DNA of 49,701 nt, taken from Candidatus Methanoperedens sp. (GTDB lineage Archaea > Halobacteriota > Methanosarcinia > Methanosarcinales > Methanoperedenaceae). The notes beneath the pieces are model-generated. The model was given only the letters and a program-made list of their open reading frames with translations, was not told where the DNA came from and ran no database searches. The stretch spans positions 1 through 49,701 of the forward strand of contig VEPM01000032.1 in the NCBI GenBank assembly GCA_012026795.1, given 5' to 3'. The position numbers were made by a program, and so were the translations under genes. Below, one piece after another: positions 1 through 49,701 of the stretch. Numbering within the stretch: position 1 is the first letter of the stretch; the number at the start of each line of letters is the position of its first letter.

Positions 1-128
1 AGCTCTGCTTGTTTCTTTCGTTCTGCGAGAGCATTATTATAGAGATACCTGCATGTTCCAAGCGTTCTATTCAAAATAACCTCCTGATTCATATTAGGGC
101 ATATTCTGAATTGATATGTCTTTTTCAT
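1..128 (-). CDS. tnpB: TnpB (IS200/IS605 OrfB) N-terminus, cut by window edge
   Basis: The minus strand is open from an ATG at 126-128 to the left edge (42 codons). The translation starts MKKTYQFRICPN and continues LNRTLGTCRYLYNNALAERK. This is the usual N-terminal signature of TnpB, the RNA-guided nuclease of IS200/IS605 elements: a YxFRxYP strand followed by the LxxTxGxCRxxYN helix. Only the first ~42 of roughly 370-400 residues are visible, so the RuvC DED residues and zinc finger cannot be checked. The usual Tyr in the strand (FRIYP) is Cys here. No tnpA is seen on this side. The family call is secure from the motif; whether the element is intact is unknown. Confidence 0.82.
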   Translation of the reverse strand, partial: MKKTYQFRICPNMNQEVILNRTLGTCRYLYNNALAERKKQAE

Positions 129-210
129 GCCGTATCGACATTATTTTTAGATTATATATCGCTTATGATAGAGTGGGATGAAACTAATCTATTCCAGGGG
201 GTACGTTTCA

Positions 211-233
211 GCCCAAGCCTGAAGGCATTTGGC
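211..233. repeat. Imperfect hairpin, candidate IS605-type end
   Basis: GCCCAA-GCC-TGAA-GGC-ATTTGGC forms a stem with one mismatch and one bulged A around a TGAA loop, 83 bp upstream of the tnpB start. IS200/IS605 elements carry subterminal hairpins recognised by TnpA instead of inverted repeats, and this fits in place and size. The element boundary itself was not determined. Confidence 0.4.
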
Positions 234-275
234 GATCTCTAACCCTTGACCCCGCACAAAGTATTCTCCTTCTGT

Positions 276-3182
276 TTACCTACTCTTCCGCCTGGCTGTA
301 TATACAGCCAGAAGCATTGTTATTGACAGAACTGCCTCAAATCCTGCCGCTTTTTCAGGGGAGGATCTGGTTGGGATTGCAATTGGAGTTTCATTCGGGT
401 TCGCTGATGTTTCGTCTGGTATTATTTCACCCAACGAACCTTCAGACTTGACCCATCCGAATTTGACAAGCGATGATCCCCTCGCAGTCACATAACCACC
501 GTCCGAGGTTGGTTTGATAGAATATCCCTCGTCTCTTTTCTGCCACTCAATGTTCCCATCAGAATCTAGTTTAACGAACTTTGCACTGTAGATTTCGCGG
601 TAGACATCAGTCTTCTCATAATCATTCTCAGGACGTTCTTGCACCATTACAGAATAGATGTAACCGCCATCCTCTGTCGCGGATAAAGATGCTTCATATG
701 CCAGGCCCTTTACTCTGTTGCCCTTTCTCCACTGTTCATTTCCCTTCGCATCGGTTTTCATGAGCCATATATCTGTGTTCCACTGTGGACCTGTGTAATT
801 TGTCCAGTAAGAAGTCCAATTGGACTGATTCAGGTAGCTTGAAGTACCCATCATTACAAAACCTCCATCTGAAGTTTGAAGACCTGGGCCGGCATGATCA
901 TTGAGAGATATAATTCGCGTACATGCCCACTTTTCATTACCTTTTTGATCGGTTTTTATAAGAATTGCATCAGGATCAAGACCACCATACGGATTCCACC
1001 ATGTCCCGGTCACAATGTAACCTCCGTCAGAGGTCTCTTGAACACTTGATAAAATATTTTGCCCTGTCCTGTTACCTTTTAATATCCTGCTCCAGCTATA
1101 GTTTCCTTCTGGATCGGTTTTCGCAAGCCAGGCGTCCATATTATCACCAGCGGCCCATTTATTGATCCCGGCCACGACATAACCGCCTTCATGCGTCTGT
1201 GCGACAGTGCCGTTTTCTCCGAATACCAGCCCAAATCCCAGATTTGGTCCAATTAATTTATCTTTGAATGTCCTGTACCACTGCTCCTTCCCTTTTTGAT
1301 CTATTTTAACAAGCTTGATATCTGACATGTTGTCCCCGGCAGCCATGAAACCTCCATCCTCTGTCTGGATTACGGATTTTAATTCATTTCCGTTAAATGT
1401 CCAGTTCCACTCCTCTTTTCCATCCGGATCAGTCTTTACAAGCCATCCTTCATAGATCGAGTCGTTCCTCCCCGCAATGATAAATCCCCCATCAGAAGTC
1501 TCTTCCGCATATTTTGCGTCGGAATAATTCCCGAAAGACACATTCAATATCTCAAAAGGCGCAGCCAATTTCTGGACAAACACTTTTTTCCATGTGGAGT
1601 TCACTCCCCCGCTGTTATTAATTACGGTCAGTCTCACTGTCATTTCCCCGATCCTGTTGTATGAATGAGAAATTTTCTTGGCGCTTGTGATTGTTGTGTT
1701 CCCGTCTCCGAAATCCCATCTGTAATTAGTAATATTCCCTTTAGGGTCATTGCTCACCGAAGCATCAAATGTTACAGTCTGGTTCACTCCGGGATATTCA
1801 GGTTCATATGTGAATACAGCAAATGGAATATCCCTGTTCTTGAATTTTTTCAACTTTATATTGAGGCTGTTGCTTCCGCTTCCCATTAAGACATATCCAT
1901 CATCGGTCTGTGCAATCGTTTTTTTCCCTACAGGGGGTGATCCGAAAAATTCATTTCCAAATATTTTCTCCCATAGTTTATTTCCAGTATAGTCAAGTTT
2001 TCTAACGGTGTAGCCCAGAATTACATCCTCTGAGAATTTTGTTGCTGCAAGCAGGTAATCCCCTTCCCTTGTTTGTTCCACATATGAAACAGCAAGATCA
2101 TCCAGATTTTTTCTCCACTGCTCATTGCCGTCCCGGTCTATTTTCAGCAGCCTGTTGTCAGCCCATGCCGATCGCCACAAAAGAAAGCCGCCATCCTGTG
2201 TATGCTGGAAATCATGGAATGAAGTATCCATATATGTCTTTTCCCATTGTTTGAATCCATTCGTATCGGTCTTTATAAGCCTTATTTGCGATTCCGAAGT
2301 GCCTGCGATCGCTACCGCATAGCCGCCATCGGATGCCCTCTGGACAACGACCGATCCACCCCCTATTCCTTCGTATGTCCTGTTCCACAATTCATTTCCA
2401 TTCTGGTCTGATTTTTCAAACCATGTAGTATCAGGACCATACACGCCTGCAAGGACTAATCCCCCATCAGGTGTCATTATGAAAGAATAAGCAGAATGGT
2501 CTGTTCTCCCAAGGGTCCTGTTCCATTCCTCATTGCCATTCAGATCAGTCTTCACAAGCCAGATATCCATGGGGCGCTCCATTTGAATCGAGCAATTCTG
2601 GCAATTATCGGTCTTTCCAAGAATCAGGAAGCCGCCATCAGGGGCTTCCCTAACAGATCTGTAAGTCTCATCATAACGATCCATGATCTTATTCCCTCCG
2701 AAAAACTGCCTGGCCGATCTATTTTCCTGTAAGTTCTTTTTCCATTCTTCCTTTCCTTCTGCGTCTAACTTACTGATCCAGATATTCAAAGAGCCAGTTG
2801 TGAAATTTGCTGTGCTCCCGGCAATGAGGTATCCAAGGTCAGTGGTCTGCATGATATTCATCGCATAACCCGCCCGGGATTCGTCCTCTTCTATGAATTT
2901 CCTTCTCCACTGCTCTTTACCCGTTGGGTCGGTTTTTACCAGAAGGTAATCTTCAGGATGCCTTCCATCATTTGAAGATTTACTCAAAGTACCAATAATA
3001 ATGTACCCACCCTCAGAGGTCTTCTGGATACACTGAGTTTCGTATATTTCTCCAACGCTGTAAGTCCTGTTCCATTCCTCATCAGGGAATGGTTCCCTCG
3101 ATTCTGCAAGGGCGGTCCTGGATGAGTTTACCAGATCACCCAGAAGAATCAATGCAAATAAGATCCTGGTGTACTTATTCAT
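276..3182 (-). CDS. Secreted beta-propeller-repeat protein with PKD domain and PGF-CTERM-like tail
   Basis: 968 residues. It has an N-terminal signal peptide (about 1-26, hydrophobic ILFALILLGDL, cleavage near TALA). Many 45-60-residue repeats of the form DGGYxxxG...LxKTDxxGxExWxRT follow, about seven before and six after a central PKD domain (452-538, with WDFGDG near 489). Such repeats form beta-propellers in archaeal and bacterial surface proteins. The C-terminus has a short spacer, then AGFEAVLSITMLLAVY and ARRKSR, resembling a PGF-CTERM archaeosortase signal. The protein is therefore probably exported, trimmed and lipid-anchored outside the cell. Many NxT/NxS sequons suggest N-glycosylation. 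It starts 4 bp after the small upstream gene and is probably co-transcribed with it. Its ligand or role is unknown. Confidence 0.88.
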   Translation of the reverse strand: MNKYTRILFALILLGDLVNSSRTALAESREPFPDEEWNRTYSVGEIYETQCIQKTSEGGYIIIGTLSKSSNDGRHPEDYLLVKTDPTGKEQWRRKFIEEDESRAGYAMNIMQTTDLGYLIAGSTANFTTGSLNIWISKLDAEGKEEWKKNLQENRSARQFFGGNKIMDRYDETYRSVREAPDGGFLILGKTDNCQNCSIQMERPMDIWLVKTDLNGNEEWNRTLGRTDHSAYSFIMTPDGGLVLAGVYGPDTTWFEKSDQNGNELWNRTYEGIGGGSVVVQRASDGGYAVAIAGTSESQIRLIKTDTNGFKQWEKTYMDTSFHDFQHTQDGGFLLWRSAWADNRLLKIDRDGNEQWRKNLDDLAVSYVEQTREGDYLLAATKFSEDVILGYTVRKLDYTGNKLWEKIFGNEFFGSPPVGKKTIAQTDDGYVLMGSGSNSLNIKLKKFKNRDIPFAVFTYEPEYPGVNQTVTFDASVSNDPKGNITNYRWDFGDGNTTITSAKKISHSYNRIGEMTVRLTVINNSGGVNSTWKKVFVQKLAAPFEILNVSFGNYSDAKYAEETSDGGFIIAGRNDSIYEGWLVKTDPDGKEEWNWTFNGNELKSVIQTEDGGFMAAGDNMSDIKLVKIDQKGKEQWYRTFKDKLIGPNLGFGLVFGENGTVAQTHEGGYVVAGINKWAAGDNMDAWLAKTDPEGNYSWSRILKGNRTGQNILSSVQETSDGGYIVTGTWWNPYGGLDPDAILIKTDQKGNEKWACTRIISLNDHAGPGLQTSDGGFVMMGTSSYLNQSNWTSYWTNYTGPQWNTDIWLMKTDAKGNEQWRKGNRVKGLAYEASLSATEDGGYIYSVMVQERPENDYEKTDVYREIYSAKFVKLDSDGNIEWQKRDEGYSIKPTSDGGYVTARGSSLVKFGWVKSEGSLGEIIPDETSANPNETPIAIPTRSSPEKAAGFEAVLSITMLLAVYTARRKSR

Positions 3183-3186
3183 CGTC

Positions 3187-3381
3187 TCACTTCTTTCTCA
3201 AAAATACTATGAACAACAGCATTCCAGAAAAGAATATGATTCCGGAGGCGGTCATTTTTTTTATCTTTAGCATGGGTTTCATGTAAATGGAACCAGTGAG
3301 AAGTAGTAACATATGAACGAAAATGTATTTGGGATCCGTTCCCATAGCGTAACCTATTGCCCTCTTATCCTTTGAATACAC
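3187..3381 (-). CDS. Small membrane protein, probably leaderless
   Basis: 64 residues starting with GTG. Two hydrophobic stretches (about 20-36 and 44-61) suggest two membrane spans, and the C-terminus is LRKK. A TATA-like box at 3401-3412 lies about 26 nt upstream of the GTG, where transcription would begin at the start codon itself, supporting a leaderless gene. It ends 4 bp before the large surface-protein gene, so the pair likely forms one transcript. No family recognised. An internal ATG 12 codons downstream is the alternative start. Confidence 0.5.
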   Translation of the reverse strand: MYSKDKRAIGYAMGTDPKYIFVHMLLLLTGSIYMKPMLKIKKMTASGIIFFSGMLLFIVFLRKK

Positions 3382-3400
3382 GAATTAAGTACGTTTTGGA

Positions 3401-3412
3401 TGGATATAAATG
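3401..3412 (-). promoter_or_regulatory. TATA box (box A) for the 3381-to-276 transcript
   Basis: On the minus strand this reads CATTTATATCCA, close to the archaeal TTTATATA consensus. Its centre is about 26 nt from the GTG at 3381, the expected TATA-to-start distance. Confidence 0.5.
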
Positions 3413-3506
3413 TTCCACGCATAACTGGCGAACTTGTGTACTGAAGGATGCCAGAGGGACCTGACTCTCTTGAACTGACTTAAACAGAAATAGATTAAAG
3501 ACAATA

Positions 3507-4512
3507 TCACTCCTTCAGAGGCGACATATACCCTCCTGCGGTCCTGCGCGTCAGGGGAACCATGGAATCGCATTTTTTTATCTGCACCTCTTTACCTGAT
3601 ATGAACTTCCCCATCCCCAGAGCCTTCACATGTATCTCCTTCAACGCATCCCTTTTGACACCCTCAAAGAAAAATACCCTGACAAGCGGTTTTGCATCAT
3701 CCATAAAATCCCAGACCCCGACTACCCTCCCATCGGTCAATATCGTTGGTGCGGCATTTCCATTGAAATCAAAGACATTGTCATAGTACTCAGGGTCAAG
3801 ATACCTTTCCCTTTCCTTATAGCCCATTATGTACGGGTCCAGGACTGGCAGCAGGTTCACGTTTTTCTTTTTCGGAAGCCCTGTTGCCTTCATCTGTTCT
3901 TTATCAGAGCACAGCATTATGTAAGTTCCGTCCGAATCCGGGACCTCAATTCGGATTATGCTGCTATCGAGTTCTTCCAGTATCTTTCTTACCTCCCCTT
4001 TTGGAAATCCCGTCCACCATGCAATATCATTTTCAAATGCAGGCGCGAAGGACGCAAGATACTTTTTTACGATCCTTTTCCCAGTTCTTTTATTATTTCC
4101 TTTGTTGTCAATCCCCTGCCATGAACAACATCAACTATTTTTCGGGATATTTTTTCATATTTTTCCCTGGTAATCCCGAATCGTTTAGCATAACTTCCGG
4201 AAGATGAGTTAACCATTTTCCGTGTTGCAGCAAATTCTTCCGGGATCATATCTTTCGGGAGGATATACAGGGTGCTTCGTATGCACTTTATCCTGCCGAG
4301 ATTCTTTTTACTGTAGAGTTCTGAATCCAGATCTTCTTTTGTAAAATTTCTGGCCCGTGCAAAAAGGATAAGTAAGGTGTTTGAGGGACCTGTGCATGGA
4401 GACCCCCGATATCTCTGACTACCTGCACAATATCATCGATCTTCGAATCATCTGCGAGGTGCTGTTTCTTTAGGACGAACCGGTTGATCCTGTCCATGTT
4501 CATGCTGTTCAT
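3507..4512 (-). pseudogene. AlkZ/HTH_42-like winged-helix DNA-binding protein, two frameshifts
   Basis: Three consecutive reading frames together give one continuous protein of about 335 residues: the N-terminal part with GLHAQVPQTPYLSF, then ARNFTKEDL to IIKELG, then KKYLASFAPAFENDIAWWTGFP to the end. The family (HTH_42, which includes the AlkZ/YcaQ DNA glycosylases) has winged helices and this LHAQ..P..L region near the start. Each frame change equals one missing base, at a homopolymer: the A-run at 4361-4365 and the T-run at 4076-4079 (plus-strand letters). Everything else looks like intact coding sequence. It may be a recent pseudogene or an assembly error in homopolymers. The start overlaps the upstream gene by 4 bp (ATGA), so it was the last gene of a three-gene operon. 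Confidence 0.75.
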
Positions 4513-4724
4513 TTTCTCAGTTTCAAATTATATCCTCTCTGCGCTGCGATCTTATCGAGAATAGAGTGGAGTTTTTTCGATCTGCCTTTAATATCCATTG
4601 CCCCTGCGCCCATCCTGGATTCTGTCTTGCACCCGAAGCACCTGCTTTCTCCCTCGCTCTGGTACCTGGGGCACAGCCTGCACGAAAGCCCGCAGACGCC
4701 GATCTCGGGGTACTTGAAGATCAT
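4509..4724 (-). CDS. DUF3795-type cysteine-rich protein, internally shortened
   Basis: 71 residues. The first ~38 residues (VCGLSCRLCPRYQ... CFGCKTESRMGAG) match the cysteine-rich start of DUF3795 proteins, which bind metal through CxxxCxxC-like motifs. The last ~25 residues (IKGRSKKLHSILDKIA) resemble the C-terminal end of longer members, usually about 150-180 residues as I recall them. The middle, normally carrying more cysteines and helices, is missing without loss of frame, as if about 100 codons were deleted. The start overlaps the upstream gene by 4 bp (ATGA), and its stop overlaps the next start the same way, implying translational coupling. Function unknown; possibly no longer functional. 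Confidence 0.6.
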   Translation of the reverse strand: MIFKYPEIGVCGLSCRLCPRYQSEGESRCFGCKTESRMGAGAMDIKGRSKKLHSILDKIAAQRGYNLKLRK

Positions 4725-5143
4725 CTTTGGGTTCCCTTCTTTCTCTCAAACCACAGCCCGATAAGCCATGGATAAGCTATAAACATAATATAGGAGAACC
4801 AGATTGAGAAGTAAGCAAAGTAATCCTTGCTATTGAAGAGGATGAAATATATCAGGACATCCAGGATGAAGTTGACAAGAAAGATTAAGACACCAAATCT
4901 CAAACCTTCTGCTGCCTTCTTATCCGTACCCCCAAGATAGTCTCTGGCAAGAAGGCAGCCTATAATAAAATATGCCGCTATGAGCGGGAAGCTGATCGCA
5001 GGATATTTCGAAATATACGGAATGCTCTGCAGGTCCATTAACGCCGGCGTCATGAACACAAGTGTTCCCCAGAAGAATCCGATGAGCCAGATCAGCACTG
5101 AATACAAAAGAGCTTTCCCGGGTTTATAGGGTTTGTATGACAT
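4721..5143 (-). CDS. Four-to-five-span membrane protein, unknown function
   Basis: 140 residues from the ATG at 5143. A longer frame to 5236 exists but runs into the neighbouring coding region. A TATA box (5166-5175) is centred about 27 nt upstream of 5143, giving a leaderless or near-leaderless mRNA. Hydrophobic segments include LLYSVLIWLIGFFWGTLVF, SFPLIAAYFIIGCLLA, FGVLIFLVNFILDVLIYFIL and a last one before LWFERKK. No family recognised. It is the first gene of an operon with the DUF3795 and HTH_42-like genes through ATGA overlaps. Confidence 0.7.
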   Translation of the reverse strand: MSYKPYKPGKALLYSVLIWLIGFFWGTLVFMTPALMDLQSIPYISKYPAISFPLIAAYFIIGCLLARDYLGGTDKKAAEGLRFGVLIFLVNFILDVLIYFILFNSKDYFAYFSIWFSYIMFIAYPWLIGLWFERKKGTQR

Positions 5144-5165
5144 AGATGGATATTTTCCACCACGG

Positions 5166-5175
5166 CTATATAAAT
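5166..5175 (-). promoter_or_regulatory. TATA box for the 5143-to-3507 operon
   Basis: Minus-strand ATTTATATAG, a near-perfect archaeal box A. It lies just outside the 3-prime end of the preceding gene and sets the start of the membrane-protein gene at 5143. Confidence 0.55.
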
Positions 5176-5184
5176 ATTTCAATT

Positions 5185-6204
5185 TTACACTGCATAGATC
5201 CTTTTTAAAGCCATGAGAGCATGTAATGTAATCCATTTACTCGGCTTTCCTTTCTGTTCTATATTAACAAGAAAGCGCCCATTGAAAGTGCTTTCAAGCT
5301 TCCATCTGCCCTTTTCATCCTGCTTGGAAAGTATAAGCCCCACGGCTTCCTGCATCCTCCTGTCCCTGCATCCCAGTTTTGTTAGTATCCCCAGTACTTC
5401 CAGAACATCGGTGTTGTACATCAGGGGAAAACCGAACTCAAGCCATGCAGGGATAGATACGCGTTGAATGTTATGGCTTCTTTTGAAGATGTGGTGTTTG
5501 AGCAGGTATTCTGCACCTTTTCCCATTGTTTCTTTTATATCGGAAGATCTTCTACCAGAAGGGATCCCGGCCAGCGCCTTCAGCGCCTTTACAACACCCA
5601 TGTGGCAGCTATGCCTTCTCCAGCAGCGCTGCCTTTTTTCATAAGGCCAGCCTTTTGGTGCCTCCCTGATCCGATCGTCAAACCGCGTATATTTGACGAT
5701 CCAGTCTATCCCCTGCTGAACTCTTCTATCCTCAAGACATCCGAACCTCAGCAGGCACCAGACCATGTTCCCGGTCAGGCAGGGCACTACATTGGCGTGC
5801 TCGCCTCCGTCTTTTCCGCCCAGATACGAGAATCCGCCGCTTTCCCTGTCCTGTGAATACTGGAGGATGAACTCGCAGGCTTTCCTTATGCGCTCATCGT
5901 TCCCGTCTGCGGCTAGTTCAGCAAGGATGATGAACTGCCACACGGTTCCCTTGTATTTTGAGTGCTCATAGAAATCCTGTGGCTTTCCCCAATAACCCCC
6001 ATCCTCCTGAAGGGATAATATCCGGGGAACCACACCTGTTTCCATGATTTCAGCTTTTGCCTGCCTCACTTCCACACTGTCTTCAGGCACCTCAAGGAGG
6101 TTGGCCAGGGCAAAATATCTGACAGAGGGATCATCTTTTTCCAGCAGCCAGTCTGTGGGATCCGCATTCAGCACCGATCTCCAGTTGTCTTGTTTCCTCG
6201 GCAT
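5185..6204 (-). CDS. Squalene cyclase/prenyltransferase-fold (alpha-alpha barrel) protein
   Basis: 339 residues. Repeated helical pairs carry Gly-Gly-Tyr/Phe and Trp motifs (DGGYWGKP near 68, SGGFSYLGG, GRWKLESTFNGR near the end), as in the terpenoid cyclase/prenyltransferase alpha-alpha toroid. Homologues are often annotated as prenyltransferase/squalene oxidase repeat proteins and sometimes mislabelled NifH. The N-terminal DPTDWLLEKDDPSVRYFALANLL is typical of the archaeal family. The DXDD motif of true squalene-hopene cyclases is not visible, so cyclase activity is not claimed. A TATA-like CTTTTATAG lies about 30 nt upstream of the start. Function unknown beyond fold. Confidence 0.8.
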   Translation of the reverse strand: MPRKQDNWRSVLNADPTDWLLEKDDPSVRYFALANLLEVPEDSVEVRQAKAEIMETGVVPRILSLQEDGGYWGKPQDFYEHSKYKGTVWQFIILAELAADGNDERIRKACEFILQYSQDRESGGFSYLGGKDGGEHANVVPCLTGNMVWCLLRFGCLEDRRVQQGIDWIVKYTRFDDRIREAPKGWPYEKRQRCWRRHSCHMGVVKALKALAGIPSGRRSSDIKETMGKGAEYLLKHHIFKRSHNIQRVSIPAWLEFGFPLMYNTDVLEVLGILTKLGCRDRRMQEAVGLILSKQDEKGRWKLESTFNGRFLVNIEQKGKPSKWITLHALMALKRIYAV

Positions 6205-6298
6205 CTTTAAGAGTAATTATGACGAACTATCTATAAAAGGATCGGTCCGCTATGTATAATAACAATAAAATTGCACTCATACCGCTGGCAAGGGATCC

Positions 6299-6532
6299 AT
6301 GAGTCCTATGACCGGCATCAACCTGCTTTTTGGAAGTGTAATACTGGAAACGCAAGATGCTCCACTGAACTATCTTTATCTATCACTGAACCTTGAAGAA
6401 CTTGGAGTTGAAGCCGGAGAAGAGGAAATTCTAATTGATTCTGATGAAAAGGCGGAGAAATTTGAATTTTTAGGTTCTCCAAGTATTAGAATAAATGGAA
6501 AAGATATTCAGGAAGAAGTGATCGATACATAA
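6299..6532 (+). CDS. Thioredoxin-fold (DUF2703-like) protein, possibly degenerate
   Basis: 77 residues. The second half (LEELGVEAGEEEILIDSDEK...FLGSPSIRINGKDI) matches small thioredoxin-like proteins in which a CPNC-type motif sits near the N-terminus and a cis-Pro SPxIRINGxDI lies later. Here the expected Cys motif after the first strand (LLFGS...) is replaced by VILETQDAPLN, with no cysteine anywhere in the protein, and the C-terminus stops soon after the cis-Pro segment. Either it is a non-redox member or it is a decaying gene. The start could also be the ATG 9 nt later. Confidence 0.5.
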   Translation: MSPMTGINLLFGSVILETQDAPLNYLYLSLNLEELGVEAGEEEILIDSDEKAEKFEFLGSPSIRINGKDIQEEVIDT

Positions 6533-6607
6533 AAAGGTTAAGAAATGACTTTCTTTTATCCGTTGAGAAATAAAAAGGCATTCGATATCTCTTTCAAGGT
6601 AATTGAA

Positions 6608-6681
6608 TGCCCAGACCCGGACTTGAACCGGGGACATCTGCGTCTTCAGCGCAGCGCTCTCCCAGGCTGAGCTATCTGGGC
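6608..6681 (-). tRNA. tRNA-Phe (GAA)
   Basis: 74-nt cloverleaf. Acceptor GCCCAGA pairs with TCTGGGC, discriminator A. The anticodon stem CTGCG/CGCAG encloses loop CTGAAGA with anticodon GAA. T-arm CCCGG-TTCAAGT-CCGGG. No intron, and CCA is not encoded. A TATA-like TTTGATATA lies about 30 nt upstream. Confidence 0.96.
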
Positions 6682-6765
6682 ACACAGGTGCTAATTGCCG
6701 ACATCGTATATCAAACCTTTGTCAGCGACGCTCACAATATGTTTAACCATAGAAATAGGTTTCGA

Positions 6766-7020
6766 TTATCGGGACAGGAACATTTTCACAAGATAGACCC
6801 CGATACCGATCACTACGAGGCTGAAAATCGATCTGATCAGGGCTACATAACGATAATCAAATAACGTGGAAATTGCTTCCTGCATATTGAAAAAAAATGT
6901 ATAAATTGCTATAAAGATCAGTCCCACCAGCATGATAACCACTGCAATGTTGATCAGCTTTTTGAAACTGTTATCTTCTATCTGTTCTTCACGTTTTTGT
7001 TCCTTTTGTTCCCCTTCCAT
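6766..7020 (-). CDS. Small two-span membrane protein
   Basis: 84 residues. A charged cytoplasmic N-terminus (MEGEQKEQKREEQIED) is followed by two hydrophobic segments, about 24-46 and 62-80, separated by a short FDYRYVALIR loop. No family recognised. It follows the lipoprotein gene by 6 bp and is probably the third gene of that operon. No cysteines or catalytic motifs are visible; a role as a small membrane partner of the lipoproteins is inference only. Confidence 0.65.
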   Translation of the reverse strand: MEGEQKEQKREEQIEDNSFKKLINIAVVIMLVGLIFIAIYTFFFNMQEAISTLFDYRYVALIRSIFSLVVIGIGVYLVKMFLSR

Positions 7021-7026
7021 TTTATT

Positions 7027-7923
7027 TCATCTCCTGCGCCGGATAATTATTTGATATACAAGCAATACACCGATCAGTGCAGAAGCAGCGAGGAACCCGG
7101 GTTCTTGGGGCGTTTGTACAGGTTTTGGTTTCCCTTCTTCCACAAGAACATCGGTTACCGGTTCGTTATATTTCAACGTATTCAGTTTTATTTTGTCAGC
7201 CAGGTTAGCCTGAGCAACAGTTCTTCCGTTTTCCAGGACTTTAACGGAAAAACTATATTCCTTATTCCTGGGAATGGTGAATGTTACCTTGCCCCTGGAT
7301 CTGCCCTCGCTTTTTATTATGTTTATCGTATCACTCTGGATATATGTATTGTAAGGGTCTACCTGGGCTGTCACTTCAAGGGTCAATGGGTTTGAATCTC
7401 CTCCCTGATTATATAATCCGGGTGAAACCTCCACTACAGCCATTGACGCGTCATTTAGAAGTTTTGTTACGACAATATTCATATCAATAAGTTTGATATC
7501 AGATGGCTCACCTGGTGCAGGTTTTGCCTTGACAACAACTGGAGCAACATGTTCAGGAGTTAAAAGCTTGCTTCCTTCAAATACCTGAACTGCAACTGCA
7601 TATTCGCCCGGATTCGGAACATTGAGTGATATGCTGTTGGACGAAGAAGACTGACTTTTAATATAACCTATGTCCGAATCTTTTTCTGCAACTATTAAAT
7701 TTGTTGAAGGTTCCCTTATTTTTATTTTCACTGTAAGTGAACCGGTATCGGTATCCTGGTCATTCCTGATATACGGGGTCACAGTGAGTTTTGTTCCGTC
7801 TTCTCCCTGTGAATACATAACATCAGTTGAAATTATATAGACGTTACCGTATTCCCTCATGCACCCGCTAAGGGCTACCGCAATAAGAATAAGAATAAAA
7901 ATTAAAAAAACCTTCAATTTCAT
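7027..7923 (-). CDS. DUF7490-like surface protein with lipobox and PGF-CTERM tail
   Basis: 298 residues. The N-terminal signal ends in the lipobox LSGC (Cys about 21), so the protein should be lipidated. Two Ig-like/CARDB-like beta segments follow (about 27-130 and 140-245), each with a final strand pair of the kind GEYAVAVQVFEGSK and EYSFSVKVLENGR. The C-terminus has a short Pro-rich linker, then PGFLAASALIGVLLVYQIII and RRRR, a clear PGF-CTERM sorting signal. A protein with both an N-terminal lipobox and a C-terminal sorting signal could be anchored twice. It sits between a second lipoprotein gene (3 bp gap) and a small membrane protein (6 bp gap) in one operon. Confidence 0.85.
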   Translation of the reverse strand: MKLKVFLIFILILIAVALSGCMREYGNVYIISTDVMYSQGEDGTKLTVTPYIRNDQDTDTGSLTVKIKIREPSTNLIVAEKDSDIGYIKSQSSSSNSISLNVPNPGEYAVAVQVFEGSKLLTPEHVAPVVVKAKPAPGEPSDIKLIDMNIVVTKLLNDASMAVVEVSPGLYNQGGDSNPLTLEVTAQVDPYNTYIQSDTINIIKSEGRSRGKVTFTIPRNKEYSFSVKVLENGRTVAQANLADKIKLNTLKYNEPVTDVLVEEGKPKPVQTPQEPGFLAASALIGVLLVYQIIIRRRR

Positions 7924-7926
7924 ATC

Positions 7927-8715
7927 TTATAGTCTTACCTTGAGTTTTATTGTCTTTGAATCAATGATTTTATCACCCATCATAAGAGTAACAAATACAT
8001 CTGTCTCCCCATTGGGTGCATTTTTCAATACCTGGATTTGAAGTGGTAGTGTATTGGATGTTCCTCCTTTTGCCATTGCATTCCCGATTGTGATTGAATT
8101 ATTTGTTCCCATTCTCTTATTATCAACATCCGCGACTACTTTCAGGGTATTCTCATCTATTACTGACCTGCCATCATTCTTAATTGAAAAGGTTATAGTC
8201 AGGTTATCTCCTTTATTTGCTTCCCATGAAGTAACTTCAGCCTCTGATATGCTGTTAATGTCCTTAACAAAGCCGACGAACTGAAGTTTTGCATCAGGAA
8301 GAACTACAGTATTCACAGGAACTGATTTCGTATTAGTTATGAGATTTCCTTTTGAATCCTTTCCTGACTGGTAGGAAATTGTAAGCGTAGATGTATTTAC
8401 AACATCTTTGAAACCTGGCGCCTGGATTTTTGCAGATAAGAGGACAGGGGACGGCTGATCATCCCTCGCAGGGATATTTACATTTCCGCCAGAGAGAACT
8501 GTGAAAGGCTCAAGTGACTTTACAGAAACAGAATCGATCGGTGACGTAGCATTGTTCATAACATTCACTGATATTTCTTTTTCCTGGAACTCTTTTATCT
8601 GGATAGGAGCAACACTTACTGTTATGTCCGATGGGTCAACTGGAGCTACTGTCGATACGCATCCTGATAAAAGGACGGCTAAAACGAATAGTATATAAAT
8701 TAATGTTTTTTTCAC
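7927..8715 (-). CDS. Secreted lipoprotein with CARDB-like beta domains
   Basis: 262 residues, GTG start preceded by AGGTGAT, a strong archaeal Shine-Dalgarno. The signal peptide ends in LLSGC (Cys about 19). The mature part has two beta-rich domains of the bacterial-like CARDB/Ig type: EISVNVMNNATSPIDSVSVK and later LTITFSIKNDGRSVIDENTL. No catalytic motif is seen. It is the first gene of a three-gene operon with the DUF7490-like protein and a small membrane protein. Role probably extracellular, structural or ligand-binding; substrate unknown. Confidence 0.8.
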   Translation of the reverse strand: MKKTLIYILFVLAVLLSGCVSTVAPVDPSDITVSVAPIQIKEFQEKEISVNVMNNATSPIDSVSVKSLEPFTVLSGGNVNIPARDDQPSPVLLSAKIQAPGFKDVVNTSTLTISYQSGKDSKGNLITNTKSVPVNTVVLPDAKLQFVGFVKDINSISEAEVTSWEANKGDNLTITFSIKNDGRSVIDENTLKVVADVDNKRMGTNNSITIGNAMAKGGTSNTLPLQIQVLKNAPNGETDVFVTLMMGDKIIDSKTIKLKVRL

Positions 8716-8852
8716 GATATCACCTGATGTTAAACTATTTATTCACATCTTTAACTATTTATAATCATACCTAATCATATAAATTCATTTTTAACTATAT
8801 ATAGATTTCCCCCAAAATTGCTCTCCATTACCGGCAGCGGTAAATTCCGGAA

Positions 8853-8862
8853 AAATATAAAT
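8853..8862 (+). promoter_or_regulatory. TATA box for the LVIVD-repeat gene
   Basis: AAATATAAAT centred about 30 nt before the GTG at 8887. It lies inside the longest open frame of that gene, so it argues for the downstream GTG as the real, leaderless start. Confidence 0.45.
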
Positions 8863-8886
8863 ATTAAGGGCCTCTATAACATAATT

Positions 8887-10179
8887 GTGAGAGTTTTGAT
8901 CAGAAGCTTTATTTTATTTATTCTGGTATTGGGTTTAATCGCTGGTCCGGCGCAATGTGAACCCCTGAAAAACCTGATAGAGGTTGGCACTTTCACAACA
9001 TCCGAACCCTACGGTGCCGAATTCTATAATGATTACATGTTCATTGCTGATGGAAACTCTCTCCTGGTATATAACGTAAGTAATCCTGAAAAGCCAGGGC
9101 TAATTAATAAAATTACAGATTTTGATAAGGTTTATGGGATATCTATCCTGGGAGAGCGTCTTTATATGGCATCGGGGCCGGGCTGGATTAATGTACTCAA
9201 TATCAGTGATCCTGAATATCCAAAAAAATTACAACAGATCAGCTACCTGGACAATGCAAATGATGTTGCAGTAACTGAAAAATATATGTATATAGCTGAT
9301 ACAAATACCGGATTACTTATTTTTAATTTGAACAATCAGGCAAATCCGGAACTTGCCGGAATGTTCTACATATTAAAATCCAATATTAGTGGAACTCTTC
9401 AAGGATGGGCAGGGATCTCAATTGAAGTTTCAGGGAATTATGTTTTTTTAAGTGCGGAAAAAAGAATCGGATTTTATATTGTTGATGTATCTGATCCGGG
9501 AAATCCAGAGGAAGTCTTTCATTCCCTTGGGAAAAATGTATATGATATAGCTATACGAGGAAATGATATTTATCTTGCCAGGGCTGATGGTACATCCGAA
9601 TATAACCTGCTAAATGTCAGCAACCCTTATGCACCAAATAATACTGACACATTTTTTATAAATGAAATAAAAGATAGAGCTGCTATTGCAATCCATCCAT
9701 CGGGTGATTACATCTATGCTGCATCGGGTGACACATGGCATATTTTCAAAGTTCCTGATACCATTCCTCCACAGATAATAATTGACAGTCCGAAGCAGGG
9801 CGAAATATTTTCAAGCCAGGTAATTAACATCTCAGGTACTGCTTCTGATAAAAATGGTATTAAAGAAGTCCTGGTAAATGGAAATTTTTCCGGGACAATG
9901 GTATGGGATCAAACGGTCAGGCTCCGGGAAGGGACTAATAATATCACTATAACTGCATGGGATATGAATGGGAATAATATTACTAAAAGTATTGAGGTAA
10001 TATACCGCCCACAGGCAACACCTGTGCAAACAGTTACTTCCAGCCCATCACCAGAGAAGACCGCCGAAATTACAAAAGATACTGTTAAAAACCCTGTATC
10101 TTATAATATTATATTAGTTGCAATGCTCTTTTTTATAACTATTGCTTTTATTTATTGGATAACCAGACTAAAAAAATAG
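8887..10179 (+). CDS. LVIVD-repeat surface protein with Ig-like domain and C-terminal anchor
   Basis: 430 residues from a GTG at 8887. The frame opens further upstream, but a TATA box there and the signal peptide starting at RVLIRSFILFILVLGL favour this start. After a signal peptide come repeated blade motifs of the LVIVD type (LLVYNVSNPEKPGL, INVLNISDPEYPKK, LLIFNLNNQANPEL, FYIVDVSDPGNPEE, YNLLNVSNPYAPNN), about six blades of a beta-propeller. Then comes an Ig-like/glucodextranase-B type segment (PPQIIIDSPKQGEIF...GTASDKNGIKEVLVNG), a Thr/Ser/Pro linker and a transmembrane helix ending in RLKK. It is thus a membrane-anchored extracellular protein. Divergent from the lipoprotein operon. Ligand unknown. 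Confidence 0.85.
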   Translation: MRVLIRSFILFILVLGLIAGPAQCEPLKNLIEVGTFTTSEPYGAEFYNDYMFIADGNSLLVYNVSNPEKPGLINKITDFDKVYGISILGERLYMASGPGWINVLNISDPEYPKKLQQISYLDNANDVAVTEKYMYIADTNTGLLIFNLNNQANPELAGMFYILKSNISGTLQGWAGISIEVSGNYVFLSAEKRIGFYIVDVSDPGNPEEVFHSLGKNVYDIAIRGNDIYLARADGTSEYNLLNVSNPYAPNNTDTFFINEIKDRAAIAIHPSGDYIYAASGDTWHIFKVPDTIPPQIIIDSPKQGEIFSSQVINISGTASDKNGIKEVLVNGNFSGTMVWDQTVRLREGTNNITITAWDMNGNNITKSIEVIYRPQATPVQTVTSSPSPEKTAEITKDTVKNPVSYNIILVAMLFFITIAFIYWITRLKK

Positions 10180-10182
10180 GAG

Positions 10183-10863
10183 TTATGATAATGCTTCTAT
10201 TAAAATCATATCGTTTTCCGGGGGTGTTTTATTCCGGCCATTTTCCCCAAAAGCTTCATACATAGATTTTAGTGCCTCTTCCTGGGTGGAAACACTTCCG
10301 AATAACATATATATAGATGCCGGATAATTCAACAGTTTGTTTATTTTCTGGGGATTCTTATTATTAGAGAGATACATTGTTATTAATTTTGCATAGAAAC
10401 TGTTTATTTCAGGATCTATACCCGTTATCTGGATTGATATCTGGCTATTTTCGCTTCCTATATTCACGGAAATAGGCCAGTTGAGGAATGAAATCTCTTC
10501 ATTTATTACCTTGTTAAGGGTATTGATATCGTAACTATTGATATTTTGTTGTGAAAACAATTGAATTGCTTCATTCAGAGGGGGTAAACTGCTTTTCCTG
10601 TTACTTAAAAGCCACCTGAACATTGTCAGGGGAATTGTTATTCCGTAAATGCGGTTCCGTGTCTGTTCCATCGCGTGATTTTTTTCTTTAAATAGATCTT
10701 TGGCAGTCTCCAGGCTTCCCATATTTTCAGTAACAAATCCAGTGAAATCAATAATATCTCTCATTGCTGCAGATAAATTACCCTGGTGTTTCTTAAGCAA
10801 TGGGTCGAGCATTTTCAAATGGGTATCGCTGATTGAGACATTTTTTCTTAGCATATTTTCCAC
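10183..10863 (-). CDS. Unknown protein with RHH-like N-terminus
   Basis: 226 residues. The N-terminal ~45 residues (RKNVSISDTHLKMLDPLLKKHQGNLSAAMRDIIDF) have the strand plus two helices expected of ribbon-helix-helix-type DNA-binding or related archaeal segments. The rest is mixed alpha/beta with no motif I recognise. It is convergent with the LVIVD gene (3 bp between the stops). A poor TATA signal and an AT-rich leader precede it. It could be a transcriptional regulator, but no operator is evident and the DNA-binding role is inference. Confidence 0.6.
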   Translation of the reverse strand: MENMLRKNVSISDTHLKMLDPLLKKHQGNLSAAMRDIIDFTGFVTENMGSLETAKDLFKEKNHAMEQTRNRIYGITIPLTMFRWLLSNRKSSLPPLNEAIQLFSQQNINSYDINTLNKVINEEISFLNWPISVNIGSENSQISIQITGIDPEINSFYAKLITMYLSNNKNPQKINKLLNYPASIYMLFGSVSTQEEALKSMYEAFGENGRNKTPPENDMILIEALS

Positions 10864-10992
10864 CTTTTGGATTGGATTTTTGCAAGTTCATAAAGCGTAA
10901 AATCTTGATATTGCCCTATGATTCTTATGATAATGATAATAATAGCTAATAGTATTTATAACTTACCCCAAAAATTCACGAAAAACATAAAT

Positions 10993-11781
10993 TTAAGTCG
11001 AAATTATTACTTCATCTCCCTGCTTCATACCGAACATTTTCGCTGCATTCCCCATGTTCACTGCTATCTCAAGAAACCCGTGGCTGCCTATCAATACCAG
11101 AGGGTCGCCTTCTTTGCAAAATCCATATGAACTGCCAAATGTTAACCTTCTTTCTCCGATCCATAACTCATCCCCGGATCGAAAATCCGGTTCCCCGGGG
11201 ATATTCATGATATTCGTGATAATATTCCCGAATGAGTCTATATATATGACTTTGCCATGGATGGAGCCATTCATTTTTTTCCCTTCCCCGAAATCAAGTT
11301 CCTTAAAATCAAAGATACATCTGCCTGCATCTTCAATTTTTGATCCTTTTGAAATATATGCGCCTGCCGGTGCAAAGATGTCCCTGCCATGAAAAGTGCA
11401 GGATATGTTTTTTTGAAATAAGGTCTTATTTGAAATCTCATATACTTCGAACGTTCCAATGCTCTTTGCAGCCGGAATAAGAAGACCGTTGTCTGGCCCG
11501 ATAAAATAATGGATTTTACCATCATCGTCCCGGGATATAGCCTTGATTGCAATTGCACGCCTTTTTGTCCCGACACCAGGGTCTACTACTGCTATATGGA
11601 CAGTCCCCGACGGGAAGTATCTCGCAGAAGTCATTAATATGAGTGCTGCGGCGCGTATATCATGGCGGGGGATTGAATGTGTGATGTCCACAATGTTTGC
11701 ACCAGGATCAATGCCGAGTATTACACCTTTCATGGATGCCGGATATACATCCCCGAAATCTGAGAGCAGGGTTATTACCAT
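10993..11781 (-). CDS. SAM hydroxide adenosyltransferase (DUF62 family)
   Basis: 262 residues from the ATG at 11781. Upstream codons are open to 11826, but MVITLLSDFG is the conserved start, and a TATA box (11808-11815, minus strand) is centred about 30 nt before it. Family motifs: TLLSDFGDVYPASMKGVILGI (substrate Asp), a central VVDPGVGTKRRAIAI, then GPDNGLL, and HGRDIFAPAGAYIS. DUF62 enzymes hydrolyse S-adenosylmethionine to adenosine and methionine; they share a fold with the SAM-dependent fluorinase and chlorinase, which are distinguished by a halide-binding loop. Hydrolase activity is the expected role in archaea. Monocistronic, divergent from tRNA-Arg. Confidence 0.9.
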   Translation of the reverse strand: MVITLLSDFGDVYPASMKGVILGIDPGANIVDITHSIPRHDIRAAALILMTSARYFPSGTVHIAVVDPGVGTKRRAIAIKAISRDDDGKIHYFIGPDNGLLIPAAKSIGTFEVYEISNKTLFQKNISCTFHGRDIFAPAGAYISKGSKIEDAGRCIFDFKELDFGEGKKMNGSIHGKVIYIDSFGNIITNIMNIPGEPDFRSGDELWIGERRLTFGSSYGFCKEGDPLVLIGSHGFLEIAVNMGNAAKMFGMKQGDEVIIST

Positions 11782-11828
11782 ACAAGAACATTTAATTACC
11801 GGATTAACTATAAAACCCGTTGCCACAT

Positions 11829-11902
11829 GGACTCGTGGGGTAGCCAGGATATCCTGGCGGGCTTCGAACCCGCAGACCCGCGTTCGAATCGCGGCGAGTC
11901 CG
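11829..11902 (+). tRNA. tRNA-Arg (TCG)
   Basis: 74 nt. Acceptor GGACTCG pairs perfectly with CGAGTCC, discriminator G. The anticodon stem GCGGG/CCCGC encloses loop CTTCGAA, anticodon TCG. T-arm CCGCG-TTCGAAT-CGCGG. No intron and no encoded CCA. Confidence 0.96.
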
Positions 11903-11964
11903 TTAATTTTATCATACCTGATAAAAAAATATAAAAGAATTTCCGGTTATAAGCCGGAAATGGT

Positions 11965-13140
11965 TTATTGTAACAAGTACCAGACCAGGATCAGTATTAT
12001 TAATAGTATTATTGCATACCAGACATAATTACTGCTCTTTTCTTCTTCAACCTTCGGCTGTGGCCTTGGCGCCTCAATCCTTGGTGCAGGCCTTGGTTTT
12101 GGCGGCTCTGGCTTTGCCACGGGTTCAGGCACTGGCTCTGGTTCAGGCTCTTTGACTTTTTCTTCCACAGAGCCTGATATGAACGGGCTTTGAACACCAG
12201 TTAATACTGCCATAACACGAACTTTTCCTGTAAGGCTGTTATCTACTTTTGCGCCCCAGATGATTCTCTTGGTATTTGGCACTTTATCCATTATCAATTC
12301 ACCTGTGACCGCAACTTCTTCCAGTGTCAGGTCTTCGCCTCCCACAATATGGATAAGCACACCATAACAATCGGAAATATTTGTAACGTCAAGCAGTGGT
12401 GTACTGATGGCCTGTGAAACAGCTTTAATAACTCTCTCGTTACCATCCCCCTCACCAATACCTATCGAAGAGATACCGCCGCGTTCCATTACAGCGCGAA
12501 GGTCCGCATAGTCAAGGTTCACAAGGCTTGGCTGGGTGATAGTATCAGTAAGATTCTTTACGAATGCACCAACGAGTGCATTGGCAACATTAAGGGCTTC
12601 TTTTAAAGGCAGGTTTCCTGCAACTTCCCTTAATTTTGAGTTATCAATAATTACTACAGAGTCACAGGATTCTGCAAGCAGTTTTATTGCTTCTCTTGCT
12701 TTCTCCCTTCTTGACATTTCAATTGTAAATGGGATTGTGACACAGCCGATGGTAAGTGCGTTAACGGAGCGGGTTAGTTCTGCAACAACCGGTATTGCGC
12801 CGGTTCCTGTTCCGCCACCCAACCCGGCGACCAGGAATACAAGATTTGTTCCATCAAGTTCGGTTCTTAGTTCATCAATGTTCTCTCTTGTGGCCTGCGC
12901 ACCCATTTCCGGGTAGCCACCGCAGCCGTGACCCTTGCATATTTTCTCCCCGAGTAATATCACTTTATCAGCTTTTTGAACGTAAAGATGATTGACATCG
13001 GTATTTGCTGCAATTATCCGTCCGCCTGTAATACCTTTTTCTGCAATCCATGTAGTAATATTACAGCCTGCACCACCCAAGCCTACGACGGCAACTGATG
13101 GTTTTGCTGCTTTTGCAAACTCTTTTAGATCTGTAACCAT
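11965..13140 (-). CDS. ftsZ: FtsZ-family tubulin-like GTPase with C-terminal membrane anchor
   Basis: 391 residues. The N-terminal GTPase domain carries the tubulin signature GGGTGTG at 108-114, VGLGGAGCN near 19 and NTDVN near 46. The T7 synergy loop NLDYAD is at 208-213, so both halves of the inter-subunit GTPase site look intact. After the core (about 1-322) is a Pro/Glu/Lys-rich linker (EPEPEPVPEPVAKPEPPKPR and more, to about 368). It ends in a hydrophobic helix, 372-390 (YVWYAIILLIILILVWYLL). Standard FtsZ ends in a short peptide binding FtsA or SepF; this one would anchor itself in the membrane. Strong SD (GGAGG) and a TATA box upstream. Monocistronic. Alternatively it is a specialised FtsZ paralogue rather than the division FtsZ. 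Confidence 0.9.
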   Translation of the reverse strand: MVTDLKEFAKAAKPSVAVVGLGGAGCNITTWIAEKGITGGRIIAANTDVNHLYVQKADKVILLGEKICKGHGCGGYPEMGAQATRENIDELRTELDGTNLVFLVAGLGGGTGTGAIPVVAELTRSVNALTIGCVTIPFTIEMSRREKAREAIKLLAESCDSVVIIDNSKLREVAGNLPLKEALNVANALVGAFVKNLTDTITQPSLVNLDYADLRAVMERGGISSIGIGEGDGNERVIKAVSQAISTPLLDVTNISDCYGVLIHIVGGEDLTLEEVAVTGELIMDKVPNTKRIIWGAKVDNSLTGKVRVMAVLTGVQSPFISGSVEEKVKEPEPEPVPEPVAKPEPPKPRPAPRIEAPRPQPKVEEEKSSNYVWYAIILLIILILVWYLLQ

Positions 13141-13233
13141 ATTTTAAAAGCCTCCTTCGAAAGAATGGCTATCTATTTATATTGTTATTTTAGTATATAT
13201 GCTTTTTCAATGAATTTCATAACAATCATAAGG

Positions 13234-13273
13234 ATAAGATAACTGATAATAGCATAAGATAACTGATAATAGC
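13234..13273. repeat. Two perfect tandem copies of a 20-bp unit
   Basis: The unit ATAAGATAACTGATAATAGC occurs twice head to tail between the ftsZ promoter and tRNA-Val. It may be an operator pair or a slippage product. Confidence 0.9.
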
Positions 13274-13292
13274 AGAAAAATATGTTTTAATA

Positions 13293-13366
13293 TGGGCCCG
13301 CGGAGATTCGAACTCCGGATCTCCGCCATGTCAAGGCGACGTCATAACCAGCTAGACCACGAGCCC
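13293..13366 (-). tRNA. tRNA-Val (GAC)
   Basis: 74 nt. Acceptor GGGCTCG pairs with CGGGCCC (one G-U), discriminator A. Anticodon loop TTGACAT, anticodon GAC. T-arm CGGAG-TTCGAAT-CTCCG. No intron. Confidence 0.95.
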
Positions 13367-13697
13367 GGTTTCTTCCCTTTTGTGAATTATTGTTATTAAC
13401 TTTTAAGATTGTAGTTAGTTCTCAATTTTATATTAGGGGGAGTGACCTCCATAAGACCTTGAGGTAAATATAACTTACGATAACGTGCTGTAAGTTTACT
13501 GATAGTATAATTGCAAGGCGCAGGGAACGAAACGCGTGGCAGCAAAATCTTTGTCACTTTGAGTATCAAACAGCAAGAAACCCTTGATCTTATAATGAGT
13601 AATAGAAAAGAGAACTGTGTAAAAATTATATGACATTGTTTTAGCTCAATCAAAAATTAAAGTGCTGGAGACCATCCGGCACTTCTTTATTTCCTCA
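13367..13697. other. Gene-poor gap
   Basis: No convincing gene in 331 bp. On the plus strand, 13520-13625 reads like a short coding remnant (KIFVTLSIKQQETLDLIM, resembling the start of a small DNA-binding protein), but it has no start codon and ends in a stop. An 85-codon minus-strand frame here is low-complexity and has no start signal. The stretch probably holds the tRNA-Val promoter and decayed sequence. Confidence 0.5.
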
Positions 13698-16643
13698 TTA
13701 GATTTTCTCCAGCCGGACATAATCAATATAGTATGTATCCCCTGCTTTTGCATACGGTGCAAGGAAGAACATTAATCGTCCATCGTTTACCGTAGCACTG
13801 AAGCCAGATGTGGTAAATTCAGTTGAGAATTCCTGCCAGCTCACGCTAAGATTGAAGGTCTGGTACAGACCGTAAACAGTATACGGTGAAATATGTTTAA
13901 TTAATGCTACTTTCAGGTCATGTCCTCTCGTCGAGTATGCTGCAAAACTTAACCGATACCGGGTTTTTGGTTCCAGTGATATACCTTTCTGGTATAGCTG
14001 GATGTTCGTACCACCAGTGTATAGAACAATGTTTGCAGATTTTGATCCTTCATATCCCGGGGGCGTTGCGGTGAATTTTCCGGTTCCGTTCGTATAGAAT
14101 AGCCATGGAGATGTTCCAGATTCAAAACCCGGATTCTGGATAAGATTAGACCCAGGAGGCTGATTCGTGAAGTTCAGGTTCATAACATTCTGACCCGCTA
14201 CGTTGACCAGTTTGAAAGTGGCGTTCGTAGGAATAAATCCTGTCCTGATTTCCTCAGTTACATTATAGATGCCATTTGCAAGGTTTGCGAATATGTAGAA
14301 CCCATTATTATCTGTCAAGTTACTGGCTATTATTTTGCCTGTTGTGACATTCTTTAGAGTGATATTCCAGCCCTGAATTCCTGCTTCGCCTGCATCCCAT
14401 TTTCCGTTGCCGTTGGTATCGTTGATCTTGTATCCTGAGATAATGCCTGCGATAAGGGATGGTGACGCAAGCGGAAGGAGGTCAGTATTGTTACTATCAA
14501 GTATATAAAGCGAGTTGCATATCCCATCTTTATCACTATCTGAACAGGTCTGGCTGAAGCCTGTGCCATTCGGGTTGGCCCAGAAGTTGCCGCCAAGATA
14601 TGAGCCACCGATGATGTTAGTGCCTTGGGTTTTTGTGGTGTTCCATGTGTTATTGGAGAATGGGGTACTGATATAACTGAGAAAATTGTTGGTGTTGTTG
14701 AAGTAATTATTGTAGATGATGTTGCTATTGGAAACGGAGAGGGATATTCCATCCATATTGTTTGAGACAATATTATTATATAATGTATTAGCATTGGAAT
14801 AATAAAAGGCGATGCCACTATATTTGTTTGAACCAGCGATATTGCCAGATAAGATATTGCTGTAACTGTTAACTGTGAGGGAAATTCCATGTTCTTTATT
14901 TGATTCTGCAATATTGTTAGATAGGGTATTATTATTACTAAAGTAATATAGATTGATTCCATCAAATATATTTAAGTTGGCAATATTGTTACTTATGTTA
15001 TTGTTTTTTGATTCCCAGAGAACAATCCCGAAACTGTTGTTTGTGACATTGTTGTTTAAGATGTTGGAATAATCACTTCCACGGTAAAGTTGGATACCTG
15101 CTATACCTCCACTTGCTAACCCAAAATTTGTCGCCCCCTCTGCTTTGAACCCACTGATATTCACATAATCAGCAGTGACCCTAAAGACAGGTTCGTCTGA
15201 ATTAAATGCATGAATAATGGTAGTATCTCTACTCTCTCCTTGAATTGTTAGTGATTTATCTACAACTATATTCTCAAAATAAGTGCCACTGTCTACATGT
15301 ATCTCATCGCCGAGGTTGGCATCGTTGATAGCGGGTTGGATTGAAGTATAATCTGTGCCCTTGTTGATATTGTGAACAGAGTTAGTAGTTGGAACAGATG
15401 TCACTATCCAATCCCATGTCTGCATGGCACTGCCTTTTGCATTGCTTGCAATTGCAGTTACATTCCATGTGCCCAACGCTGCGCTGGAGTTGGTATAGGA
15501 TGATGTGGTCACGCCAATCTCGTTTAATGCCTCCGTTCCGTTGATGAACCAGCTTACATTCACGGTCTGATTTGTTGTAATGCTGAATGTTCTTGATTCA
15601 CCCACATTATTTGTCACTGTTGAAGTCGTTGGAGAGAAGCTGCTTATATCAGGAACGCCAGCTGATGGCGCTGCATGCAATGCAAGCGGCAGGGAGTCGA
15701 TATTGTTACTATCAAGCGTATAAGGTGAATCACATATCCCATCTTTATCATTATCAGAACAGGTCTGGCTGAAGCCTGTGCCGTTCGGATAAGCCCAGAA
15801 GTTGCCGCCAAGGGTTGGACCACCGATGATGTTGGGGCTGAATTGCAGGGTGGTGTTCCATGAATTAATATTTGGGTCATAGAATTGAACATTGTTAGTA
15901 TTGTTAAAAATATTGTTGTATATCCTGTTGTTGCTGGATGAGTCAAGAGAGATACCGGGGCCGGTGTTCAAGCTGGCATTGTTCCCGATGAGCGTATTAT
16001 TGCTGGAATAGTCCAGATAGATGCCGTGGCCACTGTAGAGGCGGTAGCCGGTGTTCGAGCTGGCATTGTTCCCGATGAGCGTGTTGTTTCTCGATGAGTA
16101 CAGATAGATGCCGTTGCTGCCAGAGGTGCCGGTGTTCGAGTTGGCATTGTTCCTGATGAGCGTATTATTGCTTGATGAGTACAGATAGATGCCGTTGCCG
16201 CTGTAGCGGTAGTAGCCAGTGTTTGAGCTGGCATTGTTCCCGATGAGTGTGTTGTTGTTTGAAGTGACCGAGATCCCTATCGTTGCTCTGGTCGCTGTAA
16301 ATCCCTCAAGAATAATTTCATCCGCTGCAAGTGTGATCGCGCTTCCGCTTCCCCTTGCGTCCACTACAGGCCTACCGATCCCGCGCAGGATGAGCCGTTT
16401 GTTTACATTCACATTCCCGAAATATGTCCCGCTATAAACCAATATTGTGTCCCCGGCGCTCGCATTATCTATCGCATCCTGTATCCTCGTATAATTAGCG
16501 CCGCCGCTATCATCAACTGTCAGCGTTGCTGCACCTGCGCCGCCAGCCAGCAACAGGATTGTCATCATCGTTATTCCAACCGCGATTCTGAGGGCATGCC
16601 CTCCACAAGATTTATTTGCAAACATATTTTCCACCTTATCCAT
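13698..16643 (-). CDS. NosD-like parallel beta-helix surface protein
   Basis: 981 residues from the ATG at 16643. The frame opens 12 bp earlier, but GGTGAT, a Shine-Dalgarno, overlaps those codons and spaces correctly to 16643. A signal peptide ends near AGAATLTV. Two blocks of right-handed beta-helix (CASH/NosD) repeats follow: NNTLIGNNASSNTG-type coils (about 90-260) and ISNNIANLN/LSNNIAESN-type coils (about 430-680). Each block closes with a near-copy of a segment reading FWA.PNGTGFSQTCSD.DKDGIC. An SdrD_B-like domain (GYKINDTNGNGKWDAGEAGI) and a jelly-roll carbohydrate-binding-like domain (LIQNPGFESGTSPW to DYVRLEKI) complete it. Ca-binding-like Asp/Asn motifs are visible. It probably acts outside the cell on, or binds, polysaccharide. 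Transcribed from the 16714-16790 element. Confidence 0.85.
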   Translation of the reverse strand: MDKVENMFANKSCGGHALRIAVGITMMTILLLAGGAGAATLTVDDSGGANYTRIQDAIDNASAGDTILVYSGTYFGNVNVNKRLILRGIGRPVVDARGSGSAITLAADEIILEGFTATRATIGISVTSNNNTLIGNNASSNTGYYRYSGNGIYLYSSSNNTLIRNNANSNTGTSGSNGIYLYSSRNNTLIGNNASSNTGYRLYSGHGIYLDYSSNNTLIGNNASLNTGPGISLDSSSNNRIYNNIFNNTNNVQFYDPNINSWNTTLQFSPNIIGGPTLGGNFWAYPNGTGFSQTCSDNDKDGICDSPYTLDSNNIDSLPLALHAAPSAGVPDISSFSPTTSTVTNNVGESRTFSITTNQTVNVSWFINGTEALNEIGVTTSSYTNSSAALGTWNVTAIASNAKGSAMQTWDWIVTSVPTTNSVHNINKGTDYTSIQPAINDANLGDEIHVDSGTYFENIVVDKSLTIQGESRDTTIIHAFNSDEPVFRVTADYVNISGFKAEGATNFGLASGGIAGIQLYRGSDYSNILNNNVTNNSFGIVLWESKNNNISNNIANLNIFDGINLYYFSNNNTLSNNIAESNKEHGISLTVNSYSNILSGNIAGSNKYSGIAFYYSNANTLYNNIVSNNMDGISLSVSNSNIIYNNYFNNTNNFLSYISTPFSNNTWNTTKTQGTNIIGGSYLGGNFWANPNGTGFSQTCSDSDKDGICNSLYILDSNNTDLLPLASPSLIAGIISGYKINDTNGNGKWDAGEAGIQGWNITLKNVTTGKIIASNLTDNNGFYIFANLANGIYNVTEEIRTGFIPTNATFKLVNVAGQNVMNLNFTNQPPGSNLIQNPGFESGTSPWLFYTNGTGKFTATPPGYEGSKSANIVLYTGGTNIQLYQKGISLEPKTRYRLSFAAYSTRGHDLKVALIKHISPYTVYGLYQTFNLSVSWQEFSTEFTTSGFSATVNDGRLMFFLAPYAKAGDTYYIDYVRLEKI

Positions 16644-16713
16644 AATATCACCCATACCTACTTCTATTAGATAGAATTTTACAGTAGGTTATTTGCATAT
16701 GATAATTAGTAGT

Positions 16714-16790
16714 TTATAACATCTGTTATCCGAAAACCGGAACAAATGGATTTTTGTTACGGAAATGGCGTAACAAAGCTGTTTTTAATT
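16714..16790 (-). promoter_or_regulatory. Promoter element A: TATA box plus two dyads, shared with 20700-20776
   Basis: This 77-bp block matches 20700-20776 at 67 of 77 positions without gaps. On the minus strand it ends in a TATA-like GTTATAA (16714-16720), 70-75 bp before the beta-helix gene. Just upstream of the TATA is a dyad of TGTT..CCG and CGGAACA. Further upstream is a perfect 8-bp inverted repeat, TTGTTACG (16754-16761) and CGTAACAA (16769-16776), around a 7-nt spacer. This layout suits a regulator binding just upstream of the TATA/BRE. Confidence 0.65.
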
Positions 16791-16930
16791 TGAGATTCGG
16801 ATTTACAAAACACAGATTTATCTATCCATGGATTTCCGATGCTACCATAAAGAATACAATTCCAAGATATTTTTGAGTTCCATTTTGCCCCTTTGAGCAA
16901 GGAGGAAATATTCTATCATCAATATTGAAT

Positions 16931-17551
16931 CTATCCTTCCCATCCCTGTTCTAAACCTAATATTTGATGATGCAGATCTTTCGTAGTTGCTTCACTCTCT
17001 GGCTCATATTTTCTTATATTGGGCTTGGAATATGCTCCAATAAGTGGGATTGAATTTTTATTTTCGTAAATATAATCTCCATCAACACCAATTACCTCGC
17101 ATAGCCTTTTTGCTGATTCTTTAGCGGTTTCAGATGTTCCAGCATTCCAAATTGTTTTAGAATCTCCGCTGATCATGATTAATTTTATTGTATAATAAGT
17201 TGTTCCCTCACCGTCATTCGATTCTTCAACATTGACATTCTTTATTTCTGAAAATTTTATTATCTTAGCCTCTTTCCATTTGATTTTCTTGTTAGAAACT
17301 GTCAATTTCTCCAAGATAATACTTTTTATTCCTCTGTCAAAGGTAAACTTCTCAGCCGATTTAAATGTAAAATAAAGTATAAAAAAATAGAAAAGAACAA
17401 AGAAAATGGCAGTACCAGTTGTAGGAGACATCCACATTATAAATAATAACCATATGATAGATATATATGATATCCCATTGAAAGACTGATCTTCGTGCAG
17501 AATTTCTTCAGTTTCTTTTTCATCTCTTATTATTATTTTATTTACTATCAT
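16931..17551 (-). CDS. Membrane protein with PH-like/YcxB-type cytosolic domain
   Basis: 206 residues. Two closely spaced membrane helices (about 28-47 and 49-66) form a hairpin. A domain of about 100 residues follows, starting FTFDRGIKSIILEKLTV, with alternating strands (WKEAKIIKFSEIKNVNVEE, YYTIKLIMISGDSKTIWNAG) and a helix ESAKRLCEVIGV. This resembles the PH-like fold of DUF304/YcxB-type bacterial and archaeal membrane proteins. SD AAAGGAAG is 5 nt before the ATG. It follows the SPFH gene by 45 bp and may be in its transcript. Function unknown. Confidence 0.6.
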   Translation of the reverse strand: MIVNKIIIRDEKETEEILHEDQSFNGISYISIIWLLFIMWMSPTTGTAIFFVLFYFFILYFTFKSAEKFTFDRGIKSIILEKLTVSNKKIKWKEAKIIKFSEIKNVNVEESNDGEGTTYYTIKLIMISGDSKTIWNAGTSETAKESAKRLCEVIGVDGDYIYENKNSIPLIGAYSKPNIRKYEPESEATTKDLHHQILGLEQGWEG

Positions 17552-17596
17552 ATTCTTCCTTTAATTGATGATGATTTTTCTCCTGGTTATTTCATT

Positions 17597-19477
17597 TTAC
17601 TTCATTTCTTTCTCTATCTTTTCTTTAGATCTATCAGCCAGCATAGTCGCCATCCATGTGTTGAATAAATTTCCTCCCTGTGCATCAGCGGTAACAAGAA
17701 AATCCGGAACGATCTTTATCTGTCCTGTTGAGATTTCATTGATGACTTTAATAAGCGCTAACTTATCAGGACCAATGACTTTAGCCTGTGCCTCATATGC
17801 ATCAGCAAGACCGGTTCCAGTCTCACGCTGCTTATATGCTTCACCATCTGCTTCATACTTGGTGGAATCCCGTACACCTTCTGCTCTCCTGCGTGCGGCA
17901 TCTGCCTTATCTTTCTCGATCTCAATTGATAACTTGGCATCGATTACATCTTTCTGTTTTGCAGCCCGGGAAGTTTTCTCCTGGAGCGCGATATTTTCTT
18001 CCTGGGCTTTTGCCTGCTCCTGGAACTGCTCCTGTTGCTGAATCGCGATCTCCTTATCGGTCTGTGTCTTAAGCAACGTCGGATCAACGTCAATGTAGGA
18101 TATCAATAAGTTCTGTGCTTCAACGTGATATCTTTCAAACTCTTCCCGGGCTTTCTCAAGCGCCTCTTGCTGGAGATTGGTACGCATCTGGATAAATTCT
18201 ATCGCTTTCTTTTCCCCGGCCTTATTCCTGAATGAACTGTCTATCAATGGATGCACGATCTGTTCAATGAGATTGGCTACTGAGCCGAATCTTGCGATTA
18301 TGAATGATGCGTGCTGGGGCCTGACCCTGATGATCATTCTTACATCTGCTTCGAGCTTGAAGCCGTCTTTTGACGTTAAAGTTAATTGGCTGAATTTAAA
18401 AAATTCCGTGGCTTTTTCTGAAAGGACCTCTTCCTGCGGCGGCCTCCGGGTTCTGGAGGAGGCCGTTGTCTCCAAATTCGAGACTGTCTTATGCTGCGCC
18501 CGGATATCCGTGCTTGCCGCCCAATCGATAGTAACAGCGCTCGTCGGCACGAAATATGGGGTGAAAGCAAGAAAGTTCAGGTTATATTTACCTGGCGCAA
18601 CAGGTTCTCTCCATATCCCGCGCTGGTTTTTGTCAGTAGTCAGAACAACCTCGTCTTTTTCGTGGATCTCCTGTCTTAAATTTAACTTTTTATCCATTTC
18701 AGGAGGAGTTTCTGGTTCCTTTGCCAGTTCCAGGCCGATATTGGATCGCAGGACAGCCACATATCCGGGAGGTACTTCTGCAACTTCGTATTGTTTTACC
18801 TCAAATAAATCGGGATTAATATAATATTCACCAGGCTGTAATGTATCGAGCTGCGGTCCCCTGTATCCCCCACTGTTTATAAAGGCCTGGCCATCCTGGA
18901 AAAACCTGTGGGAATCGCTTTCTTGCCTGGGAGCAATTATATATTCGGGAGATAGCGGTTTACCATCCATAGCCACCACAACACCGATCTTTTCTTCATT
19001 GATCTTTGTTATCTCTTTCCTGCTTACGATAAATGCCCTCGTATTTATTCGATAAACACCGGGGCGCAGAAGTGCTATTTGAGGACCTTTCTTACCATTA
19101 TTATCAAGGAAGGCTCTTGCATCCTGGAACTGGTTACACTCAACAGCATCACCAAGCAACCTGCCGGTAGGGATTGGTTCACCATCGACAGATTCTACTG
19201 TCCCGATCTCGGTTTCTTTAATAATAGTTACCTGTTCCTTTTCAACGTTCCATATTATCGGATTAAACCAGTAGAGGCCAGGCATCAGTGTATCTGCCTG
19301 GATACCGATTTCACCATGCCTGGCAATTACCTGTCCCTGCGGCATTTTAGCTCCGAATATTTTCCTGGTAGTTATACCGACTTCATATCTTGCAACATAT
19401 ACCAGTCCACTTAACAAAAATATTAAAAGTATTATTCCTGAAAATGCCATGATAAACTGTGTTATTGATGCTAACAT
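17597..19477 (-). CDS. Membrane-anchored repeat plus SPFH/band-7 protein
   Basis: 626 residues from ATG 19477. A frame opens 21 bp earlier, but GGTTGGTGA then sits inside the coding region, where it would be the Shine-Dalgarno for 19477. One membrane helix (numbering from the upstream ATG, about 11-36) is followed by four copies of a module with core PGxYxxN: PGLYWFNP (73), PGVYRINT (146), PGEYYINP (222) and PGKYNLNF (302). Each is followed by a strand ending in E-V/I-T/A. The SPFH domain lies about 320-470 (ending EAQNLLISYIDVDPTLLKTQ). A long Gln/Glu/Ala-rich coiled coil (470-575) and a short tail follow. SPFH proteins build large rings or microdomains in membranes. The repeat plus SPFH plus helix order recalls major vault protein, but no homology is claimed. 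Confidence 0.82.
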   Translation of the reverse strand: MLASITQFIMAFSGIILLIFLLSGLVYVARYEVGITTRKIFGAKMPQGQVIARHGEIGIQADTLMPGLYWFNPIIWNVEKEQVTIIKETEIGTVESVDGEPIPTGRLLGDAVECNQFQDARAFLDNNGKKGPQIALLRPGVYRINTRAFIVSRKEITKINEEKIGVVVAMDGKPLSPEYIIAPRQESDSHRFFQDGQAFINSGGYRGPQLDTLQPGEYYINPDLFEVKQYEVAEVPPGYVAVLRSNIGLELAKEPETPPEMDKKLNLRQEIHEKDEVVLTTDKNQRGIWREPVAPGKYNLNFLAFTPYFVPTSAVTIDWAASTDIRAQHKTVSNLETTASSRTRRPPQEEVLSEKATEFFKFSQLTLTSKDGFKLEADVRMIIRVRPQHASFIIARFGSVANLIEQIVHPLIDSSFRNKAGEKKAIEFIQMRTNLQQEALEKAREEFERYHVEAQNLLISYIDVDPTLLKTQTDKEIAIQQQEQFQEQAKAQEENIALQEKTSRAAKQKDVIDAKLSIEIEKDKADAARRRAEGVRDSTKYEADGEAYKQRETGTGLADAYEAQAKVIGPDKLALIKVINEISTGQIKIVPDFLVTADAQGGNLFNTWMATMLADRSKEKIEKEMK

Positions 19478-19514
19478 TTTTTCACCAACCTTTTTCATTT
19501 AAAAACAGGAGGTA

Positions 19515-19536
19515 GAGGAGAAATTTATTTCTCCTC
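19515..19536 (-). terminator. Hairpin between the secreted-repeat and SPFH genes
   Basis: GAGGAGAAAT, loop TT, ATTTCTCCTC: a perfect 10-bp stem about 30 bp beyond the stop of the 19566-20486 gene on the minus strand. A T-run (GTTTTTAAATG) follows after about 10 nt. It is likely a terminator or an mRNA 3-prime stabilising hairpin. Confidence 0.55.
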
Positions 19537-19565
19537 CTTTATGTATGGGCTAAGCTTATTTTTCA

Positions 19566-20486
19566 CTATAGGATCATGTCGTTGTTAGTTATAGTACAGG
19601 TCTTAATTTCACCGCCTGTTATGTAACCACTGCAATCACCTGAGTATGAATCAGAATAATCCCATCTGGAATATTCTCCTACATAATAGTAGCCCTCATA
19701 GACTGTTACATTAGTGCCCGGCTCATCATTACCGGGGAACGATTGCCATTCGTCAGATGATACATACATCGTGAAATCGGATGGTATAGCAGTGCCACCG
19801 TTGTCGTTGATCACTTTTTTGATAACTGTTATTTGAGCCTTCGGTCTGTCGTCGTTGGTTATAGTGCAGGTTTTGGTTTCGCCCAAGTTAATTTGACCGT
19901 TGCACTCTGGTGAATATGACGAGATATAATCTTGGTTCCAGTCTTCGTACACGCTATAGTATCCCTGACCAATTTTTATATCGGTACCAGTTTCAGAACC
20001 TGAGAATGACCACAATGAAGGGTTGTTACCGTATATTGACATTGTGAAGTTAGATGCATTTGCCGTGCCTCCGTTATCATTAATTACATGTTTGATGACT
20101 TTTAAATGCGGAGCTATATCATCATTGGTTATTACACACGTTTTAGCTTCGTTATTATTTATGCGTCCCGAGCAACCCGGTGAATATGATACATTATAGC
20201 CTTTTACCGCAAGTTCAGCTACTTTATATTCACTATTTTTCATAGTAACAGTTGTTCCGGTCTCTGAACCACTGAAGATAGCGGGTGATGGATCTTTGGC
20301 TGTAACGGTTGCTGAAAAATCAGATGCTTTCATTGATCCGCCGTCATCATTGATTACGTTTATGAAAACTACCAGCGTTGGTTGTTTATCTGAGGCTGCA
20401 TAAACTTGGAAAACGTTGCCCATAAGCAATATAGTTATTGCAGCTATGGACAGCAGCACAAGTTTTGTTTTGTTTCTAACAATCAT
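19566..20486 (-). CDS. Secreted protein of three prealbumin-like repeats
   Basis: 306 residues. Signal peptide 1-31 (LVLLSIAAITILLMGNVFQVYA). Three homologous ~90-residue repeats begin near 37, 128 and 219. Each has the plan VxKxVINDNGGT...SDFT...GSETGT.V...GYY.V.E...YxxSYSxxCSGxI..GExKTCTITNDD. This is the prealbumin/transthyretin-like fold of SpaA-type or DUF11-like surface proteins. Two Cys per repeat suggest one disulfide each. SD AAAGGAGAT is 6 nt before the ATG. The gene has a leader of about 190 nt from promoter element B. No C-terminal anchor is visible, so it may be free or associated with the S-layer. Function unknown. Confidence 0.8.
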   Translation of the reverse strand: MIVRNKTKLVLLSIAAITILLMGNVFQVYAASDKQPTLVVFINVINDDGGSMKASDFSATVTAKDPSPAIFSGSETGTTVTMKNSEYKVAELAVKGYNVSYSPGCSGRINNNEAKTCVITNDDIAPHLKVIKHVINDNGGTANASNFTMSIYGNNPSLWSFSGSETGTDIKIGQGYYSVYEDWNQDYISSYSPECNGQINLGETKTCTITNDDRPKAQITVIKKVINDNGGTAIPSDFTMYVSSDEWQSFPGNDEPGTNVTVYEGYYYVGEYSRWDYSDSYSGDCSGYITGGEIKTCTITNNDMIL

Positions 20487-20608
20487 ATTTTATCTCCTTT
20501 ATTTTTCAGGTTATTTTCGGTAATATATCGAAGGTCATTGCACTTTTACCAGTGCTCGTTGATGTATTCGCCACACTACTATCATATCAGCTTTCGATTG
20601 CAGGATGA

Positions 20609-20639
20609 AATCGAGATATTTTTATTATGTATCTCGATT
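20609..20639 (-). promoter_or_regulatory. Leader hairpin in the 5-prime UTR of the secreted-repeat gene
   Basis: AATCGAGATA and TATCTCGATT form a perfect 10-bp stem with an 11-nt loop. It lies between element B and the start codon at 20486, within the predicted leader. It could be an RNA switch, a stabiliser or a DNA operator. Confidence 0.45.
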
Positions 20640-20699
20640 GTTTGCTGCCAACGATACCTGACAGCATAGTAGATTATTTGTATACAATTATTACAATTC

Positions 20700-20776
20700 T
20701 TATAATATTTGTTACCCGAAAACCGGAACAGATGGGATTTTGTTACGGAAGTGGCGTAACAAATCTGTTTCTAACT
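20700..20776 (-). promoter_or_regulatory. Promoter element B, near-copy of element A
   Basis: 67 of 77 bases match element A without gaps. On the minus strand it ends in ATTATAA (20700-20706), serving the secreted-repeat gene. The 8-bp inverted repeat (20740-20747 and 20755-20762) is perfectly kept, and the three core segments around both dyads are unchanged. On the other side it lies about 80 bp from the radical SAM fusion gene, so a bound regulator could affect both directions. Confidence 0.65.
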
Positions 20777-20854
20777 TTTATTTAATAAATATGAAGAATG
20801 TATTTATATGTGATCCAATTAATAACAATGTTCAAGAGAGAATATAATAATATC

Positions 20855-22981
20855 ATGGAAAAAAGATGTTATTTTATGAATGAATTTAATGTAGATCCTG
20901 ATGAAATTAAATTTTATTTAGAATCAAAACCTGAGAACATTGATGTGGTACTTGAGAAAGCGGAAAAATTGCAGGGATTGGATTTCGGAGATATTGCCAC
21001 ACTTCTTCATATTAATCCCGATCCCAATAATAAAGATTTTAACACCCTACTAGAAACTGCAAAGCGTATCAGAAGCGATATTCTTGGAAATGAAATAAAC
21101 CTGGCTGTTCCTCTTTACGTTACAAATTATTGTATGAATAAATGTCCTTATTGTGCATTCAATCGTAATAATTATAGTAACGGCAGAACCCGTTTGACTT
21201 TTGGCCAATATTGTAAAGAAATTGAATATTTGATAGCGAAGAATTTTAAGACAATAGAGCTGGTTTTTTCAGACGACCCGGAAATTGGCATACAGGAAAT
21301 GACGAAATATATAGAGCATCTGAGAAATAAACTTGGACAGGGAGAAAATGGGATGATTGGTTTGAACTCTTCTCCATTATCACTGGAAGACTATAGATCG
21401 TTGAAAAGTAGGGGTTTAGATATCGTACTTTCATGGCAGGAAACATATCACAGGAAAACTTACGACGAGCTTCATAAAGAATGTGTTTCTAAAAAAGATT
21501 TCCAGTATAGATTAGGAACCCAGGAAAGAATATATAATAGTGGAATAAGAAATGCCGGGATTGGTGTACTGCTGGGCTTGTATGATTTTAATTTCGAAAT
21601 CATGGCATTAATCCGGCATGGATTGTATTTAAGGGAAAAATTTGACCGTTTTCCCATAGTTGGGATACCTCGTTTGAAAAAAGCCAACAGAATGTTATTC
21701 CATCCAGAGCAGGAGTATCAAGTTTCTGATAACCAGCTGAAACTTATCACTGCAATCATCAGGCTGGCATTACCATACTCGCATATTTTCATAAGTACGA
21801 GGGAAAATAAAGATTTGATAATAGATTTATTAAAGGCAGGTGGAGGATCCATCTCGGCGGCTCTTTGCAGCGTTGCTCCAGGTTATATCACCAATAAGAA
21901 ATCCGGATTGAATCAATTTGAGGTTTCTTCATATGAGCCTGCTGAAATGGAACAGAGTTTAGAAAAAAATAATTTTATTCCTACATATAATCCTCCATTT
22001 TTTGACAATGTTGATCTAAAATCATTGATTCCTGAGATATTTAAGGGAAATGCAGCTTTATTTATAGGTTCTGGATTAACCGGTGCTGTAACAGACTGCA
22101 ACTCTTCTATCTTTAAAAAAATAGCAGATATTTTAACTATTAAAAATATTATTAACATAAATTGCGATAGCATTCTGGAAGATGCAATTAAACAGCGTAG
22201 GGGCAGAATCAATCTAATTCAAGAAGATAAGGATATGCTGGAAATGGAATCAGATACAACAATTTACAAAATGCCCAGTTCCATTGATCCGCTTATGTTC
22301 AATAAACTCGAGGAGCTTTTTTTTACAAGAGCTATTTTATTTGTTGGATATGATATAAATAATGATAAAATTAATACCATTATTAAAAAAACCAAGCAAC
22401 GTTTAGAGAATAGGGTTCGGTTCTATGTTATTATAAGGAATCCAGCAGAAGTTGAAATTCGTTTTTGGAAGAGCAATAATGCTAAGATATTCAACGTAGA
22501 TATCGAACACTTTTTCGAAATCCTGGCTGAAAAACTCAGAACAGATCCCATAATAAACAGATATACCTTTAATGCACTGTGGGAAGTAAGAAAACAGATG
22601 GAGATGAACTCAGTAAGTCTTGCCGCAAGGTATAGGGGAACACATGACATAGAGGCTCTGGAGTCTATTTTAGAAAAATTTGAAGTAGCTCTTAAGGATG
22701 AGATAACAAGAGAAACGGGTGTATTCTGGGGTTATGATTTTGATTTCCACGTAGGGATATCTTCAGCAAGCGGAAATAGTTCATTTTATGATATTTGCAG
22801 GTTGCTGTATAGATCATTATCTACATTAAGCAGGCAAGCTCAATCCATGGAGACTTTAAAACAACATAGAGAAATACTGGATGCCATCAGGAATAAAGAT
22901 GAAGATAGGGCAGTTAAACACATGGAAGATCATATTGATTATGTAAGGGAAATCTGGGAGCGGGGATTAAATCCCAGATAA
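20855..22981 (+). CDS. Radical SAM (ThiH/HydG-like) - SIR2-like - FCD fusion protein
   Basis: 708 residues from ATG 20855; ATG 20876 is equally possible, and the frame opens at 20798. Numbering here is from 20798. Domain 1, about 65-400: ThiH/HydG/BioB-type radical SAM with the cluster motif C112-x3-C116-x2-C119 in YCMNKCPYCAFNR. The barrel follows (IELVFSDDPEIG, VLLGLYDFNFEIMALIRHGLYL, ALCSVAPGY). Domain 2, about 415-580: SIR2-like Rossmann segment with ALFIGSGLTGAV, ININCDSILEDAI and ILFVGYDINNDKINTII. The usual K-x-H-G-S motif reads KMPSSID, without the catalytic His. Domain 3, about 585-722: FCD ligand domain of GntR/FadR regulators with the metal set D647, H651, H690, H712. No HTH is present. 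Radical chemistry plus nucleotide and ligand sensing in one chain is inferred; the substrate is unknown. Convergent with the AAA-HEAT gene. Confidence 0.78.
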   Translation: MEKRCYFMNEFNVDPDEIKFYLESKPENIDVVLEKAEKLQGLDFGDIATLLHINPDPNNKDFNTLLETAKRIRSDILGNEINLAVPLYVTNYCMNKCPYCAFNRNNYSNGRTRLTFGQYCKEIEYLIAKNFKTIELVFSDDPEIGIQEMTKYIEHLRNKLGQGENGMIGLNSSPLSLEDYRSLKSRGLDIVLSWQETYHRKTYDELHKECVSKKDFQYRLGTQERIYNSGIRNAGIGVLLGLYDFNFEIMALIRHGLYLREKFDRFPIVGIPRLKKANRMLFHPEQEYQVSDNQLKLITAIIRLALPYSHIFISTRENKDLIIDLLKAGGGSISAALCSVAPGYITNKKSGLNQFEVSSYEPAEMEQSLEKNNFIPTYNPPFFDNVDLKSLIPEIFKGNAALFIGSGLTGAVTDCNSSIFKKIADILTIKNIININCDSILEDAIKQRRGRINLIQEDKDMLEMESDTTIYKMPSSIDPLMFNKLEELFFTRAILFVGYDINNDKINTIIKKTKQRLENRVRFYVIIRNPAEVEIRFWKSNNAKIFNVDIEHFFEILAEKLRTDPIINRYTFNALWEVRKQMEMNSVSLAARYRGTHDIEALESILEKFEVALKDEITRETGVFWGYDFDFHVGISSASGNSSFYDICRLLYRSLSTLSRQAQSMETLKQHREILDAIRNKDEDRAVKHMEDHIDYVREIWERGLNPR

Positions 22982-23010
22982 TCGCATATTCATCAAATTA
23001 TATATATATA

Positions 23011-25506
23011 TTATATATTTTTATTCTCATCACATTTTGCGATGATTTGATTACCAATCCAGATATGTTGGTTAATAATTGGCAACCCCTTCCACAACAC
23101 CCCTGTAGCACCAGGCGCTTTCTTCTCTACTTCATCCAGCATCTCTGCGGCGCGCTCGCAGTACTTTCTGTATGCGTTGAGGTCTCTTTTTAAATGATTG
23201 AAATCCTTTTCTTTTGAATTCTGCACTTCCTTCAGCGCATTTCCGAGATTTTTCACGGCTTCAAGGAGTTTTTCTTTGCTATAAGAATTTTCAACTGCAC
23301 TTTTTGCCTCTTCAAAATATTTTTGGACTTCAGCTTTAGCTTCTTCTTTCTTAAAAGTCAGCATATAGAAAGAGCGATAAAATGGAAGACAAAATCTTGC
23401 TGGTTGCGAATTTGTTTCTTCCCTTGATGATTTTTCAAAAAATTGCAGAGCTCGCTCTAATTCCTTTCTGAAATTCTCTTCATCTTTTGATTCTGTTGCC
23501 CTGAAAACATACGCTCTTCCGAGAGAATGGTTGGCATATGCTCGAACAATGCTTTTTTCGTCTTTTGTGAGGGTAAGAAGGTTTTCTGCTATCTGGTTCT
23601 TATCAGTAACATACGGAAAGACAGAACCAAGAGCTTCTGCTGCTACGCTCCGCACATCGGTATCCTTATCATTTATTAGGTCAAGAAGGGCTTCTGTTGC
23701 CTGATCCTTATCTGTGACATGGGGAAAGGCAGAACCAAGTGCATACGCCGCACCAATTAACACAAATCTATCATCATGTTTTATCAGAACAAGCAGTTCG
23801 TTCCATGCCCGAACTTTATCAGTAACCTGGGAAAAAGCCGAACCAATGGCTTCAACTGCATTCCTTTGCACAAAGATGTCCTTATCCTTTGCCATGGTTA
23901 GCAATGCTTCTGTTGCCCGGTCTTTATTAGTAAGGTGGAAAAAGGAGGAACCAATGGCTTTAGCTGCACTTCTCCGCACAAAAATATCCGTATCCTTTGC
24001 CATGGTTAGCAGCGCTTCTGTTGCCCGGTCTTTATTAGTAAGGTGGAAAAAGGAGGAACCAATGGCCTCTGCGATAACACTTCTCACTTTCCAGTTTTTA
24101 TCCTCTGTAAGGTTAAGCAGATCATTTGTTGCTCGATCTCTATCAGTAAAATACTTAAAGGCGGAACCAATGGCTTCTGCGATGACACTTCTCACCTTCC
24201 AGTCTTCATCCTTTATAAGATCAAGCAGGTCATTTATTGCCCGCTCTCTATCAGTGAGGTAAATAAAGGCGGAACCAATGGCTTTTGCCGCCTCCCTTCG
24301 TATTTCCCATTTTTCATCTTTTGCAAGTTTTAGCAGGTCATTTGTTGCCCGCTCTCTATCAGTGAAAACTTTAAAATTTTTCCCCATTTCATATGCCGCT
24401 TCTTTTCTCTCAGATACTTTTCCGCTCTGTGCTTTTCTGTAAATTTCGGGTTCATTAATTACGCATCTACGTTCATTCTTTGCATATCCATCACAAAAAT
24501 CTGAGCCATTTTTTCTTGCCCAATCCTCATTTTCTATTACATCTCTTGCCCTTACTGTGCCTTTTATCTTAGCAAAGGATTTTCTGAAATCTGATTTAGT
24601 AAGCGGCCTTATTTCAAGCGAGTATTTTTTAATATCATCAAGAGGTAAGTTTCCGATTTTATCCCAGTCATTTAGTTCTCGCACCATATTATTGATAGCT
24701 TCCTTGCACAGAGTCGCAATATCGCGGCCTGCAAATAATTTCGAGACACAAGTTTCCGCTATCTTCTGCATATCTGCGTCTAATTCCATACCTTTTTTCA
24801 GGGTATTCAGTTTAATCATTTCCATAACAGCCTGCTCATCAGGCAGAGGGACGTAAATCCGCATCTCGAACCGGCTGAGCACTGCAATATCAAGGTCCCA
24901 TGGGGTATTAGTGGCAGCTATTGTAAGAACATTCTGGCTTGATTTCTTATTCTGTAATCCCTGCATTTCAACAAGCAGCGTTGACAATACTCTTCGCGAA
25001 GCTTCAGATTTATCGTTACGGATACCCCCAATGGAATCAAATTCATCCAGGAAGATGATAGATGGAGCCTTTTTTCGAGCGACATTATATAAAGCAGATA
25101 TGATCTTCGAAGACTCGCCATAATATTTAGACAATATATCTCCGGTTTTTACCTTGAAAAAAGTGGCTTTCAAAGTTCCAGCAGTTGCCGCAGCAAGCAG
25201 GGTCTTACCTGTTCCGGGAGGCCCAAAAAGCAGAATGCTGTTATATGGCTCTATTGCATCAGGTTTATTTTCAATTATACTAATTAAATTAGACTCATTG
25301 ATGGTATTCCTGGCATTATCAAGACCTGCAATATCCTCCCAGGTTACATTTGTTGATGTTATCAAGCTATTAATATATTTCTCAAAATTCCCTTCCCCTT
25401 CTTTTACCATAGTATCATAATTTTCCGCTTCATGAGCATTCTGTGTAATTTTTTTTTGTTCTGTGCACTCTCTCTTTATCGCTTCTAATTCATCAGATAG
25501 GCGCAT
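23011..25506 (-). CDS. AAA+ ATPase with HEAT-like repeat array
   Basis: 831 residues. An N-terminal coiled coil (1-45) precedes an AAA+ module (about 53-330) of the Vps4/proteasome-ATPase type: WEDIAGLDNARN, Walker A GPPGTGKT (95-102), Walker B IIFLDEFD (150-157), sensor AATNTPWDLD, arginine finger SRFE. From about 370 to 660 there are roughly eight HEAT-like (PBS-lyase type) repeats with a 36-residue period: DRATxxLLxLxKDxxWxVRxxAAxAIGSxFxxxT. A helical, charged C-terminal region of about 170 residues follows. The HEAT array probably grips a protein partner that the AAA+ ring remodels. There is no protease or nuclease domain. It faces the radical SAM fusion gene across a 29-bp AT-rich gap. 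Confidence 0.88.
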   Translation of the reverse strand: MRLSDELEAIKRECTEQKKITQNAHEAENYDTMVKEGEGNFEKYINSLITSTNVTWEDIAGLDNARNTINESNLISIIENKPDAIEPYNSILLFGPPGTGKTLLAAATAGTLKATFFKVKTGDILSKYYGESSKIISALYNVARKKAPSIIFLDEFDSIGGIRNDKSEASRRVLSTLLVEMQGLQNKKSSQNVLTIAATNTPWDLDIAVLSRFEMRIYVPLPDEQAVMEMIKLNTLKKGMELDADMQKIAETCVSKLFAGRDIATLCKEAINNMVRELNDWDKIGNLPLDDIKKYSLEIRPLTKSDFRKSFAKIKGTVRARDVIENEDWARKNGSDFCDGYAKNERRCVINEPEIYRKAQSGKVSERKEAAYEMGKNFKVFTDRERATNDLLKLAKDEKWEIRREAAKAIGSAFIYLTDRERAINDLLDLIKDEDWKVRSVIAEAIGSAFKYFTDRDRATNDLLNLTEDKNWKVRSVIAEAIGSSFFHLTNKDRATEALLTMAKDTDIFVRRSAAKAIGSSFFHLTNKDRATEALLTMAKDKDIFVQRNAVEAIGSAFSQVTDKVRAWNELLVLIKHDDRFVLIGAAYALGSAFPHVTDKDQATEALLDLINDKDTDVRSVAAEALGSVFPYVTDKNQIAENLLTLTKDEKSIVRAYANHSLGRAYVFRATESKDEENFRKELERALQFFEKSSREETNSQPARFCLPFYRSFYMLTFKKEEAKAEVQKYFEEAKSAVENSYSKEKLLEAVKNLGNALKEVQNSKEKDFNHLKRDLNAYRKYCERAAEMLDEVEKKAPGATGVLWKGLPIINQHIWIGNQIIAKCDENKNI
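23891..24066. repeat. Near-identical 108-bp tandem units inside the HEAT array
   Basis: The 68 bp from 23891 recur 108 bp further on (23999) with two differences, equal to one 36-residue repeat. Neighbouring repeats are far less alike, so this copy arose recently by tandem duplication or was homogenised. Confidence 0.85.
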
Positions 25507-25723
25507 TATTATCTCCGGTTATAATTAAAAAATTTAATCCAGTGACATATTAGAAAGAGACATAATACTTATATTTTTTGTTATAGATTTTTCGGGGGAA
25601 ATTTATAATGATAATCTTTTTGACGCTATTGTATTATAAGGACTTCCAAAACTCTTAACAGATAAAAATCACGCAATTTTCCAATAACTATTTATATTTA
25701 CTTATTTCACATAAAACCCAAGT

Positions 25724-26299
25724 ATGAACCCTGAATTGATCAATGGCTGGGAAAAGATCGTAGGACATGACAGAATGAAAATAATTTCAAGTAAATTTTT
25801 TGATAGCAGGCTTGATTTAGAGTTTCCAGATCTTCAAAAAGGCAGCTATGAATATAAAAAATTGAGCATAACTTCTGAACTTGAAAATAATGCAAATATG
25901 TTAATTGAATTTGAAAGAGAAGGTTTCTTAACTCATGATGAAGTTTCAAGAATGATTGAAGTATCAACCCAGAATATTATAAGTAATAATATGCCCGGTG
26001 CTCTTTTTGAGACTATCTCCATAATAATGGATGATGAAATATTGAAGAATATTAAGAATAAGTTGACCGAAATCGAAATAAAAGGTTTCTTGACCCACGA
26101 TGAAGTTACAGGAATTGTTAAAGTATTAGCCCGAAATATTACAGATAAGAGCTTGTCTGGTGCTCTTTTTAAGTATATTTGCATTATGCTGGACGATGAA
26201 GAATTTAAGGATCAAGAAGAGGAGCGGCTTGAAATGCTGGTCAAGTACATCAGGTGGTGTCTGGATAGTCTCAATATGAATGAAAAACAGTTGGAGTAG
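25724..26299 (+). CDS. Unknown protein with internal duplication
   Basis: 191 residues. A segment of about 63 residues occurs twice: EREGFLTHDEVSRMIEVS...MPGALFETISIIMDDE near 65-107, and EIKGFLTHDEVTGIVKVLA...LSGALFKYICIMLDDE near 128-170. Each copy is helical with a conserved GFLTHDEV motif. The EF-hand-like look of the motif does not extend to a DxDxDG loop, so calcium binding is not claimed. The C-terminus is charged. A TATA box (TTTATATT, 25691-25698) is about 30 nt before the ATG and there is no Shine-Dalgarno, so a leaderless mRNA is likely. Divergent from the AAA-HEAT gene. No family recognised. Confidence 0.65.
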   Translation: MNPELINGWEKIVGHDRMKIISSKFFDSRLDLEFPDLQKGSYEYKKLSITSELENNANMLIEFEREGFLTHDEVSRMIEVSTQNIISNNMPGALFETISIIMDDEILKNIKNKLTEIEIKGFLTHDEVTGIVKVLARNITDKSLSGALFKYICIMLDDEEFKDQEEERLEMLVKYIRWCLDSLNMNEKQLE

Positions 26300-26869
26300 T
26301 TATCTAAGAATCAATTTTATTTTGAAACTGCAATTGGCTTGATGTACTCTTTCAAACAGGTCAATATCTCCAAATCGTTTTACTATATTTTTGATCACGG
26401 GTTCGCAGGTGGTTTCACAATTTTTCTTCTCACATGACGTTCCTTTTATGTCCATATTGATCTTACGCCCTCCTCTGGTAATGATTGCATTATGATATAC
26501 TTTGAAATCAGCATCCAGGTAGTATTTTAAAATATACTCAATCCCATCCCCGAAATCCGTAATCGATTCAGGAGGAAATTTTCCTTTGGTAGAATCGAGC
26601 TTATCGCTGATGCTCAGTATTTCGCTCCCGAAAGGAGATGCCACATACATTGTGTGTTTCTCGCCAATAATAGCTTCCCTTTCAAACAAAATAGCCAGGC
26701 GGGAAGAAACGAGGTCTGTAACCGATTCTGAGACTTTTTCTTTGCGGATATTCAGACTCTCTGACAGCTCGATATTTCTATAGGATCTCTTGCACAGTTT
26801 TTCTAAAATTTCTAACCTGCATTTCCTGCTGAGTGTTTTAGAAAGATCCATAAAGGACTTAGTGGACAT
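26300..26869 (-). CDS. Winged-helix (ArsR-like) transcriptional regulator
   Basis: 189 residues. The N-terminal ~75 residues form a winged helix: LSRKCRLEILEKLCKRSYRNIELSESLNIRKEKVSESVTDLVSSRLAIL, then a wing with EKHTMYVASPFG. The C-terminal ~100 residues contain three or four cysteines (CEKKNCETTCEPVIKNI), a possible metal or redox site. Archaea use such two-domain regulators widely. Its stop abuts the stop of the plus-strand gene before it with no gap. Target genes unknown; the divergent gene at 26982 is one candidate. Confidence 0.72.
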   Translation of the reverse strand: MSTKSFMDLSKTLSRKCRLEILEKLCKRSYRNIELSESLNIRKEKVSESVTDLVSSRLAILFEREAIIGEKHTMYVASPFGSEILSISDKLDSTKGKFPPESITDFGDGIEYILKYYLDADFKVYHNAIITRGGRKINMDIKGTSCEKKNCETTCEPVIKNIVKRFGDIDLFERVHQANCSFKIKLILR

Positions 26870-26950
26870 AGTGTTGTGATATAATATGATTTTTTGTATA
26901 TATACCGATAGTGTTTATGTTGATTGCCGGGGCATCTTGCCGACCCAACT

Positions 26951-26958
26951 TTTATATC
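26951..26958 (+). promoter_or_regulatory. TATA box for the 26982 gene
   Basis: TTTATATC, centred 28 nt before the ATG at 26982, with no room for a leader. Supports a leaderless transcript and this start. Confidence 0.55.
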
Positions 26959-26981
26959 CCAACAAATTAAAATAGTTCCTG

Positions 26982-27281
26982 ATGGGAACTGTTAGTGCAA
27001 AGAAAAGGCTTGAGACAATAGAAAGGGATGTGATCCCTTCAATGTTCGTGGGTGTGCTTTCAAAGGATGCAAAGTGGCTGGAACATACACTGAAAGAGAC
27101 ACTTCCGCAGCTTGAGGAACGGGCATACCGCCTGGCGCAGGAATGCAAGAAAAGCGGGGAATGCAAAGAAGATGACCCGGTAGTTGATGAAAAACGTATC
27201 AGGGCTCTGTTTGAAGATGCCCGCTCAAAACTTGAAAAAGAGCATCTCACAAGAGAGGCACATTCGAGATATACGCATTAA
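26982..27281 (+). CDS. Conserved-type small helical protein, unknown
   Basis: 99 residues, mostly charged helix (SAKKRLETIERDVIPSMF... EKRIRALFEDARSKLEKEHLTREAHSRY) with one Cys pair in CKKSGECKEDD. No membrane segment or known domain is seen. A TATA box at the right distance and typical codon use support a real, leaderless gene. A longer plus-strand frame overlaps its end, but that gene most likely starts at 27313. Function unknown. Confidence 0.65.
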   Translation: MGTVSAKKRLETIERDVIPSMFVGVLSKDAKWLEHTLKETLPQLEERAYRLAQECKKSGECKEDDPVVDEKRIRALFEDARSKLEKEHLTREAHSRYTH

Positions 27282-27312
27282 CTATTTATTGGAAAATTGT
27301 GATTTATCATTT

Positions 27313-28122
27313 ATGCAAGAGCTTTCAAAAAAGAAATTTGAAGAGGAATATTCACAATGGATAAGCTCTGCTGCCAGGGATGTCGCCTTCTCTCTGAACA
27401 GATTGAAGCCATCTGATCTAAAAACAATTATCGCACTCAACGAGCAATATCTGGAAAAACCGGAATCTGTTTTTGGTACATCCGGCCTTGATAAGGTTAA
27501 AAAGTTAACCCCGGAAAATATATTATTCCTTTCAACGGATGCGATCGTCTTCTCGCAGAGTATCTTTGCTCCGTTTCCCGGTGTTTTTGATTATGCTGTC
27601 GCCCTGAACAGGCGTTATTATATCGAAGGTTCATGGTACTCAATAATTACGCTGAATACAAAATATATAGAGGAAGCCAGTGAGACTATCTTAAAATATG
27701 CGATCTTCCATGAACTTTTGCAAAAAGAAATATATGAGGAAAATATGAGGAATGGGATCCGTAAATTCAGTCCTGAGGAAAAGAGAAAGATCAGTAACGA
27801 TACATTGAATAAAGCGATTGAAAGCTCAGGGATAACTCCTGATGAGATCATGATTGAAAAGGAACTGATGCTGAAAATATCCTCTAATTCCCCCCTTATC
27901 CCAAAACCATTTGCTGAAACAGCGCTTTTCCATTATGTTGTAAAGAATCTTGAAGATTTAAAGGATTTTCGCGAAAAGAGCAGTACTGAAAAAGAAGATA
28001 CCATAGGAAGGAAGTTGCATGCCGATTTTAAGGAATGGCTTGATTTTTCAACTGATACTTACAGGAAATTCCTCAGGGAAGTAAAGAAAGAATTGAACTA
28101 TATGGATTACGGATATGTATAA
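27313..28122 (+). CDS. Unknown soluble protein
   Basis: 269 residues from the ATG at 27313. The open frame runs back to 27184 inside the previous gene, but that part is a shadow, and a TATA-like AACTATTTATT (27287-27297) lies about 20 nt before 27313. The protein is helical and charged. A segment YAIFHELLQKEIYEE near 135-150 resembles the helix of zincin proteases but lacks the second His (HELLQ, not HExxH), so no protease call is made. Two or three SPL-type and KPF-type loops follow. It lies 31 bp after the 99-residue gene and 26 bp before the phosphodiesterase gene, so a loose operon is likely. No family recognised. Confidence 0.65.
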   Translation: MQELSKKKFEEEYSQWISSAARDVAFSLNRLKPSDLKTIIALNEQYLEKPESVFGTSGLDKVKKLTPENILFLSTDAIVFSQSIFAPFPGVFDYAVALNRRYYIEGSWYSIITLNTKYIEEASETILKYAIFHELLQKEIYEENMRNGIRKFSPEEKRKISNDTLNKAIESSGITPDEIMIEKELMLKISSNSPLIPKPFAETALFHYVVKNLEDLKDFREKSSTEKEDTIGRKLHADFKEWLDFSTDTYRKFLREVKKELNYMDYGYV

Positions 28123-28148
28123 ACTACCCCTGCACTCACGAGGTTTAG

Positions 28149-28688
28149 ATGAAAATAATAGTACTTTCTGATACTCATATAAAATCAGGCTCTATCGCCG
28201 AAGCGCTCCCTGCAGGGCTTATTAAATTGATCAAAGAAGCTGATATGGTAATTCATGCGGGGGATTTTATCACAAAGAAAGCCCATGATGAACTTTCAGG
28301 TATCTGCAACCTTTGCGCTGTGCACGGGAACATGGATGAGATGAGTTTAAAGAAATCGCTTCCTGAAAGAAAAATTATCAAGGCCGAAAGTACAAAAATA
28401 GGGATAATACATGAGGCTGCGCTCTCGATACATGACACAACAGGGGCCAGGTACATGGCAAAAGAAATGGGTGTGGATGTGCTGGTATTCGGGCATCTTC
28501 ATAAACCTGTTATCGATAAAAGTGATGTCCTTCTCCTGTGCCCTGGAAGTCCGACAGCGCCGAGGTTATCAGAACCAGGTGTAATCGAGCTAACTATTGA
28601 GGACGGTAATATATCGGGAAAGGTTATAACGCTTGAAGGACCACGATGCAGAGCGCTTGAGAGTGAAAGAGGTTTTCAAGCTGAATAA
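28149..28688 (+). CDS. MJ0936/YfcE-type metallophosphoesterase
   Basis: 179 residues. Calcineurin-like phosphoesterase with its five motifs: SDTH (7-10), HAGDF near 37, VHGNMDE near 59, IIHEA near 87 and FGHLHKP near 115-120. These supply the His, Asp and Asn ligands of the two-metal site. The size equals that of MJ0936 and YfcE, which are phosphodiesterases on model substrates; the natural substrate is unknown. The third His motif normally reads GH(G/D) but here reads IIHEA, a modest change. GAGG SD about 6 nt before the ATG. Last gene of the plus-strand run. Confidence 0.92.
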   Translation: MKIIVLSDTHIKSGSIAEALPAGLIKLIKEADMVIHAGDFITKKAHDELSGICNLCAVHGNMDEMSLKKSLPERKIIKAESTKIGIIHEAALSIHDTTGARYMAKEMGVDVLVFGHLHKPVIDKSDVLLLCPGSPTAPRLSEPGVIELTIEDGNISGKVITLEGPRCRALESERGFQAE

Positions 28689-28778
28689 GAAAAATTGAGA
28701 CTGGCTTGTGTCAAAGACAAGAACTCAGCCAGGCTCGAATCCGGTTACATTGCTACCGATACTTATCCCTATATTTCC

Positions 28779-28937
28779 CTATTCGGGGATAGGTCTTCGT
28801 CCCTGTATGATTCTAATCAGCACTACTATAATAGCAAGGACCAGCAATATATGAATTAAATTGCCAAGTGTGCCAACTGCAAATCCTAATAACCATAGGA
28901 CCAATAGAATCACAACTATTGTAGTTAATAGATCCAT
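28779..28937 (-). CDS. lmo0937/DUF5670-type small hydrophobic protein
   Basis: 52 residues. The sequence MDLLTTIVVILLVLWLLGFA, followed by VGTLGNLIHILLVLAIIVVL and RIIQGRRPIPE, matches the common ~50-residue lmo0937-type (DUF5670) membrane proteins, with two hydrophobic helices joined at GTxGNLIH and a basic tail. A strong SD, GGGAGG, is 7 nt before the ATG. Bacterial homologues are often stress-induced; role unknown. Monocistronic. Confidence 0.82.
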   Translation of the reverse strand: MDLLTTIVVILLVLWLLGFAVGTLGNLIHILLVLAIIVVLIRIIQGRRPIPE

Positions 28938-29050
28938 ATTTTAACCTCCCAATATAGAGTATAGGAACATTCAATATATATATTTTATTGATCAAGATTG
29001 AATGAATGATCAGATAAATCAAAACAGCTTATTTAAAAATAAACACCAGG

Positions 29051-29078
29051 ATGGATTCCCGGTATTGAAGGAATCCAT
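29051..29078 (-). terminator. Hairpin after groEL
   Basis: ATGGATTCC and GGAATCCAT, a perfect 9-bp stem with a 10-nt loop, 25 bp past the groEL stop. The minus-strand sequence after it is T-rich. Confidence 0.55.
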
Positions 29079-29102
29079 ATTGGTAACTGTAATTGCATAG
29101 TT

Positions 29103-30731
<1,629 letters not shown>

Positions 30732-31004
30732 TTAAGCCTCGATCTTTGCAACTACATCCTTTGATTCAAGAATGAGAAATTTTTCCCCGTCAATTTCCAG
30801 TTCTTCGGAACTGTAACCCGAATATAATATTATGTCACCCTTCTTTACAGGGAATTCTTTCTCATCAATAGTGCCCACTTCAACCACAACCCCCTGCTTT
30901 TTCTTTTCCTTTGCACTGTCGGGGATGTATATTCCGCCTTTAGTTCTTTCTTCTTCCTTTACCGGTTTAATTAAAACCCTTTTACCTATTGGTTTTATTT
31001 TCAT
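30732..31004 (-). CDS. groS: Co-chaperonin GroES
   Basis: 90 residues from ATG 31004. An ATG 15 bp earlier is open, but GGAGG falls inside that extension at the right spacing for 31004. MKIKPIGKRVLIKPVKEEERTKGGIYIPD is the classical GroES start with its mobile loop (EERTKGGIYIPD), and EVGTIDEKEFPVKKGDIILYSGY continues the barrel. It caps GroEL. The leader is about 65 nt from a TATA box at 31094-31101. Confidence 0.96.
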   Translation of the reverse strand: MKIKPIGKRVLIKPVKEEERTKGGIYIPDSAKEKKKQGVVVEVGTIDEKEFPVKKGDIILYSGYSSEELEIDGEKFLILESKDVVAKIEA

Positions 31005-31093
31005 ATTAGTAACCTCCATTGAATTAACTAACCGTACAAATCAATAATGGTACAAACCCAGATTTGTAAGGAGTTTTTCATTGTTTGCGGTTC

Positions 31094-31101
31094 TATATAA
31101 A
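31094..31101 (-). promoter_or_regulatory. TATA box of the groES-groEL operon
   Basis: TTTATATA on the minus strand, the exact archaeal consensus, about 93 nt before the groES start. TGGGTTTGTACC and TGATTTGTACGG in the leader contain a repeated TTTGTAC that could be a regulatory site. Confidence 0.6.
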
Positions 31102-31161
31102 ATTTGCTAATTCTGAAATAGTTAATTTTAAAATGTATTGATTTAGATATAGAGGAACTAT

Positions 31162-32370
31162 ATGAAAGCTTTAATTCTTGCTGCTGGAGAGGGATTAAGA
31201 TGCCGTCCTCTCACTTTGACCCGATCAAAGGTCATGCTCCCGGTCGCAAACATGCCCATTCTTGAATATATTATCCAGGCACTTTCGCAAAACGACCTGA
31301 AAGAAATAATCCTGGTCGTGGGATATAAAAAAGAACGTATAATGGATTACTTCAGGAATGGCCTGGATTTCGGGGTAAATATCAGTTATATTGAACAGGA
31401 TGCCCAGCTTGGCACAGCCCATGCGATCAAGCTTGCAGAGTCAATGGTCAATGAAAAGTTCCTTGTCCTGAATGGTGATAACCTTATAGACGCCGGAACG
31501 ATCAGTGATCTCATAAAAGGGGCATCCGGGGATGTAACGCTTCTTACCGCAATGCGTCAACAGACAACAGGATATGGTGTGATCTTACTTGATAAAGGAA
31601 AGGTTTCACGAATTGTAGAAAAGCCCCGTGATAAAATAAGTCACCTTATTAACACCGGGATATATATGTTCTCATCTTCGATATTTGGTGAAATAGATAA
31701 AACCCCGATCTCAGAGACAGGGGAATATGCAATAACAGATACGATACAGAGAATTATTGACAGAGGCGCCAACGTCACAAATATAACCACAAAAGGCACA
31801 TGGATCGATGCTGTACATTCATGGGATCTATTGAAAGCAAACTCCATATTCCTTGGAAAAATTGAAGAAATGAAAGCAGCCGGGTCGATCGAGAAAGGTG
31901 CGGTAATAATCGGCGATGTGGATATCGGTGATAATTCGGTTATCAGGGCCGGTTCTTATATTGTGGGCCCGGTCATTATCGGGAAGAATTGTAATATCGG
32001 CCCGAATACCACCATTTTACCTTCAACGGCTGTGGGTGATAATTGTTCGATAAGTTCATTCACAGAGATTGAGAATAGTATTATCATGAACGATGTGCGT
32101 ATCGGTGCGGGTTCATATATCTCAAATTCCATTATTGGGGGCAATAATATTATCGGCCCTCATTTTGTTTCCGAGGTGGGAAAAGATCTGAAAATAGAAA
32201 TGAAAGGAATACTTCATAACGCAGAAGAACTGGGAACTGTTATTGGGGACAATAACATTATCGGACCATCAGTACTTGTCAGGGCTGGAAAAATGATCGC
32301 AACAGGCTGTGCTGTTGATTCCGGGGCCAGGATTACAAAAGACCTGCCTCCGAACTCGACTGTTCTGTGA
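31162..32370 (+). CDS. GlmU-like nucleotidylyltransferase/acetyltransferase (first copy)
   Basis: 402 residues. The N-terminal sugar-1-phosphate nucleotidylyltransferase domain (1-230) has LAAGEGLRCRPLTLTRSKVMLPV (loop G-x-G-x-R with activator Lys), DQLGTAHA-type QLGTAHAI, VLNGDNL (metal Asp) and NTGIYMF. The C-terminal left-handed beta-helix (240-395) has hexapeptide repeats [17 protein letters not shown] and so on. Archaeal homologues (ST0452 of Sulfolobus) acetylate glucosamine-1-phosphate or galactosamine-1-phosphate and then form the UDP or dTDP sugar. SD GAGGA. First gene of the glm operon, 10 bp before glmS. Confidence 0.93.
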   Translation: MKALILAAGEGLRCRPLTLTRSKVMLPVANMPILEYIIQALSQNDLKEIILVVGYKKERIMDYFRNGLDFGVNISYIEQDAQLGTAHAIKLAESMVNEKFLVLNGDNLIDAGTISDLIKGASGDVTLLTAMRQQTTGYGVILLDKGKVSRIVEKPRDKISHLINTGIYMFSSSIFGEIDKTPISETGEYAITDTIQRIIDRGANVTNITTKGTWIDAVHSWDLLKANSIFLGKIEEMKAAGSIEKGAVIIGDVDIGDNSVIRAGSYIVGPVIIGKNCNIGPNTTILPSTAVGDNCSISSFTEIENSIIMNDVRIGAGSYISNSIIGGNNIIGPHFVSEVGKDLKIEMKGILHNAEELGTVIGDNNIIGPSVLVRAGKMIATGCAVDSGARITKDLPPNSTVL

Positions 32371-32380
32371 GGCAATAAAA

Positions 32381-34195
32381 ATGTGCGGTATAGTAGGATA
32401 TGTTGGAACAAGGCAGGCAACTCCCATACTCATAGACGCATTAAAAAGGCTTGAGTACAGGGGATATGATTCTGCAGGTCTTGCAATATTAACAGACAAC
32501 GCGATATCGGTATGTAAAACAGAAGGTAAAATAGCTGACCTTGAAACAAAGCTTCCTGATATGAACGGAACATGCGGCATCGGGCACACCCGATGGGCAA
32601 CACAGGGCGCGCCGACCACAATCAACGCGCATCCCCATGTTTCAGGAAATATCGCAGTCGTTCACAATGGGATTATTGAGAACTACCAGGAACTGTATGA
32701 CTGGTTAAAGTCCGAAGGATACGAATTTGTGTCAGAAACTGATACCGAGGTTCTCGCGCATCTTGCTCATAAATTCTATAAAGGAGACCTTGTCAGGGCT
32801 GTCATCGAGGGCCTGAAAAAAGTAAAAGGCTCATACGCTGCTGCTTACTTATGCAGCGATTCAAAAACAGTGGTTGCGGCAAGAAAAGAGAGCCCTCTTG
32901 TTGCCGGCGTGGGAAAAGGTGAAAATTTTATAGCTTCGGATGTTACTGCATTATTGAAGAATACAAAAGATGTGGTCTATATGCAGGATTTTGAGGTCGT
33001 GCAGTTGACAGGGGAGGATATGCAGTTCTTTGATTTTAATGGAAATCCTGTCAAAAAGGAAACTGAGGTCATAGAATGGAACATAGAAGCAGCCGAGAAA
33101 TCGGGATACCCGCATTTCATGTTAAAAGAGATACATGAACAGGTTACATCAGTCCATGATACACTTATGGGACGGGTATCAGAACTGAGCGGGGATGTAA
33201 TTCTCGGCGAGGTAACACTTTCCATAGATGAGATAAAGAATCTTGAAAGGATCGTGATCATTGCCTGCGGCACATCATATAATGCGGGGCTTCTTGGAAA
33301 ATATCTTTTTGAGTCGCTGGCGGGGATACATACGGACGTGGAAATAAGCTCTGAATTCAGGTATGCAAATCCCGTGGTTTCGGGATCCACGCTTGTAATA
33401 GCCATATCGCAGTCAGGGGAGACCGCAGATACAATAGCAGCAACAAGAGAAGCAAAAATCTATGGATGCCATACTCTTGCAGTAACGAATGTGGTAGGTA
33501 CAACACTTTCCCGCGAAGTCGAAAATATCGTTTATACAAGAGCTGGCCCTGAAATAGGGGTTGCAGCCACAAAGACTTTTACGTCCCAGTTAATTGCCCT
33601 GTATTTACTTTCTATCTATTTTGCACGAAAGAGAAAAAAATTGGATGTTGACAGGTCAAAACGCCTTCTTGTTTCAATGAAACAGCTTCCCGGTATGATC
33701 CAGCAGATCCTGAATAACAAGGAATTCATACAGAAACAGGCCAACCGGTTTTCAAATGCAAAGGATTATTTCTTTTTGGGAAGATCCCTTAATTTCCCTA
33801 TAGCCTTAGAAGGAGCTCTTAAGCTCAAGGAGATATCCTATATCCATGCTGAAGGATATGCGGCAGGCGAATTAAAACATGGGCCTCTGGCTCTTATTTC
33901 AAAGGAAACCCCGGTAGTGGCCCTTGCCACAAGATCATCAACGTATGATAAAATAGTGAACAACATCAAGGAAGTGAAAGCGCGAAGCGCCCAGGTCATT
34001 GCAATAGCATGCGCGGATGATAATGAAATAGATAAGTATGTGGATGTGGTCATAAAAATTCCGATAGCAGATGAACTGCTTTATCCTGTGCTCACATCTG
34101 TCGTAGTACAACTTCTTGCATATAACAGCGCCGATGCACTGGGCTGCCCCATCGATAAACCCAGGAATCTTGCAAAAAGCGTAACGGTGGAGTAA
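32381..34195 (+). CDS. glmS: Glutamine-fructose-6-phosphate aminotransferase GlmS
   Basis: 604 residues from ATG 32381. Upstream codons to 32309 overlap the previous gene and are shadow, because the nucleophile Cys must follow the initiator Met: [10 protein letters not shown]-terminal Ntn glutaminase ([23 protein letters not shown]) and two SIS isomerase domains ([43 protein letters not shown], and C-terminal LAKSVTVE). It makes glucosamine-6-phosphate from fructose-6-phosphate and glutamine, the committed step to UDP-GlcNAc. Confidence 0.97.
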
Positions 34196-34197
34196 TT

Positions 34198-35490
34198 ATG
34201 GCATTATTTGGTTCATCAGGTATCAGAGGTCTTGCGAATAAGGAAATTACCCCGGAGCTTGCACTGAATGTCGGGCTTGCTGTGGGCTCGCTTCACGGAT
34301 CGGCTGTGATCGCGCGTGACCCCAGGACCTCAGGAGAAATGATCGAGCATGCTGTGATCTCAGGGCTCCTGTCAGCCGGATGCAGTGTGACGCGTATCGG
34401 AATGGTGCCCACGCCAACGCTTGCGTATGCTGCAAGAAATTTTAGCTGCGGTATCATGATAACGGCATCGCATAATCCTTCGCAGTACTGCGGCATAAAA
34501 GTCTGGAAAAGGGACGGTATTGCATTTGATTCAAGGCAGCAGGATGAGATTGAATCGATCATAAAGGATAAGACATGGAAGACAGCAGAATGGCAAAATA
34601 TCGGGAATGTTTTCCAGGCTGACGCTATTGAAGACCATGCAAGAATGATACTCAGTAAGGTAGGGCGCACTTCCCTGAAAGTTGTTGTTGATTGCGGATG
34701 CGGCGCAGCTTCCGTAATAACACCTTATGTCCTGCGGCGTATGGGCTGCACCGTTATAACTCTTAATTCCCAGCCCGACGGATTCTTCCCTGCAAGAGAT
34801 CCGGAACCGGTCGAGAAGAACCTCGAATTATTGAAGAAAGCAACTCTTTCATTTGGCGCTGATCTTGGCATAGCTCACGATGGCGATGCTGACAGGATGA
34901 TGGCTGTTGACGGGAAAGGCAGGTATATAGAAGGGGATAAGCTTCTTGCATTCTTCGGTATCCGTGAAACAAAACACAGTATTGTGGTGCCTGTTGACAC
35001 CTCAATTATGGTCGATGATGTCCTAAAAGGCAGGGAAATCTATCGAACGCGTGTTGGCGATGTGTATATTGCGGAAGAATTGAAAAAGAGAAATGCCGAA
35101 TTTGGCGGCGAGCCATCAGGCAGCTGGATATTCCCCGGCATCTCTTTATGCCCGGATGGTATCCTGGCAGCAGCAAGGCTTGTTGAGATCGTTCAGAATG
35201 AAGGGAGGCTTGATGCACTCATAGATGAACTTCCGACATATCCGATGATACGGGGAGCTGTTCCGTGCAGTAATGAAAATAAATCAGCAGCAATGAAAAA
35301 GATCGCAGAATCGTTAAGGAGAATAGGAGACGTCACGGACATCGATGGAATAAGGGTTGATGCGGATAATGGGTGGATACTTGTACGCCCAAGCGGGACT
35401 GAGCCCAAGATAAGAATAACAGCAGAAGCGAGAAAGGGTGTGGAAGAATTGTTTAAACGAGCCGAAAAGATGGTTCAGGAGTCGCTTTGA
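34198..35490 (+). CDS. glmM: Phosphoglucosamine mutase GlmM
   Basis: 430 residues. Alpha-D-phosphohexomutase with all four sites: phosphoserine loop [13 protein letters not shown] (near 90), metal loop DGDADRMM (near 228), sugar loop GEPSGSW (near 304), and phosphate loop [11 protein letters not shown] (near 400). In an operon with glmS it should convert glucosamine-6-phosphate to glucosamine-1-phosphate; archaeal homologues may also act on glucose or mannose phosphates. It starts 2 bp after glmS. Confidence 0.95.
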
Positions 35491-36677
35491 AGGCATTAGT
35501 CCTTGCTGCCGGGCAGGGTACAAGAATGGGGCCACTGACCCGCAATATCCCTAAGGTAATGCTGCCAATAGCGAACAAACCACTCCTTTTACACGTGATC
35601 CAATCTGCGCGTGATGCAGGGATCAGGGAATTCGTACTTGTTGTAGGTTATGGCGCGAAACTTATTAAAGACTATTTCAAAGATGGATCTCTTCTTGGTG
35701 TCAGCATAGAATATGTCAACCAGGAAAAACAGATGGGTACTGCTGATGCTGTTGGTTCGGCAAAGGGAATGGTTGGTGACAGGTTCTTGGTGTTAAACGG
35801 GGATATAATAGTAAATTCGGCGCATATCAGGAAATTAATAGAATGCAGTTCGGATGTGGTATTGACAGCAAGGCATGTTGATAATCCTTCTGAGTATGGT
35901 GTCCTTGAAGTCCATGGTGCAAGGGTTTTACGTATCATTGAAAAATCCCCGGATCCGCCAACGAGTCTTGCCAATGCAGGAATATATGTATTTCCGTCAT
36001 CAATATTTGATGCTATAAGTAAAACCCCGCTTTCGATACGAAAGGAATATGAGATAACTGACTCGCTACAGATGCTCATCGATATGGGAATAGATGTTGG
36101 TTTTCTTACACTTTTCGATAAATGGATGGATATCGGGAGGCCCTGGGAACTTCTTGATGCCAATGAATATTTCCTGTCTGTTTTACAGCCCGACATATCC
36201 GGTGAGATAGAGCCTTTTGCGACGTTAAAAGGCAGTGTTTCAGTCGGCGAGGGCACGATAATAAGAAATGGCTCATATATAGCAGGGCCTGTCATTATCG
36301 GCAAGAATTGCGATATCGGCCCTAATTGCTACATCCGTCCGGGAACAAGTATCGGTGACAATGTTCGTATAGGAAATGCAGTTGAGATCAAAAACAGCAT
36401 TATAATGAAGGGAACGCATATCGGGCATCTGAGTTATGTGGGTGACAGCATAATAGGGGAAAGATGCAATTTCGGGGCCGGGACAAAGGTTGCGAATTTA
36501 AGGCATGATAACAGGACAATCCGTGTAACATTAAAGGGAAAACTTATAGATTCGGGAAGAAGAAAACTTGGAACGATCATGGGAGATGATGTTCACACCG
36601 GTATTAATAGCATGATAAACGTAGGGGCTGTTGTTGAAAGTAAATCGATGATTAAGCCAGGGGAATTAGTAAAATAA
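35487..36677 (+). CDS. GlmU-like nucleotidylyltransferase/acetyltransferase (second copy)
   Basis: 396 residues, TTG start overlapping the glmM stop by 4 bp (TTGA), so translation is coupled. Same two-domain plan as the first copy: [45 protein letters not shown], then left-handed beta-helix coils ([30 protein letters not shown]). The P-loop reads GQGTRMGP rather than GEGLRCRP. The two copies are clearly diverged, so they may use different sugars (GlcNAc versus GalNAc or glucose) or nucleotides. Its stop abuts the stop of the aIF2-beta gene. Confidence 0.92.
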
Positions 36678-36689
36678 CTATGTTATTTT
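36671..36689. terminator. Bidirectional hairpin across two abutting stops
   Basis: AAAATAAC, loop TAT, GTTATTTT: a perfect 8-bp stem that includes both stop codons (TAA 36675-36677 plus; TAA 36678-36680 minus). Its A and T flanks give a T-run in either direction. Confidence 0.5.
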
Positions 36690-37298
36690 CTCTAACATTT
36701 CTGCAAAAGCAAGATTACCTGTGATCTTTTTGATCTTTATTTTTACAGTATCCCCTTTGACAGTACCTGGTACATAAATCGTATATTTATCCTTTTTAGC
36801 AATGCCGTCACCTTTGCTTCCTACTGCATCAATTCTGACATCGTAGGTTTCGCCTTCAACCAGTGCTTCTTCCTTGGCGATCAACGTTGCCCGCCGTTTT
36901 GTTATAGGTCTATGCGCGCCGCATGCATCACATCGCAATGTAAGGACTCTTTCACTTTTTATAAGGTGTGTATCCGGACGTCCGCATTCAGAACAGGTTA
37001 CATATTCTTTTACATATGCGTTGATGAGTTCGGAAATCATGCCTGAAGTTAATCTTCTCTGGAAAATTGCTCTTGAACCATCGATCTTACCTGCTGTTCC
37101 AAGCTCCCGCAATAGGAATTTGAATATATGCGAAGGCTCACGGTTCAATTTATCCACTATTGCAGCGAAATTTTCGAGCACTGTTGTTTTTCCTTCGGTT
37201 AGAAGTTTAGGCTCGGGGATAACAAAACGTTCCCCTGAGCTTTTAACTTCAGGCAGATGATTTAATGCCCTGTCCAGGTTATCCAGATAATCGTTCAT
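36678..37298 (-). CDS. Translation initiation factor aIF2 subunit beta, with TRAM domain
   Basis: 206 residues from ATG 37298; a TTG two codons earlier overlaps the L10e stop. Part of the aIF2 complex that brings initiator tRNA to the small subunit. Core: [21 protein letters not shown] and the helical domain ending [16 protein letters not shown]. The zinc ribbon has C-x2-C (TCSECG) and C-x2-C (RCDACG) near 102-126, the factor's usual four cysteines. The last ~60 residues ([33 protein letters not shown]) are a TRAM RNA-binding domain, a fusion known from Methanosarcinales. It follows rpl10e with 2 bp between stop and start and is probably co-transcribed. Confidence 0.95.
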
Positions 37299-37300
37299 TG

Positions 37301-37822
37301 TCAAGTAAGGACAAGTTCCTGGCCTTTTTCCACTACCAGGCTTATCGGAGTCGGTAATTTATATCCGGCTGAGATCAATGATTTCTTTGCAAGTTTGAAA
37401 TTAGCGGGAGTAACAAACACACTCATTACCTTCTGGCCCCTTCTTACTCTTGCCGCAGTACCGATAGCCTTTCCGAATGCCTGCCGCATCCCCTGCGATA
37501 CACGGTCTGCACCTGCTCCTGTGGCCTGTTTATTCTCTCTCAGGACCTCATGAGGGTATACCCTGATCTTTAAATGATAATTGGGCTGTCCTATAGTATC
37601 AAGCAATATCCTGTTTGCTGCAATACGCGCAGATTCAAGGGCATTGTGCCTGATCTGGCACTCTTCTTTTGTCACGAGTGTCAACTGGATCGGGAAATCC
37701 TCTGTTAAATTGCCCATGTCATAAGTCACTAACTTGCTACCCGGAACACCGCCCATGTATTCTCGTCTCGTATAAGAGCGCTGGGTAATTTTCTTGTACA
37801 TTCTTCCTGGTTTTCTTGCCAT
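37301..37822 (-). CDS. rpl10e: 50S ribosomal protein L10e (uL16)
   Basis: 173 residues from ATG 37822. An ATG five codons earlier is in frame, but GGAGG lies in that extension and fits 37822. [30 protein letters not shown] is the conserved start. [34 protein letters not shown] carries the loop near the peptidyl-transferase centre. It binds the central protuberance and aligns tRNA. Full length for archaeal L10e. Confidence 0.97.
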
Positions 37823-38097
37823 TGAATAGTCCTCCAATAATTATAATGTGAGAATAAAATATATCACACGATTTCAGTTCCAGATGACTTTTTAGTTAAT
37901 AAGCTTTATTGAAATAACAAAATTGAATAGTAACATTCATTATTAATGAATACTAATATAACTTTTAGCTAATATAACTAAAAAATGACAGGAGTAAAGG
38001 CGCAAAGACTGTATGTATTTTGTTCTTGACTATAATTGTCATTATCATTAAGTATAAATACAACAAAAGAGAGTTAGAAATATAGAGAGTTTAAATT

Positions 38098-38979
38098 ATG
38101 TTTATGGAACTTACACCAATACAAAAGGAAATACTGACTGCATTAATAGATTTATACAGGAAAAAAAAGCATGCAATAAAAGGGGAAGATATAGCAGAAG
38201 TCATAGAAAGAAATCCCGGAACTGTCAGGAATCAAATGCAATCATTGAAGGCGCTTGGATTAGTCGAAGGAGTTCCAGGACCCAAAGGAGGATATAAGGC
38301 TACAGGGGAGACGTATCGTGCGCTTAGATTATCAGAAATGGATAAGGAAACGAATGTTCCTTTAAGACGGAATGATGAAGTGATAGATAATGCTACAGCA
38401 GCAGAAATAAGTTTCACAACAGTAAGACATCCTGACCAATGCAATGCTACTGTACATGTTATAGGAGATATAAGAAAATTCGAGGTTGGAGATAATCTTG
38501 TGATAGGACCCACGCCGGTAAATAAATTAGTAATACGGGGATCCGTGATCGGCAGGGATGATACACAGAATACGGTATTATTTGTCATACAGGAAATGAT
38601 ATCTCTTCCCAAAAAACCCGTTAAGAATTATATACACGAAAATCCTATAACAATTCCACCCACAGCAACGATTCAGGAAGCCTCACGGATACTTGTTAAG
38701 AATAATATTCACGGCGCTCCGGTGAAGGACAAGGACGGTATCGTGGGGATAGTTACACTGACAGATATCGGGAAAACGCTTGCGGATGGGAAAACAAGCC
38801 TGAAAATAAGAGACATCATGACAAGGGATATAATCTCCGTTGACGGTGATTTGCCTCTGTATGAAGTTGTTAAAGTATTTAACAAAGAAAAAGTAGGGCG
38901 GCTGATGGTTAAAATCAATGGAGAGCTTGCAGGGCTTATCTCAAAAACAGACATACTAAGCAAACTTGTATTGTATTAA
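38098..38979 (+). CDS. Winged-helix regulator with two CBS domains
   Basis: 293 residues. The N-terminal winged helix (ELTPIQKEILTALIDLYRKKKHAIKGEDIAEVIERNPGTVRNQMQSLKALGLVEGVPGPKGGYKAT) is followed by a middle domain of about 90 residues, then a CBS pair (from VKNYIHENPITIPPTATIQEA to the end, two blocks with IVGIVTLTDIGK and LAGLISKTDIL). CBS pairs bind adenosine nucleotides or SAM and change the state of the fused domain. COG2524-type archaeal regulators share this plan. A TATA-like AAGTATAAATAC is about 45 nt upstream. Divergent from rpl10e. ATG 38104 is the alternative start. Confidence 0.88.
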   Translation: MFMELTPIQKEILTALIDLYRKKKHAIKGEDIAEVIERNPGTVRNQMQSLKALGLVEGVPGPKGGYKATGETYRALRLSEMDKETNVPLRRNDEVIDNATAAEISFTTVRHPDQCNATVHVIGDIRKFEVGDNLVIGPTPVNKLVIRGSVIGRDDTQNTVLFVIQEMISLPKKPVKNYIHENPITIPPTATIQEASRILVKNNIHGAPVKDKDGIVGIVTLTDIGKTLADGKTSLKIRDIMTRDIISVDGDLPLYEVVKVFNKEKVGRLMVKINGELAGLISKTDILSKLVLY

Positions 38980-39008
38980 AAGAAATAGTTTTTAAAGCAT
39001 ATAATTGT

Positions 39009-39824
39009 TCATTGTTGGACATGCGACATACCGTTTTCATCATCTTTTTTAAGCCTTTTTGTGATCTCAATTAGAGGATGTTTGGCATAATCAAGTATTT
39101 TAATATCAGAGAGTGTATGAAGACCCGATGACATAGCGGTCTTTTCCATACCAAGATGGATTTCATCTCTTACAGGGATGACATAAGCATCCATGCTTTT
39201 TATCCCGAGTTTTTTAGCTGCAATTACCCTGTGATGACCATCTACAAGAATAAGTTTATTGGTTTTTCTTATTACAACTATTGGCTCAGCCAGCCCTTTT
39301 TTTAGTTCGTATATCCTTCCGTCAAGTTCATCCGCATATACTTTGGGCTGCGTGGGGACAAGTTCATCGATGTTTACCGATTCGCGGATAACATCAACAT
39401 GTATATTGTGGATGGCCTCAAGAGTTTTCTTGAGTGTCCATACCTTCTGGGGGCTTGTCCTTTCAATATGCGAGCGGATAACATCTGAATTTGTAATAAT
39501 ACCACGTAAATGCCCGCTTGTATCAACAACCGGCAATTTTGATTTGCCTGACCTGAATATGACACGCGCCACATCACTCATCTCCATTTCCGTATCTGCC
39601 ACAAGCACATCCCGGCTCATTACACCTGAGACCTTTTCACCAAGCGCTTTTTCAAGGAGGCCGGATGCAGATACATATCCTGTTACCTTTCCATTTTCGA
39701 CTACAGGAAATCCGTCATGCCCTGTTTCCTTTATAAGTTGTATGACATCCCTGACAGTATTTTCCGGGGATACAGTATCTACTTCCGTTGTCATGTAATT
39801 TTTAACTTTAGGATGGTCTGTCAT
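39009..39824 (-). CDS. CBS-domain protein fused to ParB-like domain
   Basis: 271 residues. Two CBS motifs: VKNYMTTEVDTVSPENTVRDVIQLIKETGHDGFPVV (1-60) and VSGVMSRDVLVADTEMEMSDVARVI...GIITNSDVI (65-125). These are followed by a ParB/sulfiredoxin-type domain (about 140-230) with IYELKKGLAEPIVVIRKTNKLILVDGHHRVIAAKKLG, whose DGHHR is the ParB nucleotide-binding motif. ParB domains bind CTP or ATP. There is no HTH, so it is not a chromosome-partition ParB. A small-molecule-gated kinase or switch role is inference. It shares the family of the neighbouring CBS regulator, which is convergent with it (29 bp apart). Confidence 0.85.
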   Translation of the reverse strand: MTDHPKVKNYMTTEVDTVSPENTVRDVIQLIKETGHDGFPVVENGKVTGYVSASGLLEKALGEKVSGVMSRDVLVADTEMEMSDVARVIFRSGKSKLPVVDTSGHLRGIITNSDVIRSHIERTSPQKVWTLKKTLEAIHNIHVDVIRESVNIDELVPTQPKVYADELDGRIYELKKGLAEPIVVIRKTNKLILVDGHHRVIAAKKLGIKSMDAYVIPVRDEIHLGMEKTAMSSGLHTLSDIKILDYAKHPLIEITKRLKKDDENGMSHVQQ

Positions 39825-39937
39825 GGTAGTCAGTTAAATGGTTTTGTTAAATGACTTTCTCCTTTTTATAACATTGGGGTCAGGATTAAGCATAACGATA
39901 TATAGTAATCCAAGTATAGATACTATGAAACGGGAGG

Positions 39938-39957
39938 CTCCAACCCTTCAGGGGGAG
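39938..39957 (+). promoter_or_regulatory. GC-rich leader hairpin upstream of the ferritin-like gene
   Basis: CTCC(AA)CCC-TTCA-GGGGGAG folds with a bulged AA. It lies between a TATA-like CGATATATAG (39889-39904) and the ATG at 39988, so it would be in the leader mRNA. Confidence 0.35.
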
Positions 39958-39987
39958 TAGTTCACCTATCGGAATTAACTTGACGGA

Positions 39988-40503
39988 ATGAATTATATGA
40001 ATGAACAAGACCAGGAGATTCTAAATATACTCAAAGAAGCGATTTCTATTGAAATCTATGGTAAAGAATATTATTCGATATTCAGTGATTTAGTCGAAGA
40101 TGAGAATGCAAAATCATTATTCAAGGGATTGTCAAGGGATGAAGGGGAACACAGGCAACTTCTTGAAAAACAATTCCTGAAGATCACAGGAAAATCTTTT
40201 GACATCAGTACGGTGGATGAAGTGAACAGGGAAAAAGCAAAGCGCATATTCCCGGAATCCCTTGAACCCCTGGGCATACAAGAAACAAAGGATATTCTCA
40301 AGCTTGGTATCAGGACGGAAGAAAGATCTATCGAATTGTATTCCAAAAGTGCTGATAATACCAGTAATAAATCCAGCAAAGATCTGTTCTTAAAACTTGT
40401 AGTTTTTGAAAGGGAGCATAAGAAAACACTTGAGGATGCGTTATATTACCTTGACCAGGAAGGTTCATGGTACGGATACTCCCCTCCTACTATTGAGGGG
40501 TAA
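39988..40503 (+). CDS. Ferritin-like diiron protein (rubrerythrin-type domain)
   Basis: 171 residues. Four-helix ferritin-like protein with two similar halves. Each half has an E in the first helix (EAISIEIYGKEYY; LGIRTEERSIELY) and an ExxH (DEGEHRQLL near 52; EREHKKTLEDAL near 140), the expected di-metal ligands. No rubredoxin Cys motif is present. Such proteins act in peroxide or oxygen defence or iron handling. It is coupled to the next gene by a 1-bp TAATG overlap, a pairing that suggests protection and repair of DNA under oxidative stress. ATG 39997 is an alternative start. Confidence 0.85.
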   Translation: MNYMNEQDQEILNILKEAISIEIYGKEYYSIFSDLVEDENAKSLFKGLSRDEGEHRQLLEKQFLKITGKSFDISTVDEVNREKAKRIFPESLEPLGIQETKDILKLGIRTEERSIELYSKSADNTSNKSSKDLFLKLVVFEREHKKTLEDALYYLDQEGSWYGYSPPTIEG

Positions 40504-41336
40504 TGGAAGGTTTGCTCTTTGGCACTGCGGGCATACCCATAAGCTCGAATGGAACTGATAGTTTGTCAGGGATAGAGCGTGTTCATGAGCTTGGCCTTGG
40601 TTGTATGGAACTTGAGTTCGTCCGCGGAGTTAAGATGGGAGAAGAGACTGCCAGGAAGGTAAGAGTCCTGGCAAAGAAGCTGGATATAGGATTAAGTGTG
40701 CATGCCCCTTATTATATAAATCTAAATAGCGAAGGTGAAACCCGGCTCAAAAGCGGGGAACGAATACTGAATTCTGCAAGGATCGGGCAAATATGCGGTG
40801 CAAAAGGCGTGGTTATTCATGCGGGTTTTATAGAGAAAGATTCACGCCAGAGCGCATACGAAAAAATTAAAAAAGAACTTACCCGGATACGTGAAGAAAT
40901 GAATAGTGAAGGCTTAAATATTACACTTCGTATCGAAACCATGGGGCGCAATTCCCAGTTCGGGAACCTTGATGAAGTTCTTACTATTACAGAAGTGGCA
41001 GGAGTATTACCATGCATTGATTTTTCACATCTGCATGCCGTGAATGGAAAAAATAACTCAAAGGAAGAATTTGCTGACATCCTCACTAATATTGAGAATA
41101 AGCTCGGGCGCGATGGCTTAAACAACATGCATATTCATGTTTCAGGGATAGAATATTCTCCAAAAGGTGAGAAAAAGCATCTTGAATTTGAAGCGTCTGA
41201 TTTCAAATATAAAGAATTAGCCAGAACTTTTTCAGAATTCAATATTAAAGGAATGGTGATATGTGAAAGCCCCAATCTGGAGATAGATACATTGAAATTG
41301 AAACAGGAATTTGAGGATTTAACCTGTTGTAAATAG
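40503..41336 (+). CDS. Endonuclease IV-like (Nfo family) TIM-barrel protein
   Basis: 277 residues. AP endonuclease 2 family barrel with its metal-ligand pattern: SVHAPYYINL (His near 69), VIHAGF (His near 110), RIETMG (Glu), IDFSHLHA (Asp, His, His), HIHVSG (His), and CESPNLE (Glu). True endonuclease IV cuts abasic DNA at the 5-prime side with three zinc ions, and its ligands appear present here. Its start is coupled to the ferritin-like gene. The RBS GAGGGG could pair with CCCCTC (40481-40486) in a 6-bp hairpin, which could limit translation to that coming from upstream. Confidence 0.88.
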   Translation: MEGLLFGTAGIPISSNGTDSLSGIERVHELGLGCMELEFVRGVKMGEETARKVRVLAKKLDIGLSVHAPYYINLNSEGETRLKSGERILNSARIGQICGAKGVVIHAGFIEKDSRQSAYEKIKKELTRIREEMNSEGLNITLRIETMGRNSQFGNLDEVLTITEVAGVLPCIDFSHLHAVNGKNNSKEEFADILTNIENKLGRDGLNNMHIHVSGIEYSPKGEKKHLEFEASDFKYKELARTFSEFNIKGMVICESPNLEIDTLKLKQEFEDLTCCK

Positions 41337-41468
41337 GTCGTGCATCGAATAGGGATTTAATGGAACCCCTATTACTTCCTCAATCGGTTTTTCTTTGCAG
41401 CCGCGTAATGTCAGGACTCTCTGGCATACAGGGCGAGTACATTCCGGACAACGTTTTCTATTTCTCAT
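41319..41468 (-). CDS. 49-residue Cys-rich protein, possible zinc binder
   Basis: MRNRKRCPECTRPVCQRVLT and then LRGCKEKPIEEVIGVPLNPY, ending SMHDLFTTG. C7, C10, C15 and C24 give a CxxC...C...C pattern suitable for one zinc ion. It begins 6 bp after the 60-residue gene and runs 18 bp antisense into the end of the Nfo-like gene. No good SD precedes it, so read-through or coupling would be needed. No family recognised. Confidence 0.5.
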   Translation of the reverse strand: MRNRKRCPECTRPVCQRVLTLRGCKEKPIEEVIGVPLNPYSMHDLFTTG

Positions 41469-41474
41469 AAAAAA

Positions 41475-41657
41475 TTATAATTTTATAATTCCTGCATTGC
41501 CACTGCCTTTTAATATTGCCTCATATTCATCTATGAACATGTCGCGCATGTTCTCAAGGAGAAACATATTCCTTGTGCATAACATCACTTTATTTGAAGC
41601 AAGCCGCTCAGGTGCGCATTTTTCCATCCATAAAACTACCTCGTTTGATTCGCTCAT
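41475..41657 (-). CDS. 60-residue protein, unknown
   Basis: 60 residues from ATG 41657, with AAGGAG about 9 nt upstream. A frame start three codons earlier is less likely. A TATA-like CTATTTATAC lies near 41720. The sequence MSESNEVVLWMEKCAPERLA, NKVMLCTRNMFLLENMRDMF and so on is helical with two Cys. It is likely the first gene of a two-gene operon. Unknown function. Confidence 0.55.
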   Translation of the reverse strand: MSESNEVVLWMEKCAPERLASNKVMLCTRNMFLLENMRDMFIDEYEAILKGSGNAGIIKL

Positions 41658-41771
41658 TCTCTTCATCTCCTTACAATCTAATCATACTGATGATTATGAT
41701 AATCATTTGAAGTATTAGTATAAATAGTTTATGGATAAATTTCATTAAATATTTACAATGTTTATAATGAC

Positions 41772-41800
41772 AAGGAGAAGGTAAAATTTACCTTCTCCTT
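41772..41800 (-). terminator. Perfect 14-bp hairpin overlapping the end of the cytochrome gene
   Basis: AAGGAGAAGGTAAA and TTTACCTTCTCCTT are perfect complements separated by one A. The stem contains the last Arg codons and stop of the cytochrome gene. The minus-strand continuation (TTGTCATTATAAAC) has a short T-rich start. Confidence 0.6.
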
Positions 41801-42918
41801 ACCAATATTATTACCAGCAATGAACCAATTGCAAATACTACTTCAAATGCAGGTGCTTTTGTTGTTGCAACGGGTATAGCTGTCATTGTTGCTGATGGAG
41901 CAGGGGTCGCCTGTGCTGTGAAGACCATTTTGCTTACACCATTCTCATAGCTGTGCCTTACCTGCGCATTATCGAATATGGCCGTTCCAAAGGAATATTC
42001 CTTCTTCAGGTCAGAGAATTGCACATCATACTGGCTTCCAGTTACAAGTTTTCTACCGTATTCCATTGTCCACATGCCACCGTTATAGACAGCCATGGCT
42101 TTTATATCAGCCCGGTCTCCTGTCGGAGGTCTTGTAACAATAGCTGCTATTTCATCGTCAGCTTTATATGTATCGGTGAATGGCTGTTTTTCCGCATCGA
42201 TAATCCAGTATGGTGGGGCTGGTTGGTCTGCTGAAGTATAGTTTGGAGAGGTATTAGCAGCATTGATGTTAGTAAAGTATGGCACAAGCCCCGGGTCGCT
42301 CTTTCTCCCTGCATCTGCCGCTGTTGCTTTATTGTATCTTGTGGAATCAAGATACTGGTCGTCTATATAACCTGATGGATTTGTTCGCACAAGTTTTGCA
42401 TGCCAGATATCTGCCATTTCACCCGGATTTGGTGTGTATTTGTTGCCGAAGGGTTTTCCGGCTTCACCTGCGTGGCATGTTGAAAAACAACCAGTGGTTT
42501 CAAATGCCGGAGTATTAATATTCCATATCTGGGCAAATTTGTCCTCATAGTACTTGTTGTTGTCGCCGCCTTTATCATCAGGATCTTTGAGCTGCTTCCA
42601 TGTGCCGTTTGCCTGTTTAATCCAGGGCTCACGCCTCATGCTTTCGGTTGGATCGTTCCAAGTTGCAAGGAAATATACAGAGTCGCCTGTATAAACGCTT
42701 TTTAGTGTAACTGTATGAGATCCCGTATTTGCTCCACCAGCTACATTAACCGTCATTGCAGTTGCCTGGTCCCATATCGTATCTGGCACGCCATCAATTA
42801 CCGGAGCCTTTGCCACCATCAAAGAATTAAGGGTGCCGGCAGATGCATACCCTATGCCAAAAGACAACAGTATTCCCAAACCTAACACTATTAATCCATT
42901 AACTTTCCATATATTCAT
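41788..42918 (-). CDS. EB_dh-like c-type cytochrome with PGF-CTERM-like tail
   Basis: 376 residues. Signal peptide (LIVLGLGILLSFGIGYASA). The exported domain (about 28-330) has the ethylbenzene-dehydrogenase-related (DOMON-like) plan: APVIDGVPDTIWDQA, TLKSVYTGDSVYFLATWNDPTES, KFAQIWNINTPAF. A single haem c site reads C144-F-S-T-C148-H149, the CX3CH form instead of CX2CH, followed by EMADIWHAKL with a possible distal His. The C-terminus has an Ala/Thr/Pro linker, then APAFEVVFAIGSLLVIIL and VRRR, a PGF-CTERM-like signal. The cytochrome would be displayed on the outer surface, suitable for extracellular electron transfer. Strong SD GGGAGG. Direct repeats and a TATA box precede it. Confidence 0.88.
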   Translation of the reverse strand: MNIWKVNGLIVLGLGILLSFGIGYASAGTLNSLMVAKAPVIDGVPDTIWDQATAMTVNVAGGANTGSHTVTLKSVYTGDSVYFLATWNDPTESMRREPWIKQANGTWKQLKDPDDKGGDNNKYYEDKFAQIWNINTPAFETTGCFSTCHAGEAGKPFGNKYTPNPGEMADIWHAKLVRTNPSGYIDDQYLDSTRYNKATAADAGRKSDPGLVPYFTNINAANTSPNYTSADQPAPPYWIIDAEKQPFTDTYKADDEIAAIVTRPPTGDRADIKAMAVYNGGMWTMEYGRKLVTGSQYDVQFSDLKKEYSFGTAIFDNAQVRHSYENGVSKMVFTAQATPAPSATMTAIPVATTKAPAFEVVFAIGSLLVIILVRRR

Positions 42919-42992
42919 ATAACTCCTCCCAGATAAATCGCATGCACTCTATACTCCATTGTAATGCTACAAAATGCTTTTTATCTGTGTCA

Positions 42993-43027
42993 ATAAATTT
43001 GTTTCTTCTATTATATAAATTTGTTTC
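42993..43027. promoter_or_regulatory. Direct repeat ATAAATTTGTTTC around the cytochrome TATA box
   Basis: The 13-bp sequence occurs at 42993-43005 and 43015-43027, start to start 22 bp, about two helical turns, so both copies face the same side of the DNA. The second copy overlaps the TATA box. This is a good layout for a repressor operator. Confidence 0.45.
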
Positions 43028-43055
43028 AACAACTATAAAAATGGTAAACGGATGA

Positions 43056-43232
43056 TGTTGTTTTCATGTCGATCTGATTTATGCTGATGGGCGTCTGTCG
43101 GGAAAGATGCCCTGGGGTTACGCACATTTGCGCCCTGCAGACAAATATCACTCTCTTACGGACCCTGACGTCATTGTTGCTCTTGCAGCGCTTCTTTCGG
43201 ACATAACTATAACATTTATGAAGATACGTTAA
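43056..43232 (+). pseudogene. C-terminal coding remnant, unknown family
   Basis: 58 codons without a start, open after a stop at 43053. The translation contains VDLIYADGRLSGKMPWGYAH and LRPADKYHSLTDPDVIVALA before the stop. Codon use and composition look like real protein. A TATA-like CTATAAAAA lies just upstream. It may be the end of a gene truncated by rearrangement, or a gene with a frameshift near 43055. I do not recognise it. Confidence 0.35.
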
Positions 43233-43361
43233 GCATCCTCTCGATTGCAATAACAATCTTTATCTCATTTCAGCTTGAAATGAGCATGTAATCTTGATTA
43301 AACAGCCTACAAAACCAGAAAACTGTAAATATGTTTGATTTTATCCAGGGAGACTATTTGA

Positions 43362-46300
43362 ATGAAATTTGCCGCAAGCGCAGCAATGCTTGCTTATTTT
43401 AGTGCTCTTGAAACAGAGCTTAACCGTGCTATCGAGCTGGCCAATCGCGCACGTGCTAACGGCGCCGACCCGACTCCGGGAATTGAAATACCAATAGCAA
43501 AAGACCTTGCAGACAGGGTTGAGAAACTCCTTTCTATTGAAGGAGTCGCAAAAAAGCTCAGGGAACTTGAATCAACGATGTCGCGTGAGGAAGCCGCCCT
43601 CCAGGTGGCAATTGCTGTTGCCAAGGGTGAAATAAAAAAGTTTGAATCGGACAGGGACGCCATAGAAGCTGCGGTGAGGGTTGCAATGGCAGTCCTCACA
43701 GAAGGCGTGGTGGCTGCACCTATCGAAGGAATCGCCAAGATCGACCTTGCAAAAAACGACGACGGTACAGATTATATCAGGACATATTATGCGGGTCCGA
43801 TAAGGAGTGCTGGGGGCACTGCACAGGCACTGTCTGTTCTTGCTGCCGATTATGTGCGGGCGAACCTGGGGATCGCACGTTTTGTCCCGCGGCCTGAAGA
43901 GGTTGAACGATATGTTGAAGAGATCACGGCATACAGGCGGGTAGCGAATTTACAGTATCTGCCATCAGATGATGAGATCCGCCTGATAGTCAGGAACTGC
44001 CCGATATGCATTGACGGTGAACCCACAGAGGAAGCTGAAGTGGAAGGGCGGCGTGACCTTGCGCGTATCGAGACGAACAGGATCAGGGGCGGAATGGCGC
44101 TCGTTATTGCTGAAGGCATTGCCCTCAAAGCGCCAAAGGTGAAAAAGCACGTTGACAAGCTTAAACTTGAAGGCTGGGACTGGCTCGATAAATTCGTGGT
44201 CACTGTAAAAACCGATGATGCATCGGCCCAGCTTAAGCCCAAGGATAAGTACCTGCAGGATCTGATCGCAGGCAGGCCCGTTTTCTCATATCCTTCAAAA
44301 CCTGGCGGCTTCAGGCTCAGGTATGGCAGGGGCAGGAACACAAGCTTTGCAGCCGCAGGTATCAGTCCGGCCGCGATGGCATTAATGGATGATTTTATTG
44401 CTGCCGGCACCCAGATAAAAGTCGAGAGGCCTGGAAAAGCCGCAGGCATAGCCCCTGTGGATACAATCGATGGTCCTACAGTGCGCCTGCTCAATGGTGA
44501 TGTCCTGAGAATCAGTACAGAAGAGGAAGCAAAAAAAATAAGACCATCCGTACAGAAGATCCTTGATATTGGCGAGATACTGATCAATTTCGGGGATTTT
44601 CTTGAGAATAACCATCCGCTTGTTCCATCATCCTACTGTTTTGAATGGTGGCTCCAAGAGCTTGCTGCAAAAACATTAACAAAAGAACTTGGCGACCTTA
44701 AAAATCCCACTGCTGAAAAAGCGCTTTTTTTATCAGATACTTATAAAGTGCCGCTGCATCCTGAATACACATACCTCTGGCATGATATTTCAATTGATGA
44801 GTTTTCCCGGCTTGCTGAATATATCGGGATAAATGGAAAATATTCTGACAAACTAACATTTCCGAATGATGATAAAATAAAGACAATTCTTGAAGTCCTG
44901 CTTGTCCCTCATATAGTTCGTGAAAAGGTGATTTTTATTGATGAACCGCTTCCCCTGATGAGATGTCTTGGTCTTGATTCAAGTCTTAAAAAGAACTGGA
45001 CAAATACCGAGTCAAGTATCCTGGATATGGTCTCAAAAGCAAGCGGGATAACAATCAGGGCCCGTGCTCCTATCAGGATCGGGGCACGGATGGGACGTCC
45101 TGAGAAATCTGATAAGCGTGAAATGAAACCAGCGCCACATGTGCTTTTCCCGATAGGAGGTGCTGGTGGCAAGAGGCGCTCTCTTGTAGATGTGAAAGAT
45201 TTTGTGGACGATGAAGAGGACAAAGAGAAAAATAATGAATTCAGGAATAGCGAGCTCCAGACCGGATTAACATACCAGAAAGGAAAAGTCGGGACAATAA
45301 GCGTCCAGATTGGGAGCCGCATATGCCCTGCATGTAAGAACAGGACTTTCAAGAACAGGTGCACCTGTGGAGAATTCACCCATCCGCTTTTTAAATGTGA
45401 GTCATGTGGAATTGAAGTAAACAACTCGTTTGCAGGGACTAACCCGATATGCCCGAAATGTAAAAAAGAAACCACATCTGTCACTGAAATGGATATTGAT
45501 TTCTTGTCTGAATACCAGAAGGCGCTTGATAAAGTCGGGGAACGAGATGTTTACAAACCCAAAGGCGTTCTTGGCCTTACTTCAAAAAACAAGACGCCTG
45601 AGCCGCTGGAAAAAGGAGTGCTCAGGGCAAAACATGATGTTGTGATGTTCAAGGATGGGACTGTGAGGTATGACCTCTCGGATATGCCTCTAACGCATAT
45701 TAAACCAAGAGAACTCGGTGTCTCGGTTTCGAAATTTAAAGAACTTGGTTATGTGAATGACACATACGGAAATCCGCTTGTTGATGAGAACCAGATCCTT
45801 GAACTTAAAGTTCAGGATATTGTTGTTTCAAAGGATTGCGCTGAATACCTTCTGAAAACCGCGCGATTTATAGATGATCTTTTAACGAGATATTATAAAG
45901 TTGAACCTTATTATAATGTCGAAAGAATTGACGATCTGATCGGGAAATTAGTGATAGGGCTTGCTCCCCACACCTCGGCTGGCGTTCTTGCCCGCCTTGT
46001 GGGCTTTACCACAGCGTCTGTTGGCTATGGGCATCCGTTCTTCCATGCAGCTAAGAGGCGAAACTGCTTCCAGGGGGATGAAAAATTATTGGTCCAAAGA
46101 GGAGATGGCTTTGAACTTTTAACAATCCGCGAGCTTGTTGAGAGCAAACTTATCGGAAATACCGAAAAAGATGATTTTGGAACTGAATACAAGAAAATAA
46201 GCGGCCTGAGAACATTTGCCTTCAATATAAAAACAAAAAAATTCGAACTGGCAGATATAACACATGTTTCAAAACATCTTGCTCCTGAAAAGCTGATCGA

Positions 46301-48221
46301 AATAAAAACCAAAAGCGGCAGAAAGATAGTGGTAACAAAGGATCATAATTTCCCGGATAGTTCAGGAGAAAAAATGAGGGCGCAGGATGCAGATGAATTA
46401 TTGATCCCCTGGAATCTTGAAAGACCCCGCATCGAAAATAAAGAGAATATTGACCTGCTTTCGATAACAGACGCGCAGGACGTAATGATAAGGACTGAAA
46501 GCGATGTTTTCGAGGATGACGTACAATTTTCGCAGATAAGCAACAGTCTTGGAATGAGTTATAAGACATTTACCAATTACATTTACAGGAAGTCATATCC
46601 TTTAGAGATAGTCAATAGATTCAATCCTGAAGTGATCGATACAGGAAATTACCTGCTGGGGAACAAGAGAGATAAGGTTTCAATAAAACCCGGCATAACG
46701 GTTAACGAGGATTTCTTATCACTGTTAGGATTTTATTTAGCAGAGGGATTTATAAAGAAAAATCAAAATAATTGTCACCAGGTATCTATAACCGCTACTA
46801 AAGAATGGACCAGGCACATATTAAAAGAAAAAATAAATACTGTTTTTGGTTTGTCACCCAGTATTTCAGGAAACCATATAACGATTTGCTCAAGATTTGT
46901 CTTAGAGCTGTTTGAAAATCTGAATATCGGAAAAGATGCAAAAACAAAAAAGGTTCCAGATTTTGTGTATTCCCTGCCACAGGATAAAATAAGTGCATTT
47001 TTGGGAGGTTATTTCACAGGAGATGGCTCGTGTTCCCTGCAAAGCACTTTAGAGGTCAATGTAACTTCAGTAAATAAATGGCTTATTGACGGGACGTCCT
47101 TCCTCTTGATGTTTTCCGGGATCAAGCACTCTATCTATGAGGAAGAAAGGGCAGTAAAAAGTGATCTTATCCTAAAATTCTATGGAAAACCGAAATTAAT
47201 CCATTCCTATAAAATAAGGATATACGGGAAAGAAGCAAGAAAATTCATTGAAGACATAGGCTTTCTTGGTGAAAAACAAAAGCATGCCAAAGATATGCTC
47301 AAAAAATGGCTGGCTAAAGAAGGTAAGACAAGAACCAATTTTGATGAAGATGTGTTTATTGATAAAATAGTAGAAAAGAAAGAGATAAACACTGATGATA
47401 AATATGTATATAACCTGACAGTCGATACCCATCATACTCTCATTTGCTCAGGAATTACTACATTCCAGTGTGACGGTGACGAAGACTGCGTGATGCTCTT
47501 GATGGACGGCCTCCTGAACTTCTCCCGCTCGTACTTACCCGACAGGCGCGGCGGACAGATGGATGCACCGCTTGTCCTGACTTCGCGTATTGATCCGAAT
47601 GAAGTGGATAAGGAGGCGCATAATGTGGATGTGCTTTTCCAGTATCCTCTTGCGTTCTATGAGGCAACGCAGAAGTACACAAATGCCAAAGAACTTGTCA
47701 AGATCATGGATACTGTTAGCGGACGGCTCGGCACTCCTGGACAGTATGAAGGCTTCGGATTTACCCATGATACTGCAAATATAGCAGCGGGTCCGACAAA
47801 TAGCGCCTACAAGACCCTGGGGACGATGATCGAAAAAATGGATGCGCAGCTTGGGCTTGCCCGGAAAATAAAAGCTGTTGACCCCCAGGATGTGGCAGAA
47901 AGGGTCATAAATTCTCATTTCCTTCCCGACCTTATCGGGAACCTGCGGTCGTTCTCGAAACAGAAGGTAAGATGCACGAAATGCAACGCCAAATACAGGC
48001 GCCCGCCCCTGCAGGGGACATGCCCGAGGTGCGGCGGGAATATCGTGCTGACGGTGCATGAGGGCTCGGTGAGGAAATATCTTGAGACGAGCCTGAGAAT
48101 TGCGGATGAGTATAATGTGCGGCATTATACGAAGCAGAGGCTTGAGCTGCTTGAGATCGAGATGAAGTCGCTGTTTGAGAGCGATAAGGTGAAGCAGAAG
48201 GGGCTGGCGGATTTTATGTGA
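43362..48221 (+). CDS. polC: DNA polymerase D (PolII) large subunit DP2, interrupted by an intein
   Basis: 1619 residues including a 468-residue intein, leaving a 1151-residue mature DP2. DP2 is the catalytic subunit of the archaeal replicative polymerase, working with DP1 and PCNA. Landmarks: [17 protein letters not shown] (N-terminal domain), [19 protein letters not shown] near 145, the [11 protein letters not shown] region, a Zn segment CPACKNRTF...CTCGEF...CESCG...CPKC near 653-705, the catalytic RRN/CDGDEDC Asp cluster at the intein junction (901 and 1370), [13 protein letters not shown], and a C-terminal Zn ribbon (CTKCNAKY...CPRCGG). GGGAG SD 11 nt before the ATG. DP1 is not in the window. 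Confidence 0.97.
46065..47468 (+). other. PolC intein with LAGLIDADG homing endonuclease
   Basis: Residues 902-1369 of the precursor. It begins with Cys (CFQGDEKLL, block A) and contains block [13 protein letters not shown] (T-x-x-H). Two dodecapeptide motifs, [10 protein letters not shown] and [10 protein letters not shown], keep their acidic residues, so the endonuclease may be active. Block F is [13 protein letters not shown]. The end is ITTFQ followed by extein Cys 1370, so the last residue is Gln, as reported for the Pyrococcus abyssi PolII intein, and the penultimate is Phe where His is usual. The extein join would give RRN-CDGDED, rebuilding the catalytic motif. Confidence 0.93.
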
Positions 48222-48234
48222 GGGATATGTTTAT

Positions 48235-49548
48235 TTATGTTCTTCCGTCTACTTTACTCATAATTTGTAAGATCTCTTCAGGAATTTGTTTCATATGGTT
48301 GACGAGGAGAGCTTTTGTTTGAGAAACTGGCTTGCTCATACCCAGTTTCAAAAAAATTGAGTCTAATTTTTCTTTTCCATTACCCTTTGAATTTTTAATT
48401 GCAACCTCCACATCTTCAATAGCTTTGTTCGTTAGTTTCGAAATCGCCTCTGATTCGATAAGATAATCCTCTATTTCTTTTTTGAGCAGGATATGAAACT
48501 GCTCTGAGGAAAAATCTTTCTTTAATTTTTTTTCTTTCTCTTCTTTAATGTTATCCGAGTCTGCAACAATCATGAAGGGGATTGGAATTCTTGTTTTTTT
48601 AAGGAATTTACCAGTTTCGACGAGTTTTTCAAACCCTCCTCCATTTTCAGTTCCACATGTTATGATTTTTTGTTTTTGAATATTCATTCCATTTTTAATG
48701 AAAAATTGCATCCAGATTTCAAAATCATCTTTCCCTTCTATTAAGAAAATGAAAGAAGGATTTTTAGTATGTAAAATCCAACTTTTAGGAATCCCTGCTT
48801 TTTCCAGTATTTCATCTATGTTACTGAAATCTTTTAATTCTACTATTTTAGTTTCACCAGCTTCTTTTATTACCACAAATAATTTATTAAAAGGCATGCT
48901 ATCTATTAGAACAGGGGAATGAGTTGTTAAAATAAATTGCTTGTCCTCATTTATCGAAACCTCATTAATTATGGACATGAACTTGGAAATAGCATCCCCA
49001 TGAAGATGTGATTCAAGTTCCTCGATTGCTAATAAACTTCCTTTAGGGGTTGAATGAAGTAGTGTAATTAAGTATATTATTTCCTTAGTTCCAGATGATA
49101 CATGCTTCCACATAAATCCTGTATTCCCAAATGGCTGTTCGGTTATTGAAAGGAATACTTCTTGTGTACCTTCTTTTAATGGTGCGCGCACCTCAATAAT
49201 CCCGCCAATTATCTCTCTGACGCTCTGGTTTATTTTTTCAAAGATTTCTCTCTTTGATGATGCAAGAGTATTCAGAGTTTGAGGTAGGTTTCTTGCATCT
49301 GATGCTAATCGAAAATTTCCGCGGGCACTTCCTCCTTCAGGACTTTCTCTAATAGGGTTTAGTTTTCTAAATAAGCCAAAGAAATTATAAAGCATTAATA
49401 ATAAGTCCTCGGATGGTTTCGTTGGACAATGTCCTTTTGGGCTACTTATAAGAGATCTTGAAGGACTCCCTCCTCCTAAAGACTCAAAATTACAGTTTCC
49501 ATTTTTATAGCATTCACCAAAATTTTGAATGGCATTTAGTTGGTACAT
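48235..49548 (-). CDS. OLD-family ATPase/TOPRIM nuclease, N-terminus missing
   Basis: 437 residues from the first ATG. The open frame runs to 49635, where a stop (49636-49638) blocks it. The C-terminal half of the ABC-type ATPase domain is present: signature SSGTKEIIYLI near 180, Walker B SLLAIEELESHLH near 200, and H-loop FILTTHSP near 235. The TOPRIM domain follows: FLIEGKDDFEIWMQF (Glu near 293) and PFMIVADSDNIKEE (DxD near 345). The Walker A (GxxGxGKS) expected in the first 50 residues is not found here or in the other frames to the window edge. Either the 5-prime part lies beyond a frameshift and the edge, or the gene is truncated. OLD proteins act in anti-phage defence. Codon use is more AT-rich than the polymerase gene. 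Confidence 0.75.
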   Translation of the reverse strand: MYQLNAIQNFGECYKNGNCNFESLGGGSPSRSLISSPKGHCPTKPSEDLLLMLYNFFGLFRKLNPIRESPEGGSARGNFRLASDARNLPQTLNTLASSKREIFEKINQSVREIIGGIIEVRAPLKEGTQEVFLSITEQPFGNTGFMWKHVSSGTKEIIYLITLLHSTPKGSLLAIEELESHLHGDAISKFMSIINEVSINEDKQFILTTHSPVLIDSMPFNKLFVVIKEAGETKIVELKDFSNIDEILEKAGIPKSWILHTKNPSFIFLIEGKDDFEIWMQFFIKNGMNIQKQKIITCGTENGGGFEKLVETGKFLKKTRIPIPFMIVADSDNIKEEKEKKLKKDFSSEQFHILLKKEIEDYLIESEAISKLTNKAIEDVEVAIKNSKGNGKEKLDSIFLKLGMSKPVSQTKALLVNHMKQIPEEILQIMSKVDGRT

Positions 49549-49701
49549 ACTATTTTTGTCCCAAAAGCCATTAGCGAATAGAATTTCTTTTTCTTTTATA
49601 TATATCCCACATTCCGCACATGGTGCCCGTTGATTTTATATAATCAAAATAAGAATCAACCGGCATGGAATATTCGAGTAAAAACATTGATCACCTTGGT
49701 A
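49549..49701. other. Right-edge stretch upstream of the OLD-like gene
   Basis: The frame of the OLD-like gene continues for 29 codons to a stop at 49636-49638, including CAECGIYIKEKEILFANGF (a CxxC and a beta-hairpin-like stretch). In another frame an ATG at 49688-49690, after AAGGTGATC, opens MFLLEYSMPVDSYFDYIKST. The two pieces would join if one base were shifted near 49630. The edge prevents a decision. Confidence 0.4.

Follow-up and report, generated by a model that had tools for sequence, protein, structure and literature searches.

The window analysed here, a contig stretch of 49,701 nucleotides from a 3.59-Mb genome of the genus Candidatus Methanoperedens, contains two copies of a 77-bp block, each lying ahead of minus-strand genes for exported proteins, together with the genes listed below.

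13698–16655, minus strand: exported protein with NosD/beta-helix, SdrD_B and CBM_4_9 domains (Pfam), behind copy A
16714–16790, minus strand: copy A of a twin-operator promoter element, upstream of the NosD/beta-helix gene; 67/77 bases identical to copy B
16931–17551, minus strand: 206-aa hydrophobic, putative membrane protein, third gene behind copy B
17597–19498, minus strand: SPFH/Band_7 protein (Pfam), second gene behind copy B, after a 68-bp gap
19566–20486, minus strand: exported prealbumin-like (SpaA_2) protein (Pfam), first gene behind copy B
20700–20776, minus strand: copy B of the same element, upstream of the SpaA_2, Band_7 and membrane protein genes
20798–22981, plus strand: radical SAM–SIR2–FCD fusion gene on the other side of copy B; unsupported as a target
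23011–25506, minus strand: Vps4/CdvC-like AAA ATPase with HEAT repeats; an element lies upstream of it in a related genome (G007), with no recognisable copy here
25724–26299, plus strand: 191-aa partner gene, tail-to-tail with the candidate regulator
26300–26869, minus strand: candidate regulator, a 189-aa ArsR-type winged-helix protein with a cysteine-bearing C-terminal domain, proposed from co-occurrence, fold and the element at the start of its orthologues

The gap-free match between the copies, described in an earlier note on this DNA, was confirmed by recounting identities, by a repeat search that placed both copies in one family (D9), and by BLAST of copy B against the whole genome (copy A, E = 2e-21; next match, E = 0.5); in the ungapped register, identity fell to background on either side. 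The TATA ends of both copies point at the minus-strand genes with identical dyad-to-TATA spacing, as had been described, and the perfect TTGTTACG-N7-CGTAACAA dyad is present in both; genome-wide, matches without mismatch were copies A and B only, and in the window we found three matches with up to three mismatches against 0.13 expected. The earlier note had named numerous non-promoter copies, as in a MITE-type repeat, as the outcome that would speak against its proposal; we looked for these and found that the 3.59-Mb genome has just two copies, each at a promoter, and the MITE-type reading was rejected. A gapped alignment extended the similarity about 35 bp beyond the first-noted TATA (TTATATACAAATAATCTACTGT), through a second TATA-like run, and the leader RNA matched no family in Rfam.

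Comparison with homologous copies in two related genomes (G009 and G007) revealed that the two dyads first noted are the same 23-bp operator, TTGTTAC-N9-GTAACAA, a putative protein-binding site, present twice in each block. The second dyad of the earlier note (TGTT..CCG/CGGAACA) does exist; rather than a separate motif, it is a partly degenerate repeat of the first. The parts of both copies are as follows.

16754–16776, minus strand: copy A operator 1, TTGTTACGCCATTTCCGTAACAA, 14/14 consensus positions
16723–16745, minus strand: copy A operator 2, TTGTTCCGGTTTTCGGATAACAG, 11/14, 31 bp downstream of operator 1
16714–16719, minus strand: copy A TATA box, TTATAA, 57 bp from the operator 1 start
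20740–20762, minus strand: copy B operator 1, TTGTTACGCCACTTCCGTAACAA, 14/14
20709–20731, minus strand: copy B operator 2, CTGTTCCGGTTTTCGGGTAACAA, 12/14
20700–20705, minus strand: copy B TATA box, from the site alignment

Operator starts are 31 bp apart in both copies, the TATA box begins 57 bp after the operator 1 start, and operator 2 ends 3 bp ahead of TTATAA. Operator 2 departs from the consensus in A and B, is perfect in one homologous G009 copy (TTGTTACGGTTTCCGGGTAACAA), and is degenerate at several sites. Across all 12 aligned sites the operator starts are 30–32 bp apart and the TATA box starts 56–58 bp past the operator 1 start, with about 30–75 bp at most sites from the TATA box to the start. 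Sites in G006, G040, an "ANME-2 cluster" archaeon and Candidatus Ethanoperedens lack the second TATA-like run, which lies some 18 bp downstream, and still have a TATA box at 56–58 bp; that run was therefore judged less likely to be the true TATA box. At the level of sequence, these features show the 77-bp block to be a promoter module of two 23-bp palindromic operators followed by a TATA box at a fixed distance. A spacing of 30–32 bp corresponds to roughly three helical turns and so places both operators on the same face of the DNA; this fixed spacing is what protein dimers bound to one face would need.

We then located the module ahead of ten additional genes, spread over four more Methanoperedens genomes (isolate Mnv1, G009; nzgw24, G006; BE2012_43_12, G040; and LC 1, G007), the ANME-2 cluster archaeon, Ca. 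Ethanoperedens, and one further genome (G036), usually with two sites per genome. The homologous copies comprised two complete copies in G009, one there cut by a contig end (C43), and copy E in G007. A first profile built from the five closest copies yielded members in G040 and G006, and with refined profiles each of these two genomes gained a second site. In the first search the sites of G040 and G006 scored E ~2e-3, beside a chance match at 4e-4; architecture and context were the grounds for accepting them, while the sites in the two distant genera were accepted on their position at the regulator gene. An order-wide profile search of 149 genomes returned 12 sites at E ≤ 6.7e-7 and all others no better than about 1e-3; 11 of these 12 belonged to the profile-building set, and the G036 site alone was independent of the profile. 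A match in G008 (E 4e-4 to 9e-4), located where a transposase-like gene ends, was dropped, and recurrent weak matches (E ~1e-3) in another genus, all over the start of one conserved gene, were dropped as noise. Pattern searches for single operators in 31 genomes gave no excess over a reversed control, indicating that single dyads are uninformative and that only the twin architecture is informative.

To the left of G009 copy D lies a sequence homologous both to the left flank of copy E and to the C43 contig end, which indicates that promoter segments of 100–200 bp move between genes. Copies A and B could likewise stem from a recent duplication of such a segment, or from a small mobile repeat, with no shared regulation. 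We consider this very improbable, given that the module occupies promoter positions only, typically in two copies per genome without spread elsewhere, and that half-sites and spacing persist in genera whose remaining sequence is unrecognisable. The module is conserved at promoters across several archaeal genera and is rare elsewhere. The operator is also kept at orthologous genes: before the SpaA_2 orthologues behind copies B and D, in the G006/G040 pairs, and in the ANME-2 cluster/Ethanoperedens pair. No element was found in the regions checked at SpaA_2 paralogues in G000 (contig C28), G018 and G043, so SpaA_2 genes do not always come with it.

Behind copy D, as behind copy B, lie SpaA_2 and then Band_7 genes, and the SpaA_2 and SPFH/Band_7 genes of the window are probably one operon. 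Copy C precedes a HEAT-protein gene region, and copy E precedes a Vps4-like AAA-HEAT gene, ahead of which lies a relative of the coiled-coil gene with an internal deletion; G007 thus has a copy at this position, and a search of the corresponding interval of the window (25506–25724) for a degenerate third copy found none. In G040 and G006, one site each precedes genes for one helical, one coiled-coil and one zinc-ribbon SPFH protein, and the other precedes genes for a coiled-coil ESCRT-III-like protein and a Vps4-like AAA protein fused to a c-di-AMP cyclase domain. Coiled-coil and Vps4-like AAA genes also follow the ANME-2 cluster and Ethanoperedens sites, whereas the G036 site precedes AbiEi/AbiEii genes, unlike the SPFH, Vps4-like, ESCRT-III-like and secreted-protein targets elsewhere. 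The earlier description of two surface-protein genes therefore holds for both exported proteins and proved too narrow, since the likely operon adds SPFH/Band 7 and membrane protein genes, and Vps4-like, ESCRT-III-like and SPFH genes follow the element in other genomes.

Pfam assigned AAA (1e-38) and Vps4_C (3e-5) domains to the AAA protein of the window, and likewise to L169 and L176. An MIT domain was not detected in the window protein and was weak in L146 (E 3e-4, below the cut-off), the product of a gene not shown to carry the element. The coiled-coil proteins of G006, G040, the ANME-2 cluster archaeon and Ethanoperedens are always encoded beside a Vps4-like AAA gene. They had no Pfam match; in the comparison with ESCRT-III, PspA and Vipp1, Foldseek placed Vipp1 and CHMP among its top rows at E > 0.4, and structural comparison gave Z scores of 6–7, no higher than for unrelated helical hairpins.

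The candidate regulator is encoded about 6 kb from the element in the window. Its HTH_5 score is below the Pfam cut-off (17.2 against 22 bits), and that of the ANME-2 cluster orthologue is above it (24.4 bits). The structure predicted for it, at modest confidence (mean pLDDT 64), shows the helix-helix-helix-wing order of a winged helix (helices 15–27, 32–39 and 43–55; strands 59–65 and 71–77), and its nearest structural neighbours were ArsR, PadR and MarR factors and Pyrococcus Phr. Phr of Pyrococcus furiosus (PDB 2p4w) shares with the candidate an ArsR-type winged helix followed by a C-terminal domain and was among the best matches (Z 10.7 over 83 residues, rmsd 3.8), a match confined to the N-terminal domain at about 20% identity. 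A AAA ATPase is among the known targets of Phr too; its operator and operator position are different.

Within the genus, we found the regulator in G000, G009 (split by a frameshift), G007, G006, G040 and G011, the first five being exactly the element-bearing genomes of the genus. Among the 149 genomes of the order, seven carried both element and protein, one the element only (G036), two the protein only and 139 neither (hypergeometric 1e-9); one protein-only genome, G011, is 87% complete. Regulator carriers are scattered among non-carriers on an FtsZ tree, and within the genus element and regulator changed together in 5/5 independent pairs, a number for which p cannot fall below 0.06. Regulator and targets are often clustered, and co-inheritance of an island can explain part of this co-occurrence.

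A scan of 84,980 species returned seven relatives of the regulator, two of them outside the genus, and viral contigs yielded none. In both extra-genus cases (the ANME-2 cluster archaeon and Ethanoperedens; about 50% protein identity) an element occupies the 100-bp intergenic space from which the coiled-coil/Vps4-like operon and the regulator gene diverge, and operator 1 directly adjoins the regulator ATG. The Ethanoperedens orthologue of the 191-aa partner gene has a single near-perfect operator upstream, and no operator was seen at the regulator's own promoter in Methanoperedens. Co-occurrence, fold and the element at the start codon together point to the 26300–26869 protein as the likely controller of the element.

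The operator pair might instead be genuine and serve another regulator, with the winged-helix protein an ESCRT-associated subunit that merely shares the same clusters. Winged-helix proteins are frequent in archaeal ESCRT loci and are thought to function in the manner of ESCRT-II (PMC10936438); the regulator gene adjoins the coiled-coil gene in G006 and G011, and in G006 also a Vps4-like gene, and G036 has the element without a detected winged-helix protein. We regard this as unlikely: the family scores as an ArsR-type DNA-binding winged helix and folds nearest to transcription factors, the element lies exactly at the regulator start codon in two distant genera, and co-occurrence extends to elements on other contigs (one G040 site) or 40 kb away (the G006 sites).

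Taken as a whole, our preferred explanation, in which the ArsR-type 26300–26869 protein binds both operators and jointly activates the NosD gene and the SpaA_2–SPFH operon, is probably correct. A dimer of this factor would occupy each 23-bp operator, and the two dimers, side by side just upstream of BRE/TATA, would recruit TBP/TFB. The NosD gene and the SpaA_2–SPFH operon would thereby be switched on together, as would the Vps4-like, ESCRT-III-like and SPFH operons in relatives. In the ANME-2 cluster archaeon and Ethanoperedens the bound factor may also repress its own gene, as proposed because operator 1 touches the start codon. The signal may be redox- or metal-related, as suggested by conserved cysteines in the C-terminal domain, and envelope stress is a plausible theme for the regulon.

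The main rival to activation keeps the same operators and regulator and reverses the sign: a dimer on operator 2 would cover the BRE and block TFB/TBP, operator 1 would act cooperatively, and a stress signal would release the promoter. ArsR-family proteins are classically repressors, as is the structural neighbour Phr, which blocks RNAP recruitment. Furthermore, operator 2 ends 3 bp before TTATAA, where the BRE is expected, and operator 1 abutting the regulator start codon fits autorepression. Nonetheless, both operators are wholly upstream of the TATA box at constant helical phase, whereas archaeal repressor sites mostly overlap or follow it (for TrmBL1, 21/28 directly downstream of BRE/TATA; PMC4706686). 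Sites upstream of BRE/TATA accompany activation for TrmBL1 (PMC4706686) and for Tar/TK0271 (PMC6737238). Activation is therefore favoured from operator position, and repression is possible at a distinctly lower probability.

The earlier note had further suggested that the same regulator might control the radical SAM fusion gene; the dyad would then be read both ways. The first ATG of this radical SAM–SIR2–FCD gene is 36 bp from operator 1 in the window, and the palindromes also score with the profile in reverse reading. In G009, however, about 250 bp separate the element from the radical SAM gene, whose own upstream sequence is conserved independently, and G022 has the gene with no element detected; we find this extension doubtful and unsupported. 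The proposal of a common regulator for the beta-helix and prealbumin genes is, by contrast, strongly supported by the conserved twin operators and their tracking of one winged-helix protein.

Several known systems resemble parts of this arrangement. Ptr2 of Methanocaldococcus jannaschii is an Lrp/AsnC-family protein that also uses tandem palindromes, with another operator, whereas the candidate here is ArsR-like. Like the factor proposed here, Ptr2 binds upstream of BRE/TATA, where it recruits TBP (cited in PMC6737238). The same paper describes the Tar/TK0271 regulon of Thermococcus kodakarensis, in which one activator likewise serves several promoters through a palindrome upstream of BRE/TATA; it differs in motif (TGGACA-N8-TGTCCA), in its aromatic amino acid targets and in protein family, and no fixed-spacing twin operator is reported in the passages on this regulon. 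The TrmBL1/Thermococcales glycolytic motif is also palindromic, and its position relative to TATA predicts activation or repression (PMC4706686); it differs in sequence (TATCAC-N5-GTGATA), in its sugar gene targets and in having many sites per genome, against usually two at fixed phase here. Control of cdvA by aCcr1 in Sulfolobales (PMC12796447) similarly places a transcription factor over archaeal ESCRT-type machinery, with an RHH-family repressor, in another phylum and in cell-cycle control. The Meth_adaptin clade of archaeal ESCRT loci described by Makarova et al. 2024 combines a Vps4-like ATPase, an ESCRT-III-like protein and an SPFH-zinc-ribbon protein in one locus, the same combination as behind the sites here; in the sections of that paper concerned with these loci, winged-helix proteins figure as structural components, and neither an operator nor a regulator is reported (PMC10936438). 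Among the papers searched in full text, none mentioned ESCRT, Vps4 and Methanoperedens together.

Regulation in the mostly uncultivated methane- and ethane-oxidising archaea is almost unexplored, and these results supply a defined operator sequence, a specific candidate for its regulator and a short list of target genes. If the proposed control is true, it would constitute a control circuit for ESCRT/SPFH-like clusters beyond Sulfolobales, and would give functional context to two otherwise anonymous exported proteins. More tentatively, a dedicated factor and a twin-operator code may coordinate ESCRT-III/Vps4-like and SPFH membrane remodelling with secreted surface proteins in anaerobic methane and ethane oxidisers, as an archaeal envelope-stress regulon whose logic resembles that of the bacterial Psp response.

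At L169 and L170, loci of the related genomes G040 and G006, the twin-operator promoter element precedes genes for proteins in which a Vps4-like AAA ATPase and a diadenylate cyclase (DAC) domain are joined; the DAC domain match in the L169 protein was recorded at a Pfam E-value of 2e-16.

L169:932-2725 and L170:2708-4507, Vps4-like AAA ATPase-DAC fusion genes

We also found the element in G036, a further genome, upstream of an AbiEi/AbiEii-type gene pair; no orthologue of the candidate regulator, the ArsR-type winged-helix protein, was detected in that genome.

L208:2631-2693, element in G036

In G009, a genome of the genus, contig C43 (L148) ends inside a further element copy, beside the regulator and partner genes, indicating that this genome carries at least three copies. 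In G007, of the same genus, a coiled-coil gene directly upstream of the gene for AAA-HEAT, the Vps4-like ATPase with HEAT repeats, has lost its middle and retains its two ends.

L057:1760-1840, minus strand, coiled-coil gene remnant

The radical SAM fusion protein of the window was found in only 3 of the 31 genomes of the genus.

Window 20798-22981, radical SAM (ThiH/HydG-like), SIR2-like and FCD domains in a single protein

A conserved stretch was observed in the leader of the SpaA_2 gene behind copy B (window 20490-20670), with no matching family in Rfam. This leader also contains an inverted repeat, a large part of which is kept in G009.

Window 20596-20640, inverted repeat ATCGAGATA...TATCTCGAT

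In its fullest form, the conserved stretch comprises GATGCA...TGCATC followed by a GCACT...AGTGC hairpin, and it is also common to SpaA_2 paralogues in C28 of the window's own genome (G000), G018 and G043, where no element was seen in the stretches inspected; it is possibly a structured 5' UTR.

Follow-up and report, generated by a model that had tools for sequence, protein, structure and literature searches.

Results

The stretch of DNA analysed here (the window; 49,701 nucleotides of contig VEPM01000032.1 of Candidatus Methanoperedens sp.) contains on its plus strand an open reading frame of 727 aa (20798..22981), the real start of which is probably 20855 or 20876; in the alignment, the start at 20876 has an equivalent in two homologues of the protein. 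The order of Pfam domains in the chain is Radical_SAM (residues 107-267, 7.8e-11), BATS (290-371, 1e-4, barely over the cut-off), SIR2_2 (500-563, 3.7e-9; 37.2 bits against the PF13289 cut-off of 24.5) and FCD (594-714, 1.7e-21; 77.3 bits against the PF07729 cut-off of 24.3). Each of them scores above the curated gathering score, which bears out an earlier note, made from the letters alone, that had placed radical SAM, SIR2-like and FCD parts in one polypeptide here; its coordinates were right. These Pfam ranges refer to the 727-aa frame; the residue ranges of the three parts given below and the numbers C86/C90/C93 take the ATG at 20876 as residue 1.

The first part is a radical SAM barrel of the ThiH/HydG/NosL type (20876..21988, plus strand, residues 1-371), recognised by Pfam (Radical_SAM and BATS), by PDB matches and by AF2/Foldseek. 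It is followed by a shortened SIR2_2-like domain (22007..22531, plus strand, residues 378-552), which is supported by the Pfam match and by alignments with ThsA and DSR2, and then by the FCD domain (22544..22978, plus strand, residues 557-701; Pfam core 22577-22939), with PDB matches of the FadR/PdhR type. The G+C content of the gene is 35%, compared to 41% for the window.

Full-length copies of the fusion were found at four loci in separate assemblies (the window, G009, L025 and G022), with an identical domain order and not as separate genes, as a survey of homologues proposed in the earlier note could have revealed. Their identity to the window protein is 86% (G009), 84% (L025) and 70% (G022). 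The public-genome scan located the G009 copy on contig NZ_FZMP01000195 of Candidatus Methanoperedens nitroreducens Mnv1 and the L025 copy on VEPD01000261, a 4.4-kb contig (4367 bases) filed under a Ruminiclostridium MAG. The neighbours on the latter contig are a SpaA_2 gene and a HEAT gene, 94% and 80% identical to those of the window and in the same order; on the basis of this synteny and identity we believe that VEPD01000261 is probably a mis-binned Methanoperedens contig, i.e., a binning error in a public genome. Thus, all four copies appear to be of Methanoperedens origin. All are open and can be aligned end to end, and the dN/dS values (0.10-0.36) in the barrel, SIR2 and FCD parts alike indicate purifying selection throughout.

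The gene is rare: it is present in 3 of the 31 Methanoperedens genomes searched, and no further copy was found among 393 genomes sampled across the phylum, where the other matches were only PylB-like and archaeal HydG-like proteins. The scan of viral contigs found no relative; a search of plasmids with the SIR2+FCD half returned no fusion and matched only bacterial FCD domains of the FadR/GntR type. Bacterial genomes were covered by a pattern scan, which distant fusions would escape. A candidate for a further full-length copy, L027, was rejected; it consists of separate HydG-like and HydE-like genes. Among the papers searched, none mentions radical SAM together with an FCD domain, let alone all three domains, and none deals with Methanoperedens and SIR2; the earlier statement that no described protein has all three domains agrees with this search. 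The fusion is real, conserved and of rare occurrence. Its low G+C, the lack of FCD elsewhere in the genus and the bacterial origin of the nearest solved FCD relatives fit a gene that was laterally acquired or assembled.

Convergent with the fusion gene lies a gene whose product combines a Vps4/CdvC-like AAA ATPase with HEAT repeats (23011..25506, minus strand; Pfam), and upstream, divergent from it, a gene for a SpaA_2 (prealbumin-like) surface protein (19566..20486, minus strand). No operon is obvious around the fusion gene, and there is no operon partner pointing to a pathway. In the survey of conserved neighbours, also proposed earlier, a HEAT orthologue adjoins the fusion in all four loci and is its only consistent neighbour; the SpaA_2 gene adjoins it in three and is missing beside the G022 copy. 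The HEAT gene is convergent in three loci; in G022 it is divergent and devoid of the AAA half, and its product is that genome's best match to the AAA-HEAT protein of the window. This is suggestive of a HEAT protein as a partner of the fusion protein; it falls short of proof because the fusion-bearing genomes commonly carry paralogues of HEAT and AAA proteins. To speak of a new system, for which the earlier note took the protein as its best candidate, is too strong for a gene that otherwise stands alone.

The barrel contains the CX3CX2C motif reported earlier (C86/C90/C93, at about 21131-21154) in a TIM-type fold, the combination that characterises the radical SAM superfamily. The cluster cysteines and the QETY and STRE motifs, with T308/R309, are invariant across the four copies; STRE, Q188 and E189 are invariant over the 12 aligned rows of the family, HydG and ThiH. 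With HydG and ThiH rows added to the alignment, AF2 gives the barrel a pLDDT mostly of 80-96; the model from the four family members alone had a pLDDT of 35 and was unusable. The structure prediction suggested in the earlier note thus yielded a confident HydG/ThiH/NosL-like barrel, but the SIR2 part (pLDDT about 30) and most of the FCD part remained without a usable model. The best match in both sequence and fold is HydG of Thermoanaerobacter italicus (4wcx; 2.8e-56 at 31% identity in the PDB search, 7.8e-27 by Foldseek on the AF2 barrel), followed by the 2-iminoacetate synthase ThiH of Thermosinus carboxydivorans (7pd1; 1.2e-32); ThiH has a TM of 0.83 on the target, and Foldseek also matched NosL. 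None of the three corresponding NCBIfam models reaches its cut-off: ThiH TIGR02351 gives 211.6 bits of 380 (the homologues 202-223), HydG TIGR03955 175.5 of 312, and NosL TIGR04158 52.8 of 400. A tree of 21 barrels places the fusion family in a clade of its own (100/100), on a stem of 1.82 and apart from ThiH and HydG; the HydG/ThiH labels were set there by the C-terminal motif and not by HMM, and owing to long branches the exact position is uncertain.

Comparison of the pockets is instructive. The barrel shares with ThiH the fold, the SAM-cluster motif and the equivalents of T299 and R300 (T308 and R309) and of S318 (S327; Thr in G022), whereas R306, S321 and E158 are replaced by Ile or Met, by Leu and by Asn, respectively, in all four copies. 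The change of R306 is the stronger point since some clostridial ThiH rows have Val at S321. In the tyrosine-bound ThiH structure, R306, which stabilises the tyrosine phenolate, and a one-residue insertion mark tyrosine as opposed to tryptophan lyases (PMC9046217). The tryptophan lyase NosL, about 20% identical to the fusion barrel and similar in fold, likewise has no R306 and keeps the substrate-holding Arg; however, it is one residue shorter around S318-S321 (PMC9046217), whereas the segment of the fusion is as long as in ThiH and HydG. With HydG the barrel shares CX3CX2C, QETYH, STRE and the Asn at the position of ThiH E158, but it has neither the PHTIS motif nor the R306 equivalent, and the compensating Glu of the HydG barrel is Val130. 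The HydG motif of the C-terminal auxiliary [4Fe-4S] cluster is absent as well: the family stops matching at CTAC, where the CTxCYRxGRTGDRFM domain starts, and has SIR2 and FCD in place of that cluster domain. Finally, the SAM-contacting GE after the second strand in ThiH and HydG is S132-D133 in all four copies, and SAM binding or catalysis could for this reason be changed or lost.

The FeFe hydrogenase domain PF02906 has no match in G000, G009 and G022, and we reject a HydG role for this reason. Full-length ThiG was not found (partial matches only, 40-82 of 247 positions) and full-length Thi4 is present in 12 of 12 genomes, so that thiazole synthesis appears to run via Thi4 and the ThiH role in thiamine synthesis is rejected too. 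The tyrosine chemistry of the earlier note is thus weakened or unsupported: R306 is lost, the clade lies apart from ThiH and HydG, and neither an FeFe hydrogenase nor a full-length ThiG was found, so that tyrosine is an unlikely substrate. Among radical SAM proteins the barrel falls into the group of aromatic amino-acid lyases, but its pocket is changed and it is probably not a tyrosine lyase.

The SIR2_2 match in the window copy comprises only the C-terminal half of the profile; the assignment is nevertheless secure because the G022 copy matches nearly the whole of it (4-138 of 141, 1.5e-17, 64.5 bits). The landmarks are GSG at 398-400 and N-C-D just ahead of ILED (433-436), and Pro467 replaces the catalytic His. 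PADLOC matches and alignments show a resemblance to the SIR2 domains of the NADases ThsA, DSR2 and KomC, which share with the fusion the SIR2_2-type GSG, N-x-D and ILFVGY; their catalytic residues, however, are not conserved in it, and the distance from the glycine motif to N-x-D, counted from the alignment, is ~50 residues shorter than in ThsA. Where SIR2_2 proteins occur by themselves in the genus, they are only remotely related to the segment. The pocket set of SIR2 NADases is N, Y, D, H (PMC11263360); at these positions the window has N,C,D,P, G009 N,C,D,H, L025 D,C,N,H, and G022 N,D,D,H, i.e., no copy has retained the Tyr. Since the pocket residues vary between copies, a conserved NADase role seems unlikely, and the NAD sensing that had been supposed earlier finds, like an NADase activity, little or no support in a shortened domain of this kind. 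At the same time, RRGRINLIQEDKDMLE is invariant across the four copies, and the domain is therefore retained for something; such invariance next to variable active-site residues would fit a kept, non-catalytic role.

The metal ligands of the FCD domain (D621, H625, H664, H686) are invariant in all four copies, and Pfam finds no HTH domain along the chain, both as reported before. The ligands align with N144/H148/H192/H214 of Ps5454 and D146/H150/H195 of DgoR (PMC7674646). The nearest solved relatives are bacterial regulators of the FadR/PdhR type, and the NCBIfam regulator models match the chain only via their C-terminal, FCD part. The GntR/FadR regulators NanR, LldR, PdhR and DgoR thus have the FCD family and metal ligands in common with the fusion, but the latter carries FCD behind a radical SAM-SIR2 chain and has no winged-helix DNA-binding domain. 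In the genus Methanoperedens FCD occurs only within this protein. Judging by its ligands, no other functional site outside the barrel is conserved as securely as this putative pocket for small acids, which would depend on a metal.

Discussion

We tentatively prefer, as the most plausible reading, a cytosolic radical SAM enzyme of amino or organic acids which is tuned in cis by the FCD sensor, with SIR2 as a relay or spacer. The sequences themselves supply the domains and their order, the cluster and substrate-Arg motifs, the FCD ligands, the variable NADase residues and the purifying selection; from these we infer SAM cleavage and catalysis, the substrate class, the sensing and the allostery. 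The barrel would bind a [4Fe-4S] cluster and SAM and generate a 5'-deoxyadenosyl radical, which would attack a substrate held by Arg309. In ThiH the corresponding residue binds Tyr by its amino and carboxyl groups, and NosL has a counterpart as well. Since the far end of the pocket is changed, the substrate would differ from tyrosine and may be another amino or organic acid. At its D-H-H-H metal site, the FCD domain may bind a small carboxylate (the substrate, the product or a pathway end product) and would switch or tune the barrel within the same chain. The reduced SIR2 domain between them would be no conserved NADase but a relay, which either binds a nucleotide or is purely structural. The three domains are co-conserved over up to 30% divergence. 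Points against this reading are the S132-D133 in place of GE and the lack of an operon partner; moreover, we know of no case in which an enzyme is regulated in cis by an FCD domain.

It is tempting to go further and propose a single-chain protein that both makes and senses. In this scheme an FCD domain taken from bacterial transcription factors would read the product or the substrate of the radical SAM enzyme in its own chain, an enzyme with a new specificity; the signal would pass via a disarmed SIR2 and regulate the enzyme or a HEAT-repeat partner without DNA binding. That a radical-generated product is sensed within the same chain, as the earlier note supposed, is possible; the complete scheme we regard as rather improbable.

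Somewhat more doubtful still is the proposal that the FCD metal site is itself catalytic and replaces the auxiliary cluster of HydG, binding or converting a radical product (dehydroglycine- or glyoxylate-like) on a mononuclear metal. The family leaves HydG exactly at the start of the auxiliary cluster domain, a helical metal domain stands further along, and D621/H625/H664/H686 are invariant; but FCD domains are generally known as ligand sensors and not as enzymes (PMC7674646), the SIR2 domain intervenes, and a channel between the sites has no structural support.

We are equally sceptical of a signalling protein in which a catalytically dead barrel would act as the scaffold or would sense SAM. 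The GE to SD change in the SAM-binding motif, the loss of ThiH/HydG pocket residues and the very long stem of 1.82 could be explained in this way, but the cluster Cys, QETY and STRE persist in all four copies, and the barrel is under purifying selection. A stress or defence effector, with SIR2 as an NADase or binder of an NAD-derived signal, FCD or the barrel as the trigger and the HEAT/AAA protein as a partner, is unlikely to the same degree: the SIR2 segment is closest to those of ThsA, DSR2 and KomC and the HEAT-repeat orthologue adjoins the fusion in all four loci, but the domain is shortened, its N/Y/D/H set varies with the Tyr lost throughout, and PADLOC yields only generic SIR2, AAA and HEAT matches, which leaves membership in a defence system unsupported. 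Low G+C and rarity in the genus would also suit an assembly error or a decaying pseudogene, but these, like a chance joining, are excluded: the gene is intact and full-length in each of four separate assemblies, with dN/dS well below 1 per domain.

Each part of the fusion is of a known kind; what is new is the domain combination and the pocket. The architecture of this protein of methane-oxidising archaea appears to be undescribed, and its barrel, with the altered pocket, appears to branch deeply and separately in the ThiH/HydG/NosL group. If the protein is active, a new radical SAM reaction would have to be sought, and its FCD domain would be one with a role outside transcription.

Additional observations

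Another gene of the window (11965-13140, minus strand) encodes a GTPase of the Tubulin/FtsZ family (Pfam Tubulin, FtsZ_C). At 25724-26869 the window contains two abutting genes on opposite strands, the first for a protein of 191 aa and the second for a weakly ArsR-like one of 189 aa. The pair also occurs in G007 and G024; the fusion gene was not found in either of these genomes. As in the window, the G007 pair adjoins an AAA-HEAT homologue, and the contig ends inside the AAA-HEAT gene.

A Vps4-like AAA ATPase (AAA and Vps4_C) of G024 is joined to a C-terminal DAC (diadenylate cyclase) domain (L043, contig C31, 6708-8507). Its AAA half is 54% identical to the AAA-HEAT protein of the window (23011-25506), and DAC stands in place of the HEAT repeats. 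Relatives of the AAA half are present in G006 (C44) and G011 (C303); the DAC domain is established in the G024 protein alone. Directly before the AAA-DAC gene, L043 encodes a coiled-coil-rich protein of 203 aa (6010-6621), ESCRT-III-like by eye and with no significant Pfam match.

HydG-like proteins of 501-525 aa in the archaeal family f9 (L050-L056; genomes of about 1.0-1.6 Mb) have TAR for STR in the aligned rows, and their C-terminal cluster motif is CTAGYRC instead of CTACYR.
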